A stretch of 64,000 nt of DNA from positions 1 to 64,000 of the forward strand of contig JADLCX010000036.1 of the NCBI GenBank assembly GCA_020846975.1, given 5' to 3'. Positions 1-64,000 of the stretch are shown piece by piece; positions within the stretch are counted from its first letter, which is position 1; the number at the start of each line of letters is the position of its first letter. Made by a program: the position numbers and the translations under genes. This DNA comes from Phycisphaerales bacterium (GTDB lineage Bacteria > Planctomycetota > Phycisphaerae > Phycisphaerales > UBA1924). The notes under the pieces are model-generated. The model was not told where the DNA came from. It ran no database searches and worked only from the letters and a program-made list of their open reading frames with translations.

Positions 1-155
1 AAGTGCCGAGTCACCGAGTTGGTCATCCTGACCTCCGCTTGATCCACGGCCTCCGCCGTGTCACCAAGCATCGATCAGCATCACCATCGTTCAGTCATTA
101 TTCGGCAATAATGCGGTTGCCCTGCCGTCGCCCTTGTCTTTGCCCGCACGGTCGC

Positions 156-251
156 TCATGCGACGACCGTTGCGCTCGCCACCTCGCTCCACGGCCCCTT
201 CTCGCCGCGGGTGTTGACCCCGCGGAGCAGGTAGATGGCGGAACGCGACGC
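156..251 (-). other. Short gene remnant, duplicate of a motif in the neighbouring gene
   Basis: The minus frame reads RGVNTRGEKGPWSEV and then stops at 156. The same stretch, nearly identical over about 55 bp (181-235 against 873-927), encodes RWVSTRGEKGPWSEV near residues 26-40 of the adjacent zinc-ribbon membrane protein. No start codon or further homology is visible, so this looks like the leftover end of a paralogous gene. The rest of 1-293 holds only a small hairpin (45-50 pairing with 55-60) and nothing else I can support. Confidence 0.35.
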
Positions 252-293
252 CGCCGCGACGGTACGTCGGTGGATGAAAGAACTGCGGTAGAG

Positions 294-989
294 TCAACTA
301 CCCGCACGCGCGGCATGGGATCGCGTGCCAAGCGACCGCGGTGGACCTTCCCGCGCAAGCCCGCACTCCGGGCATCGCGCATCTGACGACAACCCGGCCA
401 TCGGATACGCGCACGCCGGGCACGCGCCCAGACGCGCCAGGCGTCGCGCCCGCACTTGTCGCCGACAGAGCACCGCCGAGACCGCCCCACACGCGAGCGC
501 CGGAAGCCAGAGGGGAACCGACAGCGACCAGGACCCCGGGTACCGGCCGGACTCGAACCACCACGAGACGTGGACCGGGTGTGAGCGGAAGCTCCACCCC
601 GCATCCGGATTGTCCCCCGGCGCCGTCGCGTCCGCACCGATGACCGCGCGCCCGGAGGCCACACCGCCGTACGTGCCGCTCCGGCCCATCCAGCCCAAGT
701 TGAACCACATGCTGCCCATCCAACCCAGGAGCAGCATCGCGGTGATCGTGGAGATCCCCAGCGCCGTGGCCAGCCCCGCCGTCGATCGCGCGTACATGAC
801 CCCATCGTACGCGATCGGCCGATCGGGCGCTGCGGCTTCGAGGGACGCTTTCGCCGCCACCGTCGCCGTCGTGACCTCGCTCCACGGCCCCTTCTCGCCG
901 CGGGTGCTGACCCAGCGGAGCATGTAGACCACGGTCTTCCCCCCCGCCCCCGTCGTGAAACTCGCGGTGACGCTCGGTTTCGTGGCCAT
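294..989 (-). CDS. Membrane protein with C-terminal zinc ribbon, function unknown
   Basis: A 231-aa protein with two hydrophobic stretches (about residues 71-100 and 156-175). A C-terminal treble-clef-like zinc ribbon follows, CPAC at 190-193 and CPEC at 206-209. This arrangement recalls the CPRCGYDL...CSECG membrane proteins at 58.6-60.7 kb, although here the ribbon is C-terminal. The first 45 residues contain the motif STRGEKGPWSEV, which is duplicated as a remnant at 156-251. The ATG at 989 is the only early start in frame. It lies 57 bp downstream of the thioredoxin-like lipoprotein gene and may be last in that operon. No enzymatic motif is visible. Confidence 0.6.
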   Translation of the reverse strand: MATKPSVTASFTTGAGGKTVVYMLRWVSTRGEKGPWSEVTTATVAAKASLEAAAPDRPIAYDGVMYARSTAGLATALGISTITAMLLLGWMGSMWFNLGWMGRSGTYGGVASGRAVIGADATAPGDNPDAGWSFRSHPVHVSWWFESGRYPGSWSLSVPLWLPALACGAVSAVLCRRQVRARRLARLGACPACAYPMAGLSSDARCPECGLAREGPPRSLGTRSHAARAGS

Positions 990-1046
990 GGTGAGGAACG
1001 CGACGGTCGCGGGGTCGGTCGGCGCGGCTCCAGCCGCGCCGAACGC

Positions 1047-1466
1047 TCATCGCGCGCCCGCCGCCACGCGGAGCCGATCCGCGATCGCGCCCGCTTCGGG
1101 CACACCGCCCGGATACACCCGGCAGCCCATCGCGGCCCCAACCGGGGGCGGCATCCCGAAGAGGTCGCGGCCGTTGACGAGGATCGTGGGCGCGGGCCAG
1201 CCGCGCCGCGTGTCGCCCTCGTCGAGCGCCTCCTGGTTCGTGTCCGCGAAGGACCAGCCCTTCCCCATCAACGCCAGCGCGCCGCGGAGGTTGTGTCGCA
1301 TCGCCGGGGTGTTGGGGCAATCGGGAAACCCGAGCAGCTCGATCGTGGGTTGGGCGCGGGTCATCGGCATCGTCCCGGTCGTCGGCCGCGGTTCGCGCAC
1401 GCACGACGCCGCGCTCAACAGCACGATCACACACCCCGTCATGCGTATGAAGCACCGCGTGCGCAT
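1047..1466 (-). CDS. Thioredoxin-fold lipoprotein
   Basis: A 139-aa predicted lipoprotein with a hydrophobic N-terminus ending in the lipobox LSAASC (Cys22). The mature part starts a thioredoxin-like beta strand, IELLGFPDCPNTPAMRHNL, with one candidate active-site Cys at 50 (CPNT) rather than a CxxC pair. A cis-Pro-like segment, WPAPTILVNGRDLFG, lies at about 90-104. This resembles small thioredoxin-fold proteins often found with alkylmercury-lyase-type genes; a mercury link is not supported here. It starts 3 nt after the stop of the small upstream gene, so the two are probably co-transcribed. Confidence 0.6.
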   Translation of the reverse strand: MRTRCFIRMTGCVIVLLSAASCVREPRPTTGTMPMTRAQPTIELLGFPDCPNTPAMRHNLRGALALMGKGWSFADTNQEALDEGDTRRGWPAPTILVNGRDLFGMPPPVGAAMGCRVYPGGVPEAGAIADRLRVAAGAR

Positions 1467-1469
1467 GGG

Positions 1470-1688
1470 CTACTCCCGGCAACCCGCGGGCTCGACGGTC
1501 TCCTCCGAGAGCACGACGCCGCAGCCGCCGGGGCCCACGATCGAGTCGAGAATCGTCAGCGTCGGCGACTCCGGCGGATCCAGCGTCACGACCTTGAAGC
1601 CCGGGTGCGTGCTATGGAACTCGACCACGGCCGCGAGGTTTCCGGCGGCGAGAAAGGGCGTCACGGCTCGGACGATGCGCTGCTGCAT
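1470..1688 (-). CDS. Small hypothetical protein
   Basis: A 72-aa frame between the VOC gene (9 nt upstream) and the lipoprotein gene (3 nt downstream). The tight spacing is the main argument that it is real. It has no signal peptide or transmembrane segment. The second half is rich in Gly, Val and Glu and has two Cys (GPGGCGVV and AGCRE). I do not recognise it. It could be a small regulator or detoxification partner of the VOC and thioredoxin-like proteins, but that rests only on position. Confidence 0.5.
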   Translation of the reverse strand: MQQRIVRAVTPFLAAGNLAAVVEFHSTHPGFKVVTLDPPESPTLTILDSIVGPGGCGVVLSEETVEPAGCRE

Positions 1689-1697
1689 GGTCAGTGC

Positions 1698-2162
1698 TCA
1701 CGCCGTTCCAAGTTGCCCGATGAGCAGGCAGTAGCCGTCGGGGTCCGCGATGCGGAACTCGCCCGCGGGCATGTAGTCCGGCCGGGTGATCTCGAAGGCG
1801 ACGCTGCGTCCGCCGTTGGGGCCGGCGCAGCCGGTGTACCGCCCGCCGTCGTGGAGCCCACTGGCAAGCAGGTGTGTGCGCAGCGCGGCCACATCCGGCG
1901 CGTACAGATACAGGATGACCGCCTGATCCTCGGGCACGACCGGCCCGCTGGCCGCGGCGAACATGATCCTCGCCTCCCGTTCGCCCATCCCAGCCCAGAA
2001 CGCCCGCCCGGCGTGGTCCCGCAGACAGTCGCCGGTCGCGATCCCCAGAAGTGCGTAGAAACGGACCGAGCGCTCGACATCCGCGACGTGGATCATCGGC
2101 GTGAGCCGGTGCACAGCGAGTTTCTTGGGAGCGGCTCTTCCGGTACTGATCGAGGTGATCAT
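1698..2162 (-). CDS. VOC superfamily (glyoxalase/bleomycin-resistance fold) protein
   Basis: A 154-aa protein with the paired beta-alpha-beta-beta-beta layout of the vicinal-oxygen-chelate fold. The first module begins TPMIHVADVERSVRFYALLG. The second ends in the family hallmark EFRIADPDGYCLLIGQ, with the usual metal-site Glu before the DPDGY turn. The frame stays open 20 codons further upstream, but the ATG at 2162 (MITSIS) is preferred because the extension is low-complexity and charged. Probably a metal-dependent lyase or dioxygenase, or a drug-binding protein; the substrate cannot be told. Confidence 0.8.
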   Translation of the reverse strand: MITSISTGRAAPKKLAVHRLTPMIHVADVERSVRFYALLGIATGDCLRDHAGRAFWAGMGEREARIMFAAASGPVVPEDQAVILYLYAPDVAALRTHLLASGLHDGGRYTGCAGPNGGRSVAFEITRPDYMPAGEFRIADPDGYCLLIGQLGTA

Positions 2163-2258
2163 GCGCCGATCGTATCGCCGGCCCGACGCCAAACCGCCAC
2201 CGTCGCCCCTGACTTGGCGCACACGGTGGCCGGTGCGCCGATCGTCGCGGAGGTCCCC

Positions 2259-3893
2259 TCACCCCATCCGCCCCGCCCCTCGCCCCCGACCCCGCCCAAC
2301 CAGCCCCGCTCCCGCCAGCCCCACCAACACCCCGATCCCCAGCAGGTTCACCGCCGCGGCCGACAACTGCTCGTCCCGCGCGTAGTGCAGCATGTCCAGC
2401 ATCTGCTGCGCCAGGTTCTGCCGGCCCGGCGGCGCGACCATCACCGTCGATTCGATCTCGTGGAACGACAGCGCGCCCGCGCACACCGCCACGCCCACAA
2501 CCACCGCCCAGTCGGGGATCACCCGCGTCGCCCACCACCCGCCCGCCGCTCGCCCCGCATCCATCTCGCGCATCCACCGCTCCTCGCGCGTCTCCTGCCG
2601 CGCCACCCACCACCCCGCCAGCACGCCCACGAACCCGAACCTCGCCACGTGCGTGAACACAACGATCGCCGCGTTCCCGCGCACCCACCCCACGCCGCCC
2701 CACGCCGCCGCGCTCGCCGCGCCCATCAGCACCCCCGGCGCAAGCCCGCAGAACAGCATCGCGCCCAGCGCAAGCCCCGCCGCCCGCCGCGCCCACGCCC
2801 TTCCATCCGACACGCACACCCACGTCCCCACCATCAGCGCCGCCACCGCCGCGCCCACCACCACCCCAACCTCCGCGCTCGCCACCACCCCCGCGCCGCT
2901 CTGCCGCCAGAACCTCGACACCGACACCCAACTCCCCAGGCTCCACGCGAACAACCCCAGCGGCACAACCACCGACACCGCCCACACCAGCACCGTCCCC
3001 ACACCCGCCCACGCGCCCGACCCGCCGCCCTCCGCCACCTCCGCGCCCACCAACCCCGCGCGCATCACCCGCCGCGCGATCACCCACGCCCCAACCGCCG
3101 CCACACCAAGCAGCGGCGCGCTCGCCACCCACACCGCCCGCGCATCGTGCCCCAACTGCATCGCCTTCCACAACTCGATCGCGTACGTCGGAACCTGCGA
3201 CACATGCAGCGGGATCGCCGACCCCGCCACCACCAGCGCAACACACCCCGCCGCGCTCAACAGCCCGCCCCGCAACAACTTCGCCACCTCCCACCACCGC
3301 CCAACCGCGCCCCCCGACTCCAGCCGCAGCGCATCCAGTGTCGCCTGATTCAGCCCCCGCACCGACCCGCTCAGCACCACCGCGGCCAGCGGCCAGCACC
3401 ACATCACCATCCCCGCCGCAGCCACCGCGTGCCCCACCCACACCACGATCTCGGGGGAGAGCACCGCGAGTCTATCCCCCAAATAGGTGTTTGGCCCCCT
3501 CAACAACCCCCACCCTGCATAGGGGAGGTAACTCGGCAACAGCAAGACCCCTCCGACCAGAGCCAGCCACCCGGCGCGCGATGTTCCGCGCGGAACACTT
3601 GGCGAACGTCCAAGCTTCCAAGCCGCAGGCAACCCGCACAAAGTCGCCAAAGCACCGATCACCAGCGCGTAAGCGCAAGTGTTCAAGAGACTTGCGATCG
3701 GAACACCCGCCGACTCCGACGATCCGCGCGGAACGGTCACCAAAGCCACGCGAATCCACGGCACGACCGCGGAAACGATCACCAATACCAGCAAAATCAC
3801 GGCCGCGGCGAGCGTTCCGAAGGACCGGGATTGTGGGTTGTTTGCGGGCATCGGTCGAGAGTCTACCGCCATCGCACGCGAACTCGGTATCAT
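2259..3893 (-). CDS. ABC transporter permease, duplicated two-domain (Fe3+/thiamine type)
   Basis: A 544-aa integral membrane protein of about twelve hydrophobic segments, the size of fused permeases of the FbpB/ThiP class. The first half carries an EAA-like loop (LNQATLDALRLESGG, about 181-195) for contact with the ATPase. The second half has a conserved loop containing FHEIESTVMVAPPG followed by LAQQMLDMLHYARDE. No ATPase or solute-binding protein is encoded next to it, so partners must lie elsewhere. The ATG at 3893 leaves only 9 bp to the divergent peptidase gene. An internal ATG at 3851 (MPANNP) is an alternative that would free room for promoters. Iron as substrate is inferred from family resemblance only. 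Confidence 0.72.
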   Translation of the reverse strand: MIPSSRAMAVDSRPMPANNPQSRSFGTLAAAVILLVLVIVSAVVPWIRVALVTVPRGSSESAGVPIASLLNTCAYALVIGALATLCGLPAAWKLGRSPSVPRGTSRAGWLALVGGVLLLPSYLPYAGWGLLRGPNTYLGDRLAVLSPEIVVWVGHAVAAAGMVMWCWPLAAVVLSGSVRGLNQATLDALRLESGGAVGRWWEVAKLLRGGLLSAAGCVALVVAGSAIPLHVSQVPTYAIELWKAMQLGHDARAVWVASAPLLGVAAVGAWVIARRVMRAGLVGAEVAEGGGSGAWAGVGTVLVWAVSVVVPLGLFAWSLGSWVSVSRFWRQSGAGVVASAEVGVVVGAAVAALMVGTWVCVSDGRAWARRAAGLALGAMLFCGLAPGVLMGAASAAAWGGVGWVRGNAAIVVFTHVARFGFVGVLAGWWVARQETREERWMREMDAGRAAGGWWATRVIPDWAVVVGVAVCAGALSFHEIESTVMVAPPGRQNLAQQMLDMLHYARDEQLSAAAVNLLGIGVLVGLAGAGLVGRGRGRGAGRMG

Positions 3894-3902
3894 CTTGGCT
3901 CA

Positions 3903-5063
3903 ATGCCTCGAGCCAGCACGACCTCCGAGCCTCCGGCCCCCCCGTCCGCGATCTACGCCCAACGCCTGTCTCGGTTGGCCGCGTTGATCGCTCCGACCGG
4001 CTTGCAGGCGCTGTTGGTCACCCAGCCGAAGGATGTCGGCTACCTGACCGGGTTTCTCGGAGGCGACAGTTACCTTCTGGTTCCGGCCGAGAAGGCCGCG
4101 CCGACGCTTGTGAGCGACTTTCGATACATGGAAGAGCTCGCGCCGGTGCAGAACTGCGGTCTGGCGCGGCTGCATATCCGCACACGGTCGATGACCGACG
4201 CGCTGGTCGAGGTGCTTGGTCCGGCCAAAGAGAAGGTCATCTGGGAGCGGGTCGGCGTGCAGGCCGAGCACATGACGATCGCGGAGAAGGCGGCGATCGG
4301 GAGGAAGCTCGGCGCGGGCGGGTCCAGGCGGCTGACCGACACGTTCGGGCTGGTGCCCAGGCTGCGGATCATCAAGGATGCGCACGAGGTGGGGCTGATC
4401 CGCAGGGCGGCGAAGATCCAGGAGCAATCGCTCGCGGCGGTTCTTCCGACGATCAAGGCGGGGCAGACGGAGCTGGAAGTCGCGGCGGCGATCGAGTGCG
4501 AGATGAAGAAGCGCGGCTCGTCGGAGCCGGGGTTCCAGACGATCGTGGCGACGGGCGCGAACTCGAGCCTGCCGCACTATCGCCCGAGCGCGAAGAAGAT
4601 CGGCGCGAACAAGCCGCTCTTGATCGACTGGGGCGCGGTGTTCAAGGGGTACCACTCGGACATGACGCGGACGTTCACGCTGGGCAAGTGGCCGCCGAAG
4701 GTCCGCGAGGTGTACCAGATCGTGCTGGATGCGCAGCGGATGGCCGCGGATGCGCTCGCGCCGGGGAAGACGACGACCGAGATCGACGCGGTGGCGCGGA
4801 AGCACATCGACTCGCACGGGTACGCGGAGTTCTTCGGTCACGGTCTCGGGCACGGGCTGGGGCTGCTCGGGCACGAGGAGCCGCGGCTGACGAACATGCT
4901 GGCTGCGACGCGGCTGGAAGCCGGGATGGTGGTGACGGTGGAGCCGGGGATCTATCTGCCCGGGGTGGGCGGGGTGCGCATCGAGGACGACTACGTGATC
5001 ACCGAGCGAGGCGCGGAGAATCTGTGCTCGATGAGCAAGCGGCTGGAAGACTGCGTTCTGTGA
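3903..5063 (+). CDS. Xaa-Pro aminopeptidase/dipeptidase, M24B family
   Basis: A 386-aa cytoplasmic metallopeptidase that would release N-terminal residues preceding proline. The N-terminal creatinase-like domain (about 15-155) is followed by the pita-bread catalytic domain. Metal ligands are in place: D242 (IDWGA), D253 (HSDMTRTF), H317 (GHGLGHGLGLLGHE), E347 (VEPGIYLPG) and E361 (VRIEDDYV). The ATG at 3903 was chosen because the family N-terminus starts shortly after it; the upstream open frame is Arg/Pro-rich shadow sequence. It is followed 29 bp later by accB, an arrangement I would expect to be co-transcribed. Confidence 0.9.
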   Translation: MPRASTTSEPPAPPSAIYAQRLSRLAALIAPTGLQALLVTQPKDVGYLTGFLGGDSYLLVPAEKAAPTLVSDFRYMEELAPVQNCGLARLHIRTRSMTDALVEVLGPAKEKVIWERVGVQAEHMTIAEKAAIGRKLGAGGSRRLTDTFGLVPRLRIIKDAHEVGLIRRAAKIQEQSLAAVLPTIKAGQTELEVAAAIECEMKKRGSSEPGFQTIVATGANSSLPHYRPSAKKIGANKPLLIDWGAVFKGYHSDMTRTFTLGKWPPKVREVYQIVLDAQRMAADALAPGKTTTEIDAVARKHIDSHGYAEFFGHGLGHGLGLLGHEEPRLTNMLAATRLEAGMVVTVEPGIYLPGVGGVRIEDDYVITERGAENLCSMSKRLEDCVL

Positions 5064-5092
5064 CGTAAGAAACGAGGCACGAGGCAAAAGTC

Positions 5093-5569
5093 ATGATTGA
5101 CATTCGCAAGTTGAAAGAGCTGGTCCGGTTGATGGTGGAGAACGATCTGTCGGAACTGGACCTTCAGGACCAGCAGGAGACGGTGACGATCAAGCGTGGC
5201 GGGCAGGTGGTGGTGGGCGCGCCGATGGTGCACCATGCGCCGGCGGCGATCCCGGCCGCGGCGCCGAGCGCGGCGGGTTCTCGCGAGGAGGCGGAGGGCG
5301 GCGATTCGGGCGGGGCGGACGCGGCGGGGCTGGTGCCGATCACGAGCCCGATGGTGGGCACGGTGTACCTCGCGGCGAACCCCGAGTCGCCGCCGTTCGT
5401 CACGTCGGGCGCGTCGGTGGGTCCGGACACCAACGTGTGCCTGATCGAGGCGATGAAGGTGTTCAGCGAGATCAAGGCGGAGGTGGCGGGGACGATTGAG
5501 CGAGTGCTCGTCACGAACGGTCAAGCCGTTCAGTATGGGCAGAAGCTGTTCCTGGTTCGGCCGAACTGA
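5093..5569 (+). CDS. accB: Biotin carboxyl carrier protein of acetyl-CoA carboxylase
   Basis: A 158-aa BCCP. An N-terminal helix (MIDIRKLKELVRLM) is followed by a short basic strand, an Ala/Pro/Gly-rich flexible linker (about 48-82) and the biotinyl domain (83-157). The biotin attachment lysine is K122 in IEAMKVFSEI, and the protruding thumb loop is present as ANPESPPFVTSGASVG. BCCP carries CO2 between biotin carboxylase (accC, next gene) and carboxyltransferase in the first step of fatty-acid synthesis. The carboxyltransferase genes are not in the window. Confidence 0.95.
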   Translation: MIDIRKLKELVRLMVENDLSELDLQDQQETVTIKRGGQVVVGAPMVHHAPAAIPAAAPSAAGSREEAEGGDSGGADAAGLVPITSPMVGTVYLAANPESPPFVTSGASVGPDTNVCLIEAMKVFSEIKAEVAGTIERVLVTNGQAVQYGQKLFLVRPN

Positions 5570-5579
5570 GAAAGGCCAA

Positions 5580-5699
5580 GAGGAACTCAGAGGAAGCGGA
5601 GAGAGCGGAGGACTCAGAGGATGCGATAAGTGCGAAATCGAATCGGAGTTTCATTGAAACAAGAAGGCATCAAGGCATGGGGCATCGAGGCATCAAGTC
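5580..5699 (+). repeat. Purine-rich short repeats between accB and accC
   Basis: The 130-bp spacer holds two repetitive stretches. At 5580-5620 there are runs such as GAACTCAGAGG, CGGAGAGAGCGGAGG and ACTCAGAGG. At 5666-5699 there is an imperfect tandem of GGCATCRA-like units (GGCATCAA, GGCATGG, GGCATCGA, GGCATCAA) reaching the accC start. The first stretch resembles the GAACACAGAGGCACGGAG repeats flanking the GxxExxY gene at 17.1-17.7 kb. The function is unknown. Confidence 0.6.
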
Positions 5700-7040
5700 A
5701 TGTTTAGTCGGGTTCTAGTTGCCAATCGTGGCGAGATCGCGCTGCGGATCATCCGGGCTTGTCGCGAGCTTGGGATCGAGTCGGTGTGCGTGTATTCGGA
5801 GGCGGATCGGGGCGCGCCGTACCTTGATCTGGCGGATGAGGCGATCTGCATCGGGCCTGGGCCGAGCAAGGAGAGCTACCTCAACATTTCGCGGATCATC
5901 GCGGCCGCGGAGGTGGCGAATGTCGATGCGATCCACCCGGGGTACGGGTTCCTGAGCGAGCGGGCTGAGTTCGCGCAGGTTTGCCGCGATTGCAAGATCG
6001 AGTTCATCGGGCCTTCGCCCGAGGCGATGGCGAAACTCGGCGACAAGGTTGCGTGCAAGAACGCGGCGAAGGAGGCGGGGGTCCCGATCTTTCCCGGCTC
6101 GCCGGGCGCGATCGAGGATGAGGAAGAGGCGTGCGCGATCGCGGTGAAGATCGGGTATCCGGTGATCATCAAGGCCGCGGCGGGCGGGGGCGGGCGCGGG
6201 ATGCGGGTGTGCCACAACGAGATGGCGCTGAGGACGAACCTGCGGAACGCGAGCCAGGAGGCGCTGAACGCGTTCGGCAACGGCGCGGTGTTCATCGAAA
6301 AATTCCTGGAGCACGCGCGGCACGTGGAGGTGCAGTGCCTGGGGGACAAGCACGGGGGCGCGATCCACCTGTTCGAGCGCGACTGCTCGATGCAGAGGCG
6401 GCACCAGAAGGTGATCGAGGAGGCGCCGGGGCCGCACATCGAGGCGAAGAAGCGGGACGCGGTGTGCGAGGCGGCGGCGCGGCTGATCCGCAGCGCGAAC
6501 TACAGCGGCGCGGCGACGGTCGAGTTCCTGATGGACAAGGACCAGAACTTCTACATGCTCGAGGTGAACACGCGGGTGCAGGTGGAGCACCCGGTGACTG
6601 AGCTGATCACGGGCGTGGACATCGTGAAGGAGATGATCCGCGTCTCGGCGGGGGAGAAGCTGAGCCTCAAGCAGGCTGATGTGAAGACGAACGGGCACGC
6701 GATCGAGTGCCGCATCAACGCGGAGGACCCGGACCGCAACTTCATGCCCAGCCCCGGGAAGATCACGCGGTACGAGCCGCCGGGCGGGCCGGGCGTGCGG
6801 CTGGATTCACACGTGGTGACGGGGTACACCGTGCCGACGAACTACGACAGCATGATCGGGAAGCTGCTGGTGCACGCGCCGACGCGGCAAGAAGCGATCA
6901 CGCGGATGGAGCGTGCGCTGCGCGAGTTCAAGGTCGAGCCGATCAAGACGACGATCGGGCTGCACAGGAGGTTGATGGCGGACTCGGGGTTTGTGCAGGG
7001 CGGGGTGGATATTCACTACCTGGAGAGGTTGTTGAAGTAG
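5700..7040 (+). CDS. accC: Biotin carboxylase subunit of acetyl-CoA carboxylase
   Basis: A 446-aa ATP-grasp enzyme that carboxylates biotin on BCCP using ATP and bicarbonate; the length matches the family. Seen in order: the N-terminal pre-ATP-grasp domain (VLVANRGEIALRIIRAC), the glycine-rich ATP loop KAAAGGGGRGMRV (about 158-170), the catalytic core VNTRVQVEHPVTE and the C-terminal barrel. The last 140 bp (6901-7040) are repeated with about 90% identity at 11648-11787. The reading frame here is intact, so this copy is presumed functional. Confidence 0.96.
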   Translation: MFSRVLVANRGEIALRIIRACRELGIESVCVYSEADRGAPYLDLADEAICIGPGPSKESYLNISRIIAAAEVANVDAIHPGYGFLSERAEFAQVCRDCKIEFIGPSPEAMAKLGDKVACKNAAKEAGVPIFPGSPGAIEDEEEACAIAVKIGYPVIIKAAAGGGGRGMRVCHNEMALRTNLRNASQEALNAFGNGAVFIEKFLEHARHVEVQCLGDKHGGAIHLFERDCSMQRRHQKVIEEAPGPHIEAKKRDAVCEAAARLIRSANYSGAATVEFLMDKDQNFYMLEVNTRVQVEHPVTELITGVDIVKEMIRVSAGEKLSLKQADVKTNGHAIECRINAEDPDRNFMPSPGKITRYEPPGGPGVRLDSHVVTGYTVPTNYDSMIGKLLVHAPTRQEAITRMERALREFKVEPIKTTIGLHRRLMADSGFVQGGVDIHYLERLLK

Positions 7041-7058
7041 ACCGCAAGGAAGGTCATC

Positions 7059-7067
7059 GGAAAAGTG
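7059..7067. repeat. Target-site duplication, left
   Basis: GGAAAAGTG immediately outside the left inverted repeat. The same nine bases follow the right inverted repeat at 8542-8550. IS256-family elements typically duplicate 8-9 bp on insertion. Confidence 0.85.
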
Positions 7068-7094
7068 GAGGTATTGTCAAGAGTTGTGGATGAC
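7068..7094 (+). repeat. IS left terminal inverted repeat
   Basis: Begins GAGGTATTGTC and ends GTTGTGGATGAC. Its outer seven bases (GAGGTAT) and inner nine (GTGGATGAC) match the right end exactly; mismatches are in the middle. Confidence 0.85.
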
Positions 7095-7101
7095 CGTCTG
7101 A

Positions 7102-8439
7102 TCACGCGGCGACTTTCTCGGGTGACTTGATCTTTTCTCCGTCGGCGAACACGACACCGGCGAGGACCTCGGGGATCAGCTCGGACCCTCGCAGGCGGCG
7201 CCACTTCCGGCTGGCACTCTCGGCCAGCTTGAACACCATGGTCAGGCAGGCGACGCGGCTGCCGCAGCCCTTGGTCTTCTCGGTCCGCAGCCGCACCGTC
7301 GCGAAGGTGCTCTCGATCGGGTTGGTCGTGCGGATGTGCAGCCAGTGATCCGCCGGGAAGTCGTAGAACGCCAGCAGCGCGTCGCGATCCTTCATCAGGC
7401 ACTCGGCCGCCGCGGCGTACTTGGCCTGGTAGGTTGTCACGAACAGATCGAACGCCTTTTCGGCCGCGGCCTTGGTTGCGGCCATCCAGATCTGGTGCAG
7501 GTGATCCTTGGCCCGGCCGTGCAGGCCCTTGGGCAGCTTGTTGAGCACGTTGGCGGTCTTGTGCACCCAGCACCGCTGCGTGCGTGTGGTCGTGAACACC
7601 TGCGGCAGCGCCTTCCAGAAGCCCAAGGCTCCATCGCCGATGGCCAGCTTCGGATCGATCGTGAGCCCCCGCGACTTCACGTCCAGCAGCAGTTCTTTCC
7701 AGCTCTGCTCGCTCTCTCGGAAGCCGTCGGCGATGGCGATGAGTTCCTTGTCGCCCTCGGCGGTGGCGCCCATGATGACCAGGATGCACTGACGGTCCTG
7801 CTCACCCAGCCGGATGTTGAAGTGGATGCCGTCCACCCAGATGTACACGTAGTTCTTCCCCGTCAGATCTCTCCCGCTCCACGCCGCGTGCTCGGCTTCC
7901 CACGATTCCTTCAGCCGCGTCACCGTCGCGGCGCTGAACCCCGGCGTGTCCGCGCCGATCAGTGCGGCCAGCGCCTCGGAGAAGTCGCCGGTGGACACGC
8001 CCTTGAGATAGAGCCACGGGATCAGGTCTTCCATCGACCGCGCCTTGCGCAGGTACGGCGGCAGGATCGCGCTGCTGAACGCCTCGCGGCCCTCCTCGGG
8101 CGTGCGTCGATCATGCACACGCGGCTGGCGGACCTTCACCGGGCCGATCCCGGTGACGATCTCACGCTCCGGCAGCGAGCCGTTGCGGACGACCTGCCGG
8201 CGGCCTGCCGCGTCGGTGACATGCGCGTGCTCGTCGATCCACGCGGCGACCTCCGCCCGCACCGCCGCGGACAGCAGTTCCGAGGCGCCCTCACGGAGAA
8301 TGTCCGTCAGCACATCCCGCGAGCCGACCCTGCCGATCCGCCCGATCGACCCCGCCACCGGTTCGACACCGGCTCCCCGAACCCCCGTCACAATCGCCAC
8401 CGGCCCCGCCCCTACACCGACCGTGCTATTCTCGTTCAT
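7102..8439 (-). CDS. IS256-family (Mutator-like) transposase
   Basis: A 445-aa DDE transposase. The catalytic triad is visible: D203 in YIWVDGIHF, D269 in AIGDGALGFW and E376 in TTNPIESTFATVR. The family C-x2-H signature RCWVHK lies at 289-294. The length is within the usual 390-450 range, and no frameshift or stop is seen. The ATG at 8439 gives a Gly/Val-rich leader of about 35 residues before the conserved region. The gene runs the full width of the element and its stop lies 8 bp inside the left repeat. Confidence 0.95.
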   Translation of the reverse strand: MNENSTVGVGAGPVAIVTGVRGAGVEPVAGSIGRIGRVGSRDVLTDILREGASELLSAAVRAEVAAWIDEHAHVTDAAGRRQVVRNGSLPEREIVTGIGPVKVRQPRVHDRRTPEEGREAFSSAILPPYLRKARSMEDLIPWLYLKGVSTGDFSEALAALIGADTPGFSAATVTRLKESWEAEHAAWSGRDLTGKNYVYIWVDGIHFNIRLGEQDRQCILVIMGATAEGDKELIAIADGFRESEQSWKELLLDVKSRGLTIDPKLAIGDGALGFWKALPQVFTTTRTQRCWVHKTANVLNKLPKGLHGRAKDHLHQIWMAATKAAAEKAFDLFVTTYQAKYAAAAECLMKDRDALLAFYDFPADHWLHIRTTNPIESTFATVRLRTEKTKGCGSRVACLTMVFKLAESASRKWRRLRGSELIPEVLAGVVFADGEKIKSPEKVAA

Positions 8440-8514
8440 CAGCGCGTACTCCTAGCCTCGTTGGCCGTTCAGGTGTTTCAAACACACCCTGAAAGTACGC
8501 CGCTGTGTCAGTCC

Positions 8515-8541
8515 GTCATCCACGACTTTCGGTTATACCTC
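8515..8541 (-). repeat. IS right terminal inverted repeat
   Basis: Read from the minus strand it begins GAGGTATAACC and ends GTCGTGGATGAC, matching the left end at 21 of 27 positions. Confidence 0.85.
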
Positions 8542-8550
8542 GGAAAAGTG
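8542..8550. repeat. Target-site duplication, right
   Basis: GGAAAAGTG, an exact copy of 7059-7067. Perfect identity suggests that the insertion is recent relative to local mutation. Confidence 0.85.
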
Positions 8551-8565
8551 AATGTTACTTTGAGA

Positions 8566-9813
8566 TCACTCTCCAATCAGTGCCGGTCCTCTTACAGTCG
8601 TCAAAAGCATCGGCTTGGTAATCGTCAGGTTTTCGGGATACGTTCCGCCCAAAAAGACAACTGTGCCGCCATCGGAAACGCCTCCCGAAGCGTGGTCGCC
8701 CAAGACTCCTGCGAAAGTGTCACTCGGATAATAGCGTGAACCTCGTAGAAAGTTCTCGGCGATGAAGGTGGAACTGTGGAGGAGGCTGTTGTTGACAGAT
8801 GCATCGACGTATCGCACTACGAAAGCTCGTGGTGTCGGCAGCACTTCCTCAGACCGGTTGGCTGGTCCGCTTGGATTCTCGCCTTCCTGCCCCCAACCAC
8901 CATTGAAAAACAACGCAAGGGAGCGCTCCACGTCTGGCTCTTCATCCCAAGAGCACAACGGAGCCCAGCGCTCTCCAAGATTCAGAATGTTAGCCGCTCG
9001 ATATGTCACACCATCGCCCCAAGCGAAGTTACAGTACTCTCCAGTTCCAGGGCAAGTTGGGCACGGCCACCACTCATGGCTGCCGGATTCCAGATAACAA
9101 TCCGGAATGCCATCAGCCGGCAGGTTACTACCCCATCGACAGCGGTCAGCCGCGCTGCTGCCATGCGGATCGTACACGATTGCGCGGAGCGAGTACGGAG
9201 GATTGGACTCCACATAGACATCTAGCCTTAACCAATCACCCTCGTGATCTAGACAGAATGGCGTCTCGTTCATTGGGAAAAACTGAAAATACTGCACGAG
9301 GATCGCACGCTCGCCAGCGTTGATAACCCGTCCACAACTGCGGTCAATGGCGCCGGCTACCTCGACGACATGAGCATACATTCCTACAGGCATGGGTCCC
9401 ATGCCGCCACGATCGGCGTCAAGAAGATCCAGTGCAAACGAGGTTTCACCCGGCATCTTTACTACGCTTGACCAAACGTCGGAAGCTAGGAAGCATCCAT
9501 CCAACGGTAACGGTCGAACGCGGCCTTGTAACACTAACAATGGGTCATTGGTCAGTTCTAAGCGCGAAAAAATAACATTGTTTTGGTTGCAATAATGAAG
9601 ATTTGAGCGTTGTACAAACCACGTAACAGTAGATGGCCAATGGCTCTCATCGCTATTGTAGTGCAGCACAGGTCGATGACGTTGGATGAGTTGTGCTTCA
9701 AGTGCGTCAGCAAGGCCATCCTCATCAAGATCCGCTGGATTGGCCGGTTGTCCCAGCGCGAGTGCTGTGAACGAGAGCAAGATAATCGCAATGACAGTTG
9801 GGTTGCGTTTCAT
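8566..9813 (-). CDS. Secreted protein resembling the Vps62 family
   Basis: A 415-aa protein with a clear signal peptide (KRNPTVIAIILLSFTALALG). The body contains IQRHRPVLHYNSDESHWPS and later CLDHEGDWLRLDVYV (H190-E-G-D-W194). These resemble the 'HRP...HPDE' and 'HxGDWE' patterns of Vps62-related proteins, whose biochemical role is poorly known. The C-terminus (GGTYPENLTITKP...TTVRGPALIG) looks like one rung of a parallel beta-helix. Base composition is visibly lower in GC than the flanking genes. The start codon overlaps the stop of the upstream gene (ATGA at 9810-9813), so the two are translationally coupled. Confidence 0.65.
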   Translation of the reverse strand: MKRNPTVIAIILLSFTALALGQPANPADLDEDGLADALEAQLIQRHRPVLHYNSDESHWPSTVTWFVQRSNLHYCNQNNVIFSRLELTNDPLLVLQGRVRPLPLDGCFLASDVWSSVVKMPGETSFALDLLDADRGGMGPMPVGMYAHVVEVAGAIDRSCGRVINAGERAILVQYFQFFPMNETPFCLDHEGDWLRLDVYVESNPPYSLRAIVYDPHGSSAADRCRWGSNLPADGIPDCYLESGSHEWWPCPTCPGTGEYCNFAWGDGVTYRAANILNLGERWAPLCSWDEEPDVERSLALFFNGGWGQEGENPSGPANRSEEVLPTPRAFVVRYVDASVNNSLLHSSTFIAENFLRGSRYYPSDTFAGVLGDHASGGVSDGGTVVFLGGTYPENLTITKPMLLTTVRGPALIGE

Positions 9814-11003
9814 TGAAGATTCACCAAGGCAAGGACCATGCCGGTTGCAGGATCAACTGGGGTCATCGCTTTGCCTATCACCGCACCATCACAGCGAGCC
9901 GCGTCCGTAGCGCGCATCGCATAGCCCGGCTTGACCGCCGAAGTGGTCAGACGATCGCCCGGCATGATGACGCCATTGGATTCTTCGGCGAATACCCAAA
10001 CGCGCCCGCTCATGGCAATAGGGAGTCGATCTGCACCGGGTGCGGTGTGCATGCAGCTCTCTTTACCCATTACCATTCCTGCAGGCAGGCCGTTTGCACC
10101 TGAATATACCCCAGCAACCTTCGTGTCGTACGCTTCGCCGGCTACGCGCAAGTGTCCGGGATGTGACGGATCGATTGACATCACCATTCCAGGTTGGGGC
10201 GTGACAGGTTGAGTGGGTGACGGCGGAAACGGCTCAGCCAGATCTGAGCCCCCGGTAATCTTCAAGACTCTGACCTGAGCGGTGCCGTTAACATCCAATC
10301 GTTCTTCCGGCGTCAATGTTCCGATGCCGACCCTGCCGTCTTCGTTGATCAGCATCCTCGTCGTTGGCGATGCACTGTTTTCGTTGGTAAGGAACTGAAT
10401 TCGTCCCCACTGCTCGTTGCTGTTTTCAAGCCTGATCTCGGCCTTGCTCCACCCGTCGTTCGAGACCCCCAGTCGCAGATAGCGGTCGGCGTCGTTACGA
10501 GCCACAATGTATGTGCCCCATAGGCCTACGGTTCGTTGTCCATCCGGCGGCATGACAGGCGATGCTTCCGGTGAGTCACAAATGGACACCGCCCCGCCGA
10601 TGCGAAGAATCCGGCCATCGATTTCCGAGACTCTCGCTGGGCCAATCTGCATCGCATACGGCACACTCGCTACCAGCGTTCGCGGCGACAACTCCGGCCC
10701 GGCGTTCACGCTGATGCCCATGTAGCGCGTCGATCCGTTGAAGACCGTGGGATCGACGGTGACGGGTACGCTGACGATGCCGTTCTGCACCGGCACGCCG
10801 TTGAGCGTGATGGGCGCGCCGATGGGGTTGCCGACAGTGAGGGCATCGTAGAACTGGATGGTGAGGTTGACGGGGCCGGCGGGGATGCCGTCGAGTTTGG
10901 CCTGGAGGGTGATGGTGTTGGTGCTGGTCTGAGCGGCGGCGGGGATGGCCGCGGCGGTGAGGAGGGCGAGGGCGGCGGCGGCTGGGAGGGCGAGGCGGGG
11001 CAT
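9810..11003 (-). CDS. Secreted tail-fibre-like protein, chimeric composition
   Basis: A 397-aa protein with a signal peptide ending in PAAAQ. The N-terminal domain (about 28-130; QAKLDGIPAGPVNLTIQFYD...TLVASVPYAMQIG) is a type common in secreted planctomycete proteins. The later part has GIGTLTPEERLDVNGTAQV, a pattern typical of tail-fibre and S74-peptidase-linked proteins, then a long C-terminal region (PGDRLTTSAVKPGYAMRA) typical of that group. Codons 1-100 are strongly GC-rich while the rest is markedly less so, suggesting a recombination joint near 10.7 kb. It is the first gene of a pair coupled to 8566-9813. Probable role: a trimeric surface or extracellular fibre. Confidence 0.6.
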   Translation of the reverse strand: MPRLALPAAAALALLTAAAIPAAAQTSTNTITLQAKLDGIPAGPVNLTIQFYDALTVGNPIGAPITLNGVPVQNGIVSVPVTVDPTVFNGSTRYMGISVNAGPELSPRTLVASVPYAMQIGPARVSEIDGRILRIGGAVSICDSPEASPVMPPDGQRTVGLWGTYIVARNDADRYLRLGVSNDGWSKAEIRLENSNEQWGRIQFLTNENSASPTTRMLINEDGRVGIGTLTPEERLDVNGTAQVRVLKITGGSDLAEPFPPSPTQPVTPQPGMVMSIDPSHPGHLRVAGEAYDTKVAGVYSGANGLPAGMVMGKESCMHTAPGADRLPIAMSGRVWVFAEESNGVIMPGDRLTTSAVKPGYAMRATDAARCDGAVIGKAMTPVDPATGMVLALVNLQ

Positions 11004-11032
11004 GGGGTGGCTCCGGGAGTTGTGCGCTTCTG

Positions 11033-11052
11033 TCGCCCGCTCCGCGGGCTGG
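11033..11052. repeat. 20-bp direct repeat containing a hairpin, copy 1
   Basis: The 20-mer TCGCCCGCTCCGCGGGCTGG occurs here, in the leader of the fibre-like gene, and again exactly at 11106-11125. Each copy folds as GCCCGC / GCGGGC with a 3-nt loop. Between them, 11075-11082 pairs with 11088-11095 in a further 8-bp GC stem. Confidence 0.6.
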
Positions 11053-11097
11053 TATGGCTTACAAGCGTCGTGAACCCGGCCCTCACGGGGCCGGGCC

Positions 11098-11138
11098 AGT
11101 GACTTTCGCCCGCTCCGCGGGCTGGGAGGAAAGTCACT
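11098..11138 (-). terminator. Strong hairpin after the small dockerin gene
   Basis: AGTGACTTTC (11098-11107) pairs perfectly with GAAAGTCACT (11129-11138). A second stem, GCCCGC/GCGGGC, lies inside. It begins 8 bp beyond the stop of the minus-strand gene ending at 11146, the expected place for a terminator, but lacks a long U-run. Confidence 0.55.
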
Positions 11139-11145
11139 CAGTCAG

Positions 11146-11520
11146 TCAGCAGCCTGTGAAGTAGGCGGCAAGGTAGTCGAAGATGTCCTGGACGCTGATG
11201 GCGCCGCTGTTGTTGAAATCGGCGCGGGGGTCGTTGGAGAAGTACGCGGCGAGGAAATCGAAGATGTCCTGAACGCTGACCGCGCCGGAGTTGTTGAAGT
11301 CGGCCGCACATCCGCCATTGCCTGCGGCGTGCCAGAAGCCGAGGCGGGCGGTGATGGGCGGGCTCGCGGTGAGGCCGATGACAGGCTGGCCGATGGAGAG
11401 GTGCATCGTCACCGGGCCGCTGGAGGCGATCGATCCTCCGCTGGAGAGAAGGATGGTGTCGGCGGGCGCGAGGGAACAGAAGCACACGAGAAGCACCGAG
11501 GTGGCGAGGGTGCGCTGCAT
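11146..11520 (-). CDS. Small secreted protein with two dockerin repeats
   Basis: A 124-aa protein with a signal peptide (LATSVLLVCFCSLAPAD), a short beta-rich domain (about 22-68, ITARLGFWHA) and two tandem dockerin-type EF-hand-like repeats. The repeats are ADFNNSGAVSVQDIFDFLAA and ADFNNSGAISVQDIFDYLAA, with the tail ending in FTGC. The repeats occupy nearly half the chain, so this is close to a minimal carrier of the tail. In the GC-type dockerin family the tail is thought to anchor exported proteins; the receptor is unknown. Confidence 0.8.
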   Translation of the reverse strand: MQRTLATSVLLVCFCSLAPADTILLSSGGSIASSGPVTMHLSIGQPVIGLTASPPITARLGFWHAAGNGGCAADFNNSGAVSVQDIFDFLAAYFSNDPRADFNNSGAISVQDIFDYLAAYFTGC

Positions 11521-11647
11521 TGGCCGTTCCTTCGAGCGTTGAGACTACCGTGAACGGCCCAGACTGTCAAGAGTGGACGTCGGGATGGTTGTGTGACGAA
11601 TCTGCCCTGTTTGAGTGAACGCGGGATGATCTGTCGAAACGCAGAAA

Positions 11648-11787
11648 CGCGAATCGAGCGGACGCTGCGGGAGTTCAAGGTGGAGCCGATCAAGACGACG
11701 ATCGGGCTGCACGGGCGGTTGATGGCGGACTCGGGGTTTGCGCAGGGCGGGGTGGATATTCACTATTTGGAGAGGTCGTTGAAGTGA
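11648..11787 (+). pseudogene. accC: Truncated second copy of the accC 3' end
   Basis: 140 bp aligning without gaps to 6901-7040, 14 mismatches (90% identity), and keeping the accC frame to a stop. The translation has LREFKVEPIKTTIGLH, RLMADSGF and QGGVDIHYLER as in the real gene. The open frame extends back to 11593, but nothing upstream of 11648 resembles AccC and the ATP-grasp core is absent, so it cannot be a carboxylase. It is followed directly by a terminator hairpin. Together with the intact copy it brackets a 4.6-kb island. Confidence 0.85.
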
Positions 11788-11819
11788 GGGGGGATCAGGC
11801 CTTCCGCCGCGATCCCCCC
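11788..11819. terminator. Bidirectional terminator after the accC fragment
   Basis: GGGGGGATC (11788-11796) pairs perfectly with GATCCCCCC (11811-11819) around a 14-nt loop. It starts at the first base after the accC-copy stop and lies 9 bp from the stop of the converging gene at 11829. The intact accC has no comparable hairpin, so this may be the original accC terminator. Confidence 0.65.
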
Positions 11820-11828
11820 GGCCTCCGC

Positions 11829-13376
11829 TCATGGACAACCTCCGAAGTAGGCAGCGAGGAAGTCGAAGATGTCCTGAACGCTGACGCCGTTGGGGGCACC
11901 GGGGCCGGGGGTGCTGTCGTTGGTGTTGGCGCAGGCGTTGCCGGAGAAATAGCCCCCGAGGAAGTCGAAGATGTCCTGCACCGAGATGCCTCCGGGGGCT
12001 CCGGGGCCGGGGGCCGACTTGTTGTAGTTGCCGCGGCAGCAGGGATTCGTGATGCTGAAGGGCGTGCACGCGGTTCCTGTGCCGGAGAACGTGCGATTCA
12101 GACCCGCGCAGGCGGCGGCGGTGGAGAGGGTGCAGCTCGAGCCGCAGCAGCACGCGCCGGTCGGTTGAGGGCAGGGGTTGGGCGTGCACGATGCACCGGA
12201 GGTCCAGGGGGATGCCGCGGGGCAGGCGGGGGCGGTGGTGACCGAGCAGGCGCCGTCGGGCGCGCAGCACGAGCCGGTGGGCAGCGAGCAGGGATTGGGC
12301 GTGCAGTAGGCTCCGCCCGGCGTGAACGCGCTCGGTGCGGTGCAAGTCGCCGAATCGGTGAGCGTGCAGGCGGCGCCGTTGCAGCAGACCCCGAGCGGGT
12401 TGTTGTTGATGACGATGATCGCGATCGCGCCCGTCAGGGCGTTGAAGCCGCGGACTCGGACGAGATAGGTTGTGCCGGCGGTGAGCGTGACGGCGGGGAT
12501 GCGCGAGTGCAGGCTGTTTGACGGGCAGGGCGTGTTCGATGATGAATCGTCGTTGCACCCCCCCACGACCGAAACCGGCGCGCCGCAGCCACCCGAGTAG
12601 ACCTCCAGGACGGTGTCGAACGTGCTGCCGCAGGTGTTGACTTGATACGAACCGGTCGCGGCGGGCGTGAACTTCCACCAGACGGTGGTGGTGTTTGCGA
12701 CGCCGCCGCAGGTTCCGTTCGGACCGTCGGCCGATGAGCCGCAGTTGACGCCCGTGGCCGGCGCGCCCAGAGCGAGCGCGATCGCGTTGGCGCAGGCGTC
12801 GTTGGGCGGGACCGCGCACGGATCAGGAACACACGCGCCGGCGCGTGTCCATGCGCCGGTGCATCCGGCCTGGGTGGTGATCGAGCATGTTCCGGTGCAG
12901 GCGCAGCAGGAGCCGACGAGCGCCGGGCAGGGGTTGGGAGTGCAGACGCCGATCGCGGACCAGATTGCCGGTGCGGCGCAGTTGGCCTGGGTGGTGGTGG
13001 TGCAGGCCGCGCCGTTGCAGCAGGAGCCTTTGCACGTGCCACCGGGCGCGCCGAGCACGGCCCCGCCGTATTCGTAGGTGAAGCCCATGGCGACGAAGTT
13101 GATGACATCGGCGGGCTTGACATGCACGCCGCCGTGGAAGTCTCTGAGACCCCAAGCACCGGTTTCGCCGGCACCCTCGTCCATGGGGTCGTTGAGGTCG
13201 TGGTTGGCGTTGGCGGCGACAGTCCTGTCGTAGTCGTAGAAGGTGGCGATGGTGCCGTCGTTCTTTTCGCACTCCCAGCGGGCCCAGCACAGGTCGATGA
13301 AGGAGTGGAGCAGCCAGAAGACGGGGTCGCTCTCGCCGCTTGACTTCCGACGGGTCTTCATAGATGGCAACGGCAT
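11829..13376 (-). CDS. Tyrosinase CuB remnant fused to PPC-like, Cys-rich and dockerin domains
   Basis: About 515 aa from the ATG at 13376 (13361 is an alternative; neither gives a signal peptide). Near the N-terminus, SDPVFWLLHSFIDLCWARWE matches the CuB end of tyrosinases (DPxFWLHHxxIDxxWAxW). One His of the usual HH pair is Leu, and the whole CuA half is missing. Then come Cys-rich GSCC repeats, a PPC-like beta domain (NDACANAIAL...VWWKFTPAATGSYQVNTCGS), more GVCC/GSCC/GACC repeats, and two dockerin repeats ending FDFLAAYFGGCP. Probably the 3' part of a once larger secreted oxidase. It might lack export and activity, or a frameshift may hide the true start. Confidence 0.6.
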   Translation of the reverse strand: MPLPSMKTRRKSSGESDPVFWLLHSFIDLCWARWECEKNDGTIATFYDYDRTVAANANHDLNDPMDEGAGETGAWGLRDFHGGVHVKPADVINFVAMGFTYEYGGAVLGAPGGTCKGSCCNGAACTTTTQANCAAPAIWSAIGVCTPNPCPALVGSCCACTGTCSITTQAGCTGAWTRAGACVPDPCAVPPNDACANAIALALGAPATGVNCGSSADGPNGTCGGVANTTTVWWKFTPAATGSYQVNTCGSTFDTVLEVYSGGCGAPVSVVGGCNDDSSSNTPCPSNSLHSRIPAVTLTAGTTYLVRVRGFNALTGAIAIIVINNNPLGVCCNGAACTLTDSATCTAPSAFTPGGAYCTPNPCSLPTGSCCAPDGACSVTTAPACPAASPWTSGASCTPNPCPQPTGACCCGSSCTLSTAAACAGLNRTFSGTGTACTPFSITNPCCRGNYNKSAPGPGAPGGISVQDIFDFLGGYFSGNACANTNDSTPGPGAPNGVSVQDIFDFLAAYFGGCP

Positions 13377-13629
13377 CGCCCGTGACAACTTCCAATGTGG
13401 ACTGCCCTGATTGGGTGGAGGCTCGGCGTGGAAAAGCCGCGTGATACGTGTGAGCAGGTAGCGGCACACATGTCCTTCCCCCAAATGGGGAGTATTGCGG
13501 CGTCGCGAGTTGACGATGCTGCGACCTGAGGCGATTCGCGAGCGGAAAGTGTCAGAGTTGGTCAGTCTGTACGCATCCGGGATACCGGCCGCGATGGGAT
13601 GCTGGAGAGCGGCCACGATTGGAGGTTCC

Positions 13630-15348
13630 ATGGAACGGTTGGCACAAGTCTGGACGCGGTGTACACGGACAGTGGTGGCTGGGGCGGTGGTACTCGCCGG
13701 GATCGCCGCGGCGCCGGCGGCGGGACCGCCGTGTGATCGGATCGACTTCGAGGACCGGCCGCCGAACGAGGTGTTTACGGGCGCGACGCAGCCGTACCAG
13801 GCGAGCAAGGGCGTGACGTTTACGGGCGGGTGTCCGCCGTGGACGCCCGCGGGTCCGAGCGTGCTGAATCAGAACCAGTTCTCGCAGCAGTACCTCGTGC
13901 CGCCATCGGGGAACCAAGTGCTGGGGAGCCCGCATGGAGACCCGCTGGGTGATTGCTGCATGACGATCCGCTGGACGACGTTGCAGAAGCACGTGAAGAT
14001 TCACGTCGCGGCGGACCCGCTCGGCACGAACATACCGGTGACACTGCAGGTGACGGCGCGGAACTGCGCCGGGGCGATCCTCGCGACGAAAGTCGTGACA
14101 TCGTCGAAGATCACGACTCCGGGCACGCCAAGCCCGCAACTGGTGTGGAGCGCGGCGGAGTTCAACCGGAGCTTGTGCGACATCTGCGAGGTGCGGGTTT
14201 GCACCGTCGCGGGGCAACAGGTGTTCGGCTTCTTCATTGATGATGTGGAGTGGGGCATGGACGACACTTTTCCCAACGGCGTGTTCATCACGAACCCGCC
14301 GGAGCGGGCCTGCATCTGCGACGGCCTGCTGCAGGTGACGGGGCAGGTGTGCGATGACGATACATGCGGGGGGATGCTCGGGGAGCTGCTGATCCGCCCG
14401 ATCGTGAGCGGGGCGACGAGCACTTCGGGGATGCCGCCGTGGACACTGCTGAACACGACGACGCAGAACATCTGCACGACACAAACGCTGTACAACGCGT
14501 CGCTGAATCCAGTTACTTTCCCGGAAGGGGAGTACCTGCTGCGGCTGCAGGGGACCAACGCCTGCCGCATGAAGTCGGTCGATGAGCGGGTGATCAAGAT
14601 CGATCACAACCCGCCGGTGCTCTCGATCAACTGCCCGTCGCAGGGCGCGCTAATCTCGACGCGGTGTGACCCGTTGATCATCAGCGGATCGGTGTCGGAC
14701 CTCTGCCAGGCATCGTGGTCGATCGGTATCTCGACGCCGATGATCTCGATCCCGCTGGCCTCGGGATTGACACCGGCGAACGGAGGATCGGCGGGCGTGG
14801 GCGCCTCGTTCTCGGCATCGCAGGACGGCTTGCACACGATTCAGCTCTCGGCGCAGGATTCGTGCGGTCACTTCTCGCTGACTTCGGTATCGTTCACGAT
14901 CGACAACACGCCTCCGGTCGCGCTGATCACGAGCCCCGCGGCGTGCTCGTGCATGTGCCCGGGGTTCGCGTACCAGATCCTGGGTCGGGCGTTCGATACG
15001 AACATCCTGAACTGGGAACTTGCGTACTTCGATGTGATCACGGGCACGTGGCCGACGATCGCCTCAGGGACGAGCAACGTGGGTACGCCCTCGACCAGCG
15101 CGCTGCTGACGAACTGGACGGTCCCCGCGACGGTGCGGCCGTGCTGCTCGATGCTGAGGCTGACGGTACGGGACCGGACCGTGCCGAGGACGTGCGGGCA
15201 ACCGACGCCGGGTGATCCGTACTGCAACACGACGGTGTACTACCACCCGGTGCGTTTGCAGCAGTGCCCGGACTACAACCACAGCGGAACGGTGACGGTG
15301 CAGGATCTGTTTGACTTCCTCGCGGCGTACTTTGCGGGCTGCCCGTGA
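13630..15348 (+). CDS. Secreted Ig-like multidomain protein with dockerin tail
   Basis: A 572-aa protein. The start at 13630 is set by GGAGG five bases upstream and by the signal peptide (AQVWTRCTRTVVAGAVVLAG) beginning there. The first 190 residues form a Cys-containing beta-rich domain (CDRIDFEDRPPNEVFTGATQ). Then follow several Ig-like or fibronectin-like stretches with HTIQLSAQDSCGHFSLTSVS and FTIDNTPPVALITSP. The single C-terminal dockerin repeat reads YNHSGTVTVQDLFDFLAAYF and ends AGCP. Likely exported and surface-associated; no catalytic motif is seen. Confidence 0.72.
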   Translation: MERLAQVWTRCTRTVVAGAVVLAGIAAAPAAGPPCDRIDFEDRPPNEVFTGATQPYQASKGVTFTGGCPPWTPAGPSVLNQNQFSQQYLVPPSGNQVLGSPHGDPLGDCCMTIRWTTLQKHVKIHVAADPLGTNIPVTLQVTARNCAGAILATKVVTSSKITTPGTPSPQLVWSAAEFNRSLCDICEVRVCTVAGQQVFGFFIDDVEWGMDDTFPNGVFITNPPERACICDGLLQVTGQVCDDDTCGGMLGELLIRPIVSGATSTSGMPPWTLLNTTTQNICTTQTLYNASLNPVTFPEGEYLLRLQGTNACRMKSVDERVIKIDHNPPVLSINCPSQGALISTRCDPLIISGSVSDLCQASWSIGISTPMISIPLASGLTPANGGSAGVGASFSASQDGLHTIQLSAQDSCGHFSLTSVSFTIDNTPPVALITSPAACSCMCPGFAYQILGRAFDTNILNWELAYFDVITGTWPTIASGTSNVGTPSTSALLTNWTVPATVRPCCSMLRLTVRDRTVPRTCGQPTPGDPYCNTTVYYHPVRLQQCPDYNHSGTVTVQDLFDFLAAYFAGCP

Positions 15349-15382
15349 TGCATGTTTGGAGTTGAGCGATGTTGAATGGACG

Positions 15383-15406
15383 CCGGGCGGTTACTCGACC
15401 GCCCGG
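15383..15406. terminator. Hairpin between converging genes
   Basis: CCGGGCGG (15383-15390) pairs with CCGCCCGG (15399-15406) over an 8-nt loop, followed by TTGTCATT. It sits between the stops of the genes ending at 15348 and 15410 and can serve both strands. Confidence 0.65.
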
Positions 15407-15409
15407 TTG

Positions 15410-15772
15410 TCATTCCGGCGGCGGGGCAGTCGAGCGGGCGCGGCGGTTGGATGGCGCGAGCTCGACACCGCGCTCGGAGAGGAGCTTGCGCCAGGCCTGG
15501 GCGACGGGTTCACCTCGCTCGGTGAAGCGGCCGCCTTCGGCGCAGCGGATCATGGCGGCGACATCATCGGCGGAGAAGACCCAGGTGAGGCCGCCGTGGG
15601 AGGGGCCTTTGACGCGGGCGGCCTTGCGGATGAGGTCGAAGGTTTTGGGGGAGAGGCCGGGGCGGCGGCCACCTCCTCCCGATTCGGAGACATCGACGGC
15701 GGCCATGAGTTCCTGCTTGGTCCAGCCGGCGGTGGGGTTGTTGGTGGATGAGGAGTTCTGGCCGCGTCGCAT
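15410..15772 (-). CDS. Small putative DNA-binding protein
   Basis: A 120-aa protein whose middle part looks like a winged or MerR-like helical domain: GWTKQELMAAVDVSES, then SPKTFDLIRKAARVKGP and WVFSADDVAAMIRCAE. A tail follows that continues AWRKLLSERGVEL. I infer a helix-turn-helix fold from the 'choose, recognise, read' helix spacing; no exact family is recognised. The ATG at 15772 (MRRGQNSS) was chosen because the frame upstream is Pro/Ser-rich and unconserved in character. The gene stands alone between two oppositely oriented genes. Confidence 0.55.
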   Translation of the reverse strand: MRRGQNSSSTNNPTAGWTKQELMAAVDVSESGGGGRRPGLSPKTFDLIRKAARVKGPSHGGLTWVFSADDVAAMIRCAEGGRFTERGEPVAQAWRKLLSERGVELAPSNRRARSTAPPPE

Positions 15773-15938
15773 GGAGCATGGTTGGAGGGGTGAGGCCTTG
15801 ACGGTCGGTGCAAGGGCCCCTGATCCTTGCGATGCCTGGGGGTCGGGACGTTTGGGGTGCAACGGAGATGCGGAGGATCGGGTAGGCTGGGGTACGGATG
15901 CGCGAGGTTGTGGGAACACGTCGGGCCGGGGGAGGATG

Positions 15939-15968
15939 CACGGCTTGGCTCAGAGCAGCCAAGCCGTG
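15939..15968. repeat. Perfect 12-bp hairpin upstream of the NHL lipoprotein gene
   Basis: CACGGCTTGGCT (15939-15950) pairs with AGCCAAGCCGTG (15957-15968) around CAGAGC. It lies 28 bp before the lipoprotein start. It could attenuate transcription, terminate read-through or be a dispersed palindromic repeat. Confidence 0.6.
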
Positions 15969-15996
15969 GCACGCCCGGCAGGCCCCTTCCTGCTCC

Positions 15997-17100
15997 ATGC
16001 TGCGCATGAAGCGGACCTCCCCCGTGGGGGAGGTTGGGCTGCTCGTGGTGTTGCTGATGTCTGGGTGTGACAGGACACCGGAGCCGGGGTTGCCGGTCGC
16101 GGCGGAGATCACGTTCGGAGGGTTGGGTGACACGCCGGGCAAGTTCGGGTATCCGCGGGCGATCGATGTCTCGGCGGATGGCCGGAGCCTGTGGGTGATC
16201 GACAAGACGGCGCGGGTGCAGCGGATCGACCCGGAGACGGGCCGGTGCACGGCGATCTGGCGGATGCCGGATTCGGACCTGGGCAAGCCGGTGGGGTTCT
16301 GCATCGCGCCGGGGCGCGATGCGGCGGGGAAGTGGTGTGATGAGTTGTTGTACATCGCGGACACGCACTACGCGCGGGTGATGGTGTACAAGCCGCCGGG
16401 GGATAGGGAGCGCGACTCGGAGAGCCGCGATACCGCCGGTTCGGAGAACCACCCTACCCGGACCACCGGGGAACCGGAGTTGGTGGCGAAGTTCGGGGAG
16501 TATGGGCAGGGAGACGGCCAGTTCATCTACCCGACGGATGTGGCGGTGCTGCTGGGGCCGGAGGGGAAGAGCGTGGAGCGGATCTACGTCGGGGAATATG
16601 GCGGGCACGATCGAATCAGCGTCTTTGACGGGAGTTACCGGTTCAAGTTCAGCTTCGGCGAGTGGGGCGACGGGCGGGATGCCGCGAAGGTGCAGTTTGC
16701 CCGGCCGCAGAGTCTTTTGATCGAGACGATCGGCGGAAGGCGGGAACTGATGGTGACGGATTCGGCGAACCACCGGCTGGGCCGGTTCACGCTGGATGGG
16801 GAGTTGATCGGGTGGATCGGCTCGCCGGATTCGGCGGGGGATGGGCCGGGGCAGTTCCGGTATCCCTACGGTCTGGCCGCGCTGGGGGATGGGACGGTGA
16901 TGGTGAGCGAGTTTGGCGGGAACCGGGTGCAGCGGATCGAGGTGCAGAGCGGGGCGAGCCGTGGGAGTTGGGGTCGCGCGGGTCGGGGTGAAGGGGAGTT
17001 GGCGGCGGCGTGGGCGGTGGCGGTGGCGGGGAGCCGGACGTTCGTGGTGGACGCGGGGAACAACCGGGTGATGGGGTTTGCGACGCCGCGGCGGAGGTAG
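15997..17100 (+). CDS. NHL-repeat beta-propeller lipoprotein
   Basis: About 367 aa. The N-terminus LLVVLLMSGC is a lipobox, so the mature protein is predicted to be lipid-anchored. ATGs at 15997 and 16006 both fit and neither has a good ribosome site. The rest is a six-bladed-type NHL propeller with blade motifs such as GKFGYPRAIDVSADG, GQFIYPTDVAVL, GQFRYPYGLAALGDG and FVVDAGNNRVMGF. A loop of about 25 charged residues (GDRERDSESRDTAGSENH) interrupts one blade. Such proteins are usually binding or scaffold proteins, sometimes peptidyl-glycine lyases. No catalytic residues can be assigned. Confidence 0.75.
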   Translation: MLRMKRTSPVGEVGLLVVLLMSGCDRTPEPGLPVAAEITFGGLGDTPGKFGYPRAIDVSADGRSLWVIDKTARVQRIDPETGRCTAIWRMPDSDLGKPVGFCIAPGRDAAGKWCDELLYIADTHYARVMVYKPPGDRERDSESRDTAGSENHPTRTTGEPELVAKFGEYGQGDGQFIYPTDVAVLLGPEGKSVERIYVGEYGGHDRISVFDGSYRFKFSFGEWGDGRDAAKVQFARPQSLLIETIGGRRELMVTDSANHRLGRFTLDGELIGWIGSPDSAGDGPGQFRYPYGLAALGDGTVMVSEFGGNRVQRIEVQSGASRGSWGRAGRGEGELAAAWAVAVAGSRTFVVDAGNNRVMGFATPRRR

Positions 17101-17109
17101 GCAAAGACA

Positions 17110-17150
17110 GGAACACAGAGGCACGGAGAAGGCACAGAGAGCACAGAGAA
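17110..17150 (+). repeat. Inverted repeat, left arm, flanking the GxxExxY gene
   Basis: A 41-nt purine-rich arm (GGAACACAGAGG...CACAGAGAA) matching the reverse complement of 17703-17743 at 39 of 41 positions. It lies 5 bp before the ATG of the gene and 10 bp after the stop of the NHL lipoprotein gene. Confidence 0.85.
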
Positions 17151-17155
17151 GAACC

Positions 17156-17647
17156 ATGGTGTCTGATCCGAACAAAATGGTGGGGCGGGATGGGGTGGAA
17201 CTGCCGGCGCGGTTCAACGAAGTCACGCGCGGAGTGATTGGCGCGGCGATCGAAGTGCACAAGGTGATGGGGCCGGGACACCGTGAGCAGTACTACGAGC
17301 GCGCCTTGCGTCACGAGCTTGGGCTCGCCGGGCTGAGTTCCGAGGCGCAAGTGCCGTTCAAGGTGAGCTACAAAGGGATGGAGCTGGGAACGCAGGTCAT
17401 TGACCTGGTGGTCGAGGGAGTCGTGATCGTCGAGTGCAAGTGCGTGGAGGCTGTCCTGGACGTCCATCAAGCCCAACTTCTGGGGTATCTGCGCTTTACT
17501 GGGCTGCCAGTCGGTTTGTTGTTGAACTTCCATGTTGCGCGGCTCACCGATGGTCTTACCCGACGCATCAACTATCCGCCCTGGGCAACAACAGACCGCC
17601 GCACCAGTACCCGTTCCGGCTCCGTGCTGTCTGTGCCTACTCCGTAA
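17156..17647 (+). CDS. GxxExxY family protein, PD-(D/E)XK nuclease-like fold
   Basis: A 163-aa protein. The family signature is exact in GPGHREQYYERAL (G41, E44, Y47). It is followed by the hallmarks of a PD-(D/E)XK core: D83 in QVIDLVV, E93-x-K95 in VIVECKC and a helix with HQAQLLGYLR. The ATG at 17156 gives the usual N-terminus (FNEVTRGVIGAAIEVHKVMG). The last dozen codons run into a pyrimidine-rich repeat (17621-17658), so the C-terminal tail SGSVLSVPTP is repeat-encoded. The whole gene sits between 41-nt inverted repeats. Family members are widespread in planctomycetes and often multicopy; their function is not established. A DNA-processing role is inferred from the motif only. Confidence 0.82.
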   Translation: MVSDPNKMVGRDGVELPARFNEVTRGVIGAAIEVHKVMGPGHREQYYERALRHELGLAGLSSEAQVPFKVSYKGMELGTQVIDLVVEGVVIVECKCVEAVLDVHQAQLLGYLRFTGLPVGLLLNFHVARLTDGLTRRINYPPWATTDRRTSTRSGSVLSVPTP

Positions 17648-17658
17648 CTGTGTGTTCC
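17621..17658 (-). repeat. Internal copy of the right-arm repeat
   Basis: 38 nt matching 17706-17743 in the same orientation with four mismatches. It overlaps the 3' end of the GxxExxY coding region, so the repeat supplies the last codons and the stop. Confidence 0.75.
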
Positions 17659-17702
17659 ATTTTTGCCTGTGTTTCCGTCTCCCACGCCCCATGCATTTGC
17701 CT

Positions 17703-17743
17703 TTCTCCGTGCTCTCTGTGCCTTCTCCGTGACTCTGTGTTCC
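17703..17743 (-). repeat. Inverted repeat, right arm, flanking the GxxExxY gene
   Basis: Pyrimidine-rich on the plus strand (TTCTCCGTGCTCTCTGTGCC and following bases) and the inverse of 17110-17150 with two mismatches. It ends 26 bp before the start of the VWA gene, so it would form part of that gene's leader. Confidence 0.85.
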
Positions 17744-17769
17744 GCCTTCGCCTTGAGAGTTGAACAAGC

Positions 17770-20700
17770 GTGATCCTCGCGTTTCACATCGGCCCGATCG
17801 AGTTTGACCAGCCGCAGTGGCTGCTGCTGCTGGGCGCGCTGGTACCGCTGACGGTGTGGATCGGACGGCAGAGTCTGAGCGGGATGGGGACGGCGTCGCG
17901 GCGGGTGGCGCTGGGGGTTCGGCTGGTGGTGATCTTTCTGCTGGTGGGTGCGGTGGCGAAGCCGTACTGGCGGAAGGAGAGCAGGACGGTCAACGTGGTG
18001 GTGATCCGTGACACGTCGGACTCGGTGCGGCGGCCGACGACGGTGAACGGGGCAACGACCGACCTGACGCAGCAGGCCAAGAAGTTCGTGCAGGAAGCGG
18101 CGAGGTTCGCCAAGCCGGACGACCTGATCAGCATCGTGACGGCGGCGAAGAAGAGTTACGTGCAGGCGCTGCCGGTTCCGGCGCGGGACGAGCCGGAGAG
18201 CGAGGTGACGGGGGAGACGGACGCGACGAACCTGGCGGAGGCGGTGACGCTGGCGATGGCGATCATGCCGGGGTCGAGCGCGAACCGGCTGCTGCTGATC
18301 AGCGACTTCAACCAGACGGCGGGCGACCTGGCGCAGGTGGCGAACGCGGCGAAGGCTGCGGGGGTTCCGATCGACGTGCTGCCCTTGAAGTACCGGTACG
18401 ACAAGGAAGTGCTGGTGGAGCGGATCGTGGCGCCCGCGACGGCGCGGATGGGACAGAACATCAACCTGAAGGTGCTGATCAGCGCTCTGAAGGCGGGGAC
18501 GGGGTCGCTGAACCTGACGATCAACGGGGAGCCGGTGGACCTGGACGCGACGGGCGAATCGATGGCGATGAAGGTGAGGCTGGAGAAGGGGATGAACGCG
18601 GTCTCGATCCCGATCGCGCTGCCGCGGCCGGGTCCGCTGGCGTTCCGGGCGTATTACCAGCCGGACGATCCGTCGGACGACGCGATCCAGCAGAACAACC
18701 AGTCGATGGCGGTGACGTTCGTGCAGAGCGAGGGGCGGGTGCTGCTGCTGGCGCCGAGCGAAGATGAGGTCTCGGCGCTGAAGCAGACGCTGGAGCAGGC
18801 GAAGATCGCGGTGGAGGTGCGGGAGGCGTCGAACGCGCCGACGACGAAGGAGGAATGGGCGGGGTACGACGCGGTGGTGATGGCGAACACGCCGGCGTAC
18901 GCGTTCACGCAGCGGCAGCAGGAGGACCTGAGGGCGTACGTGCACGACCTGGGGGGCGGGCTGGTGATGATCGGCGGGCCGGACGCGTTCGGCGCCGGGG
19001 GTTGGATCGGCTCGCCGCTGGCCGATGCGCTGCCGATCAAGCTGGAGCCGCCGCAGAAGAGGCAGATGCCGCGGGGCGCGCTGGTGCTGGTGATGCACTC
19101 GTGCGAGATGCCGCAGGGGAACTACTGGGGCAAGCAGGTGGCGCTGTCGGCGGTGAACGCGCTGTCGCGGCTGGACCTGGCGGGGGTTCTGGAGTTCAGT
19201 TTCGGTCGCGGGGACTGGTGGGTGCACCCGTTGAGCGAGGTGGGCAACAAGGCGGCGATCTCGCGTGCGATCAACAGCCTGACGTACGGGGACATGCCGA
19301 GTTTCGACAACCTTCTGAACATGGCGATCAAGGACCTTCGGAAGGCCGCGGCGGGGATGAAGCACATCGTGATCATCAGCGACGGCGACCCGCAACTGCT
19401 GGACAACACGATCCTGGCGACGTGCCGGATGAACAAGATCTCGATCTCGTGCGTGCTGGTGTACCCGCACCAGCGCGGGTACAGCACGCCGGACTGGCAG
19501 AAGATGCAGCACATCGCCAAGAGCACGGGGGGGAACTTCTACCCGATCATCGAGCAGGGGGAGTTCGCGAAACTGCCGGAGATTTTCATCAAGGAAGCGC
19601 AGGTGGTGAAGAGGTCGTTGATCTGGGAGGGGCCGGCGTTCCAGCCGCGGGTGATCGCGTCGGGGAGCGAGCCGATGCGGGGGCTGGGGACGGCGATGTA
19701 CCCGATCTCGGGGTACATCGTGGGCGCGGACCGTGAGGGGCTGAGCGTGGTGACGCTGCGCGGGCAGGAGAACGACCCGGTGCTGGCGCACTGGCAGTAC
19801 GGGCTGGGCAAGGCGGTGGCGTTTACGAGCGATGTGGGGTCGAGGTGGGCGCGGTCGTGGGTGGGCTCGCCGAAGTTCCGGCCGTTCTGGGAGCAGCACG
19901 TGCGGTGGGCGATGCGTCCGGGCGGGAGCGCGGATGTGCGGGTGCTGACGGAGGACCTGGGGGAGCGGACGCGGATCATCGTGGAGGCCTTGGACAGCAA
20001 GGGGGAGCGGCTGAACTTCATGAGGTTTGACGGGCGGGTGCTGGGGCCGAACAACTCGACGCAGAGCGTGGAGCTGCGGCAGGAGGGGCCGGGTCGGTAC
20101 GTGGGGGAGATCGACAGCGCGGCGGCGGGGGCGTACGTGGCGAACTTCCGGTACTGGACTCCGGCGAGCGAGGGTTCGCCGGCGCGCGAGGGGAACCTGC
20201 AGGCGGCGGTGACGCGGCCGTTCGCGGACGAGTATCGGACGTTGCAGGACAACGCCGCGCTGGGCAAGTTGATCGCGGAGAAGACGGGCGGGCGGGTGAT
20301 CGATGTGGACCCGACGAAGGCGGAGTTGTGGAGCCGCGCGGGGCTGAGGATGCCGGTGGCGACGCGGTCGATCTGGCTGACGGTGTCGCTGATCGCGATC
20401 GGGCTGTTCCTGACGGATGTGGCGGTGCGGCGCGTGCGGTTTGATCCGCGGGCGATGGCGGCGGCGGTGAGGCGCGGGCTTGGCCAGGGGCGGCGCGAGG
20501 CCGGGGCGCAGATGGCGTCGCTGCGGGAGGCGAGGGAGCGGGCAAAGGCGGGGATCGGGGCGAGCGCGACGGAGCAGGCGGCGGCGAAGGCCGCGGCCGC
20601 GAAGGCGAAGAAGGACCAGGCGACGTCGCGGGCGAAGTTCGAGGCGACGATCGACGAGCTGGTGAAGGGCAGGAGCAACGAGGCGTTGCCGACGCTGATC

Positions 20701-20814
20701 GACAAGACGATCAAAACGCGGCCGCGGACCGAGGGGGAGAAGAAGGAGGAGGAGGGCGGGATGTCGCGGTTGAAGAAGGCGAGGGATCGGGCGAAGGAGG
20801 AGTTTGGGGAGTAG
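17770..20814 (+). CDS. Large membrane VWA-domain protein of a MoxR-associated set
   Basis: A 1,014-aa protein starting with GTG. Two N-terminal membrane helices (about 16-32 and 47-64) are followed by a long outer region. A VWA metal-ion site begins at D81-T-S83-D-S85, and a second VWA-like segment contains HIVIISDGDPQLLD. A flavodoxin or glutamine-amidotransferase-like stretch (YDAVVMANTPAYAFTQRQ...GGGLVMIGGPDAFGAGG) lies between. One more membrane helix near 867-885 precedes a cytosolic tail of about 130 residues rich in Ala, Lys, Arg and Glu. This matches the large BatA-like proteins encoded beside moxR and DUF58 genes. It probably detects or organises extracytoplasmic proteins with the MoxR ATPase encoded 107 bp downstream. 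Confidence 0.8.
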   Translation: MILAFHIGPIEFDQPQWLLLLGALVPLTVWIGRQSLSGMGTASRRVALGVRLVVIFLLVGAVAKPYWRKESRTVNVVVIRDTSDSVRRPTTVNGATTDLTQQAKKFVQEAARFAKPDDLISIVTAAKKSYVQALPVPARDEPESEVTGETDATNLAEAVTLAMAIMPGSSANRLLLISDFNQTAGDLAQVANAAKAAGVPIDVLPLKYRYDKEVLVERIVAPATARMGQNINLKVLISALKAGTGSLNLTINGEPVDLDATGESMAMKVRLEKGMNAVSIPIALPRPGPLAFRAYYQPDDPSDDAIQQNNQSMAVTFVQSEGRVLLLAPSEDEVSALKQTLEQAKIAVEVREASNAPTTKEEWAGYDAVVMANTPAYAFTQRQQEDLRAYVHDLGGGLVMIGGPDAFGAGGWIGSPLADALPIKLEPPQKRQMPRGALVLVMHSCEMPQGNYWGKQVALSAVNALSRLDLAGVLEFSFGRGDWWVHPLSEVGNKAAISRAINSLTYGDMPSFDNLLNMAIKDLRKAAAGMKHIVIISDGDPQLLDNTILATCRMNKISISCVLVYPHQRGYSTPDWQKMQHIAKSTGGNFYPIIEQGEFAKLPEIFIKEAQVVKRSLIWEGPAFQPRVIASGSEPMRGLGTAMYPISGYIVGADREGLSVVTLRGQENDPVLAHWQYGLGKAVAFTSDVGSRWARSWVGSPKFRPFWEQHVRWAMRPGGSADVRVLTEDLGERTRIIVEALDSKGERLNFMRFDGRVLGPNNSTQSVELRQEGPGRYVGEIDSAAAGAYVANFRYWTPASEGSPAREGNLQAAVTRPFADEYRTLQDNAALGKLIAEKTGGRVIDVDPTKAELWSRAGLRMPVATRSIWLTVSLIAIGLFLTDVAVRRVRFDPRAMAAAVRRGLGQGRREAGAQMASLREARERAKAGIGASATEQAAAKAAAAKAKKDQATSRAKFEATIDELVKGRSNEALPTLIDKTIKTRPRTEGEKKEEEGGMSRLKKARDRAKEEFGE

Positions 20815-20855
20815 GGCGGATGGCGGACGGCTTGTAAGAAGTTTCTGATTTGAGA

Positions 20856-20883
20856 TTTCAACACTCAGACTGTTGAATATAAA
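20856..20883 (+). promoter_or_regulatory. Palindrome and possible promoter before moxR
   Basis: The AT-rich 107-bp gap contains TTCAACA (20857-20863) and TGTTGAA (20871-20877), perfect arms 7 bp apart. A TATAAA-like -10 box (20878-20883) follows at once. The -35 match is weak. It could be an operator overlapping a promoter for the moxR operon, or a small hairpin. Confidence 0.35.
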
Positions 20884-20921
20884 GATCACGGGTCGGCACT
20901 TATTCATAGATCGGGAATCAC

Positions 20922-21965
20922 ATGGCGAAGGACACAACGGGTGACGTGACGCAGATCACTCCAGAGCGCGTGAAGGCGCAATGCGAGGCGTTCCGCGAGA
21001 CGTTCAAGGGGCTGAAGGACGAGATCGGCAAGGTCATCGTCGGTCACGGCGAGGTGGTGGATGCGACGCTGATCGCGCTGTTCGCGGGCGGGAACGTGCT
21101 GCTGGAGGGCGTGCCCGGGCTGGGCAAGACGCTCCTGGTGCGGACGCTGGCGGAGACGCTGAGCCTTCCGTTCAGCCGCATCCAGTTCACGCCCGACCTG
21201 ATGCCGGCGGACGTGATCGGCACGAACATTGTCATGGAGGACCCGGCGACGGGCCGGCGGAAGTTCGAGTTTCAGCGGGGGCCGATCTTCGCGCAGATCG
21301 TGCTGGCGGACGAGATCAACCGCGCGACGCCGAAGACGCAGAGCGCCCTGCTGGAGGCGATGCAGGAGCGGAGCGTGACGGTCTCGGGAACCACCTACAG
21401 GTTGGACAAGCCGTTCTTTGTGCTGGCGACGCAGAACCCGATCGAGCAGGAGGGCACGTACCCGCTGCCCGAGGCGCAGATGGACCGGTTCATCTTCAAG
21501 ATCAACGTCGGGTATTCGCAGCTCGACGACCTGATGACGATCCTGGACCGGACGACGGGCAGCCACGCGCCGCAGGTGCGGAAGATCCTCGACGGGGCGG
21601 CGATCATCGCGGCCCAGACGCTGATCCGGGACTGCATCGTCGCGCCGCACGTGCAGGAGTACGCGGCGAGGCTGGTTCTGGCGACGCACCCCGAGGGCGA
21701 GCACGCGCCGAACATCACGAACAAGTACATCCGGTGCGGGAGCTCGCCGCGCGGGGCGCAGGCGCTGCTGCTGGGCGGGAAGGTGCGTGCGCTGACGGAG
21801 GGGCGGTACCACGTCGGGTACAAGGACATCCAGGACACGGCGCTGCTCGCGCTGCGGCACCGGGTGATCCTGAACTTCGAGGCGGAGGCGGACCGGGTGA
21901 GCGGGGATGAGGTGGTGCGGAAGATCCTGGAGGCGACGCCGAAGGAGCCGGTGAGGGTGGGGTAA
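20922..21965 (+). CDS. MoxR-family AAA+ ATPase
   Basis: A 347-aa cytoplasmic AAA+ ATPase. Walker A is GVPGLGKT (63-70), Walker B is IVLADEIN (D130-E131), and sensor-region motifs PFFVLATQNPIEQEGTYPLP and PEAQMDRFIFK follow. MoxR proteins act as chaperones that work with VWA-domain partners. Here one VWA gene lies upstream (17770) and DUF58 and a second VWA gene lie downstream. The next gene, HEPN-like, starts 7 bp after its stop. Confidence 0.93.
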   Translation: MAKDTTGDVTQITPERVKAQCEAFRETFKGLKDEIGKVIVGHGEVVDATLIALFAGGNVLLEGVPGLGKTLLVRTLAETLSLPFSRIQFTPDLMPADVIGTNIVMEDPATGRRKFEFQRGPIFAQIVLADEINRATPKTQSALLEAMQERSVTVSGTTYRLDKPFFVLATQNPIEQEGTYPLPEAQMDRFIFKINVGYSQLDDLMTILDRTTGSHAPQVRKILDGAAIIAAQTLIRDCIVAPHVQEYAARLVLATHPEGEHAPNITNKYIRCGSSPRGAQALLLGGKVRALTEGRYHVGYKDIQDTALLALRHRVILNFEAEADRVSGDEVVRKILEATPKEPVRVG

Positions 21966-21972
21966 GACCAAG

Positions 21973-22593
21973 ATGACAGACAAGCCAAGCCGAATCGACC
22001 GCTTTGTGAAGGTCCGCGGACAGGTTCATCTGGCCCGCGACTACGCCACATTTCTGGAGCGCTCATTCTGGCACAGTCAAGAGCGATGGGATGCGATCGC
22101 GGCGTTTGGCCCAGGCATCCACACGTTGCTCCACAAAGCGTTACTGGATTCACTGGTACTCTGCTTGCGCAGGCTCCTTGATGAGCCAGGATCTGACAAG
22201 AAGCGAACGCTCAGTTTTCTCGGGTTTATTCAAAGCATCCGAGATGACGAACCAACACACGCTGCTGGCTTGACTGCATCACTGGACGCTCTTGAAACGA
22301 CAGTAAGAGCTTTGCGGAATCAAGTGCCACAACTCAAGACTTGGCGCGACAAGCTGATCGCTCACCTGGACGAATTGGCTGTACTTGCACCTCTGACAGA
22401 CATCCGGTACACGATCGATGAACTTCTGCACACAGTTCAAGGTGCGGAGACTGCCCTCAATCAAGCAGGCTCGCTTGTGTTTTCAAACTGCACGCCCGAG
22501 GCGCCTGATAGGTCGATTGCTACTGAGATCGAAGGCTTTATGATGACGTTGTTGAGCGCTTCCGCTGTGTCGAGTCCAAATGCAGAACGTTGA
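21973..22593 (+). CDS. HEPN-domain protein, AbiU2-like
   Basis: A 206-aa, mostly helical protein. The R-x4-6-H signature of HEPN ribonuclease-type domains is present as R125-DKLIA-H131 (LKTWRDKLIAHLDE). An earlier helix, LLHKALLDSLVLCLRRLLDE, resembles the first helices of AbiU2-type HEPN proteins. Base composition is clearly lower in GC than moxR and DUF58 on either side, suggesting acquisition. It begins 7 bp after the moxR stop and ends 5 bp before the DUF58 ATG, so it is built into the operon. A role as an RNA-cleaving effector or inactive RNA binder is inference; no antitoxin of the MNT type is adjacent. Confidence 0.6.
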   Translation: MTDKPSRIDRFVKVRGQVHLARDYATFLERSFWHSQERWDAIAAFGPGIHTLLHKALLDSLVLCLRRLLDEPGSDKKRTLSFLGFIQSIRDDEPTHAAGLTASLDALETTVRALRNQVPQLKTWRDKLIAHLDELAVLAPLTDIRYTIDELLHTVQGAETALNQAGSLVFSNCTPEAPDRSIATEIEGFMMTLLSASAVSSPNAER

Positions 22594-22598
22594 ACATC

Positions 22599-23576
22599 AT
22601 GCAACGCACCGTCAACATCACCCGCCCGAAAGGGCTTGAAGACCTGCTGACGCCCGACCTGGTGGCGCGGCTGGGGCAGCTTGACATCACCTCGCGCAAG
22701 GTGTTCAGCGGGAAACTCAAGGGAGAGCGGCGGAGCAAGCGTCGCGGCGAGAGCGTGGAGTTCGCGGACCATCGGCCGTACGTCTCGGGCGATGACCTGC
22801 GGCACATCGACTGGAACATCTTCGCGCGGCTGGACCACCTGTTCCTCAAGCTGTTCCTCGAAGAAGAAGATCTGTCGCTGCAGATCATCATCGACTGCTC
22901 CGCGAGCCACGATTGCGGCGAGCCCAACAAGTTCTTGTTCATGCAGCGACTGGCCGCGAGCCTGGGGTACATCGGGCTGGTGAACCTGAACCGTGTGGGC
23001 ATCACGGCGATCGGCGCGAAAGAGGTTGAAGCGGAAGATGGCGCGAAGGCGACCGGCGAGGGCGGCCAGCCCGAAGAAGTCGGGCTGCTCTCGACGCTCC
23101 GCGATCTGCGCGGCCGGCGGCGGCTGAGCGATCTGGTCCGTTACCTCTGCACGCTGGAGCCGATCGGGACGACGCGGTTTACGGATGCGTGCAAGAAGAT
23201 CGCGATCACGCGGCGCGGCAAGGGCGTGATGATCATTTTGTCGGACTTCTTCTACAAGGAGGGGTACGAGACGGGCCTGCGGCTGCTGAAAGGGCACGGG
23301 TACGACCTGTTCGCGATCCAGGTGCTCTCGCCCCAGGAGATGGAGCCAAACATCGGCGGCGACCTGCGGCTGAAGGATGTCGAGGACGGCGATTCGGCGG
23401 AGGTGACGATCTCGGCGCCCCTCTTGAAGAAGTACAGGCAGATCCTCAACGCCTACTGCAACCGCCTGCACGAGTTTTGTGCCCAGAGGGACATCGTGCA
23501 CATGACGGTGAAGAGCGACATGGGGATTGATTCGCTGGTGATGGATTACTTGAGGAGAAGGGGACTCTTGCGATAA
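22599..23576 (+). CDS. DUF58 family protein
   Basis: A 325-aa protein with the DUF58 core YVSGDDLRHIDWNIFARLDH (residues 61-80), followed by a degenerate VWA-like start (IIIDCSASHD, about 97-105). Proteins of this family are regularly encoded between moxR and batA-type genes, and they are thought to connect the ATPase to membrane VWA proteins. The ATG at 22599 is preferred over a TTG at 22590 that overlaps the HEPN gene stop. High GC and typical codon use contrast with the neighbours on both sides. Confidence 0.88.
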   Translation: MQRTVNITRPKGLEDLLTPDLVARLGQLDITSRKVFSGKLKGERRSKRRGESVEFADHRPYVSGDDLRHIDWNIFARLDHLFLKLFLEEEDLSLQIIIDCSASHDCGEPNKFLFMQRLAASLGYIGLVNLNRVGITAIGAKEVEAEDGAKATGEGGQPEEVGLLSTLRDLRGRRRLSDLVRYLCTLEPIGTTRFTDACKKIAITRRGKGVMIILSDFFYKEGYETGLRLLKGHGYDLFAIQVLSPQEMEPNIGGDLRLKDVEDGDSAEVTISAPLLKKYRQILNAYCNRLHEFCAQRDIVHMTVKSDMGIDSLVMDYLRRRGLLR

Positions 23577-23583
23577 CTCCACC

Positions 23584-24228
23584 ATGCACGCCTCGCTCAA
23601 ACAACTCTTGACACATGCCGGGCCGGCGCTCGCTGCACCATGCATCGACGAACCACCTGAGGAGCTTCGGCGCCTCCCCTGCGGCCACGAGTTGATCGAA
23701 CTCCTTGAGTTTCGTAACGGGTTTCTGGCCTTTGATGATGCGTTCTGTCTTCGACCGCTTCGATCGGCTACTCCTCCCCGCGGTATCGCCGAATGGAACA
23801 ATCCGGACCTTTGGCGACGCATGTACGACATTGACATGACCGATTGGGTGTTCTTCGCGTCCGATCTTTTTTCGATCCAGTTCGCACTGTCTCCCGCAGG
23901 GATCTTTACCTTCGATCCCGAGTCTACTGAAGTCGTCCCGATCGCCAAGTCGTTAGCAGGATGGGCGGAGTGGCTGCTTTCCGACCCAGACTTGAACACA
24001 GGTCGGTCGTTTGCGTGGAAATGGGCTCGCGAGCGAGGCCCACTGCAACCCGGCCAACGATTGATGCCCAAGCAGTTGTTCATGCTTGGCGGCGGCTTTC
24101 AGGTTGAGAACTTGGACGCGGTTGACGAGGCCTCCCATCTGCGTGTCTTAGGACCGATCGCAAACGCGCTGGCAAAGATCCCCGATGGCACAAGCGTTCG
24201 TTTCACCGTTGGAGGTGAATCTCCATGA
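23584..24228 (+). CDS. SMI1/KNR4 (SUKH)-like protein
   Basis: A 214-aa cytosolic protein with the features of SUKH domains: LIELLEFRNGFLAFDDAFCL near the start, DWVFFASDLFSIQFALSP and IFTFDPESTEVVPIAKS, then a long C-terminal part with LMPKQLFMLGGGFQVENL. SUKH proteins are best known as immunity proteins to contact-dependent or polymorphic toxins, though many are orphan. GC is lower than in flanking genes. Its stop overlaps the start of the next VWA gene (ATGA, 24225-24228). The ribosome site for that gene (GGAGGTG) lies inside this coding region, so the two are translationally coupled. Confidence 0.65.
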   Translation: MHASLKQLLTHAGPALAAPCIDEPPEELRRLPCGHELIELLEFRNGFLAFDDAFCLRPLRSATPPRGIAEWNNPDLWRRMYDIDMTDWVFFASDLFSIQFALSPAGIFTFDPESTEVVPIAKSLAGWAEWLLSDPDLNTGRSFAWKWARERGPLQPGQRLMPKQLFMLGGGFQVENLDAVDEASHLRVLGPIANALAKIPDGTSVRFTVGGESP

Positions 24229-26486
24229 CCTTCGCCACCCCCTGGCTCGCCGGCATCGCCGCGGCCATCGCCATTCCGACGCTGATCATCCTGTACTTCC
24301 TGAAGCTGCGGCGGCGGGATATGGAGATCTCGACGACGCTCTTGTGGAAAAAGGCGATCCAGGACTTGCAGGCCAACGCGCCGTTCCAGAAGCTGCGGCG
24401 GAACATCCTGCTGTTCCTGCAGCTCATCGCGCTGGCGATCATCCTGTTCGCGCTGGCGCAGCCGGAGTTCAAGGACATCACGCTCTCCAACCAGCGGCAG
24501 GTGATTCTCATCGACTGCTCGGCGAGCATGTCGAGCCTCGATGGGGGCGAGAAGGGACTGGAGAACCTGAACAGCGACAGCGGGGCCAAGGAGACGCGGC
24601 TGGAGGAAGCCAAGCGTCGCGCCATCGCCATGGTCGATCAGATGAAGGAGCCCGGCCTGTTCCAGGAGAAGGCCGAGGAGGCGATGGTGATCGCCTTCAA
24701 CAACTCGGCGGAGGTGCGGCAGGCGTTCACGAGCAACAAGACGGCGCTCAAGGCCGCGATCGAGGGGATCGAGCCGACCGATGCGCCGTCGGGGCTGGAG
24801 CGGGCGATCACGCTGGCGAAGGCGTACAGCGGGACGCAGAAGTTCGAGGACCAGGTGCAGGAGGACAAGGGCTTTGTCGCGACCTCGCCGCCGGCTTCGA
24901 TCCACCTGTTCAGCGACGGGCGGCTGCCGGATGCCGAGCGCGTGCAGACCGAGCCGACCGACAACGTGGTTTTTCACGCGGTGGGTTCGCCCGAGGCTCC
25001 GAACGTGGGGATTACGGGCCTGCGGGCCGAGCGTGCGTTCGACAATCCGGGCAAGGTCTCGATCTTTGTCGGGCTGCAGAACACGGCGCGGCAGCAGCGG
25101 ACGGTGCAGGTCGAGCTGTTGCTCGACGACACGGTGGTGAAGGTGAGCGAGATTCCGGTGGCCGCGGCGAGCAAGGCCGTGCAGGATGCGCCTTCGAGCG
25201 ATGCGGGGGGCGCGGGCGAGGGCGGCGCTGATCCCGCGGCGGAGGAGGAGGAGTGGAACCCTGGGCTGGGCGGGACGGTGTACACGATCGAGCGCGCCGA
25301 GGGGGCGATCGCGCGGGTGCGGCTCTCGATGCGTGAGGCGGATGCGCTGACCAGCGACAACGTCGCGTACCTGGTGATACCACCGGCGCGGCGATTGGCG
25401 GTGTGCCTGGTCACGGCCGGGGACTTCTACATCAAGCCCGCGCTCGACGGGATGAATCTGTCGAGGCTCGATGTGCTCAAGCCCGCCGAGTATCAGAAAC
25501 TGCTGGATAACGATCAACTGGCGCAGTACGACGTGGCGATCCTGGATCGGTGGCTGCCGGATGTGAAGGCGTCCGTACCTCCTCCGCCACCTGCGCCTGC
25601 GCCAGGCGACGGAACCGCACCAGCGGCGGGCTCGCCTGCGCCGGCCCCTCCACCGGTTGCTCCGGGCGGGAAGCGGCCCGGCCTTCCGCCGGGGCGTTCG
25701 CTGGTGCTTGGGGTGGTGCCGCCGCCGCCCCTGGGCGCGGTTGATGAGGGCGAGACGGACACGGCGTTCTTCGCGGCCAACTCGTGGGATCATCCCGCGC
25801 TTCGGATGGCCGAGCTGGGGAAGGTGACGATCGTGAAGGGGCGGAAGGTGCGGATCCTGCCGGAGACGCCGGTGCGCGACATCGCGACGACGACGGTCGG
25901 GCCCGGGATTCTTGAGATCACCGACTCGGACACGCTTGCGCTGGTGGTCGTGTTTGACCACACCGAGTGCGACTGGGGATTCAACCCGGGCTGGGTGCTG
26001 TTCCTGGCGATGGCGACGCAGTACCTCTCGGATGCGTCGATCGGGAGCGCGGGGGTCGGGCTGATGGGCGATGCGGTGCGGGTCGGCGAGACGTTGAGCA
26101 CGCGGCTGCCGGTGGGCGCCGGGAGCGTGCGGATCGGGCTGCCGAACAACGATCGGCTGTCGCTCGAGCCGGGGGCCGACAACTCGGTCGCGTACGGGCC
26201 GATCGTCAAGACGGGCATCTACACGGTCTCGTGGGAGGGGCAGGGAACGGCCAGCGACCTGGAAGCGGACGGGCGGGTGCGGCGTCCGATCGCGGCGAAC
26301 CTGCTGAGCCCGGACGAGAGCGATGTGGCCGCGCGTCGCAGGCTGGCGATGGCGCGGGAGGTGGTGAGCGCGCAGGAGCAGAAGGAGGTGCAGCTCACGC
26401 GGAAACTGTGGCCGTGGCTGCTGCTGGGCGCGCTGGGGGTGGTGATGTTCGAGTGGTGGGTGTACAACCGCAAGGTGATGCTGTAG
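24225..26486 (+). CDS. BatA-like membrane VWA protein
   Basis: A 753-aa protein. Two N-terminal helices (6-27 and 60-79) with the usual linker LKLRRRDMEISTTLLWKKA are followed by a VWA domain with an intact MIDAS start D97-C-S99-A-S101. After this come a long beta-rich region, a Pro/Ala/Gly-rich insertion (about 447-490), and a last membrane helix ending in VMFEWWVYNRKVML at the C-terminus. It is the partner expected for MoxR and DUF58 proteins. The ATGA overlap with the SUKH gene shows it belongs to the same transcript. Confidence 0.85.
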   Translation: MTFATPWLAGIAAAIAIPTLIILYFLKLRRRDMEISTTLLWKKAIQDLQANAPFQKLRRNILLFLQLIALAIILFALAQPEFKDITLSNQRQVILIDCSASMSSLDGGEKGLENLNSDSGAKETRLEEAKRRAIAMVDQMKEPGLFQEKAEEAMVIAFNNSAEVRQAFTSNKTALKAAIEGIEPTDAPSGLERAITLAKAYSGTQKFEDQVQEDKGFVATSPPASIHLFSDGRLPDAERVQTEPTDNVVFHAVGSPEAPNVGITGLRAERAFDNPGKVSIFVGLQNTARQQRTVQVELLLDDTVVKVSEIPVAAASKAVQDAPSSDAGGAGEGGADPAAEEEEWNPGLGGTVYTIERAEGAIARVRLSMREADALTSDNVAYLVIPPARRLAVCLVTAGDFYIKPALDGMNLSRLDVLKPAEYQKLLDNDQLAQYDVAILDRWLPDVKASVPPPPPAPAPGDGTAPAAGSPAPAPPPVAPGGKRPGLPPGRSLVLGVVPPPPLGAVDEGETDTAFFAANSWDHPALRMAELGKVTIVKGRKVRILPETPVRDIATTTVGPGILEITDSDTLALVVVFDHTECDWGFNPGWVLFLAMATQYLSDASIGSAGVGLMGDAVRVGETLSTRLPVGAGSVRIGLPNNDRLSLEPGADNSVAYGPIVKTGIYTVSWEGQGTASDLEADGRVRRPIAANLLSPDESDVAARRRLAMAREVVSAQEQKEVQLTRKLWPWLLLGALGVVMFEWWVYNRKVML

Positions 26487-26498
26487 CCGGGGCGGAGT

Positions 26499-27158
26499 TC
26501 AACGCGCATCACCCTGCTGGCCACGCATCCACATGCTGAGTCGAGCGGCCCAGTGCCGGAACACCACCTTGGCATCGAAGTACGGGTCGGCCTCGCCCTT
26601 TCGGAACTCACTCGGCCCGACATCGCGCTCGACTGCCGCGGCCAGCCGCTTGCCGGAAACGCTGTCGGCGATCTCCACCTCGCACGAGGCTCCGCCGATG
26701 TCGGTTTCGGCGGCCGAATCGCCGGAACCCTTCTTCGTGCGCGTGACTTCGGTGATCGCTCCGCGGATGCGTGCGACACCGGGGCCGGGCTCGGCGGTGA
26801 TGCGGAACCCACTGAGCGAGAGGGCATCAACCACTTCGGCACGCAGCATGGCCCCAAGCTCGGTCGCCGTCACACGCCCGATCGGCCGGCAATCGACGGT
26901 TTTCTCGGGGAGGACCTGGATCGGGTCGACGATGAAGGCGTGGTACTCGGCGAGGTCGGTCCACTGCTCGTACCACGCGCCCTTGTGGGTGGGCGAGGGC
27001 TCGAGCCGCGAATAGTCGTTCAGGAATCCGGAGTAGCCCGTGAGGCCGCAGAACTCCTCCGGTCCGGGAGAGCTGGTGCAGCCGGCGCCCCAAAGTGCGA
27101 CCAGCCCGAGCACGAGTCGGACGCGGCCGGTGACGGTGTTCCGCCGATTGTGGATCAT
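26499..27158 (-). CDS. DUF3313-type lipoprotein
   Basis: A 219-aa predicted lipoprotein: start MIHNRRNT, hydrophobic segment and lipobox LWGAGC. It then has the family mark CGLTGYSGFLNDYSRLEPSP near the mature N-terminus. The rest alternates short strands and helices (ATELGAMLRAEVVDALS, GPGVARIRGAITEVT), as in DUF3313 proteins. The ATG at 27158 is preferred because the longer frame (27239) overlaps the divergent SMR gene. It converges with the VWA gene, 12 bp apart. The function of the family is unknown. Confidence 0.7.
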   Translation of the reverse strand: MIHNRRNTVTGRVRLVLGLVALWGAGCTSSPGPEEFCGLTGYSGFLNDYSRLEPSPTHKGAWYEQWTDLAEYHAFIVDPIQVLPEKTVDCRPIGRVTATELGAMLRAEVVDALSLSGFRITAEPGPGVARIRGAITEVTRTKKGSGDSAAETDIGGASCEVEIADSVSGKRLAAAVERDVGPSEFRKGEADPYFDAKVVFRHWAARLSMWMRGQQGDAR

Positions 27159-27225
27159 GAAGTATGCTATCGGCCCGAACGTGCCAACGCCACGAACGGG
27201 CCCGTGATCGCGACTACCGTGGGGA

Positions 27226-27558
27226 ATGACGGCATCCACCGTGGCCTATCTCGCGCTCGCGATCGTGTTCGAGGTCGGGTGGGCGATCTCGATGAAGGTC
27301 TCGAACGGGTTCACGCGGCACGGCTACACGGCCGCGACGGTGGTGATGTACCTGCTGAGCGTCGTGTTCCTGGCGCTGGCGACCAGGAAGATGGATGTCG
27401 GTCCGGCGTACGCGATCTGGGCCGGGGCGGGGGCCGCGCTGATCGCGATCATCGGGATGGCGTGGTTCAAGGAGCCGGCCGGCGCGATCAAACTGGTTTC
27501 GCTGGGCCTGATCGTCTGCGGGATCGCCGGCGTGTTCCTGTCGCGCGGCGGGCATTGA
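27226..27558 (+). CDS. Small multidrug resistance (SMR) family transporter
   Basis: A 110-aa protein of four transmembrane helices, the standard SMR size. The essential glutamate is E16 in IVFEVGWAISMKVSNGF, and the conserved helix-3 pattern AYAIWAGAGAALIAIIGM is present. The ATG at 27226 is preceded by a short GGGG tract. Members export quaternary ammonium compounds or guanidinium. The sequence resembles the EmrE and SugE groups but I cannot decide between them. It lies alone between two lipoprotein genes. Confidence 0.88.
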   Translation: MTASTVAYLALAIVFEVGWAISMKVSNGFTRHGYTAATVVMYLLSVVFLALATRKMDVGPAYAIWAGAGAALIAIIGMAWFKEPAGAIKLVSLGLIVCGIAGVFLSRGGH

Positions 27559-27579
27559 CCCGCGTGGTTGAGGCGAGGG

Positions 27580-28041
27580 TCACTCGCGCTTGCGGGGCGT
27601 CAGTGTCTGGTCCTGGCCGGCATCGGAGCCGGGCGATTTTGAGGCCGCGCAGGTGATTTCTCCGGGGTGGCCTCGGAGCACGAAGTGGGCGGTGGTCTTG
27701 CCGGTGTCGAACCAGGCGGGTTCATAGATGAGCCAGGGCTGCTGGGTGTGCTCGACGGCGACGAGGCGGAACGAGCGCTTGGGGTTGGGGTCCATGGACC
27801 AGCGGCGGGAGTCGGGGGTGCTCTCCCACGATTCACCCGGTTCGAGCCGGGTGACGAACCCTTCGAGGCAGGGCTTGCGGCCGAACACGCCGCGAGAGGG
27901 CATGGTGACCTCGATCTGGAGTGGTGCGGAGGACTGGTTGTCGATGGTGACGGCGGCTTGTTTCTTGGAAGAGCAGGCGGTCAGAAGGATGGCCGAGAAC
28001 GCGAGCGCGACGAGTGCCGATCGGGATCGGACGCGGTGCAT
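27580..28041 (-). CDS. Small lipoprotein, unknown function
   Basis: A 153-aa lipoprotein with signal and lipobox LLTAC followed by SSKK. The mature part looks like a small beta sandwich (AAVTIDNQSSAPLQIEVTM...LEPGESWEST...FRLVAVEHTQQ). No family name can be given. It follows the nitroreductase gene by 24 bp on the same strand. Confidence 0.6.
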   Translation of the reverse strand: MHRVRSRSALVALAFSAILLTACSSKKQAAVTIDNQSSAPLQIEVTMPSRGVFGRKPCLEGFVTRLEPGESWESTPDSRRWSMDPNPKRSFRLVAVEHTQQPWLIYEPAWFDTGKTTAHFVLRGHPGEITCAASKSPGSDAGQDQTLTPRKRE

Positions 28042-28065
28042 GGAAAGCCTCCGGAAGGGGTGGAG

Positions 28066-28764
28066 TCAGGGTTGGGGACCGTGGGTCGGGGACGAGCCGA
28101 GCGCGGGTGGAGGATCGTGCACCACCATGATCTGTTCGATCGGCTTGCGCCGGATGTCGGGCACAACACAGTCGGCGGCGGGGTAGCCGACGGGCAAGAG
28201 CAGATACGCACGCTCATGGGCTGGGCGTTGCAGGATTCCGGCCAGAAACTTCATCGGGCTGGGGGTGTGGGTCAGGGTCGAGAGCCCGGCGTGGTGGATG
28301 GCGGCGATGAGCAGGCCGACGGCGATCCCGACCGACTCGTTGGCGTAGTAGACCTGCCCGCCGTCGTCGGTCCTGGCGAGTTTGAAGACGGCGATGAGCC
28401 AGGGCGCGGTTTCCAGGAAGGCCTTGTCGGGCGTGGTTTCGAGCGGGGCAAGGTCGGCGAGCCATTCGGGGTTGGCGCGGCCGCCATAGAACTCCCGCTC
28501 CTCGGCCTCGGCGGCCTGACGGATCCGGCGCTTGAGGGTCGGGTCGCTGATACACACGAAACGCCACGGTTGTTTGTTGGCCCCGCTCGGGGCGGTGCCG
28601 GCGGTTCGCACGCACCACTCGATCGCTTCGCGGGGCACGGGCCGGTCGGAGAAGAACCGAACGCTCCGGCGCGAGCGCATGAGGCGATGGAACTCTTCGG
28701 CGGCGTGCGCGACCGGCAGGGTCGGGGTCGGCGGCTGATACAGCACGAAGGGGTGACTGGCCAT
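28066..28764 (-). CDS. Nitroreductase-family flavoprotein
   Basis: A 232-aa FMN-dependent oxidoreductase of the nitroreductase fold. The FMN-phosphate loop is RSRRSVRFFSDRPV. The active-site region is TAGTAPSGANKQPWRFVCIS, and the later NESVGIAVGLLIAAIHHAGL helix and LLPVGYPAADC strand are as in the family. The layout is close to the iodotyrosine-deiodinase/BluB-like side of the family. The natural substrate is unknown. The upstream gene at 28799 is 34 bp away and the lipoprotein gene follows, so a three-gene operon is likely. Confidence 0.85.
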   Translation of the reverse strand: MASHPFVLYQPPTPTLPVAHAAEEFHRLMRSRRSVRFFSDRPVPREAIEWCVRTAGTAPSGANKQPWRFVCISDPTLKRRIRQAAEAEEREFYGGRANPEWLADLAPLETTPDKAFLETAPWLIAVFKLARTDDGGQVYYANESVGIAVGLLIAAIHHAGLSTLTHTPSPMKFLAGILQRPAHERAYLLLPVGYPAADCVVPDIRRKPIEQIMVVHDPPPALGSSPTHGPQP

Positions 28765-28798
28765 GGCGAGGGCTTTGATGACCGGCCGCGGGAGCCCG

Positions 28799-29254
28799 CT
28801 AGACGCCGACGGGCTCGAGCCAATCGACCGGGATCTCGTTGGTCACGGGTTGATCGGCGTGGGCATCTCGCGAGCAACCCTGGCCCGGGCCGCCGACCGG
28901 CCACAACTGAAACCCGCCCCCGTCGGCCCTGCCGCCGCCGCTGGCGCGGATCGTCCACAAGCCCCAGATGCCGTTCTTGAGTTCGGCGGAGGCGTCGTAA
29001 TGGACAGCGTGGGCACCGGGGTATCGCTTCATCAGGAACACGCGGCCGGACTCGAGGTCGTAATGACCTGAGACGACGAACTCACCGACCGGATCAGCCC
29101 CGAGGCCGGAAGCCTTTCCGTCGGCGAAGAACAGGGTCATTTCCTGGGCGGAGCGGAAGCCATCCTGGATGTAGTGGCCGCGGTACAGCCCGGACTTGAA
29201 GCGGGGGTCGCACTCGGAGGCGGGGTTCAGATCCGATGGTCGTGGGCTGGGCAT
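28799..29254 (-). CDS. Hypothetical protein
   Basis: A 151-aa soluble protein with no signal peptide. The central part is beta-rich: FKSGLYRGHYIQDGFRSAQ, MTLFFADGKASGLGAD, GEFVVSGHYDLESGRVFLMK. Its pattern resembles small domains of unknown function that begin 'Y.G.Y......R..M...L.F..G.v.G.G.D..G.F...G.yd'. I do not recognise a characterised family. It is first in a probable operon with the nitroreductase. Confidence 0.6.
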   Translation of the reverse strand: MPSPRPSDLNPASECDPRFKSGLYRGHYIQDGFRSAQEMTLFFADGKASGLGADPVGEFVVSGHYDLESGRVFLMKRYPGAHAVHYDASAELKNGIWGLWTIRASGGGRADGGGFQLWPVGGPGQGCSRDAHADQPVTNEIPVDWLEPVGV

Positions 29255-29318
29255 GTTGGGCTCCCCAAAGGCCGGGTGCGACTCACCACCACCCCAGTCG
29301 TCGGCCGATAACGAGGGT

Positions 29319-32303
29319 ATGACGGGTCGAAGGATGTGGCATCGCCGCGGGGGTGTCGGCGCGCACGGCGCGTGCGCCGCCGGTATCGCCGTGCTGCTGG
29401 GGCTGGGCGCGCCGGGCGTGGCGTGTGGGGGAGCGAGATCGGATCAGCCCGAGGGTTCTCCCGGCGTGACGGGCGAGGCTCCGCGGCGGGTTTTGCAGGT
29501 CTTCGACTTTGACGCGACGGACAATCCCGACCCGATCCCGCCGCAGTGGCAGCGAACGATGCTGACGGCCGACGGGAAGCCGCGCGAGGGGTTTCCGATT
29601 TTCAACAAGGCGCTGCTCGACCGGACGGTCTCAAGATCGGGGGCGTGGTCGGTAAAGTTGCCGACCGCGGGCGGGTGCACGGCGCTGCGGCTGAAGGCGG
29701 GGGAGACGGCGGTGTTCGCGGACGCGGACTACGCGGTGGCGGCGCACGTTCGGACGGAAGGGTTGACGAGCGCGCGGGCGTTCCTGACGGCGCGGCTGCT
29801 GGACCAGCACCTGTCGCCGATTGTCGGGAGCGAGGTGCGGAGCGAGCCGGTGGTGTCGGCCGGGGCGTGGACGCCGGTGAGCGTGCGCGTTCCGGGCAAG
29901 CACGACGGAGCGGCGTGGCTGCAGATCGACCTTGAACTGCTGCAGGAGCGGCAATACTCGCCCGCGGCGCGCGACGAGCCGGCGGCGCGTGCGATCTCGC
30001 AGCACAAGGTCTGGAGAGAGGATGTGGACGGCGCGGCGTGGTTCGACGACGTGTCGGTGCTGCAGATTCCACAGGCGACGCTCTCGACGACATCGCCCCG
30101 GAACGTGGTGATCGGCGATGAACCGCCGACGCTGGTGATGACGGTGCGGGACCTGGGGGGGGATGCGCTGAAGGCTCGCGTTCGCGTGCACGACATCAAC
30201 GGGAGGCTGGTGGCCGAGCACCTGACGGGGATCGATCCCGGCGGGCGGGCCCTGAGCTGGACCCCGGAGTTGCCGGGCTTCGGCTGGTACTCGGCGCGGA
30301 TGGATGTGCTGATCCAGCCGCGCGAGGGTGAGCCAGCCGCCGGGCAGACGGAGGTTTCTCGCGGCGAGACGCGGTTCATCCGTGTTCCGCGGTCGGAGGC
30401 TCTGGGCGCGCAGCGCACGGCGACCGCTCCGGCAACGAGGACGGACGACAGCGCTCGGTTCGGGATCATCGCTGAGGCGACGCCCGACGACAGGTTTGCC
30501 GATCTGCCGGCGCTCCTGGAACGGCTGGGCGCGGGGTTCGTTCACCTCCCGGTGTGGCAGAGCGACAGCACAACCGAGACGGTGCAGGCGTCGCTGGCCG
30601 CGCGTCGAGGGGCGATCGAACAACTGCTCGGCAACGGTCGGGTGATCACGTTCTCGATCACGGGGATTCCCACGGCGGTGGCGAGCGCGGCGCGGGTGCC
30701 GTTCGACGATGCGCTGGCGCTGGCGGGAGTGCCCGACAAGGACTGGGTGCCGTACCTGGTCCCGACGCTCGATATCTTCGGGCAGCGTGTGACGCGGTTC
30801 CAGATCGGCCGGATCTCCGACGATCACGCGTTCTGGAAGAAGGACCTTCGGGGGAGCGTGCGGTCGATCGACCGGACGCTGTCGGGGATGGTTCCGGCGC
30901 CGATGCTCTCGATCCCGTGGCAGGCCGACCGGCAGTGGGCGGGGCTGTTCGCGGACGCGAGAGCGCGGCGGTCGAGCGAAGAACTCCTGGACGCGATCAC
31001 GGTGCGGTACCCGGCGGCGTTCTCGGCGGGCGCACTCGCGGAGACGGTGGCGGAGATCGCGGGCACGCCGGCGGGCGCGACGGGCCCCGGAGCGGCGGGG
31101 GCGCGCGAACTGACGATGGCGTTCGAGCCGCCGGCGGCCGGTCGGTACGATCGAGAGGCGGGGGTGATCGAGCTCGCGCGTCGCGCGATCGAGTTCTGGC
31201 GCATCTTCGGGGAGTACGCGGACGGTCGGGCGGCGCGGCTGGCGATTGAGCAGCCGTGGGAGTGGGCCGATGACGGGTCGGGGCGTGTGTGGCCGACGGC
31301 GGAGGCCGCGGCGTTCGTGACGCTGAGGCAGAGGCTGGCCGGCAGGCGGATCGTCGGCGAGGTCCGGGCGACGCCCGGGGTGCGCTGCTACGTGCTGGCG
31401 GCGCGCGACGGGTCGCTGGGGACGCTGGACCGCGGCGCGCTGGTGGCCTGGAACGAGAACGCCGAGCCGGAGCGGGCGTTCGTGGAGACGGCGGCGGCGG
31501 GCGCGGGGCTGGCGGTCGTGGATGTGTTCGGCAACCAGCGGGCGATCGCGGCGGGCGGTTCCGATGGCGAGGGCGGCGATCAGCCGAGCGCGCTGGTCAG
31601 CGTGCCGGTCGGGGAGTCGCCGGTGTTCATCGAGGGAATCGACCCGTACCTGTCGCTGTTCGCGGCGAGTTTCCGGCTGGAGCCGGCGTTCATGCCCGCG
31701 ATCGTGCGCGAGCACGAGCACCGCATCACGCTCTCGAATCCCTGGCCGGTCCGGGTGACGGGCAAACTGCAACTCAAGGAGGACTCGGATCATCGCGGCC
31801 GCGGGCGCTCGGTGATGGACGAGTGGCGCGTCTCGCCGAGCGGGATCATGGACTTCGACATGGCGCCCGGGCAGACGCTGAGCCTGCCGGTGACGCTCTC
31901 GTTCGGCCCGGGCCAGCTGGCGGGGATCAAGGACTTCGTGATCGTGGCGCGGCCGATCGCGGATCGCGCGTACCCGCCGGTGCGGCTGAAGGCCTCGATC
32001 GAGGTCGGGCTGCGGGACATCGACATGCAGCCGGAGGTGCAGGCAACCGACTCGGGCGATGTGGTGGTGATCGCGTCGATCACCAACCGCGGGACGCACG
32101 CGCGAACGCTCCGGCTGGAGACGGCGGCGCGGCGCATGCCCAGCCAGCAGTTGCAGATCAGCGACCTTTCGCCGGGCCAGACGGTGCTGCGCCGGTTCGT
32201 GTTCAAGGACGCCGCGAAGGCGCTCTCGGGCCGGCGGATCGTGATCAGCCTGTCGGACCTCGAGGAGGCGCAGCGGCTCAACAAGGCGGTGGTGGTGCCG
32301 TAG
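29319..32303 (+). CDS. Large secreted protein with a possible TIM-barrel glycosidase-like core
   Basis: A 994-aa protein. Start 29319 (MTGRRM) gives an N-terminal signal (GIAVLLGLGAPGVACG). Residues up to about 290 look like a carbohydrate-binding jelly roll (GGCTALRLKAGETAVF...GAAWFDDVSVLQIP). An Ig-like stretch follows, then a middle region starting RFGIIAEATPDDRFADLP, which may be a diverged TIM barrel (LLERLGAGFVHLPVWQSD). The C-terminal part contains Ig-like pieces (HRITLSNPWPVRVTGKLQL). No catalytic glutamates can be assigned. Probably an exported carbohydrate-active or cell-wall protein. Confidence 0.6.
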   Translation: MTGRRMWHRRGGVGAHGACAAGIAVLLGLGAPGVACGGARSDQPEGSPGVTGEAPRRVLQVFDFDATDNPDPIPPQWQRTMLTADGKPREGFPIFNKALLDRTVSRSGAWSVKLPTAGGCTALRLKAGETAVFADADYAVAAHVRTEGLTSARAFLTARLLDQHLSPIVGSEVRSEPVVSAGAWTPVSVRVPGKHDGAAWLQIDLELLQERQYSPAARDEPAARAISQHKVWREDVDGAAWFDDVSVLQIPQATLSTTSPRNVVIGDEPPTLVMTVRDLGGDALKARVRVHDINGRLVAEHLTGIDPGGRALSWTPELPGFGWYSARMDVLIQPREGEPAAGQTEVSRGETRFIRVPRSEALGAQRTATAPATRTDDSARFGIIAEATPDDRFADLPALLERLGAGFVHLPVWQSDSTTETVQASLAARRGAIEQLLGNGRVITFSITGIPTAVASAARVPFDDALALAGVPDKDWVPYLVPTLDIFGQRVTRFQIGRISDDHAFWKKDLRGSVRSIDRTLSGMVPAPMLSIPWQADRQWAGLFADARARRSSEELLDAITVRYPAAFSAGALAETVAEIAGTPAGATGPGAAGARELTMAFEPPAAGRYDREAGVIELARRAIEFWRIFGEYADGRAARLAIEQPWEWADDGSGRVWPTAEAAAFVTLRQRLAGRRIVGEVRATPGVRCYVLAARDGSLGTLDRGALVAWNENAEPERAFVETAAAGAGLAVVDVFGNQRAIAAGGSDGEGGDQPSALVSVPVGESPVFIEGIDPYLSLFAASFRLEPAFMPAIVREHEHRITLSNPWPVRVTGKLQLKEDSDHRGRGRSVMDEWRVSPSGIMDFDMAPGQTLSLPVTLSFGPGQLAGIKDFVIVARPIADRAYPPVRLKASIEVGLRDIDMQPEVQATDSGDVVVIASITNRGTHARTLRLETAARRMPSQQLQISDLSPGQTVLRRFVFKDAAKALSGRRIVISLSDLEEAQRLNKAVVVP

Positions 32304-32446
32304 CGCAAGCGCGAGGCAAAGATCGCCGCGAATCCGTGCTTGATTCGACGGGCCGTGCTGCGAATAGTGGGCGTAGTGACGGGCGCGCACGCCCGCCACA
32401 GCGCCTCGCCCGGACCATGACCCGTCCGGGCCAAGGGGAAGCGTTG

Positions 32447-32959
32447 ATGCATCCCGTCCTTTCAAGCCTGCTCGGACACAATCAGTGGGCCACGCGCATC
32501 ATTCTTGAGGATTGCGCCAAGTTGTCTCAATCGCAGTGGGATCAGGAGTTTGAGATCGGGCCGGGGAGCCTCCGCAAGACGATGACGCACATCGTCGGCG
32601 CGATGCAGCGGTGGACCGACCGTATCTCGGAAGCGCGGTTGCGGGAGAGCCTGGAGGACGACGGGCACCGCTACGACCCCCTTGAACTGGCGGACAAGCT
32701 CGAAGTGATCTCCGAGCAACTCGGCCTGGTGGCCGCGGATGTCGAGCGCAGCAACGGATGGGAACGTCCGATCTCGTTCGCCACGTCGGAGGGGCAGATG
32801 TACCGCTTCACGCGGGGCGCGGCGATGGCGCACGTTCTGACGCACGGGATGCACCATCGTGCTCAGGCGTTGAACATGCGCCGGAGGCTGGGGCTGGCGC
32901 CGCTGGGGCTTGATCTGGATGTGGTCGAGTGGGAAGCCATGAAGACCGGACAACTTTGA
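32447..32959 (+). CDS. DinB-family metal-dependent protein
   Basis: A 170-aa four-helix-bundle protein of the DinB/YfiT type. Helix 1 is SLLGHNQWATRIILEDCAKL, and the family hallmark is the last helix, MAHVLTHGMHHRAQALNMRR, which supplies metal-binding histidines. Another His is in MTHIVGAMQRW. The start at 32447 is favoured by a purine-rich AAGGGGAAG ten bases upstream. The role in this family ranges from thiol-dependent transfer to unknown. A second DinB-like gene follows 60 bp downstream. Confidence 0.82.
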   Translation: MHPVLSSLLGHNQWATRIILEDCAKLSQSQWDQEFEIGPGSLRKTMTHIVGAMQRWTDRISEARLRESLEDDGHRYDPLELADKLEVISEQLGLVAADVERSNGWERPISFATSEGQMYRFTRGAAMAHVLTHGMHHRAQALNMRRRLGLAPLGLDLDVVEWEAMKTGQL

Positions 32960-33019
32960 GTTGTTGAGCGTGGCGGATGTGTTGGCCGCCAGGGCCGCGG
33001 CCGGAAAGGTCTGTACGTC

Positions 33020-33541
33020 GTGACCAGACAGGAGAGTCTTGCGGAGACCGTCCGACAGAGCGGCGGCCTGATGATGCGGTACCTCGAGGGCTTCGATGAT
33101 TCCAACCACACGGCCTCGACGGAGAGCACGCCGAACCATGTGGCGTGGTGCCTGGGGCATTGTGCGCTGACGATGCACCGGGCCGCGGAACGGATCGATG
33201 GGCGGCTGGAACTCGACGGATCGTTTGTGGTCGGGGAGCGGAGCGGGGATGCACGCCGCTTCGGAACGGAGTCGGTGTCGTTCGGTTCGGACCCGCGTGC
33301 CGGGGCGGTGTTTCCGAGTTTCGAGCGGTGCGTCGCGGCGTTCAGGGGGGCGGTCGATCGCCTGGCCGAAGCCCTGTCGAACTGCCCGGAGAGCACGCTG
33401 GACGAGCACGCGCAGTTCTTCGGAGGGGTCAGTTTGGCGCGATGGAACGTCGTGCCGCGGAGCGTGTTCCACAACGGGTTCCACTGCGGCCAGATCGCGG
33501 ACCTTCGGCGGGTGTTGAAGTTCAAGCCCGTGCTGGGCTGA
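33020..33541 (+). CDS. DinB-like (DUF1569-type) protein
   Basis: A 173-aa helical protein starting with GTG. Histidines are positioned as in the DinB superfamily: NHVAWCLGHCALTMHRAAER in helix 2 and SVFHNGFHCGQIADLRRVLK in the last helix. The length fits. It is next to the other DinB gene but is not closely similar to it, so this is a pair of distant paralogues rather than a recent duplicate. The substrate is unknown. Confidence 0.7.
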   Translation: MTRQESLAETVRQSGGLMMRYLEGFDDSNHTASTESTPNHVAWCLGHCALTMHRAAERIDGRLELDGSFVVGERSGDARRFGTESVSFGSDPRAGAVFPSFERCVAAFRGAVDRLAEALSNCPESTLDEHAQFFGGVSLARWNVVPRSVFHNGFHCGQIADLRRVLKFKPVLG

Positions 33542-33587
33542 CGAGGATCCGGAACGAGGGGAAGGGGAAGACAGTCGCCCGCTCGCG

Positions 33588-33729
33588 CGGGCGTCGGCAC
33601 GCGGAGGGGAGGCCCTCGGCCCGTTCGGACCACGCGCAACTGTCCGGCGGACCACCGGGTGGCGTTCGCCCCGATCTCTCCATGTCCTCCGGGGCGGTCG
33701 GCCACCACCCCTCCGCGTGCCGACGCCCG
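33588..33729. repeat. Long inverted repeat with 22-bp perfect arms
   Basis: 33588-33609 (CGGGCGTCGGCACGCGGAGG and two more bases) is exactly complementary to 33708-33729. Between the arms lie further short complementary stretches (GTCC/GGAC and CGCCCCG/CGGGGCG). The 142-bp unit almost fills the 195-bp gap between two converging genes. It could be a bidirectional terminator, a structured RNA or a small non-autonomous mobile element. No coding frame is convincing. Confidence 0.7.
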
Positions 33730-33736
33730 TTCGATT

Positions 33737-35872
33737 TCAGGAGCAGCCCTGGAAGTAGGCGCCGAGGAAGTCGAAAACATCCTGCACGGTGTTCGCGCCG
33801 CTGGCGTTGAAGTCGGCGAGCGGATTGCCGCCGAAATACGCGCTGAGGAAGTCGAAGAGGTCCTGAACGGTCAGCCCGCCGACCTGATTGATGTTGGCGC
33901 GGCAGCAGGCGATGGGATTGCCCGGCTCGCCGCAGACCGCGCCGGGTCCCGCGAAAGAGCCCGCGCACGAGGCGGCATCGGAAACGACCGAGCACAGAGC
34001 GCCGGCACAGCACGCGCCGAGCGGCGGGGGCGGCAGGCAGGGAGCGGCGGAGCAGGGCTGGCCGTCGCGCCAGACTCCGGCTGTGCAGTCCAGCGCGGCG
34101 CGGATGTCGCACTCGCCGGCGGCGAGGCAGCACGCGCCCTCGTTGGCGCCCGGGAGGCGTTCGATGTTGAGCCGGAACGGGCCCGAGGTTCCGTTGTTGC
34201 CCGCGATGCGGATCAGCACTTCCTCCCCGACCATGCAGGGGTGGTCGATCAGCGAGTTGAGCGCGGCGTTGGGGGCATCATCGTTGCAGACGACCAGCGG
34301 GCCCTCGCAGCCGGCCCGGATCGCCAGCGTCGTATCACCGAGGACGGTGGAGCCGAACGTGTCGAAGCGGAAGACGCCGTCGAGCGGGACGGTAAAGGTG
34401 TACCACACATCGTCGTGGTCGTTGATGCCGCAGCCTTCGATCGTTTGTCCGGCGCCGAGGGTCGTGCCGAAGTGGCTGCCGAGACCGACGGCGATCGCGC
34501 CGACGCAGGAATCGTTCTCGGGCGGGCTTGAGGCGGGCTCGGGCTGACCGACGTTGAACTGGAACGGCCCGGCGGACCCGTTGTTCCCCGCGACGCGCAC
34601 GTAGTAAGCGCGGCCGGCGGCGAGCGTCGCCCGCACGCGGGCGCACCACGGCCCTCCCGAGTCGCGGTCGCACGCGAAGGTCGAGATGTCGGTGGAGCAA
34701 CCCTCGTAGATCGAGAGCGTGCTGGCGAAGGCGGGGCTGGGCACGATGGTGTCGAAGGTGTATTGCCGGGTGAGGGCGGGGACGATGCGGTACCACACAT
34801 CGCGCGTATCGGTGCCCGATGCGCACAGCGTGGTCTGGGTCCCCGAAGCGCCGAGGGTCGTGCCGGCCAGGGATTGCCCCGGCGCAACATCGATCGCGTT
34901 GACGCAGAGATCGTTGACGGGAGGGCTGCCCGGGTTCGTGCCGCCGCAGGGCGGCGAGGGGTTGGCCAGCAACTGCGCGATCGCCGTGGTGACCTGGTTG
35001 GCGATGTAGTCCGGGTCTCCGAGGATCCCCGTGCCGTGGTTTCCACCGGGGACGAGGTGGAGGATGTTGAAGACCCCCGCATCGCTGAGCGCGCCGGCGA
35101 GTCGCACGGAGTGCTGGTAGGGCACCAGCCAGTCGATGTCGCCATGCAGGAGGTACGTCGGCGGTGTGCAGGAACCGACGTACGAAATCGCGGCGGCGCC
35201 GGTGTAAGAGGGGCCGTAGATCGGATCGGAAATCGGGCCACCGAGATAGACCCGTAGCGGGCCGGGGCTGCCGTGCGCCAGCCCATCCCACACCAGGTCG
35301 TATCGACCATAGATGGCAATGACGGCTTCGGCCTCGTAGCCACCGTCGGGCGGCGCGGGCAGAAGTTCGAGCTCGGGCACACCGACGGAATAGGCGGCCG
35401 CGACGCCGATGGTGGAGCCGGCGGACGTTCCCATGACGACGATCTGGGGGCTCAAGCCCAGGGTCTGGCCCTCTGTTCGGACCCAGCGGATCGCGGCTTT
35501 CACATCGCGGATGGCCTGCGGGAAGGATGGTTGCCCCACACCTGCGAGCGAGTAGTTGATGCTGATGACGTTGAAGCCGCGATCGGCCAGCCGCGAACAG
35601 ACGGGACCGTCGTCGCGCTTGTCTCCGCCGCTGTAGCTGCCCGCGTGGATATCGAGGATGGTGACGACGCCCGGCGCGGAACCGCCGTCGGGTGTGTAGA
35701 GGTCGAGCCGCGTGTAGCCCACGGGCCAACTTCCGGGCGATGTGTACGGGATGTCGCGCGTGATCTGAACACCCGAGGCATCGGAAGCCGCGAACGCGGC
35801 CGCGAGGGCACACAGCCACACCCGCACCGGCGCGCGGCCGATGGAAACACGCTGGATGAATGGGTTGCTCAA
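33737..35872 (-). CDS. Secreted alpha/beta-hydrolase (esterase) with PPC-like and dockerin domains
   Basis: A 711-aa protein. I chose the TTG at 35872 because GAGGGA lies six bases upstream and the signal peptide (RVWLCALAAAFAASDASG) then follows naturally; a GTG at 35908 lies further up. The hydrolase domain covers about 35-310. The nucleophile is S150 in MGTSAGS, the acid D247 in HGDIDWLVP and the histidine H279 in GGNHGTG, with LDIHAGSYSGG as oxyanion region. Two PPC-like domains (NDLCVNAIDV..., NDSCVGAIAV...), Cys-rich GACC repeats and two dockerin repeats (VQDLFDFLSAYF, VQDVFDFLGAYF) complete it. Likely an extracellular esterase, perhaps on decorated polysaccharides. Confidence 0.83.
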   Translation of the reverse strand: MSNPFIQRVSIGRAPVRVWLCALAAAFAASDASGVQITRDIPYTSPGSWPVGYTRLDLYTPDGGSAPGVVTILDIHAGSYSGGDKRDDGPVCSRLADRGFNVISINYSLAGVGQPSFPQAIRDVKAAIRWVRTEGQTLGLSPQIVVMGTSAGSTIGVAAAYSVGVPELELLPAPPDGGYEAEAVIAIYGRYDLVWDGLAHGSPGPLRVYLGGPISDPIYGPSYTGAAAISYVGSCTPPTYLLHGDIDWLVPYQHSVRLAGALSDAGVFNILHLVPGGNHGTGILGDPDYIANQVTTAIAQLLANPSPPCGGTNPGSPPVNDLCVNAIDVAPGQSLAGTTLGASGTQTTLCASGTDTRDVWYRIVPALTRQYTFDTIVPSPAFASTLSIYEGCSTDISTFACDRDSGGPWCARVRATLAAGRAYYVRVAGNNGSAGPFQFNVGQPEPASSPPENDSCVGAIAVGLGSHFGTTLGAGQTIEGCGINDHDDVWYTFTVPLDGVFRFDTFGSTVLGDTTLAIRAGCEGPLVVCNDDAPNAALNSLIDHPCMVGEEVLIRIAGNNGTSGPFRLNIERLPGANEGACCLAAGECDIRAALDCTAGVWRDGQPCSAAPCLPPPPLGACCAGALCSVVSDAASCAGSFAGPGAVCGEPGNPIACCRANINQVGGLTVQDLFDFLSAYFGGNPLADFNASGANTVQDVFDFLGAYFQGCS

Positions 35873-36212
35873 CAGACTTCCCTCGGAACAAAGCCAGTCT
35901 AACCGCACGGCCGTTCAAGCACCAGCCATACTCCCCGGGCAATCGCGAAGACCGTCTTTGCATCTGGTCCCGGGCGCGCTGACCTGCGCCGCAAGCGAGA
36001 AATCTGTCTGAAATTGGTCGGACCATGGATCATGCGATTGTCGTGCTCCCCGTCCCCCCCTTCGAGCGCGCGCGGCCGCGGACTTGGCGCTCTTGGATTT
36101 CGGAGGCTGAGTGCGAGCGGATCTCTTCGGCCCACCTGCGGCCGCTATCATGCGGAGGACGACCGGGCGGGAGGGCTTGTTTGTAAATCGTTTGGACCGT
36201 GGAGCACGCGAC
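35873..36212. other. Divergent intergenic region between esterase and lpdA
   Basis: About 340 bp separating divergent starts. The end next to lpdA has GGAG ten bases before its ATG, and the esterase side has its GAGGGA ribosome site. I see no convincing -35/-10 pair, riboswitch, tRNA or small gene. The frames crossing it are Arg/Gly/Ser-rich shadows. Confidence 0.5.
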
Positions 36213-37784
36213 ATGGCGGATCAGCACTTCGATCTTGTGGTGATTGGCGGCGGACCCGCGGGGTACGTGGGAGCGATTCGGGCCTCGCAGTTGGGGATGA
36301 GTGTGGCGTGCATCGAGCGGGCCAAGCTCGGGGGTGTGTGCCTGAACTGGGGGTGCATTCCGAGCAAGGCCCTGCTGAGCAACGCCGAACTGATGGAGAA
36401 GATCAGCAAGGCGGAGGATCAGAAGTTCTGGGGGTTGAAGGTCGGCGGACCGGTCGAGCTGGACTGGGACCGGATCATCGGCCGCTCGCGAGAGGTCGCG
36501 AGCAAGCTCAACGGCGGCATCGGGTTCCTGTTCAAGAAGAACAAGGTCACGCACCTGGTCGGGAACGGCAAGATCGTCGAAGCGGCCCGGCCCGTCGGGG
36601 CGGGCGGGGGCGGGAAGTGCCGGATCGAGGTGCAGGACTGCGAGGTAAAGGAGGAGTTCACACCGGCTCCGGCCAAGCCCGGCAAGACCACGCAGACGAT
36701 CACGGCCGACAACGTGCTGGTGGCGACGGGCTCGGTGGCGCGTGATCTACCGTTCGCGAAGTTTGACGGCGACCGGATCTGGGGCGCGCGGGAGGCGATG
36801 TTCAACAAGGAGCGGCCGAAGAAGCTGATCGTGGTGGGCGCCGGCGCGATCGGGATGGAGTTCGCGTACTTCTACAAGCAGATGGGGACGGAGGTCACGA
36901 TCGTCGAGATGATGCCGACGGTGCTGCCGGTGGAGGACAAGGACGTGTCGGCCGCGATGGAGCGGCTGTACAAGAAGCACGGCTTCAACATCCTGACCTC
37001 GCACACGACGACGGCGGTCGAGAAGACGGGCACGGGCGTGAAGGTCACGGTCGCGCCGTGGGTCGGCGGGAAGGCGGACGAGAGCAAGAAGCAGACGCTG
37101 GAGGCCGATCGCGTGCTGCTGGCGGTGGGGGTGGTCGGGCGCACGGACGGGCTGTGCGACGCGGCGCTGGGGTTGAAGGTCGAGAAGGGCCACATCGTCA
37201 CCGACTATGTCCCGGGCAAGACCACCAACGAAGCGGTCGATTACAAGACCAACCTTCCCGGCATCTACGCGGTGGGTGACGTGATCGGTCCGCCGTGGCT
37301 GGCGCACGTGGCGAGCGAGGAAGCGATCCTGTGCGTGGAGCGGATCGCGTGGCGCAAGGACAAGAGCAGGCTGGGCGGGCACGAGCCGATCCCGATGGAC
37401 TACTCGGTTATTCCCGGCTGCACCTACTGCCAGCCGCAGGTGGCGAGCGTCGGCTTCACGGAACAGAAGCTCATCGAGATGGGCAAGGTCAAGGGCAAGG
37501 ACTACGCGGTCGGCCAGTTCCCGCTCACCGCGCTGGGCAAGGCGATCGCGGCGGCGCACACGGACGGGTTCATCAAGATCATCCGCGGCCTGCCTCGGGG
37601 CGAGGTTCTCGGCGCGCACATCATGGGCGACCAGGCGACGGAGTTGATCGCGGAACTGTCGCTGGCGCGCCGGCTGGAGGCGACGACGGAGGAGCTGATC
37701 TGCACGGTGCACGCCCACCCGACGATGCACGAGGGCGTGCGCGAGGCGGCGCTTGCGAGCGAGGGTCGCGTGATCCACGCCTGA
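36213..37784 (+). CDS. lpdA: Dihydrolipoyl dehydrogenase
   Basis: A 523-aa flavoprotein disulfide oxidoreductase, the E3 component that reoxidises dihydrolipoamide in 2-oxoacid dehydrogenase complexes or the glycine cleavage system. The FAD loop is VVIGGGPAGYVGA, the redox pair is C43/C48 in GGVCLNWGCIPSKAL, and the NAD loop is LIVVGAGAIGMEFAYFY. A second FAD motif is PGIYAVGDVIG, and the C-terminal His-Glu pair is in HAHPTMHEGVREA. It is longer than the usual 460-475 aa owing to insertions (one around 125-165, rich in Gly, Lys and Pro). The ATG at 36213 is preceded by GGAG. No E1 or E2 genes are adjacent. Confidence 0.93.
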   Translation: MADQHFDLVVIGGGPAGYVGAIRASQLGMSVACIERAKLGGVCLNWGCIPSKALLSNAELMEKISKAEDQKFWGLKVGGPVELDWDRIIGRSREVASKLNGGIGFLFKKNKVTHLVGNGKIVEAARPVGAGGGGKCRIEVQDCEVKEEFTPAPAKPGKTTQTITADNVLVATGSVARDLPFAKFDGDRIWGAREAMFNKERPKKLIVVGAGAIGMEFAYFYKQMGTEVTIVEMMPTVLPVEDKDVSAAMERLYKKHGFNILTSHTTTAVEKTGTGVKVTVAPWVGGKADESKKQTLEADRVLLAVGVVGRTDGLCDAALGLKVEKGHIVTDYVPGKTTNEAVDYKTNLPGIYAVGDVIGPPWLAHVASEEAILCVERIAWRKDKSRLGGHEPIPMDYSVIPGCTYCQPQVASVGFTEQKLIEMGKVKGKDYAVGQFPLTALGKAIAAAHTDGFIKIIRGLPRGEVLGAHIMGDQATELIAELSLARRLEATTEELICTVHAHPTMHEGVREAALASEGRVIHA

Positions 37785-37803
37785 GGCGTGGGGGTGGGCG
37801 GCT

Positions 37804-40629
37804 TCAGCAGCCGGTGAACCACAGGTCGAGGTAGTCGAACAGGTCCTGCAGCGTCACACCGCCCGCGCCGTTGATGTCGGCCGCGGGGTCGCTGGCGAAC
37901 CAGGCGTCGAGGTAGTCGAACAGGTCCTGGAGGGTGACGCCGCCGACGCCGTTGAAGTCGGCGGCGCAGCAGGTCTGCGAGGGGTTGTCGCACGAGGTTC
38001 CGAAGCCGTGCCAGTCGCCGGGGATGTTGTCGCAGTCGGCCTGAGTCTCGACGGAGCAGCCCGCGCTGGTGCAGCAGGCGCCCATCGGCGGGGGGCAGAT
38101 GTTGGGGTTGCAGGTGCTCGCGGCGAGCCAGACGCCGGTGTCGCAGCCGGTGTCGGTGGTGACGGTGCACGCGCCGCTGTCCTGGCAGCACCCGCCGGTG
38201 GCGGGCGTGAGGGTGAGGATGACCTCGGCCGCGCCGGTGATGCCGGGGGTGACTGAACCGACCTGGAAGCGGTAGAGCTGACCGGCGGTGACGTTGAGCG
38301 TGAATGTTCCTCCGAAATCCTCGCAGCGGAAGGCCGCGGCGGTGGGCGGGCAGTTGGCGGTGATCCGGTAGAGCGCGACGCGGGAGGCGAAGCCGACGTT
38401 GGCGCTGTTGGTGGTGACGGCCAGGGTGCCGGAGGCCGGGGCGGTCCAGGAGTACCAGACGTCGTTCTCGATCGGCCCGGCCGCGGGGCAGCCGGTGCCG
38501 CTGAAGGTCTGGCTCGCGCTGAGGGTGGCACCGACGTTGTTGAACGGCTGCGGTCCCGTAGCGCTGCCCCAACTCAACGCGCCGGTGCACTCATCGTTGA
38601 CGGGCGGGCCGGGCGGGGCGCCGACGGAGAAGGCGCCGTTGCCGACGCCGGATGAGCCCTGCCCGTCGGAGTTGGTGATCGTGACGTTGCGCGGCCCGGA
38701 GACCGCCGCGCTGGAGAGCACGAAGGAAAGGCCGGTGATCTGTGACCCGATGGCATCGACCAGTGGAGTTCCGACCACGGTGACGCCGCCGCCCGAGACG
38801 GCGATCTGGGATGCGGCGGTGACGCCCTTGAAGTTGGCGCCGAGGATGGTGACGGGCACGGTCGTGCCCGGGGTGGCGCTGTTGGGGATGACGCTCGACA
38901 CGACGGTGGTGGCGCCGAAGACCGTGACGTTGATGGTGTCGGTGCCCGTGGTGCCGAGCGAGTCGGTCAGGTGGAGCGTCACCGGGAAGATGCCGTTGCT
39001 CGGAAAGACGAAGCTCGGCTGCGGGTTGTCGGTGATGTCGAGCACGCCGTCGCCGTCGAAGTCCCAGTCGAACCCGCCGATCGGCAGGGTGGCGCCGGTC
39101 TGGTTGGCGCGGGAGTTGACCGAGCCGTTGAACCAGGCGTTGGCGCCGGCCTGGACGCGCTTGTCGATGCCCGCGATGGCCTCGGGTGGGGCGTTGACAC
39201 CGTTGACGCGGATGAGGAGGTCGTAGTTCTGAACGTACTGGTTGGCGGCGATGTTGCCGCCGGTGTCGTAGACACGGACGCCGTAGGTTCCCGCGGCGAG
39301 GGTTCCCACATCGATCACGGCGGGCAGGCCGGAAGCCTGGGCGGGTGAGGACGGTGGGATGAGCGTGCCGGTCGCATCGAGGAGTTCGATGCGCAGGTTG
39401 CCGGCCACGAGGGAGTCCACATCGGCGAGCGTGCCGGCGCAACCGCCGACCTGCTGGCCCTGGTTGCTGAGCTCGCCGATCGGCGTCGCCGAGAGGACGA
39501 CCGGCTGCGGGGAGGTGAGGGTGAACTTGAAGTAGTCGTTGCGGGAGAAGTTCCAGCCCCCTGAGCCGTTGGTGGAGAGGTCGCGCACCATGACCGAACG
39601 GACCGAGGGGGAGGAGAGATCGCCGAAATGCTTGGCGGTGTTGAAGGTCTGATTGCCGGCGAAGCGGTCGCCGTAGTTCCGTTGGGCAGCCCTGATCTCG
39701 TCACGCTGGAGCATGTCCCGCGACGTGAAGATCATCGGCTCCATCAGCTTGGTGGTGTCGCACGGGACTGAGTGGATGCACCCCAGGCCGTGGCCGTGCT
39801 CGTGGGCGGCGGTGTTGCGGAGCGCCCGGTAATCGTTGGTGGCGTTCTGGTACCACGAGGCGGTGAAGTAGGAGGTGTTGATGGCCATGTCGCCGCCGGC
39901 GATGCTGCTGGCGCCGAGGCCGCTGGGGAACCCGTTGAAGGCGAGGAAGCCGTTGGGCCCGGCGGGGCTGAAGGGCAAGCCGCCGATGCGGATATCTCCC
40001 CGCGTGGCGACGCGGTCGGAACTGCCGGTCATGAGCGTGTTGTCGTCGGCGACCTCGGTGTAGGTCACGCCTGAGTACTTTCGCCAGCAGGCCAGCGCGG
40101 CACGAAGATACTCGCGGCCTCGATCGATATCTCCGAACGTCTGGACGAGTCTGGCGTTGAGATCGTTTGGCGCGACTCGGGCCGGCGGTTCCATGCCCCA
40201 TGAGGTTCCATCGGCCGGGAATGAGTAAGTCAGGTGGGCGGGCAGGGCGCGGGCCGAGGGGCCGATGTCGAGGTCGCCCTGCCACACGAACGTGTCGGTG
40301 TAGTACCTCGTGCTGAACTGCCCGAGGGCGGGCGGGAGCAACTGCGTCTGCGCGATCAGGGCTTCAAGTTCGCTGGGGCGAAGCGTGCTGTCGTAGCAGG
40401 CGGGGCTGAGGCGCAGGGCCAGCATCAGGCGCGAACGGCTCGCGCGATCGTCCGATGCTCCCGCCGATTCGGGCATCGGATCTTCCAGGCACACCATCTG
40501 GGTCAGGTCGGGGCGGATGGGATCGAGGCCGCGGATACCGGTCGAGCCGAATGCGGACGCGGCGCAGGCGGCCAGCAACCCGGGCGCGGCGCGGCGAGTG
40601 TGCTTGAGACTTCGGAACATCGCGAGCAT
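37804..40629 (-). CDS. Secreted metzincin metalloprotease with PKD, IPT-like and dockerin domains
   Basis: A 941-aa exported protein. The zinc site HEHGHGLGCIH (H276, E277, H280, H286) and the Met-turn M296 in TKLMEPMIF identify a matrixin-like metzincin. Then follow a PPC-like stretch (NYDLLIRVNG), a PKD domain (FDWDFDGDGVLDITDN), an IPT/TIG-like domain (SSVIPNSATPGTTVPVTIL), another PPC-like domain (NDECTGALSW) and Cys-rich GGCC/GACC repeats. Two dockerin repeats end it (LQDLFDYLDAWF, LQDLFDYLDLWFTGC). The N-terminal 30 residues act as signal. It probably digests extracellular proteins. Confidence 0.87.
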   Translation of the reverse strand: MLAMFRSLKHTRRAAPGLLAACAASAFGSTGIRGLDPIRPDLTQMVCLEDPMPESAGASDDRASRSRLMLALRLSPACYDSTLRPSELEALIAQTQLLPPALGQFSTRYYTDTFVWQGDLDIGPSARALPAHLTYSFPADGTSWGMEPPARVAPNDLNARLVQTFGDIDRGREYLRAALACWRKYSGVTYTEVADDNTLMTGSSDRVATRGDIRIGGLPFSPAGPNGFLAFNGFPSGLGASSIAGGDMAINTSYFTASWYQNATNDYRALRNTAAHEHGHGLGCIHSVPCDTTKLMEPMIFTSRDMLQRDEIRAAQRNYGDRFAGNQTFNTAKHFGDLSSPSVRSVMVRDLSTNGSGGWNFSRNDYFKFTLTSPQPVVLSATPIGELSNQGQQVGGCAGTLADVDSLVAGNLRIELLDATGTLIPPSSPAQASGLPAVIDVGTLAAGTYGVRVYDTGGNIAANQYVQNYDLLIRVNGVNAPPEAIAGIDKRVQAGANAWFNGSVNSRANQTGATLPIGGFDWDFDGDGVLDITDNPQPSFVFPSNGIFPVTLHLTDSLGTTGTDTINVTVFGATTVVSSVIPNSATPGTTVPVTILGANFKGVTAASQIAVSGGGVTVVGTPLVDAIGSQITGLSFVLSSAAVSGPRNVTITNSDGQGSSGVGNGAFSVGAPPGPPVNDECTGALSWGSATGPQPFNNVGATLSASQTFSGTGCPAAGPIENDVWYSWTAPASGTLAVTTNSANVGFASRVALYRITANCPPTAAAFRCEDFGGTFTLNVTAGQLYRFQVGSVTPGITGAAEVILTLTPATGGCCQDSGACTVTTDTGCDTGVWLAASTCNPNICPPPMGACCTSAGCSVETQADCDNIPGDWHGFGTSCDNPSQTCCAADFNGVGGVTLQDLFDYLDAWFASDPAADINGAGGVTLQDLFDYLDLWFTGC

Positions 40630-40798
40630 CGTGTACCCCTGGACAATCCCTTACGCCGCCACTTGGGTGGGCGTTTCCTCGACTCGATACGAATCGAGAC
40701 CTGGGATTATTGGATCGGCCCGCGCGGCGGGTTGTCGGAGGCGTCCCGGGCCGGCGTGTCAACATGGGTAAGTCTGGCACGGCGCCGTCAACGGGCAA

Positions 40799-40842
40799 GG
40801 CCCGAGAACGCGCTTGCCGGAGCGGGCAGCGGTTCTCGGGCC
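40799..40842 (-). terminator. Hairpin downstream of the dockerin gene at 40871
   Basis: GGCCCGAGAAC (40799-40809) pairs with GTTCTCGGGCC (40832-40842), an 11-bp perfect stem with a 22-nt loop. It starts 28 bp beyond the stop of the minus-strand gene. No U-run follows, so termination is an inference. Confidence 0.5.
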
Positions 40843-40870
40843 GTGCGGACGAAGGTCCGGAATGGTCCGA

Positions 40871-41821
40871 TCAGCCCGGGCAGGCGGCGAAGTAGGCCGA
40901 CAGGAAGTCGAAGATGTCCTGGACGGAAACGCCGCCCGCGCCGTTGAAGTCCGCGGCGAGATCGCCGGAGAAGTAAGCGCTGAGGAAGTCGAAGATATCC
41001 TGGACGGAAACGCCGCCGACCTGGTTGAAGTTGGCGCGGCAGCAGGCGACGGGATTGCCCGGCTGGCCGCAGGCGACGTTGTCGCCGCGATACTGGCCGG
41101 ATGAAGAGGCGCACGCGGCGGCGGTCTGGGCGGAGCAGTTGAGCCCGACGCAGCACGCCCCCGTCGCGGCGGGCACGCACGGGTTGGGCGTGCAGGAACC
41201 GCCCGCGGTGAACGCGCCGGAGCACGAGACCTGCACGGCGACGGAGCATGTGCTTCCAACACAGCACGATCCCGGCGGCAGGTTGACCGAGCCGGCCGCG
41301 CCGGCGAAGTTGGTCGGGGAGTTCACCAGATCGGTGTCGCCCGGGAAGTTTCGGGATTGGTTGCCGGTCGCGGGCAGGGACGTGTAGGAGACATCCGCGC
41401 CGCCGGCGAGGCCGGCAAACTGAACGCGCCCCGACGGGAACAGGAATCCCGGCGGGATGATGTAGTCGGGCGTGATGCCCCCGGAGAGCGAGGCGAAGTT
41501 GGCGGTCGCGATGAGAACGCGCCGGCCCGCCGTTGTGGTGCTGGGCAGGTTGGCGGTGAAGTCGAGCGTGTGCGAGTCGGTCAGGTCGCTGTTGAAGGCG
41601 ACGATGTTGTGACCGGACCAGGACCCCTGGAAGTTGAAGTTGGAGTTCTCGCGGAGTTCGATGAACTGCACCTGCCCATCCGGGCTCGAATAGAGCTCGC
41701 TGATGACGAAGGTGTGGAAGGTGAGCATCGGGGAAGCGGCGGGCGACATCGACGACCAGGACAGGGCGAGGAACGCGGCGACCGATACGAAAAGGGAGCG
41801 CAAGAGACCACGTGCGGGCAT
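40871..41821 (-). CDS. Secreted protein with lamin-tail-like domain and two dockerin repeats
   Basis: A 316-aa exported protein. The start is set by GGAGGAC five bases upstream of the ATG at 41821 and by the signal peptide (LLRSLFVSVAAFLALSW...AASP). The first domain (VISELYSSPDGQVQFIELRE...VAFNSDLTDSHTLDF) resembles lamin-tail-like beta sandwiches. Cys-rich repeats (GSCCVGSTCSV, GACCVGLNCSA) and two identical-type dockerin repeats (GGVSVQDIFDFLSAYF twice) follow. Probably surface-attached or matrix-located; no enzyme motif. Confidence 0.75.
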   Translation of the reverse strand: MPARGLLRSLFVSVAAFLALSWSSMSPAASPMLTFHTFVISELYSSPDGQVQFIELRENSNFNFQGSWSGHNIVAFNSDLTDSHTLDFTANLPSTTTAGRRVLIATANFASLSGGITPDYIIPPGFLFPSGRVQFAGLAGGADVSYTSLPATGNQSRNFPGDTDLVNSPTNFAGAAGSVNLPPGSCCVGSTCSVAVQVSCSGAFTAGGSCTPNPCVPAATGACCVGLNCSAQTAAACASSSGQYRGDNVACGQPGNPVACCRANFNQVGGVSVQDIFDFLSAYFSGDLAADFNGAGGVSVQDIFDFLSAYFAACPG

Positions 41822-42158
41822 GATGTCCTCCAGGACAGACTGCGGGCTGGGATATTGCTCTGTGCCGAGCGACTGCCCATCAGATGTCACGAACGTGAAC
41901 TGGCCTTGCAGAGCCACCGGGAGATTTTGGCCACAGCGGAGGTACAAAGACCGGAGCGCTTGGCCACGACCGGCCAGCCTGGTGCGACCGCGCCCTGACG
42001 CGAGTCGGATTCGAGGGCGATCACGGCGGCGGAGCGCGTGCAGGCTCGTGGCACGCACCTTGCAATGGCCCCCATGTGTCGCGGGCTACGCGGCATGTGC
42101 GGCCCCCACAGCAAAGGGGCGTTCATCCCTTCCGGCTCACTTTCACAAGGAGACACCC
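41822..42158. other. Divergent intergenic region
   Basis: 337 bp between divergent exported-protein genes. It carries the ribosome site of the minus gene (GGAGGAC at 41825-41831 read on minus) and AAGGAGA (42147-42153) for the plus gene. The open frames that cross it are Arg-rich shadows. I see no repeat, RNA gene or clear promoter box. Confidence 0.5.
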
Positions 42159-42611
42159 ATGTTCGCGAGCCTGAAAACCGTCGGCAAGTCCTTTCGATCG
42201 ACCCTGACCCTCTGCACCGTAGCGGTGGCGGCCGTGACCACCGTGGCCGGCAGCGCTGCCGATGCCGGCAACGACTACCGCGTGCGGGCGCGCATCCGCA
42301 CGGGCACCGCGCTGGAGGGCAAGGGCGACTACCGCGAGCGGATCATCGGCTCGACCCTGATCCAGCGCTGGAGCGTCGAGGTCGGCGGTGCAACACCGGG
42401 CGCGAGTTACGAGGTGCGGCTCAACGGCAACCCCGTGGGCACGATCGTCGCCAACGCTCTCGGACGCGCGCAGCAGGAGTTCCGCACCGTTGTGGTGGAT
42501 GACAACCCCAACGACGAGGAGGGCCCGCTGCCGCAGGACTTCCCGCACATCAACTCCGGCGACACGCTCACGATCGTGGGGATCGGCGCGGGCACGTTCG
42601 TGGCGCGCTGA
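42159..42611 (+). CDS. Small secreted protein, unknown function
   Basis: A 150-aa exported protein with AAGGAGA six bases before the ATG and a signal peptide (LTLCTVAVAAVTTVAGSAAD). The mature 115 residues are beta-rich: YRVRARIRTGTALEGKGDYR, WSVEVGGATPGASYEVRLNG and SGDTLTIVGIGAGTF. The pattern recalls small 'CHRD-like' or anti-sigma-like beta proteins, but I cannot name a family. It lacks Cys and a dockerin, unlike its neighbours. Confidence 0.65.
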   Translation: MFASLKTVGKSFRSTLTLCTVAVAAVTTVAGSAADAGNDYRVRARIRTGTALEGKGDYRERIIGSTLIQRWSVEVGGATPGASYEVRLNGNPVGTIVANALGRAQQEFRTVVVDDNPNDEEGPLPQDFPHINSGDTLTIVGIGAGTFVAR

Positions 42612-43033
42612 GCACTGAGGCCGCGGAGCACCCACGGGGACCGGTGCCGTGTCCCCGATTCAGAGCCTCACTCGGCCTTCTGTCCGTGTGCCGGCGCCAC
42701 CCCGTGGACTCCGCGATCCCCCCCACCCCCCACCCCCCACCCCACCCCCCCACTCCCGCCGATCCTCAACCTCATTCGGTGAGCGCGGAGGTTCGATCAG
42801 GACTGTCGATCCCCGTGACCGCTCGCGCGTTCTGCCCCGGGCTCGCGGTGCACCGTCTGCCGGCACTCTCGCATCGCCTCCCGCCTACACGCCCTCCCTT
42901 TTCCACGCACCCGCGGCCGTCGGGCCGCGGGCGCGCTTAGCCAGACCGTGGTGGCTTCACGGGCCGTTTCCGGCGCGTTCATCGCCGAGCACATTCCTCG
43001 CCCTTTCCCCAAGCAATGACCAGGAGATTGACC
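42612..43033. other. Intergenic region with hairpins and a C-tract
   Basis: 422 bp without a convincing gene. It contains a GGGGAC/GTCCCC hairpin (42636-42641 with 42651-42656) suitable as terminator for the preceding gene. A run of five C-blocks of four or more lies at 42718-42751. A perfect 9-bp hairpin, CCCGCGGCC/GGCCGCGGG, lies at 42910-42918 with 42923-42931. The ribosome site CAGGAG of the next gene lies at 43021-43026. Confidence 0.6.
42718..42752 (-). repeat. C-rich tract, G-quadruplex-forming on the minus strand
   Basis: C-runs of 7, 6, 6, 4 and 7 separated by single A residues. Read on the minus strand these are G-runs with one-base loops, a very favourable G-quadruplex pattern. 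It lies between two plus-strand genes. Confidence 0.6.
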
Positions 43034-43891
43034 ATGACTCGCCGCTCTGCCCTCGCTTCCGTCTGCCTCGTCGCCTGCACTTCCGCCGCGCTCGCGCAGC
43101 CGGTCATCCCGAACGACTTTGAGCTCAATGGTGGCGAGTTCGGTCCGCTGTTCAGTTACTTCGGCGGGGTGCAGACTTTCGGGGCCGAACCCTCGACGAC
43201 AACGATCCACACCGGTCGCTCGCTGCGGTGCTGGGCGAACTTCAGACACGACAGCCTGTTCCGGGTCGCGGGGTTCGCGGTCGGCACGCTCGGGGTGACG
43301 CGATCGTCGGGCGCCCTGGGTTTCCCCACCGACGCCTCGGTGTTCAGCATCACGATCGCCGCGCCGCGGCCGGCCGCTCCGGAGGTCTATGTCTCCGGTC
43401 AGCTCCGGCTGATCGTGACGCTGCGGGAGGACGACAACGGCGACGGGATCATCGACACCATCGAGGATGACGACGAGTGGGAGACCGCCGGCATCCCCAT
43501 CACCACGGGCACAAACGTCTACAACATCCCGCTGGCCCAGTTCGCCGACACCGACCCCCTCGCCGGTGATGGCGTGCGCAACTTCTCGACGACCGGCCTC
43601 ATGGCCTGCCTGCTGACGTTCGAGACACGCACGGCGTATCCGGGCGGGATCGTCGAGTCGCCGCGCGAACTGCTGATCGATCACGCGGGTCTGTTCAACT
43701 CGGCCCAGTCGCTCCCGGCCCGGTGCCCCGCGGACACGGACCGTTCGGGCACGGTCACGCTGCAGGACCTGTTCGACTACCTGACGCAGTGGTTCGCCGG
43801 CGCGACCGGCGCCGACAGCAACGGTGACGGCGCGGTGGTGCTCCAGGACCTGTTTGACTACCTGTCGCTCTGGTTCGCGCCCTGCGAGTGA
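43034..43891 (+). CDS. Secreted protein with two dockerin repeats
   Basis: A 285-aa exported protein. The ATG at 43034 has CAGGAG upstream, and the signal peptide is RSALASVCLVACTSAALAQP. A jelly-roll-like domain (about 30-225; NDFELNGGEFGPLFSYFGG...LRCWANFRHDSLFRVAGFAV) is followed by two dockerin repeats. These are DRSGTVTLQDLFDYLTQWF and SNGDGAVVLQDLFDYLSLWF, ending APCE. The Cys-rich GACC repeats found in other members are absent. The final residues CE differ from the GC ending of others. Confidence 0.75.
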   Translation: MTRRSALASVCLVACTSAALAQPVIPNDFELNGGEFGPLFSYFGGVQTFGAEPSTTTIHTGRSLRCWANFRHDSLFRVAGFAVGTLGVTRSSGALGFPTDASVFSITIAAPRPAAPEVYVSGQLRLIVTLREDDNGDGIIDTIEDDDEWETAGIPITTGTNVYNIPLAQFADTDPLAGDGVRNFSTTGLMACLLTFETRTAYPGGIVESPRELLIDHAGLFNSAQSLPARCPADTDRSGTVTLQDLFDYLTQWFAGATGADSNGDGAVVLQDLFDYLSLWFAPCE

Positions 43892-43897
43892 TGGGGG

Positions 43898-44728
43898 TCA
43901 TTCCGCGGGCGCCGCGCGATCGCTGTAGGGGTCGTCGGCCACGGTCTCCTGGGTGATGACGACCTCGGCCCGCTGGTTGTTGCGGTGCTGGCCGGGGTCC
44001 TGGGCGATGGGCGTGGCCCGCTCGTTGTCGGCGCAGGCGGCGACGCGGAGCTGCTCCCACTTCATGCCGTCGATGACCAGCGCGCGGGCCGTGGCGAGCG
44101 CCCGGTCGTAGGCGAGTTTCATCGCGCCCTCCTTGTTGTGATCGGCTTCGGCGGCGGAGACATGGCCGCGGACCTCGATGATCCAGCGCTTGCCCCGCAG
44201 TTCCTCCGCGACCGAGCGCATGGTGGCGATGCCCTCGGAGGAGAGCGAGGCCGCGCCCTCCTGGAAGAAGGCCGTGCCGGCGAGGTTGACGTAGGGGCTG
44301 GGACGCTGGGCCTGCTGGTTCTTGTCCTGGCCGTCGGGCCCGGGCGTCTTGGTCTCGCCGCGCTCGTCGCGCTGCTTCATGCGCTTGACGAGCCAGGCTT
44401 CCTTGGGGTCGGTCGAGTCCTTGTCAACGGGTGTGTTGAAGCCAGCGCGGATGGAGAGCACCATGTCGGCCATCTGCTCTTCGTTGCTCGGGTTCTGGTT
44501 CTCGCCACCGATGCCGCCGGCCTTGGGCTTGGTCATGTTCATGGCCAGCAGGATGACGAAGAAGCCCATCAGCAGCGCGACGTTGTCGGCGAAGGAGATG
44601 AGCCACTCGGGCGCGCCGGATTCCTCGTGCTCGCCACCGCCATGGCCGCCTCCTCCGTGGCCGCCGCCGCCATGACCACCGCCGCCGTGTGCGGCCTCTT
44701 CGCCGTGCTTTTCGTGCTGATCAGACAT
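43898..44728 (-). CDS. motB: MotB-like flagellar stator protein with His/Gly-rich N-terminus
   Basis: A 276-aa protein. The stator plug-helix EWLISFADNVALLMGFFVIL carries the proton-binding aspartate D48. The periplasmic part ends in an OmpA-like peptidoglycan-binding domain (NLAGTAFFQEGAASLSSEGI...VRGHVSAAEADHNKEGAMKL...ACADNERATPIAQD). Unusually, the cytoplasmic N-terminus before the helix is a repeat of GHGGG units (about 14-34) rich in histidine. It follows the motA-like gene by 27 bp, so the two form a motor operon. No other flagellar genes are in the window. A non-flagellar MotB-like role is possible but less likely. Confidence 0.83.
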   Translation of the reverse strand: MSDQHEKHGEEAAHGGGGHGGGGHGGGGHGGGEHEESGAPEWLISFADNVALLMGFFVILLAMNMTKPKAGGIGGENQNPSNEEQMADMVLSIRAGFNTPVDKDSTDPKEAWLVKRMKQRDERGETKTPGPDGQDKNQQAQRPSPYVNLAGTAFFQEGAASLSSEGIATMRSVAEELRGKRWIIEVRGHVSAAEADHNKEGAMKLAYDRALATARALVIDGMKWEQLRVAACADNERATPIAQDPGQHRNNQRAEVVITQETVADDPYSDRAAPAE

Positions 44729-44755
44729 GGGGTGAACCCGAGAAGCGGATGGACA

Positions 44756-45538
44756 TCATGCGGCCAGGCCGAGCTTGGCGCGGCCGGTGTAGGGCAGGAA
44801 GGCGAGCATCTTGTCGAGCGTGGCCCGCGGGTTGTCGCCGGCCTGGATGGAGAGGATGCCCTGGAGCATCAACTCACGTCCCTGGATCTCCTCGGACGAT
44901 CGCAGCGCGAGCTTGTCGCCGATCGGCCCGGCGACGGCGTTGGCGATGATCGCGCCGTACATGGTGGCCACGACGGCGAGGGCGAGTGCGTGGCCGAGCA
45001 CGCCGATGTCGGCGTCGGCGAGCTTGCCGAACATGCCGACCTGGCCGACCAGCGTGCCGACCAGTCCGTAGCCGGGTCCGTAGAGCTTGATGAGGTCGAA
45101 GAACTTCTTGCCGGCCTTGTGCCGCTCCTGCATGGCGAGGATCTCCATGCGCAGCGTGCTCTCGATGGTCTCGGGCGAGCTCCCGTCGACGGCCATCTTG
45201 AGTCCGGCCTTGAGGAACTGGTCGTCGAGCTTGGCGATCTCGGCCTCGAGCGAGAGGATGCCGTCGCGGCGGGCCTTCTCGCTCATGGCGCTGATGGACT
45301 TGATGACCTCGCCGGTGGGCTTGCCCTTGTGGAACAGGAATCGCTTGAGGTAGCCGGGAACCTGCTTGATCTTGTCCATCGGCATCGCGATGAAGGCGAC
45401 GGACACCGATCCGCCGCCGACCATGAGCACGCCTTCCATCGAGAAGAACATCTCGAAGTGGCCGTGGCTGACCTCGAAGAACACGAAGCCCATGCACCCC
45501 AGCCCGATGAGCAACCCGATGAGACTGGCCTTGTCCAC
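44756..45538 (-). CDS. motA: MotA-like flagellar stator protein
   Basis: A 260-aa MotA/TolQ-type membrane protein with four helices: LIGLLIGLGCMGFVFFEVSH, MEGVLMVGGGSVSVAFIAMP, and the later pair LIKLYGPGYGLVGTLVGQVG and LGHALALAVVATMYGAIIAN. The long cytoplasmic loop (about 60-150; KARRDGILSLEAEIAKLDD) is typical of MotA. The start is GTG at 45538 with GGGAG upstream. With MotB it forms the ion-conducting stator that drives flagellar rotation. Confidence 0.9.
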   Translation of the reverse strand: MDKASLIGLLIGLGCMGFVFFEVSHGHFEMFFSMEGVLMVGGGSVSVAFIAMPMDKIKQVPGYLKRFLFHKGKPTGEVIKSISAMSEKARRDGILSLEAEIAKLDDQFLKAGLKMAVDGSSPETIESTLRMEILAMQERHKAGKKFFDLIKLYGPGYGLVGTLVGQVGMFGKLADADIGVLGHALALAVVATMYGAIIANAVAGPIGDKLALRSSEEIQGRELMLQGILSIQAGDNPRATLDKMLAFLPYTGRAKLGLAA

Positions 45539-45708
45539 ACGAAGCTCCCGATGTACGCCGCCATGGCGCGGGGCAGCGCAAACCGGGCGCGGCCCCGAGA
45601 GGAATCAGGAGGATCATCGTCAAGCGGTTTCCGGCCCGTGAGCGGTCGTGCGGCCGTCGCAACTGTCGCGGCTTATCGCGCTGTCGCAGGCGGACCAGAT
45701 TCACATGG

Positions 45709-48492
45709 TTATCGGCTTGGCACGGCGGGCACGGGGCCGGCGACGCGCGGCACGGGGGCCATCGATTTTCTGAGCATCGCCACGACCAGCGCGGTCCAGC
45801 CGGTCTGGTGCGTCGCGCCCAGCCCACGCCCGGTGTCCGCGTGGAAGTGCTCGTGGAACAGCAGCAGGTCGCGTGAGTTCCGATCCTCGGACAGGAGCCT
45901 GTCGCCGGCCAGGCAAGGTCGCACTCCCGACGCGTCGGGCAGGAAGAGCGAGACCAGCCGCGACCGGATGAGCTGCGCAGCCTGGAGCAGGTTCAGCCGT
46001 TGCCCCGAACCGACCGGGCATTCCACCGTGAAGCCGTCGCCGTAGAAGTGGTGGTATCGCTCGAGCGCTTCGACGATGAGAAAGTTGATGGGGAACCAGA
46101 TCGGGCCCCGCCAGTTGGAGTTGCCGCCGAAGATCCCGGTGGTCGATTCGCCCGGCGTGTAGTCGACGCGGAACTCCTCGCCATCGTTGGAGAAGACGTA
46201 GGGCTGGCGTTCGTGCACGCGACTGAGTGAACGGATGCCGAAGGGTGAAAGGAACTCGCTCTCGTCGAGCAGGTACCGCAGCACCCTCGTGAGCCGCTCC
46301 CGCGATGGGATAGCCAGCAGCCGATGACCGTGGGCCGCCTCGGGATAGCCGCACTCCCTGTCGGGCTGCATGTACGAGATGTGCCGTGCGAGATCGGGGC
46401 GGTACTTGAGAAACCAGTCCATCCGCTTCTTGAACCCCGAGAGGGCGTCGATCGTGGCGTCTTCGAGCACCTCGCAAGCAAGGATCGGGATGATCCCCAC
46501 GAGCGAGCGCACCCGCAGTTTGGTGGCGGCGTCGTTCAGCCAGATCTGGTCGTAGTAGAAGCCGTCGGACTCGTCCCACAGGCCGGTGCCGCCGAGGGTG
46601 TTCATCGCGTCGGAAATGGCGACGAAGTGCTCGAAGAACTTGCTGGCGACATCCTCGTAGACCGAGTCGTACCGCGCGAGCTCGAGCGCCATGCTGAGCA
46701 TCGTGCCGCAGTAGAACGCCATCCAGGCCGTGCCGTCGGCCTGTTGCAGGGATCCGCCGGTCGGCAGCGGGCGAGAGCGATCGAAGACGCCGATGTTGTC
46801 GAGGCCGAGAAACCCGCCCGCGAAGAGGTTCTTGCCGGACGGGTCCTTGCGGTTGACCCACCAGGTGAAGTTGAGCATGAGTTTCTGGAACGCGCGGGCG
46901 AGGAAGTTGAAATCACGGCCGCCTCTGGCGCCGGTCATCTTGTAGACGCGCCAGCAGGCCCAGGCGTGCACCGGGGGGTTCACGTCCCCGAGCGCGAACT
47001 CGTAGGCGGGGATCTGCCCGTTGGGGTGCATGTACCACTCGCGCATGAACAGCAGCAACTGCTCCTTGGCGAAACCCGGGTCGAAGTGCGCGAACGGGAT
47101 CATGTGGAACGCCAAGTCCCACGCGGCGTACCACGGGTACTCCCACTTGTCGGGCATCGAGATGACGTCGCGGTTGAACAGGTGCGGCCAGTCGGCGTTC
47201 CGGCCGCGTTTACGGGCGCGCGGCGGCTTGGGCTGCGACGGGTCGCCCTCGAGCCATTCCTTCTGCACGTAGTGGTAGAACTGCTTGGACCACAACAGCC
47301 CCGCGACGCCCTGCCGAGCCACGTTGCCGCGCTCTCCGTCGAGCAGGCCCTGGCCGCGATCGTGGTAGAACCGATCGGCTTCCCGGATTCGATCGTCGAA
47401 GACCTTGTCGAACTCGGGGCCAAAGCACGGCGGGCCTGCCGGCGCCGCGGGTTCGGCCTGCTTGCGGAGCCGCAGACGGATGGTCCTGGACTTTCCGGCC
47501 TCGATCGAGAGTCGGTACCAGACCGCGGCCTTGGTGCCGAAGCCGTCGGGGTTCACCGCCGCCTCGTGCCCGCCGACTACCAGATCGTGGAAGGCATCTT
47601 TGGCGTGCGGCGTCGCGTTGGGCTCACCGTACAGCCGATGAAGGTTCGTCTCGTTCTCGGTGAAGACCAGCCGAGGCGGAGGTTCGGCCGCGACGGGCTC
47701 GGCCACCCACAGGTAATCACCGAGCGATGTCTGCGACGCGACCACGGCTGGTGAACCCGGCGCGGCGGCCTTCATCCGCGGGCGCGTCTCGCAGCCTTCC
47801 TCGGCGCGGCCCCACGACCATGTGTTGCGGAACCAGAGCGTGGGCAGGACGTGCAGGTTTGCCCGCTCGGGTCCGCGGTTGGTGATCGTGAGCCTGATGA
47901 GCAGGTCGTTCTGCTCGGCCTTGGCGTACTCGGCCTGCACGTCGAAGTACCTGGACTCGCGGAACACACCGGTGTCGGCAAGCTCGAACTCCGGCTCGGC
48001 ACGCGAGCGACGCCGGTTCTCTTCGACCAGTTTCAGGTAAGGAAACTCGGCGTGCGGGTACTTGTAGAGCGCCTTCATGTACGAATGTGTCGGCGTCGAG
48101 TCGAGATAGAAGTAGTGCTCCTTGACATCCTCGCCGTGGTTGCCCTCGGGGCCCGTGAGCCCGAAGAGCCGCTCCTTGAGGATCGGGTCCTTCTCGTTCC
48201 AGAGCGCGACGGCGAAGCACATCCGGCACTGCCTGTCGCAGATGCCCAGGAGACCATCCTCGCCCCAGCGGTAGGCACGGCTCCGCGCCTGGTCGTGGGT
48301 GAAGTACTCCCAGCAGTTGCCATCGGCGGAGTAATCCTCCCGCACGGTGCCCCACTGTCGCTCGGAGAGGTACGGCCCCCACCGCTTCCAGTTGGCGGTG
48401 CGAGCCGAATCCGCCGCGAGCCGCGCCGACTCCGGATCGGGCGTGGTCGCGGCGTTCGGCGATGTGGCACGGCTTCCGTTGGTCGAGGGCAT
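45709..48492 (-). CDS. MGH1-type glycoside hydrolase (GH63-like)
   Basis: A 927-aa cytosolic protein without a signal peptide. The N-terminal 400 residues are a beta-sandwich (NWKRWGPYLSERQWGTVRED, NCWEYFTHDQARSRAYRWGE). The C-terminal half is an (alpha/alpha)6 barrel with conserved acidic residues in KWEYPWYAAWDLAFHMIPF (D of WD), DGTAWMAFYCGTMLSMALEL, LWDESDGFYYDQIW and NSNWRGPIWFPINFLIVEAL. Proteins of this type occur as 'MGH1-like glycoside hydrolase' in bacteria and may cleave mannosylglycerate or glucosylglycerate-type solutes. The ATG at 48492 has AAGG upstream; 48507 is an alternative. It follows doxX by 35 bp. Confidence 0.85.
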   Translation of the reverse strand: MPSTNGSRATSPNAATTPDPESARLAADSARTANWKRWGPYLSERQWGTVREDYSADGNCWEYFTHDQARSRAYRWGEDGLLGICDRQCRMCFAVALWNEKDPILKERLFGLTGPEGNHGEDVKEHYFYLDSTPTHSYMKALYKYPHAEFPYLKLVEENRRRSRAEPEFELADTGVFRESRYFDVQAEYAKAEQNDLLIRLTITNRGPERANLHVLPTLWFRNTWSWGRAEEGCETRPRMKAAAPGSPAVVASQTSLGDYLWVAEPVAAEPPPRLVFTENETNLHRLYGEPNATPHAKDAFHDLVVGGHEAAVNPDGFGTKAAVWYRLSIEAGKSRTIRLRLRKQAEPAAPAGPPCFGPEFDKVFDDRIREADRFYHDRGQGLLDGERGNVARQGVAGLLWSKQFYHYVQKEWLEGDPSQPKPPRARKRGRNADWPHLFNRDVISMPDKWEYPWYAAWDLAFHMIPFAHFDPGFAKEQLLLFMREWYMHPNGQIPAYEFALGDVNPPVHAWACWRVYKMTGARGGRDFNFLARAFQKLMLNFTWWVNRKDPSGKNLFAGGFLGLDNIGVFDRSRPLPTGGSLQQADGTAWMAFYCGTMLSMALELARYDSVYEDVASKFFEHFVAISDAMNTLGGTGLWDESDGFYYDQIWLNDAATKLRVRSLVGIIPILACEVLEDATIDALSGFKKRMDWFLKYRPDLARHISYMQPDRECGYPEAAHGHRLLAIPSRERLTRVLRYLLDESEFLSPFGIRSLSRVHERQPYVFSNDGEEFRVDYTPGESTTGIFGGNSNWRGPIWFPINFLIVEALERYHHFYGDGFTVECPVGSGQRLNLLQAAQLIRSRLVSLFLPDASGVRPCLAGDRLLSEDRNSRDLLLFHEHFHADTGRGLGATHQTGWTALVVAMLRKSMAPVPRVAGPVPAVPSR

Positions 48493-48527
48493 GATGGAAC
48501 CTTGCATGAACGCGAACCCCGAACAGT

Positions 48528-48965
48528 TTACTGCACGGCTCGGGAGGACGGCGGGAGGCGGGTCCGGATGCGTGCGATACGAGATCGCGGGAAGGGTACC
48601 TGATTGTGATGCAAGACGAGCACGATCGCGCTTCCCACGAAGACGAAGCACGCCAGTCCGAACAGGAGGCCTCCGTCGCCGGCCACTTCGATCCCCAGCC
48701 GGGTCAGGTGGCTCACGATCGCACCCGAGATGACACCGAGCGCGAGCATGGCGCCGTAGACCGCAGTGCGGGGGATCAGCAGCAGAATCCCCGCAACCAG
48801 TTCCGCGACGCCGCTTGTCCACCGGCCCCACGGTTCGGCGCCGAGCGTCGAGAAGATCGCGCGGGACTCTTCCGCACCCGTGAACTTGAAGAACAGGGTC
48901 TGGAAGAGGATGGCCGCCACGACAACCCGCAGTGTCCAGTCCGTGATTCGGTGTGATCGGCTCAT
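48528..48965 (-). CDS. DoxX-like small membrane protein
   Basis: A 145-aa protein of four helices. It opens with a typical DoxX segment, LRVVVAAILFQTLFFKFTGA. This is followed by AELVAGILLLIPRTAVYGAM, LGVISGAIVSHLTRLGI and FGLACFVFVGSAIVLVLHH. The ATG at 48965 has GAGGG upstream. It is 10 bp after the YHS-protein gene and 35 bp before the glycosidase, forming a three-gene transcript. DoxX relatives are associated with redox-related membrane complexes; the function here is unknown. Confidence 0.78.
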   Translation of the reverse strand: MSRSHRITDWTLRVVVAAILFQTLFFKFTGAEESRAIFSTLGAEPWGRWTSGVAELVAGILLLIPRTAVYGAMLALGVISGAIVSHLTRLGIEVAGDGGLLFGLACFVFVGSAIVLVLHHNQVPFPRSRIARIRTRLPPSSRAVQ

Positions 48966-48975
48966 GGTCCGGCCC

Positions 48976-49917
48976 TCACTTTCCCAGCCCGCGGGAAGGC
49001 TTGATCGGTTCCTCGCCGGCGATCTTCGTCCAGTTGGCATCCGCGGCCGGTTCCCACTCCTTCTCGTGCTGGTTCCAGTCCTTGAGCGCATCCGCGAACA
49101 GGCTCTTGTAGAAGAGGAACAGCCGGCCGTCCTTGACCTTGAAGTTCCTGGGGTCGATCTCGACCTTCTCGGCCTTCGCGCCGATCGCGCTGGCGCACCA
49201 GCCGCCGTACGCAGGGATAAACCGCTCCGGCACCGACACGAAACTCGCGCGGTTCCTGGCGGTCGCAAACCGGTACGTCAGGCCCCGGAACTCGCTCACC
49301 AGGCTTTCCTGACCCTTCACCGCCTTGCTCTCGGTGGAGTACGCCACCACGTCGTACCCCTGCACCGCGAGCGTTGAGTCCTTCGGCAGGTTGTAGTCCC
49401 TGATCGAGGGCAGGACCCACGCGCGGCGCATCCGCGGGCTGAACGCCTGCGCGTTCATGGGCGATGTCCCCACCTCGCGCCAAAGTTCCTTCCGATCGCG
49501 GTCGAGCACGACCACCGTGGCCGTTCCGGCTGCGACCTTGAACTCCCGGGCGACTTTCCCATCCGTGTCCACCGCGAAGTGGCTCATGGTGCCGGTGCCT
49601 GCTTTCGCGAGCCCATCGAACTCCTCGCTGCCCTCGGAGGTGACGAACACATGCTGAACCCCGGCGAGCACCGGCTCCGCCGCACCGTACGAGGCTATCG
49701 CGCCGCGGCCTGCTCCGTCCGGAGGCACGAAATGCACCGCGATGTACGCGCCCGGCAACTCCGAGATCTTGATCTCCACGCCGTGTGCCACACACTTGAT
49801 CGTGCACGCGCCGGGCTCGACGACGCGGCTCGTCACGCCGCCGTGCGCTCCGCGAAAGGGGAGTAACGAGGCCATGCCCACGAACGCGACCACGGACGCC
49901 GACGATGCACGCTTCAT
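48976..49917 (-). CDS. Exported YHS-domain protein
   Basis: A 313-aa protein with GGAGAA before the ATG at 49917 and a signal peptide (SASVVAFVGMASLLPFRGAHG). The first half is a beta domain (EPGACTIKCVAHGVEIKISE...FDGLAKAGTGTMSHFAVDTD), reminiscent of small secreted thioredoxin-like or cupredoxin-type domains. The second half has the YHS pattern GYDVVAYSTESKAVKGQESL...EFRGLTYRFATARNRASFV...PAYGGWCA, close to metal-binding YHS proteins. It is first in the operon with DoxX and the glycosidase. It probably binds metal or heme; no ligand set can be confirmed. Confidence 0.75.
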   Translation of the reverse strand: MKRASSASVVAFVGMASLLPFRGAHGGVTSRVVEPGACTIKCVAHGVEIKISELPGAYIAVHFVPPDGAGRGAIASYGAAEPVLAGVQHVFVTSEGSEEFDGLAKAGTGTMSHFAVDTDGKVAREFKVAAGTATVVVLDRDRKELWREVGTSPMNAQAFSPRMRRAWVLPSIRDYNLPKDSTLAVQGYDVVAYSTESKAVKGQESLVSEFRGLTYRFATARNRASFVSVPERFIPAYGGWCASAIGAKAEKVEIDPRNFKVKDGRLFLFYKSLFADALKDWNQHEKEWEPAADANWTKIAGEEPIKPSRGLGK

Positions 49918-49984
49918 GCTCAGTTCTCCGGTTTCGACCCCGAACCCATCGTCCCTCCGCTTCGATGCCGGACGCCTTGTGCGG

Positions 49985-50014
49985 TTGCGGGGCCGTCGGC
50001 CTGATCCGTATACT
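49985..50014 (+). promoter_or_regulatory. Sigma-70-type promoter of the sigma-54 activator gene
   Basis: TTGCGG (49985-49990), 18 bp, then TATACT (50009-50014). The -10 differs from TATAAT in one base. The expected transcription start is only about 8 nt before the ATG at 50029, so the leader would be very short. It lies in the divergent gap to the YHS-protein gene. Confidence 0.5.
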
Positions 50015-50028
50015 GCGGTCGCACGCGC

Positions 50029-51930
50029 ATGACCCCCGACCCTCACAGCGGCCCTGTGCCCGAGCGCCTCGACCCGGTTCACACGCCCGAACTGATCGCG
50101 CAGGACTCGGTGCTCCACGCCCTGCTCCGCGGCATCACCAGCACCTTCGGAGACGAGTGCTTCCGCGCCCTTGCCCGCGGCCTGGCCCGGGCTCTTTGCG
50201 TCCGCTACGCCGTCGTCGCCGAGTTTCTTCCCGACAGACGATCCGCGAGATCGCTGGCATTCTGGACCGGCGAGGGATTCGGCGATCCGATCGAGTGGAC
50301 ACTCGCGGGCACGCCTTGCGAGCGGGTTGTCGGCGGCGAGTTCTGCCACTACCCCAGCCGTCTGCGAGAGGCGTTCCCCGACGACCTTCCGCTCGTCGAG
50401 CTCCGCGCCGAGAGCTACCTCGGCGTCCCACTCATCGGGAGTGATGGCGCTGTGCTCGGCCACCTGTTCGTCATGGACCGGCAACCGATGCCGCGCGAGC
50501 CCCACAACCTCGCGCTGTTCCGCATCTTCGCGATGCGTGCCGCGGCGGAGCTTGCGCGTCTCCGGCTCGAACGTTCGCTCGCGGAGAACCAGGAGCGGCT
50601 GCGCGACTTGTTCGACGAAGCGCCCATCGCATACGTCCACGAGGGGCTCGACTCCAGGTTCATCCGCGCCAACCGTGCCGCGATGCGCATCCTGGGCATC
50701 ACGCCCGACCAGGTCGACGGAACGTTCGGAAAGTCCTTCATACCCGACACGCCCGATGCCCAGCGCCGCCTCCGCGAGGCCTTCGAGTCCATAGGCCGCG
50801 GCACCGACACCAGCGGGGTCGTTCTCGAGCTTCGGCGTCGCGACAACGGCAAGCCGATCTGGATCCAGTGGTGGTCCAAGCCCGACAAGAGCGGCGGCTA
50901 CACGCGCACCATGTTCCTGGACATCACGGATCGCGTGCTGATGGAGCAGGAGCAGTCGCGGCTGTCGGCGGAGAATCGACGCCTCAACGACGAGATCCGC
51001 TCCTCGCACAACTATGGCGATATCGTGGGATCGAGCCCGTCGCTCAGGGCCGTGCTCGAGCGTGTCGACCGCGTCGCCCCGACCGACTCCACTGTCCTGA
51101 TCCACGGTGAGACGGGCGCGGGAAAGGAACTGATCGCCCGGTCGATCCACGACCGCAGCCGCCGGCGCGATGCGCCGTTCATCAAGGTCAACTGCGCCGC
51201 GCTCCCCGTCGGGCTGGTCGAGAGCGAGTTCTTCGGTCACGAGAAGGGCGCGTTCACCGGCGCGGCCAGCGCACGCCGCGGACGGTTCGAGCTTGCCGAC
51301 GGGGGCACCATCTTCCTCGACGAGGTCGGCGAGGTCTCGGCCGACGTCCAGGTCAAACTGCTCCGGGTTCTGCAGGAGAATGAGTTCGAGCGTGTCGGCG
51401 GTTCGGAGACCATCAAGGTCAACGTCCGAGTCATCGCCGCGACGAACCGCGATCTCCGCGCCGATGCCGGCAGGTTCCGAGCCGACCTCTATTACCGCCT
51501 GAGTGTCTTTCCGATCCACGTCCCGCCGCTGCGCGAGCGCAAGGCCGACATCCCGATCCTGACCAGTTTCTTTGTCACGCAGCTCTCGGCCGCCCTCGGC
51601 AAGAAAGTCAACCATGTCGAGCCCGGCACTCTCGACCGTCTTGTGCGGTACGCCTGGCCCGGGAACATCCGTGAACTTCGCAACATCCTCGAACGGGCGA
51701 TGATCCTCTGCGACGACGGCACGCTCCGCATCGACGAGGCCGATCTCCACTCCGCGGGCTCGACCGCCGCCACGCCGCTGACCCTGGCCGACGCCGAGAA
51801 AGCCCACATCCAGAGTGTTCTGCGACAGACCGACGGCGCCGTCGGCGGCCCGAACGGCGCGGCCAAGATCCTCGGCGTCCCTCCCAGCACCCTCCGCAGC
51901 ACGATGGAACGCCTCGGCATCACCCGCTGA
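50029..51930 (+). CDS. Sigma-54-dependent transcriptional activator (GAF-PAS-AAA+-HTH)
   Basis: A 633-aa regulator. A GAF-like sensor domain (about 20-180) is followed by a PAS domain (about 190-305, ending [11 protein letters not shown]) and a short coiled coil. The AAA+ domain has Walker A GETGAGKE (360-367), the sigma-54 contact loop GAFTGA (407-412) and Walker [10 protein letters not shown] (427-435). A C-terminal Fis-type helix-turn-helix ([20 protein letters not shown]) completes it. It opens transcription at sigma-54 promoters in response to a small molecule. A good sigma-54 promoter lies 100 bp downstream in front of the STAS-like gene, a likely target. Confidence 0.95.
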
Positions 51931-52032
51931 CGCGACGACCGGCCGCGTCGGCACGACGGACCGTGGGCACGGGCCCGCGCGCGCTGCGTGCAAGTGCCTG
52001 CCAAGACTCGGCTTATCGCTTTCGGACGCTTC

Positions 52033-52046
52033 GGCACGGGGATTGC
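52033..52046 (+). promoter_or_regulatory. Candidate sigma-54 promoter (-24/-12)
   Basis: GGCACGGGGATTGC, with GG at 52033-52034 and GC at 52045-52046 ten bases apart, matches the core consensus GGCAC-N5-TTGC exactly. The preceding base is C, where T is usual. The predicted start is about 52058, one base before the ATG of the next gene, so the transcript would be leaderless. The adjacent activator gene makes function plausible. Confidence 0.55.
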
Positions 52047-52058
52047 ATTTGCGCGTGC

Positions 52059-52295
52059 ATGGTCAAAGTCACGTACGCACAGGACCGGGTTGTCCGGATC
52101 GAAGGCCGGCTTGAGGGGGGAATCTTGCCCGAACTCAGCGTCTTGGGAGGAGCGGGATGGACGATCGAACTCTCCGGAGTGGTCTCGATCGACGATCGGG
52201 CGCGGGAGTTCCTCCATCGGAAGCGGGCCGAAGGATGCCGACTGGTCGGAGCGTCGATGTACATCGCGCAGCTGCTTGAGGAGCGCCATCCATGA
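52059..52295 (+). CDS. STAS-like small protein
   Basis: A 78-aa protein of STAS-like pattern: YAQDRVVRIEGRLEGGILPE, TIELSGVVSIDDRAREFLHR and the C-terminal helix EGCRLVGASMYIAQLLEE. The Asp-Asp of SIDD sits where anti-sigma antagonists carry the phosphorylatable Ser/Thr. ATG 52059 was chosen as it opens the domain and lies at the sigma-54 promoter. It overlaps the ECF sigma gene by 4 bp (ATGA). Perhaps a regulator in the same circuit; unproven. Confidence 0.65.
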   Translation: MVKVTYAQDRVVRIEGRLEGGILPELSVLGGAGWTIELSGVVSIDDRAREFLHRKRAEGCRLVGASMYIAQLLEERHP

Positions 52296-52915
52296 GAACC
52301 CCGCGAACAGCCGTGATCGAGCGCACGTTCGGCGAGAACGATGAGGGCGACGTGGTGGCTCGCTTGCGAGCGGGCGAAGATGCCGCGTTTGCCGAGCTGC
52401 TTGATCTCTACGGCGGACGCTGCCTCGCGGTCGCTCGCCGGTTCATGCGGAACGAGCAGGACGCCGAAGACGCCGTGCAGGACGCTTTTCTGTCCGCGTT
52501 CAAGAACCTCGACGGGTTCGACGGGAAAGCCAAGCTCGGAACCTGGCTGCACCGGATCGTCGTCAACGCCTGCCTGATGAAGCTGCGCACACAGCGCCGA
52601 CGGCCGGAGACGTCGATTGAGGGGCTGCTGCCGACGTTCGTGGCCGACGGCCACCAGACAAAGTCCAACATCGCATGGCCCGAGACTTCGCTCGACACCC
52701 TGGAGCTGCGGAAACTCGTGCGGGAGAAAATCAACGAACTTCCCGACGGATACCGAAACGTCCTGCTGCTCCGCGACATCGAAGGCCTTGACACCGGCGA
52801 GGCGGCGGCGGTGCTGGGGATGACCGAGACCGCCGTCAAGACCCGCCTGCACCGAGCCCGGCAAGCGCTCCGTGAACTGCTCGACCAACACCTGACGGGA
52901 CGTGCGCCGTGCTGA
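52292..52915 (+). CDS. ECF-family RNA polymerase sigma factor
   Basis: A 207-aa ECF sigma. Region 2 is FAELLDLYGGRCLAVARRFM followed by EQDAEDAVQDAFLSAFKNLD. Region 4 is LPDGYRNVLLLRDIEGLDTG plus AAVLGMTETAVKTRLHRARQ. The ATG overlaps the STAS-like stop, and its own stop overlaps the start of the zinc-finger protein by 7 bp. The overlap with a downstream zinc-finger gene is the classic sigma/anti-sigma pair layout. Confidence 0.95.
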   Translation: MRTPRTAVIERTFGENDEGDVVARLRAGEDAAFAELLDLYGGRCLAVARRFMRNEQDAEDAVQDAFLSAFKNLDGFDGKAKLGTWLHRIVVNACLMKLRTQRRRPETSIEGLLPTFVADGHQTKSNIAWPETSLDTLELRKLVREKINELPDGYRNVLLLRDIEGLDTGEAAAVLGMTETAVKTRLHRARQALRELLDQHLTGRAPC

Positions 52916-53166
52916 CCTGCAAGGAACTGATCGACTTTCTCGTGGATTACACCGACGGACATCTCGGCGCGGAGGCCCGCGCCGAGTTTGATCGCCACCT
53001 GCGGGTCTGCCCATCCTGCCGCGCGTATCTCGACACCTACCAGCGAACGGTCACGATGGCGCGTCAATCGCTCTGCGCGGACGAGCGTGCGGAGGCGCCT
53101 GCATCCGTGCCGAGAGGCCTGGTCAACGCCATCCTCGAAGCCCGCAAGAACCAGCGCCCGAGTTGA
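52909..53166 (+). CDS. Zinc-finger anti-sigma factor
   Basis: An 85-aa protein starting with GTG. It has the anti-sigma zinc motif H-x3-C-x2-C in EFDRHLRVCPSCRAYLDTYQ, preceded by CKELIDFLVDYTDGHLGAEA. No transmembrane helix is visible, so it is a soluble anti-sigma factor (ZAS-type) expected to bind the ECF sigma encoded just upstream. Confidence 0.88.
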   Translation: MLTCKELIDFLVDYTDGHLGAEARAEFDRHLRVCPSCRAYLDTYQRTVTMARQSLCADERAEAPASVPRGLVNAILEARKNQRPS

Positions 53167-53176
53167 CTCCGGGGGA

Positions 53177-54445
53177 TCACCGCTTCGCGGGCTTGCGCAT
53201 CGTGGCCAGGATGTTCGAGACCCAAGTGCTGAGAAAGCACGCAAGCATGTACGGCATCACCAGACCGATGGTCCGAACGCCGATCCACGGGCCGGCGACG
53301 ATCGCCCCTGCGCACGCCGCGAGCGCGATGCACAGCGCGATCATGATCCAACGCGGCATCCCCTTGCGCGCCAAACCCGCGAGCGCCACCGGGATGGCCA
53401 GCGGGGCGCCAAGCAACGCCACGATCTTGCCGATCAACGAGTCGGAGCTCAGCCAGAAGAACAGTCCTGTCAACGGCACGAGCAGCGTAAGCCCCAACGC
53501 GTACGCCGCGATGCGTTGCTCCCGCGAGAGCGCCAGGCGCCCGAACCGGCTCAGGCTCAGGAGCAGATTGAACAAGGGGTAGGCCACCACCGTGCCGATC
53601 GCGAAGGTCAGGTAGACCGCCGTCACCGCCGTCGCGATCGGCGCGAGCCCGGGATTGCTGCCCGCGGCCTGGCGTGTGATCTGGAAGAGCACGTACCCGC
53701 CCACGATCACCATCCATTGGCCGCGAGACCCAAGCCGCCCCATGAAGAGGAAGTACGCCAGAAAAACCCGGTAGATCAGCCAGCGGGCCTTCATCGCCTC
53801 GACGATTCCGGCCCGCGCGAACTCCAGCGACGGGTCGAGCCGCAGGGCCTCGCGGAAGCTCAGCATCGCCTCGCGCGGCTTTCCACCGTGCAGAAGTGTC
53901 CACCCCATGTTCGCGTGCGACATGGCGTTCTCGGGGTTCCGCGCCAGCGTCGCATCGATCGTCGATCCCGCCTCGGCACGCCGTCCGAGCTGGGTCAGCG
54001 CCATCGCCCGGATGTTGGTACAGGCCTCGTGCTCGGGATCGCGCGCCAGACCCTGCTCGGCCGCGTCGGCCGCGCCGCGCCAGTCTTTCAGCGCCAATCG
54101 CGATGAGCCGAGCACAGCCCAGATGTGGGGTGCGTCGGGATCGATCCGCAGCGCCTCCTCCGCAGCGGCGATTGCTTCGCGGGGCATGTCGCGCTCTTCG
54201 AGCACACTCGCCAGCACGTAGTGGGCGTACGCATCGTCCGGCTCCAGCCCTATCGCCCGCCGCGCGGCTTCGGTTGCTTCGGTGTGCTTCTGGCTGTGCG
54301 AGAGGCAGATCGCCAGGTACGAGTACGCGGTCGCGAGGTTGGGATCATCGCCGATCGCGCGGCGGGCATGATCCTCGGCCAGGTCGTAACGCCGCTGGGC
54401 GATGAGCATCTCGGCGCGCTGAAGGTTGGGGTTGGCGGTGTGCAT
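53177..54445 (-). CDS. TPR-repeat membrane protein
   Basis: A 422-aa protein. About five tetratricopeptide repeats (residues 5-205; YDLAEDHARRAIGDDPNLAT, GDDPDAPH-type loops, MSHANMGWTLLHGGKPREAM) precede a membrane part with six or so helices (about 225-410; LIYRVFLAYFLFMGRLG, LTLLVPLTGLFFWLS). It is a paralogue of the next gene upstream (54456), sharing GWALLHAGKPREA-type repeats and the SFREALRLDP...EAMKAR junction. Last of a three-gene set led by a TPR-AAA ATPase. Probably a scaffold that brings proteins to the membrane. Confidence 0.78.
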   Translation of the reverse strand: MHTANPNLQRAEMLIAQRRYDLAEDHARRAIGDDPNLATAYSYLAICLSHSQKHTEATEAARRAIGLEPDDAYAHYVLASVLEERDMPREAIAAAEEALRIDPDAPHIWAVLGSSRLALKDWRGAADAAEQGLARDPEHEACTNIRAMALTQLGRRAEAGSTIDATLARNPENAMSHANMGWTLLHGGKPREAMLSFREALRLDPSLEFARAGIVEAMKARWLIYRVFLAYFLFMGRLGSRGQWMVIVGGYVLFQITRQAAGSNPGLAPIATAVTAVYLTFAIGTVVAYPLFNLLLSLSRFGRLALSREQRIAAYALGLTLLVPLTGLFFWLSSDSLIGKIVALLGAPLAIPVALAGLARKGMPRWIMIALCIALAACAGAIVAGPWIGVRTIGLVMPYMLACFLSTWVSNILATMRKPAKR

Positions 54446-54455
54446 GGGCGAGCGA

Positions 54456-55721
54456 CTAGGACCGGGACAACGCGTAGTCCGACCAGATCCACAGGATCAC
54501 GGCGGGAAAGAGAAAGACCGTTACGAAGTTGCGTGCTACAACCGCCAGACCCAGTGGCACGATCAGGTAGTGCACCGCCAGCGCCACCGCTACAAGCGCC
54601 GCCGCACCCGCGAGCCAGTTCCCGATGCGTACCACGGGCGGGTGCTTGATGTCCGGGAGTATCGCGAGAATCGCGGCCACACCGAACAGGAGGATCTGCG
54701 CGCGGGTCCAGCGGACCTCGCCCGTCCAAGCCGCCATGATGCTGCACGCGATCGGCGGAACGACCGCCAGACCCAGGAGAACGGCCAGGCGGCTCTGCCG
54801 CGGCGTCAGAGCGTGGCGTCCCAGCGGATCGGCGCGCAACACCAGGTTGAACAGCGCATCGCCGAACATCACCAGCGCGCAAGCCGCGAAGATCAGGCCG
54901 TTGACGATGTCGATCACCGGCGCCGCGATGGGGACCGCGCGGCGAAGGTAGCTGAGTGCGAAGAGCAAAGCAACGAACCCCACGACGATCCCGATCTGCT
55001 GCGATTGTGACAACCGCTGGGTGAACATGAAGTACCGCAGCACGGGCCTGTAGAACCGTGACCGCGCCTTCATCGCCTCCATGATGCCCTCGCGGGCGTG
55101 CTCGTAGTTCGGGTCCAGTCTCAACGCCTCTCGGAAGTGCTCGACCGCCTCGCGCGGCTTCCCGGCATGAAGCAACGCCCAGCCCTTGTTCGCATGGGCG
55201 ATCTCGTTCTGTGGATCGGCAGCCAGTGCATGGTCGGCCTCGTCAACCGCCTGCGGCCGGCCCAACCGCGTCAGGCACGTGGCACGCAGCGTGCGAAGGT
55301 GGGCATCATCGGCATCGATCGCCAAGCCGCTCTCCGCCGCCTTGATCGCCTCTTCGTGCCGCCCGTCGCGGAGATGCACCAGCCCGAGCAGGTGCCAGTT
55401 GTTCACATCGTCCGGCTCAAGATCGATCGCCTGCTGAGCCGACTTCAGCGCGTCCCGGGTCTTCCCACGCGAGAGCAGCACGAGTCCGAGCGCGTAGTGG
55501 TTGAACTCCTCCCCTGGATCCAACTCGATCGCCCGCCGCGCGGCCCTCTCGGCCTCTTCACCGAGGTTGATCTCCGCCAGACACATTCCCAACCGCGCGA
55601 AGGCCGTGTCGTTGTCGGGATCGGCGCCGATCGCCTCGCGCAAATGCGTCTCGGCGAGATCGTGCCGCCCCTGAGACATCAGCACGGCAGCCCGGTGCAG
55701 TTGTGATTGCACGTTGGACAT
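54456..55721 (-). CDS. TPR-repeat membrane protein, paralogue
   Basis: A 421-aa protein starting at ATG 55721 (a GTG at 55727 is possible). N-terminal TPRs (HDLAETHLREAIGADPDN, TAFARLGMCLAEINLGEEAE, NHYALGLVLLSRGKTRDALK) continue to about 205. They are followed by the conserved junction HFREALRLDPNYEHAREGIM and six hydrophobic helices. It lies 10 bp before its paralogue and 13 bp after the AAA ATPase gene, so the three are co-transcribed. A tandem duplication followed by divergence is likely. Confidence 0.78.
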   Translation of the reverse strand: MSNVQSQLHRAAVLMSQGRHDLAETHLREAIGADPDNDTAFARLGMCLAEINLGEEAERAARRAIELDPGEEFNHYALGLVLLSRGKTRDALKSAQQAIDLEPDDVNNWHLLGLVHLRDGRHEEAIKAAESGLAIDADDAHLRTLRATCLTRLGRPQAVDEADHALAADPQNEIAHANKGWALLHAGKPREAVEHFREALRLDPNYEHAREGIMEAMKARSRFYRPVLRYFMFTQRLSQSQQIGIVVGFVALLFALSYLRRAVPIAAPVIDIVNGLIFAACALVMFGDALFNLVLRADPLGRHALTPRQSRLAVLLGLAVVPPIACSIMAAWTGEVRWTRAQILLFGVAAILAILPDIKHPPVVRIGNWLAGAAALVAVALAVHYLIVPLGLAVVARNFVTVFLFPAVILWIWSDYALSRS

Positions 55722-55734
55722 GAACACCCTGAGC

Positions 55735-57111
55735 CTACCGCAGTTTCAGATGATCCAGCACATCGTCGTACAGACCGCCCTGGTTGGAGTACAGCGCGTA
55801 GTTCCGCGCGGTCGAGAACCACTCCTGCGTGGTCGGGCGCAGGCCTCTGGCCGCGGCGAGCAGGTCGCGGGTGGTGAGCGGTTCGGGACGACCCTTCGCC
55901 ATCGCTTCGCGCAGTTTGGCCTCGATCGCCACGTCGATCATGTTCTTGATGTCGGCCCCGCTGAAGCCCTCGGCCTTCTTCGCGAGCGCATCGGCATCCA
56001 CGTTGTCCGTCGGCTTGCCTTGCAGCATGATGCGGCAGATCGCCGCCCGCGCCGGCACATCGGGCGGGGGCACGAAGATGATCCGGTCAAACCGCCCCGG
56101 ACGCCGGAACGCCGGATCGATGTGCCACGGGGCGTTGGTCGCCGCGAGGATCAGCAGCCCTTCGTTGTCCGCATTGACGCCGTCGAGTTCGGCAAGAAAC
56201 TGATTCACAAGTTGCCGGCCGGCGGAGTGCTTCAGGTCGGTCCTGCTCGCGCCCAGCGCATCGACCTCGTCAAAGAACAGCACGCACGGCTTGTTCTGCC
56301 GCGCCTGGTCGAAGATCTCGTGCAGGTTCTTCTCGCTCTCGCCGATCCACATGTTCAGTACATCGTTGATGCCGACCGAGATGAACCGGGCCTTGACCTG
56401 CCCCGCCGTGGCCCGAGCCAGGTGCGTCTTGCCGCAGCCGGGCGGGCCGTACATGAGGATACCGCCGCCGATCTTCTTCCCGTAGGCCTTGTAGAGGTCC
56501 GGGTGCTCGAGCGGGTGGATGATCTTGAGCTTGATCTCTTCCTTCACACGGTCCATGCCGCCGATGTCGGCGAAGGTGATCTTCGGACGCTCGATCTCGG
56601 TCGTCGGCCCGCCGCCGCGCTTCTGGCCGCAATCGGCCTCGACAGGGGTGCGCTCTGATTCAGCTTCGTCATCACTTTTCCAAGATTGACCCGGCGTGGT
56701 CACGCTTCCCAGCTCCTCTGCCAGGGCCTCATCCGCGACGGCCGGGTCCGCTTCGACCGCCCGGCGATACTGCGTCCGCGCCCCATCGATATCTCCCGTT
56801 CGCACCAGCGCGGTCGCGTAAAGCACGCGCACGGGCGGGGTCATGGCCGCAGCGTTGCCCGAGAGTTCCTCAAAGATCACCAGCGCGTGCGAACTCCGCC
56901 CGCGGCGGAGATAGGTCTTCGCGAGTCCGAGTTTCAGCCCGTGGTCTCCGGGCGCAACGGCGATCGCCTCACGGAACTCTCGCTCGGCTTCCTCCAGCCT
57001 GTTGAACGCCAGGCAGGTCTCCGCGAGATGCTTGCGCAAGGGGCCGTTGTCGGGCGAGAACTTGACGGCTTCTCGCAGGGCCTTGATGGTGTCTTCGCCG
57101 GGTTGGGACAT
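55735..57111 (-). CDS. TPR-fused AAA ATPase (CDC48/SpoVK-like)
   Basis: A 458-aa protein. N-terminal TPRs (10-130; NRLEEAEREFREAIAVAPGD) are joined by a charged linker to one AAA module. Walker A is GPPGCGKT (222-229), Walker B is PCVLFFDEVDA with D281-E282, and the second region of homology ends RRPGRFDR near 337-343. The module resembles a CDC48/FtsH-type single ring. A TPR domain as adaptor is uncommon and suggests substrates are delivered by other TPR proteins, such as the two encoded downstream. No protease domain is present, so it would act as an unfoldase or remodeller. Confidence 0.87.
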   Translation of the reverse strand: MSQPGEDTIKALREAVKFSPDNGPLRKHLAETCLAFNRLEEAEREFREAIAVAPGDHGLKLGLAKTYLRRGRSSHALVIFEELSGNAAAMTPPVRVLYATALVRTGDIDGARTQYRRAVEADPAVADEALAEELGSVTTPGQSWKSDDEAESERTPVEADCGQKRGGGPTTEIERPKITFADIGGMDRVKEEIKLKIIHPLEHPDLYKAYGKKIGGGILMYGPPGCGKTHLARATAGQVKARFISVGINDVLNMWIGESEKNLHEIFDQARQNKPCVLFFDEVDALGASRTDLKHSAGRQLVNQFLAELDGVNADNEGLLILAATNAPWHIDPAFRRPGRFDRIIFVPPPDVPARAAICRIMLQGKPTDNVDADALAKKAEGFSGADIKNMIDVAIEAKLREAMAKGRPEPLTTRDLLAAARGLRPTTQEWFSTARNYALYSNQGGLYDDVLDHLKLR

Positions 57112-57210
57112 CGCCGTCTCTCAGAAAAAGCCCGCGACTCGAAGGGGCCCGGCCGGATCGGGTTCGCGGCGTATCGGACCGAACTCAAAGGATTATCGAG
57201 TTGATTCGGC

Positions 57211-58500
57211 TCAACCGGGCATCGGGAACTTCGCGCACATTCCCCCCACTTCGCGCCGCACGCCCTCGCACACGCCCGCATCGCCGCGCGCCGTCAGCAC
57301 CTTGTCGATCCAAGCCGCCACCACATCCATCTCCGGCTCGCCCAGCCCGCGCGTCGTCACCGCGGGCGAGCCCAGCCGCACACCGCTGGTGAACTTCGGC
57401 GGCCGCGGATCATCGGGTATTCCGTTCTTGTTGCACACGATCCCCGCCGTACCCAGCCACGTCTCGGCATCCTGACCCGTGAGTTCCTCGCTCTTGGTCC
57501 GCAGGTCCACGAGCATGAGGTGGTTGTCGGTCCCGCCGCTGGTGATGCGGTACCCGCGCTTGCCCAGCCCCGCGGCCAGCGCCCTGGCGTTCACCACCAC
57601 CCGCCTCGCATAGTCCTTGAACTCGGGCCGCAGCGCCTCGCCGAAGGCCACGGCCTTGGCCGCGATGATGTGCATCAGGGGGCCACCCTGCACACCGGGG
57701 AACAGGCTCTTGTTGATCTTCCTGGCGAGGTCCTCGTCGCCGGTCATGATGAGCCCGCCGCGGGGGCCGCGCAGCGTCTTGTGGGTGGTGGTCGTCACGA
57801 TGTGGGCGTGAGGGAAGGGGGACGGATGAACCCCGGCCGCGACCAGCCCCGCGATGTGCGCGATGTCTGCCATCAGCAGCGCCCCGCACGCATCCGCGAT
57901 CTCCCGGAACCGCTTGAAGTCGATGATGCGCGGGTACGCCGAGTACCCGCACATGATCAACTTCGGCCTATGCTCCATGCACACCTTCATCGCCGCGTCG
58001 TAGTCGATCCGCTCGAGCTCCGGGTGCGCCTTGTCGTAGTGCAGGGGGTAGTGCACCGGCTTGTAGAAGATCCCTGAGAAGTTGATCTTCATCCCGTGCG
58101 ACAGGTGCCCGCCGTCCTTCAACACCAGGCTCGCGAACGAGTCGCCGGGGTTGAGCGTCGCCATCATCGCGGCCATGTTCGCCTGCGCGCCGGAGTGCGG
58201 CTGCACGTTGGCGAACTTCGCCCCGAACAACCGGCAGGCGCGGTCGATCGCCGTCTGCTCGATTCGATCGTGAAACTCACATCCGCCGTAGTACCGCGCG
58301 CCCGGATAGCCCTCGGCGTACTTGTTGGTCAGGCAAGTCCCCATCGCGTGCATCACCGCGGATGAGACGTGGTTCTCGCTGGCGATGAGTTCCAGCGTCG
58401 TTTCCTGTCGCCCGGCCTCGGCCGCGATCAGGTCGGCGATCGCCGGGTCGGACTTGCGGATAAGTTCGATGTTGGCCTGGGAAGCCGCGTCAGCGGGCAT
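57211..58500 (-). CDS. glyA: Serine hydroxymethyltransferase
   Basis: A 429-aa PLP enzyme that interconverts serine and glycine and supplies methylene-tetrahydrofolate. The PLP lysine is K241 in [14 protein letters not shown]. Other conserved parts are [34 protein letters not shown] and [18 protein letters not shown]. The ATG at 58500 has AGGAG ten bases upstream and opens with [10 protein letters not shown] as in other SHMTs. Neighbours are unrelated, and no glycine riboswitch is visible in the 98-bp leader. Confidence 0.97.
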
Positions 58501-58598
58501 GAAGGGAACTCCTGGTCGTGTGTCGCCGCGCGCCACGCTGCGCGCCCGCCGGGGCATGACGCCCTTGTGCAAGAGTATTCCCGCCGTCGGCCCTTCCC

Positions 58599-59582
58599 TC
58601 ACCACCCGAACAGGAGCATCGCGAAGCTGTCGTCCAGAGACGCGACCGCCACCGCCGCGAGCACGCAGGCGACCATCAGCAGCGTCCACACCCAGCGACC
58701 GTTGGGCAGCGCGAACACCCGCACCAGCACGACCCACCACCACAGGGCGAACCAGGCGATCCCGAGCAGTGTCGCAACTCCTTGAAGCACAAGGACGATC
58801 GGATTCCAGGCCCAGGTCCACCCAAACCAGCTCGCACGCAGAGTCGCCGGCAGCAGGCCGACCAGATTCCAGAAGAACGCATCAATCGCCAGAAACACCA
58901 CCACGCCCATGCTGTACACCGCCGCACGCCAGATGTGCGTCGCGCGAACCCGCACCATCGCGCGCGTGTGCGGCAGCATCAGCAGCAACAGCGGCATCAG
59001 CGCCGCGCACGTCGCCCAGGCCTGCGCCGCATACGGAACTTGGATGTACGGGTAAAACCTCAAGCCGCCGCCAGGAGCCGATACTACCTGCCCGAAGCCT
59101 GACAGGTACGGGTTGGCAATCGCCCTCACCCACCACCGCCAGCCCGCCGCGCCGGCGCGCACGCCGGCGTACTGCGGGTCGAACCAGATCGTTACCAGAA
59201 TGCGCAGCACATCGAGCGTGGACCTGATGAACCAGACACTGCCCATCAACAGCGGAAGCCATACCACCATGCGCCAGGCGTTGCTCGGCGTGTCAAGCCG
59301 AACGCCGTCGCTCGGCCTCCAGAACCGCCAGGGGACCACCATGCGTTGCCACGTCCTCCAAGCTCGCCGAAGCCCTACCGCTCGCCCATGCTCGTAGAAC
59401 CACGGCAGTTTGTACTTCTCCGCGTTCAGCACGCGGGACCACTCGAACTCGAACCCGCACTCGCTGCACACACCGTGCAACGGGCAGTGATCCATCCCCG
59501 TCCGACTCCGCCACAGACCCGACTGGTCATACCCGCACCGCGGACACCGCGGCACACACGCCCCCTCACCGGATGTCGTCAT
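58599..59582 (-). CDS. Zinc-ribbon membrane protein, tandem paralogue 1
   Basis: A 327-aa protein. An N-terminal zinc ribbon, [11 protein letters not shown]...[10 protein letters not shown], is followed by five or six hydrophobic helices ([55 protein letters not shown]). The ATG at 59582 (MTTSGEGA) starts just before the ribbon. It is a paralogue of the next gene, 59694-60728, with the same ribbon and helix order. Such proteins are common in planctomycetes; the function is unknown. Confidence 0.68.
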
Positions 59583-59693
59583 CGTGAGTTCGACCGTGCC
59601 CACACCCACGCATACCGGCCGCGAGAGGACCGGTTGAGGTCTCCTCACTTCTCTCCACCCCACGGGCAGCCCTCCCGGCTGCTCTCGCGCGGC

Positions 59694-60728
59694 TCATCCA
59701 ACCCACTCCGACACCATCCGCACGAACGCCTTGTCCCGCATGGCGCACGCCACACCCACCAGAAGCGCGGCGAGCATGAGCAGTATCCAGACCCCCAGGC
59801 TCCGCTTGAGCATGAACCCCCGCCGCAGCGCGAACCACCACCAGGCCCCCAGCCACGCGACCCACATCGCCCCCAGCCATACGCGCGGATTGCCGAAGAC
59901 CTGATGGTTCACACCCCACTTGACCGCCTGGATCTGCATCCACGGGGCCAATCTCGGCGGCTCGAGACCGGGCCACCACAGGCTGAGCATCGTGAGGATG
60001 GAACGCACGGTCCAGAACAGGTACCACGCCACCGCCCACGACATCCCGTAGATGCCCGCCCGCAGCACGTGCACCGCACGAACCCGCCCGCCGCGCCCCG
60101 CGGCACGGCTCCGGGTCAGGATCAGCAGCATCGCCGGCACGCCGATGCTCACGCCCAGCGGGATCGTCGCCGACGCATCCGCGGGCATCCAACGCCACGA
60201 CAGGCCCGTCGCTCGACTCCCGACGAGCTCTCCAATCTGGTAGCACCACGAGTTGACGAGCATCAGCTCGTACTCGGTCCCGAAGATCTTCGGCATCTTG
60301 CCGAAGTACGCGTCCTTCAGGAGCGCGAGCCGGATGACCGTGATCGACACGCTCCACGCGACATGGAGCGGAACGATCAGCACCACGAGCCACAACAACA
60401 GACGCCCCACGCCCACCGGCTGGTGAACGTCCACACGCTTCCAGAACCACCACGGCGCGGCCGACGCGGCCAGCGTCCTGATAGCGCGCCAGATCCGCGG
60501 CCGGCGCCACCACTTCTCCGTCACCGCGTGGTCGTACAACCACCGCGAACGCCGCCGGGACGGATCGAGCACATCCGCCCACAGGAACTCCAGCCCGCAC
60601 TCGCTGCACACGCCGCGCTCACCCGAGCGGACGGCTGCCGCTCCGCTCAGGTCGTACCCGCACCGCGGGCACCCCATCGTGCTTCGACGAACTTTGTCCA
60701 CGCGGGAGTCTACGAGTGCGACATCCAT
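59694..60728 (-). CDS. Zinc-ribbon membrane protein, tandem paralogue 2
   Basis: A 344-aa protein. The zinc ribbon CPRCGYDLSGAA...CSECGLEFLW (about 20-50) is followed by membrane helices such as LLLWLVVLIVPLHVAW and WVAWLGAWWWFALRRGFML. The internal ATG at 60677 (MGCPRC) is another start option. It shares layout and the WRFW/WWFWKR junction with the gene 111 bp downstream, indicating a tandem duplication. Confidence 0.66.
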   Translation of the reverse strand: MDVALVDSRVDKVRRSTMGCPRCGYDLSGAAAVRSGERGVCSECGLEFLWADVLDPSRRRSRWLYDHAVTEKWWRRPRIWRAIRTLAASAAPWWFWKRVDVHQPVGVGRLLLWLVVLIVPLHVAWSVSITVIRLALLKDAYFGKMPKIFGTEYELMLVNSWCYQIGELVGSRATGLSWRWMPADASATIPLGVSIGVPAMLLILTRSRAAGRGGRVRAVHVLRAGIYGMSWAVAWYLFWTVRSILTMLSLWWPGLEPPRLAPWMQIQAVKWGVNHQVFGNPRVWLGAMWVAWLGAWWWFALRRGFMLKRSLGVWILLMLAALLVGVACAMRDKAFVRMVSEWVG

Positions 60729-60904
60729 GACGGCTTGGATGCACCACCCCGCTCAATGTTCCCGGTCCCGTTCTCGCCCGCCCCACAAGGCCGCGCGCGG
60801 ACGGTCGGCCCGGGCACGCGGAGCGACGCCGACATGCCCGAACCGACCGCCACTGCCTCGACCGCAATCGACCAAGCAAACCGAGCACGAGACGCTAGTC
60901 CCGT

Positions 60905-61771
60905 TCACCGTCGTCCCGCTTCATTCCACAGGGAAATGAGCTCGGTCTTGGAGCTCATCCCAAGCGTCTTGTAAATGCTGCGGACATGATCATGGACGGT
61001 GTGACGAGACCGGCCTAGTCGGCTCGCGATCTCGTGCTCGGTGATTCCCTCGACAAGGAGCCCCAACACCTGCTGTTCGGCCTGCGACAACTGCCGGGTC
61101 ATCCTGCGGCGCCGCGACCGCGGCCCGATGACCCGCTCTTCCGCCGCGCGGGCCATGGCGCAGCACACCGCCCTTACCGCCGGGTCCGTTCCCGCCCGGC
61201 GGTGCAGGCGTCCATCTGTTCCCACGACTCCCACGATCATCAACGCGCAGGAACCGTGCTCATCCTCGATCAGCGCGCCGGCGGAACCCACGGCGCTCAC
61301 GCCCGTCGCATCCGAGCGGCCCATCCCACGATCCCGGCGGCCGGCCCGACGCCGCAGCAGCGGGTCATCGAGATCCCCCCGCACTCGCTCCCGCACATCG
61401 TCACGCTCGATCTGATCGACGAAGCCGGCGATACCCACGCTCGGACCACGCTCTTCGGGCCGGGCGTCGTCCTCGATCAATCCCGCCCACACCCCCGAGA
61501 CACCGAAGGGCTCGCCCCGCACGCCCCGCTCCTCCGGTCCGGGCTTGCACACCGACAGCAGCCGTGCGCACGCGATGTCCAGCCATCGTTCGGTGTCGTC
61601 GCCGTCCGCCGCGAAGAGCCCGCACACGGCATCGCAGGCGGCGACCAGCGCGGCGTGCACGCGGCGCTCGTCGATCGCGCCGCCCGGCGCGGGCTCGGCG
61701 ACCGCGGACGCCGAAGCGCCGGTCCCGACGGGCGTTTCCGGATGGAACTCCATGGTGATCAACCATCGCAT
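60905..61771 (-). CDS. LuxR-family transcriptional regulator
   Basis: About 288 aa (or 282 from ATG 61753). The C-terminus is a LuxR helix-turn-helix: LSQAEQQVLGLLVEGITEHE followed by IASRLGRSRHTVHDHVRSIY. The N-terminal part contains a GAF-like segment (AALVAACDAVCGLFAADGDD...LLSVC) but no receiver domain with phosphorylation sites. It therefore probably senses a small molecule or is constitutive. It lies 179 bp downstream of the phosphoesterase gene on the same strand. Confidence 0.75.
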   Translation of the reverse strand: MRWLITMEFHPETPVGTGASASAVAEPAPGGAIDERRVHAALVAACDAVCGLFAADGDDTERWLDIACARLLSVCKPGPEERGVRGEPFGVSGVWAGLIEDDARPEERGPSVGIAGFVDQIERDDVRERVRGDLDDPLLRRRAGRRDRGMGRSDATGVSAVGSAGALIEDEHGSCALMIVGVVGTDGRLHRRAGTDPAVRAVCCAMARAAEERVIGPRSRRRRMTRQLSQAEQQVLGLLVEGITEHEIASRLGRSRHTVHDHVRSIYKTLGMSSKTELISLWNEAGRR

Positions 61772-61950
61772 TATGTCGGCAACGCCGGGCCTTGTGAGCC
61801 CTCTTACCCCCACGAGGGACCGAGAATCAACGCCCGGGCGCGGGGTCGAGACAAACACCCCGATCTCGCGGCGCAATCGAGACACCGCCGGACGCTGGGC
61901 CGCCCGCACGCGGCGAGAATGAGACGCAGTATTCCCGGCTTCGCACGGCC

Positions 61951-62871
61951 TCAGGCCGGGTCCATGCTCGCCGAGAGCGGCTTCACGCACGCCATCGCTT
62001 CCGCGAGGCTTCGCGCATCCGTCTCGCCGAGGTCGAGGAACACGCCTCGCTCGTGATCGCTGTTGAGCACCACCGCGTTGGGCATCACCGCCATCACGCC
62101 CGCCGAGGCGTGCTCGTGCCCCAGCACGAACAGGCCGATGCCCCACCGCGCGGCCAGCACGCTGAGTTGGGCCGGCTCGTGGCCGCGCCCCCACACCATC
62201 AGGTGCGCCGACCCGCGCCGCGGAGCGAGATCCTCGGTGCGAAGATCTCGCTCGATCACGGTCGGGTCGAACAGGTCCATCATCTCGGGGCCTGGCAGCG
62301 AGTGCGCGCACAGGATGTCGCCACGTTCGCCGCGCTTCACGCGCAGCGCCAGCGGCATGCTGAGCACGAACCTCTCGACCGCGCCTCGTACATCCGTCGC
62401 CCGATCCCCGAAGGCGTACTCCAGCGCCTCGTCGAACGCCTCGACGACCCGCACGCCCTCCTTCACGATCGTCGTCCGCATCGCCTGCGCCAGTTCGTGG
62501 TTCGCCAGAAGCACGTGCACGTGCTCGGGATGTTCGGACTTGAGCATCGCCGCCCGCGCGAGCACGCGGTATGAGAAGTCCATCCCGTTGCTCAGGCGAT
62601 CGCCGTGGATCAGTTCGTGCAGGGTCAGGTGCGCCGTCTCGCGGTCATCCGCATCGTCGGCGAGGCGCGCCGCACGCACCACCCTCGCCATGTGCAGCGG
62701 GTTGTCGTGCAGATCGCCCGTGAGAACCAGGCGTGTGCCCGCCCGCATCTCGACAACGTCGATCGATCCGCGGCGGCACGGGGCCAGCCGATTCGCCGCC
62801 GCGCCGGCTTCGAGCGTCGCGATCACCACGTCAGCATCGCGAAGGTCCAGCTGCTCGAACAGCGGACTCAC
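61951..62871 (-). CDS. Metallophosphoesterase, PPP-like
   Basis: A 306-aa protein starting with GTG. The calcineurin-like metal motifs are present in order: TGDLHDN (51-57), HGDRLSNGMDF (89-99), LLANHELAQ (121-129) and LGHEHAS (near 250). Substrates may be phosphoproteins or nucleotides. Its start overlaps the stop of the Ser/Thr kinase (GTGA, 62868-62871), so kinase and phosphatase are translationally coupled, a strong hint that they act on the same target. Confidence 0.8.
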   Translation of the reverse strand: MSPLFEQLDLRDADVVIATLEAGAAANRLAPCRRGSIDVVEMRAGTRLVLTGDLHDNPLHMARVVRAARLADDADDRETAHLTLHELIHGDRLSNGMDFSYRVLARAAMLKSEHPEHVHVLLANHELAQAMRTTIVKEGVRVVEAFDEALEYAFGDRATDVRGAVERFVLSMPLALRVKRGERGDILCAHSLPGPEMMDLFDPTVIERDLRTEDLAPRRGSAHLMVWGRGHEPAQLSVLAARWGIGLFVLGHEHASAGVMAVMPNAVVLNSDHERGVFLDLGETDARSLAEAMACVKPLSASMDPA

Positions 62872-63938
62872 GGCTGCTCGCCGGTCTGGACCGCCTCATC
62901 ATCGGCGATCCCGCCCACGCGACCCGCCGCGTTCTCCCGCGGCGGCTTGGTCTTGCCACCCACCCCCCCGACCGTCGCCTTCGACCCGCCCGGGCCGCCC
63001 GAGCCGCCCGCTGCCGGTGTCCCCGATCCGCCACCTTCCGCCGTGAACGCCTCCGGCCGCGGCATCGATCCGCTCTTTCTCAGGATCTGCTCCGCCTGAA
63101 GTTTCCCCCGAATCAGGTTCAGCCGGTTCACCACGAGTTCCATGGCCGGGCGATCGTCAGGGTCGATCTCCACGCAATCCATGACCAACTGGTCGAGCAA
63201 CTCGGGGACGCGCTGGTTGATCTCGCTGGGACGCTTGGGCTTGGGGATGAGCGCGTCATCCAGCGAGCCCAGCAGGCTGTCGCCCTTGGCCAGCGCGGTG
63301 GGCACGAAGTGCCGCGTCAGCATCCAGTACATCGTGGCGCCCAGGTTGTAGACATCCGTCTTGGGCGTGATCGCGCGCCGGTGTACCTGTTCCGGGGCGA
63401 TGTAGTCGGGCGTTCCCTGGATGCGCTCCTTCACCGTCCCGGACTTGCAGCTCTGCCCCAGGTCGATGATCTTCGCGTTGTGTTTTTCGTCGACGATGAC
63501 GTTGTTCGGCTTCATGTCCGCGTGCACGAAGCCCTGCTGGTGCATCGAGTGCAGCCCCTTGGCCACCTGCTCGCACACCCACGCCAGATCCTCGAACGTT
63601 TCGGGCGGGTGCCGCTCCGAGCTCGAGCCGTCAACGTGCTCCATGACCAGGTACAGCTCGTTCACGCCGCCCAGCAGGCTCTCCTTCTTGCGGATGACCC
63701 GGTCGATCTTCCGCACGCTCGGCGAGTTCACCTTGCTGGCGACCTTGAACTCCTGCTCGGCCTGATCGAGGAACCGCTGCTCCTTCTCGTTGGCCTTCAC
63801 CACGTGCTTGAGCGCCCACACTTGCTTGGTCTTGACATCCTGCACCAGGAAAATGACCGACGCCGCGCCGCGGCCAAGTTCGGCCATGACGCGGTAGCCT
63901 TCGATCACATCCCCCGGTTTGCGGATCTCCAACGGCAA
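62868..63938 (-). CDS. Serine/threonine protein kinase
   Basis: A 356-aa kinase. The Gly loop is GRGAAS (22-27), ATP lysine K44, helix-C glutamate E63, catalytic loop HADMKPNN (139-146, HAD in place of HRD) and metal motif DLG (159-161, in place of DFG). APEQ lies at 181-184. A C-terminal tail of about 70 residues is Gly/Pro/Lys-rich and disordered, with no transmembrane helix. I start at TTG 63938 because AGGGAG lies 5-10 bases upstream. The frame stays open to the window edge, so a start outside the window is possible. The kinase overlaps the phosphoesterase gene. Confidence 0.85.
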   Translation of the reverse strand: MPLEIRKPGDVIEGYRVMAELGRGAASVIFLVQDVKTKQVWALKHVVKANEKEQRFLDQAEQEFKVASKVNSPSVRKIDRVIRKKESLLGGVNELYLVMEHVDGSSSERHPPETFEDLAWVCEQVAKGLHSMHQQGFVHADMKPNNVIVDEKHNAKIIDLGQSCKSGTVKERIQGTPDYIAPEQVHRRAITPKTDVYNLGATMYWMLTRHFVPTALAKGDSLLGSLDDALIPKPKRPSEINQRVPELLDQLVMDCVEIDPDDRPAMELVVNRLNLIRGKLQAEQILRKSGSMPRPEAFTAEGGGSGTPAAGGSGGPGGSKATVGGVGGKTKPPRENAAGRVGGIADDEAVQTGEQP

Positions 63939-64000
63939 ATCTGCTCCCTGACGTGCTTCCTTCCGGCCAACGTCTTCTGGTCGTCCGGTCGTGTTCTGCG

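Follow-up and report, generated by a model that had tools for sequence, protein, structure and literature searches.

What is a small gene of the GxxExxY family doing between two inverted copies of the same repeat, and could its protein be what moves or maintains them? GxxExxY genes are widely annotated, and we know of no role assigned to them. The gene considered here lies in the window, by which we mean the whole 64,000-nucleotide stretch of Phycisphaerales DNA that was analysed, and the initial annotation proposed that gene and repeats form a self-contained cassette of a nuclease with its terminal repeats. That proposal is now supported by other genes framed in the same way, by element-free sites in relatives and by the conservation of the nuclease residues.

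The element in the window and its operon

The two arms of the element (17110-17150 and 17703-17743) are 41 nt long, 95% complementary (39/41 positions matching) and separated by 552 nt. They are real, as initially annotated, and so is a third, direct copy that supplies the last codons of the gene. The 35-nt core of the arm, allowing at most three mismatches, occurred twice in the window and not at all in 100 dinucleotide shuffles. Complementarity continues outward to about 52 nt (17099-17150 with 17703-17753), so that the left arm, on the forward strand, starts right at the stop codon that ends the NHL-repeat gene upstream (15898-17100, forward strand, as the ORF is listed; its true start is perhaps later). 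A feature missed at first reading is that both arms are built from a single 7-nt word, repeated about four times in each with slight variation; the left arm consists of the tip AGGCAAAGACAGGAA followed by the units CACAGAG, CACGGAG, CACAGAG and CACAGAG. The GxxExxY gene follows on the forward strand at 17156-17647 (163 aa, with an alternative ATG at 17177). The right arm has an inner direct copy (17620-17668, reverse strand), which overlaps the 3' end of the gene, is 84% identical to 17705-17753 at a spacing of 85 and contains the stop codon of the gene (17645-17647). The right arm itself, an inverted copy of the left one, occupies 17703-17753 on the reverse strand, and a VWA-domain gene (17770-20814, forward strand) lies downstream.

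The encoded protein belongs to the PD-(D/E)XK nuclease family TIGR04256/PF13366, with scores of 125.5 bits against TIGR04256 (cut-off 35) and 124.4 bits against PF13366 (cut-off 22). The GxxExxY motif and the D83...E93-x-K95 pattern had been noticed from the letters alone. With numbering from the ATG at 17156, the motif is G41-E44-Y47. Among 18 aligned relatives D83, E93, K95, Y47 and Q107 are invariant and E44 nearly so, and the window protein keeps D, ExK and QxxxY intact. A structure predicted with a pLDDT of 88.9 (near 97 in the core) gave SSO0001 as its best structural match (Z 9.1), with Hjc (Z 6.8), LHK-Exo and AddAB-type nuclease domains among those that followed; several nuclease domains other than Hjc scored Z 6-7.6. 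This confident model predicts that the window protein has the PD-(D/E)XK, or restriction-endonuclease-like, fold. Foldseek alone returned no match to the model at E < 0.001, and a sequence search for solved relatives returned no significant match. XisH and Hjc, which appear in the fold list, were rejected as closer identities because a Z below 8 indicates a shared core at most. PDDEXK_3 was the sole Pfam domain found at E up to 0.1, with no Y1 (HUH) transposase domain. A phage or defence function was also considered and set aside, the protein having neither a PHROG nor a PADLOC match.

The NHL, VWA, MoxR and DUF58 genes around the element are conserved in the family, and in most relatives examined a GxxExxY gene lies between MoxR and DUF58. 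That place in the window (21973-22593) is taken by an AbiU2-like HEPN gene, which possibly replaced the operon GxxExxY gene. In relatives the VWA-domain gene comes directly after the NHL-repeat gene, with only a short gap where the window has its element. A protein tree groups the window protein with the operon copies, as sister to the operon copy of one genome (G019; support 97/95), and the arms of that copy resemble those in the window. Most simply, the gene would have moved within the operon together with its arms, the window site being new for a lineage resident among the MoxR, VWA and DUF58 genes. Within a family, a GxxExxY gene can keep the same place in the operon. Operon copies that are armless often have damaged motifs too. 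Three PF13366 genes are present in the window's own genome. Besides the window gene there is one near a contig end, where the available sequence showed no arms, and a longer one with neither ExK nor arms.

Arms, catalytic residues and word grammar across genomes

Across 41 genomes from the same family and order, arms were present at 38 of the 43 GxxExxY genes with ExK and at 1 of the 26 without it (Fisher p 8e-13). The ExK-less genes form a conserved paralog with a different C-terminus, about one per genome, which serves as a natural control for the association. A lack of conserved nuclease residues, which the initial annotation had named as evidence against its cassette, was not what we found: the residues are conserved, and it is the ExK-less copies that are without arms, with the single exception counted above. 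L033 (G000:C20:28050), the paralog of this kind in the genome that the window comes from, is probably, like its family counterparts, a domesticated, non-catalytic form that lacks ExK and arms.

We then extended the comparison to all prokaryotes, with one genome per species. The best 80 loci and five loci on viral contigs gave 82 testable loci, of which 67 had arms, called at a left-right complementarity score of at least 14, compared with 7 of 427 control intervals; the broad alignment was too diverse for scanning the collection and a closer query set was used, so that this sample is biased toward the main clade. The best 80 loci span over a dozen phyla, including one archaeal group (Methanosarcinales). 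The initial annotation had suggested checking whether other copies of the repeat also frame GxxExxY genes; arms of this kind do so across prokaryotes. At four of the five loci on viral contigs the arms are AT-rich and follow a grammar unlike that of the main family. Among the genes on contigs classed as viral (L214-L217), which have inverted AT-rich arms, words of the ACTTAAAATTT type occur in L216 and L217. Spread on plasmids was set aside as an explanation, since only 8 of 72,556 plasmid records carry a GxxExxY gene and all eight are typed as non-mobilizable.

The arms repeat a heptamer, C-R-C-N-(A/C/G)-A-(G/T), whose starts are 8-9 nt apart. Ninety-one elements have at least two heptamer units in both arms, and in these the mean difference between units was 0.55 within an arm and 0.48 between the two arms of one element, versus 1.72 between elements of one genome and 1.44 between genomes. 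The heptamer is thus common to both arms of an element and differs among elements of one genome. The word also follows the protein tree: it required 39 changes, whereas shuffled labels required 52.7 on average and none of 200 shuffles was as low, with GC-stratified labels giving the same outcome. A cross-phylum subset behaved likewise (26 changes versus 32.3 in shuffles, none of 300 as low). Orthologous copies at one operon site have different words, the left arm matching the right in each, suggesting that the two arms evolve together where they are or are exchanged as a pair. Because arms are alike within an element and different between elements, copying from arm to arm is directly testable.

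Our search of the open-access literature, with subscription papers and preprints outside its scope, found no paper that ties GxxExxY, TIGR04256 or PF13366 to arms, repeats or mobility. PF13366 has been reported as expanded in Arctic algae (PMC9756366), and an algal virus gene list includes one GxxExxY gene (PMC12085832). Together with the scattered gene-less arm copies described next, the framing of GxxExxY genes suggests that they belong to small mobile elements of a widespread and apparently undescribed family.

Gene-less hairpins and element-free sites

The core of the window arm occurs at about a dozen other places in its own genome, mostly as gene-less hairpins of 107-131 bp that have the same outer tip, GGAACACAGAG...CTCTGTGTTCC. 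The same genome also holds a gene-less hairpin of about 190 bp (L020; G000:C58, ~347700) with tandem words of the GTGACAAG type, like those in the arms of four-helix-bundle genes described below. Arms of one flavour number 28 in G035 and 11 in G042, both of which have a gene element with matching arms, and same-flavour gene-less elements are scattered between genes in these two genomes; three sister genomes gave 2, 2 and 3 weak matches. Across the 41 genomes, arm number correlated with the number of active genes (Spearman 0.73, kinship ignored). Sites with a CACNGAG pair ranged from 0 to 84 per genome with an active gene (n=20) and from 0 to 13 without one (n=21), and were more numerous in the former; a reversed-pattern control for this count was invalid, since that pattern also arises within any array of at least three words. 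Two genomes, G033 and G009, carry many CACCGAG or CACAGAG inverted pairs, although neither yielded a gene element whose word matches. Loss of the gene, cross-recognition and a missing contig are possible readings.

We also observed nested and clustered arrangements. Some of the scattered gene-less elements in G035 and G042 enclose a second arm pair of another flavour; such nesting was seen in L233, L236, L237 and L249 (GCCGCAAAGAGG...), and a gene-bearing element of the same genus (L083) has arms similar to the nested pair. At L202, L205 and L222, gene-less hairpins lie beside or around GxxExxY genes, like REPIN clusters next to RAYTs.

Empty sites in relatives, which the initial annotation had advised looking for, were found at three places besides the NHL-VWA gap. 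A gene-bearing element lies between a pntA-like and a pntB-like gene (names read from the flanking codons, not from a database match) in G035 and G042 and is absent from G027, G031 and G041, where the flanks align at 77-83% with 14-105 bp between them. A short arm-like stretch similar to the arm tip persists at these free pnt sites (CTCTGTGGTTGGATC in G027), so that loss with a scar, instead of gain, is possible there. A gene-less insertion at site A is absent from three genomes, and one at site B is present in G035 only, absent even from its nearest sister; at both sites the free alleles show no arm-like sequence. No target-site duplication was recognised at five sites, the spacers around the insertions being too diverged to read the chemistry. 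The outer tip at the pnt site at first resembled inverted host sequence; the idea that tips derive from the target was dropped because CCAACCAC proved to be the consensus tip of this flavour in gene-less relatives.

A repeat found mostly without the gene had been named beforehand as a further point against the cassette. Most arm copies are indeed gene-less; however, REP/RAYT systems show the same, and element-free sites exist. The pattern of arms, gene and dispersal is shown at the level of sequence.

Related systems and how the arms may spread

The comparison with REP-associated transposases offered by the initial annotation fits well. REP/RAYT systems (REPtrons; PMC3116915, PMC3733652) likewise pair an enzyme gene on the chromosome with a dispersed repeat, inverted copies of which flank it; they also have gene-less inverted doublets of that repeat elsewhere in the genome, several repeat flavours with different enzymes per genome and clusters of doublets beside some genes. 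Genomes with GxxExxY can hold several gene elements with different words, but G033 and G009 have arms for which no matching gene was found. However, GxxExxY is a PD-(D/E)XK nuclease, whereas RAYTs are Y1 (HUH) transposases, and the arms are iterated 7-nt words without a GTAG tag. Because it differs in both enzyme and tag, the GxxExxY element is not a REP/RAYT; it likely works like one.

Other known elements share part of this architecture. TIRtrons, with their TIRYT enzymes, also have an enzyme gene between long terminal inverted repeats, which themselves make up a moderately repeated family, but their enzymes are tyrosine (Y1) transposases, and an iterated-word structure is not described for them in the part of PMC3733652 consulted. 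MITEs are similar in being short, gene-less inverted-repeat elements that are present or absent at orthologous sites, but here the diverged spacers revealed no target-site duplication, and the candidate partner is a PD-(D/E)XK nuclease instead of a DDE transposase. The intervening sequences of 23S rRNA, whose mobility has long been suspected, also place one small ORF, encoding an S23p four-helix bundle, between terminal inverted repeats; their protein is unrelated to GxxExxY, their arm words are different, and they are located in rRNA and removed by RNase III (PMC4990558).

This last likeness extends to freestanding four-helix-bundle genes (S23/IVP-like, TIGR02436), 23 of 30 of which were framed by inverted iterated arms, compared with 0 of 28 control intervals. 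Their arms (L103-L132; for example L128, L120 and L116) use another short word with a period of about 7-8, and the heptamer is rare in them. GxxExxY is therefore not alone in having iterated inverted arms, so that either the nuclease becomes a less convincing mover or the arms mark some broader class of elements. On the first of these readings, host repair and replication slippage, or another transposase, would make and move the arms, and GxxExxY would be one of several small genes carried between them. In favour of this explanation, several arm-framed four-helix-bundle genes lie in genomes without an active GxxExxY gene, and Y1 (HUH) transposase genes are present in all 13 genomes tested. The grammar of the words, however, tracks the gene family. 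The RAYT loci of the same genomes are framed by a different kind of inverted repeat (18/20), namely long GTAG-tagged REPs of the TGTAGCC type, and at none of the 20 loci by heptamer arrays; RAYTs were therefore rejected as movers of the GxxExxY arms. That these loci display their own REPs also provides a positive control for the arm-detection method. Such long inverted repeats frame many planctomycete Y1 transposase genes (L328-L347). With loss of ExK accompanied by loss of the arms, and with the word following the protein tree, we consider it unlikely that GxxExxY is a mere passenger.

Still less probable, in our judgment, is a regulatory or RNA-level role, in which GxxExxY would bind iterated operators at its own gene, or the arms would stabilise or terminate transcripts, with their dispersal being passive. 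The arms do lie right at gene ends within operons, long stems are expected if they are transcribed, and such roles have been ascribed to REPs (PMC3733652). Against this, one gene-less flavour became numerous in G035 and G042 but not in three sisters, only G035 has an element at site B, and operators would not need exact inverted doublets at unrelated loci. A homing-like selfish gene, whose nuclease would cut arm-like sequence at free sites so that host repair copies the gene in via short homology, would suit the PD-(D/E)XK fold, the tip-like sequence at the free pnt sites and the nesting of one element inside another of different flavour, but seems improbable, given that the free alleles at sites A and B are without arm-like sequence and that gene-less copies far outnumber gene copies.

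The reading we favour, and regard as reasonably probable, is that these are widespread small mobile elements in which inverted arrays of a 7-nt word flank a PD-(D/E)XK endonuclease gene, the window copy being one gene-bearing member. We infer that the nuclease recognises, cuts and moves the arms. The protein would recognise the iterated word in arms that are probably extruded as hairpins or cruciforms, and would cut there. Repair copying could then keep the two arms of an element alike and occasionally put a hairpin, with or without the gene, into a new intergenic site, the gene-less hairpins being non-autonomous partners, as REPINs are to RAYTs. Being rare on plasmids and able to stay at one operon site, the element is not an aggressive transposon. 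A more tentative extension, to which we give somewhat less than even credence, is that these elements form a distinct prokaryotic class, in which the GxxExxY nuclease would recognise a short, element-specific word in the hairpin and spread such hairpins, gene-bearing or gene-less, and in which the unrelated four-helix-bundle family would have the same layout with words of a different grammar.

For the GxxExxY family, the analysis provides a concrete hypothesis and a testable substrate. If the hypothesis is true, a new type of enzyme would be added to the few thought to spread palindromic repeats in chromosomes, and there would be an explanation for a large class of short hairpins that lie between genes in many phyla. 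It could also join the freestanding four-helix-bundle genes and the 23S intervening sequences under one kind of element.
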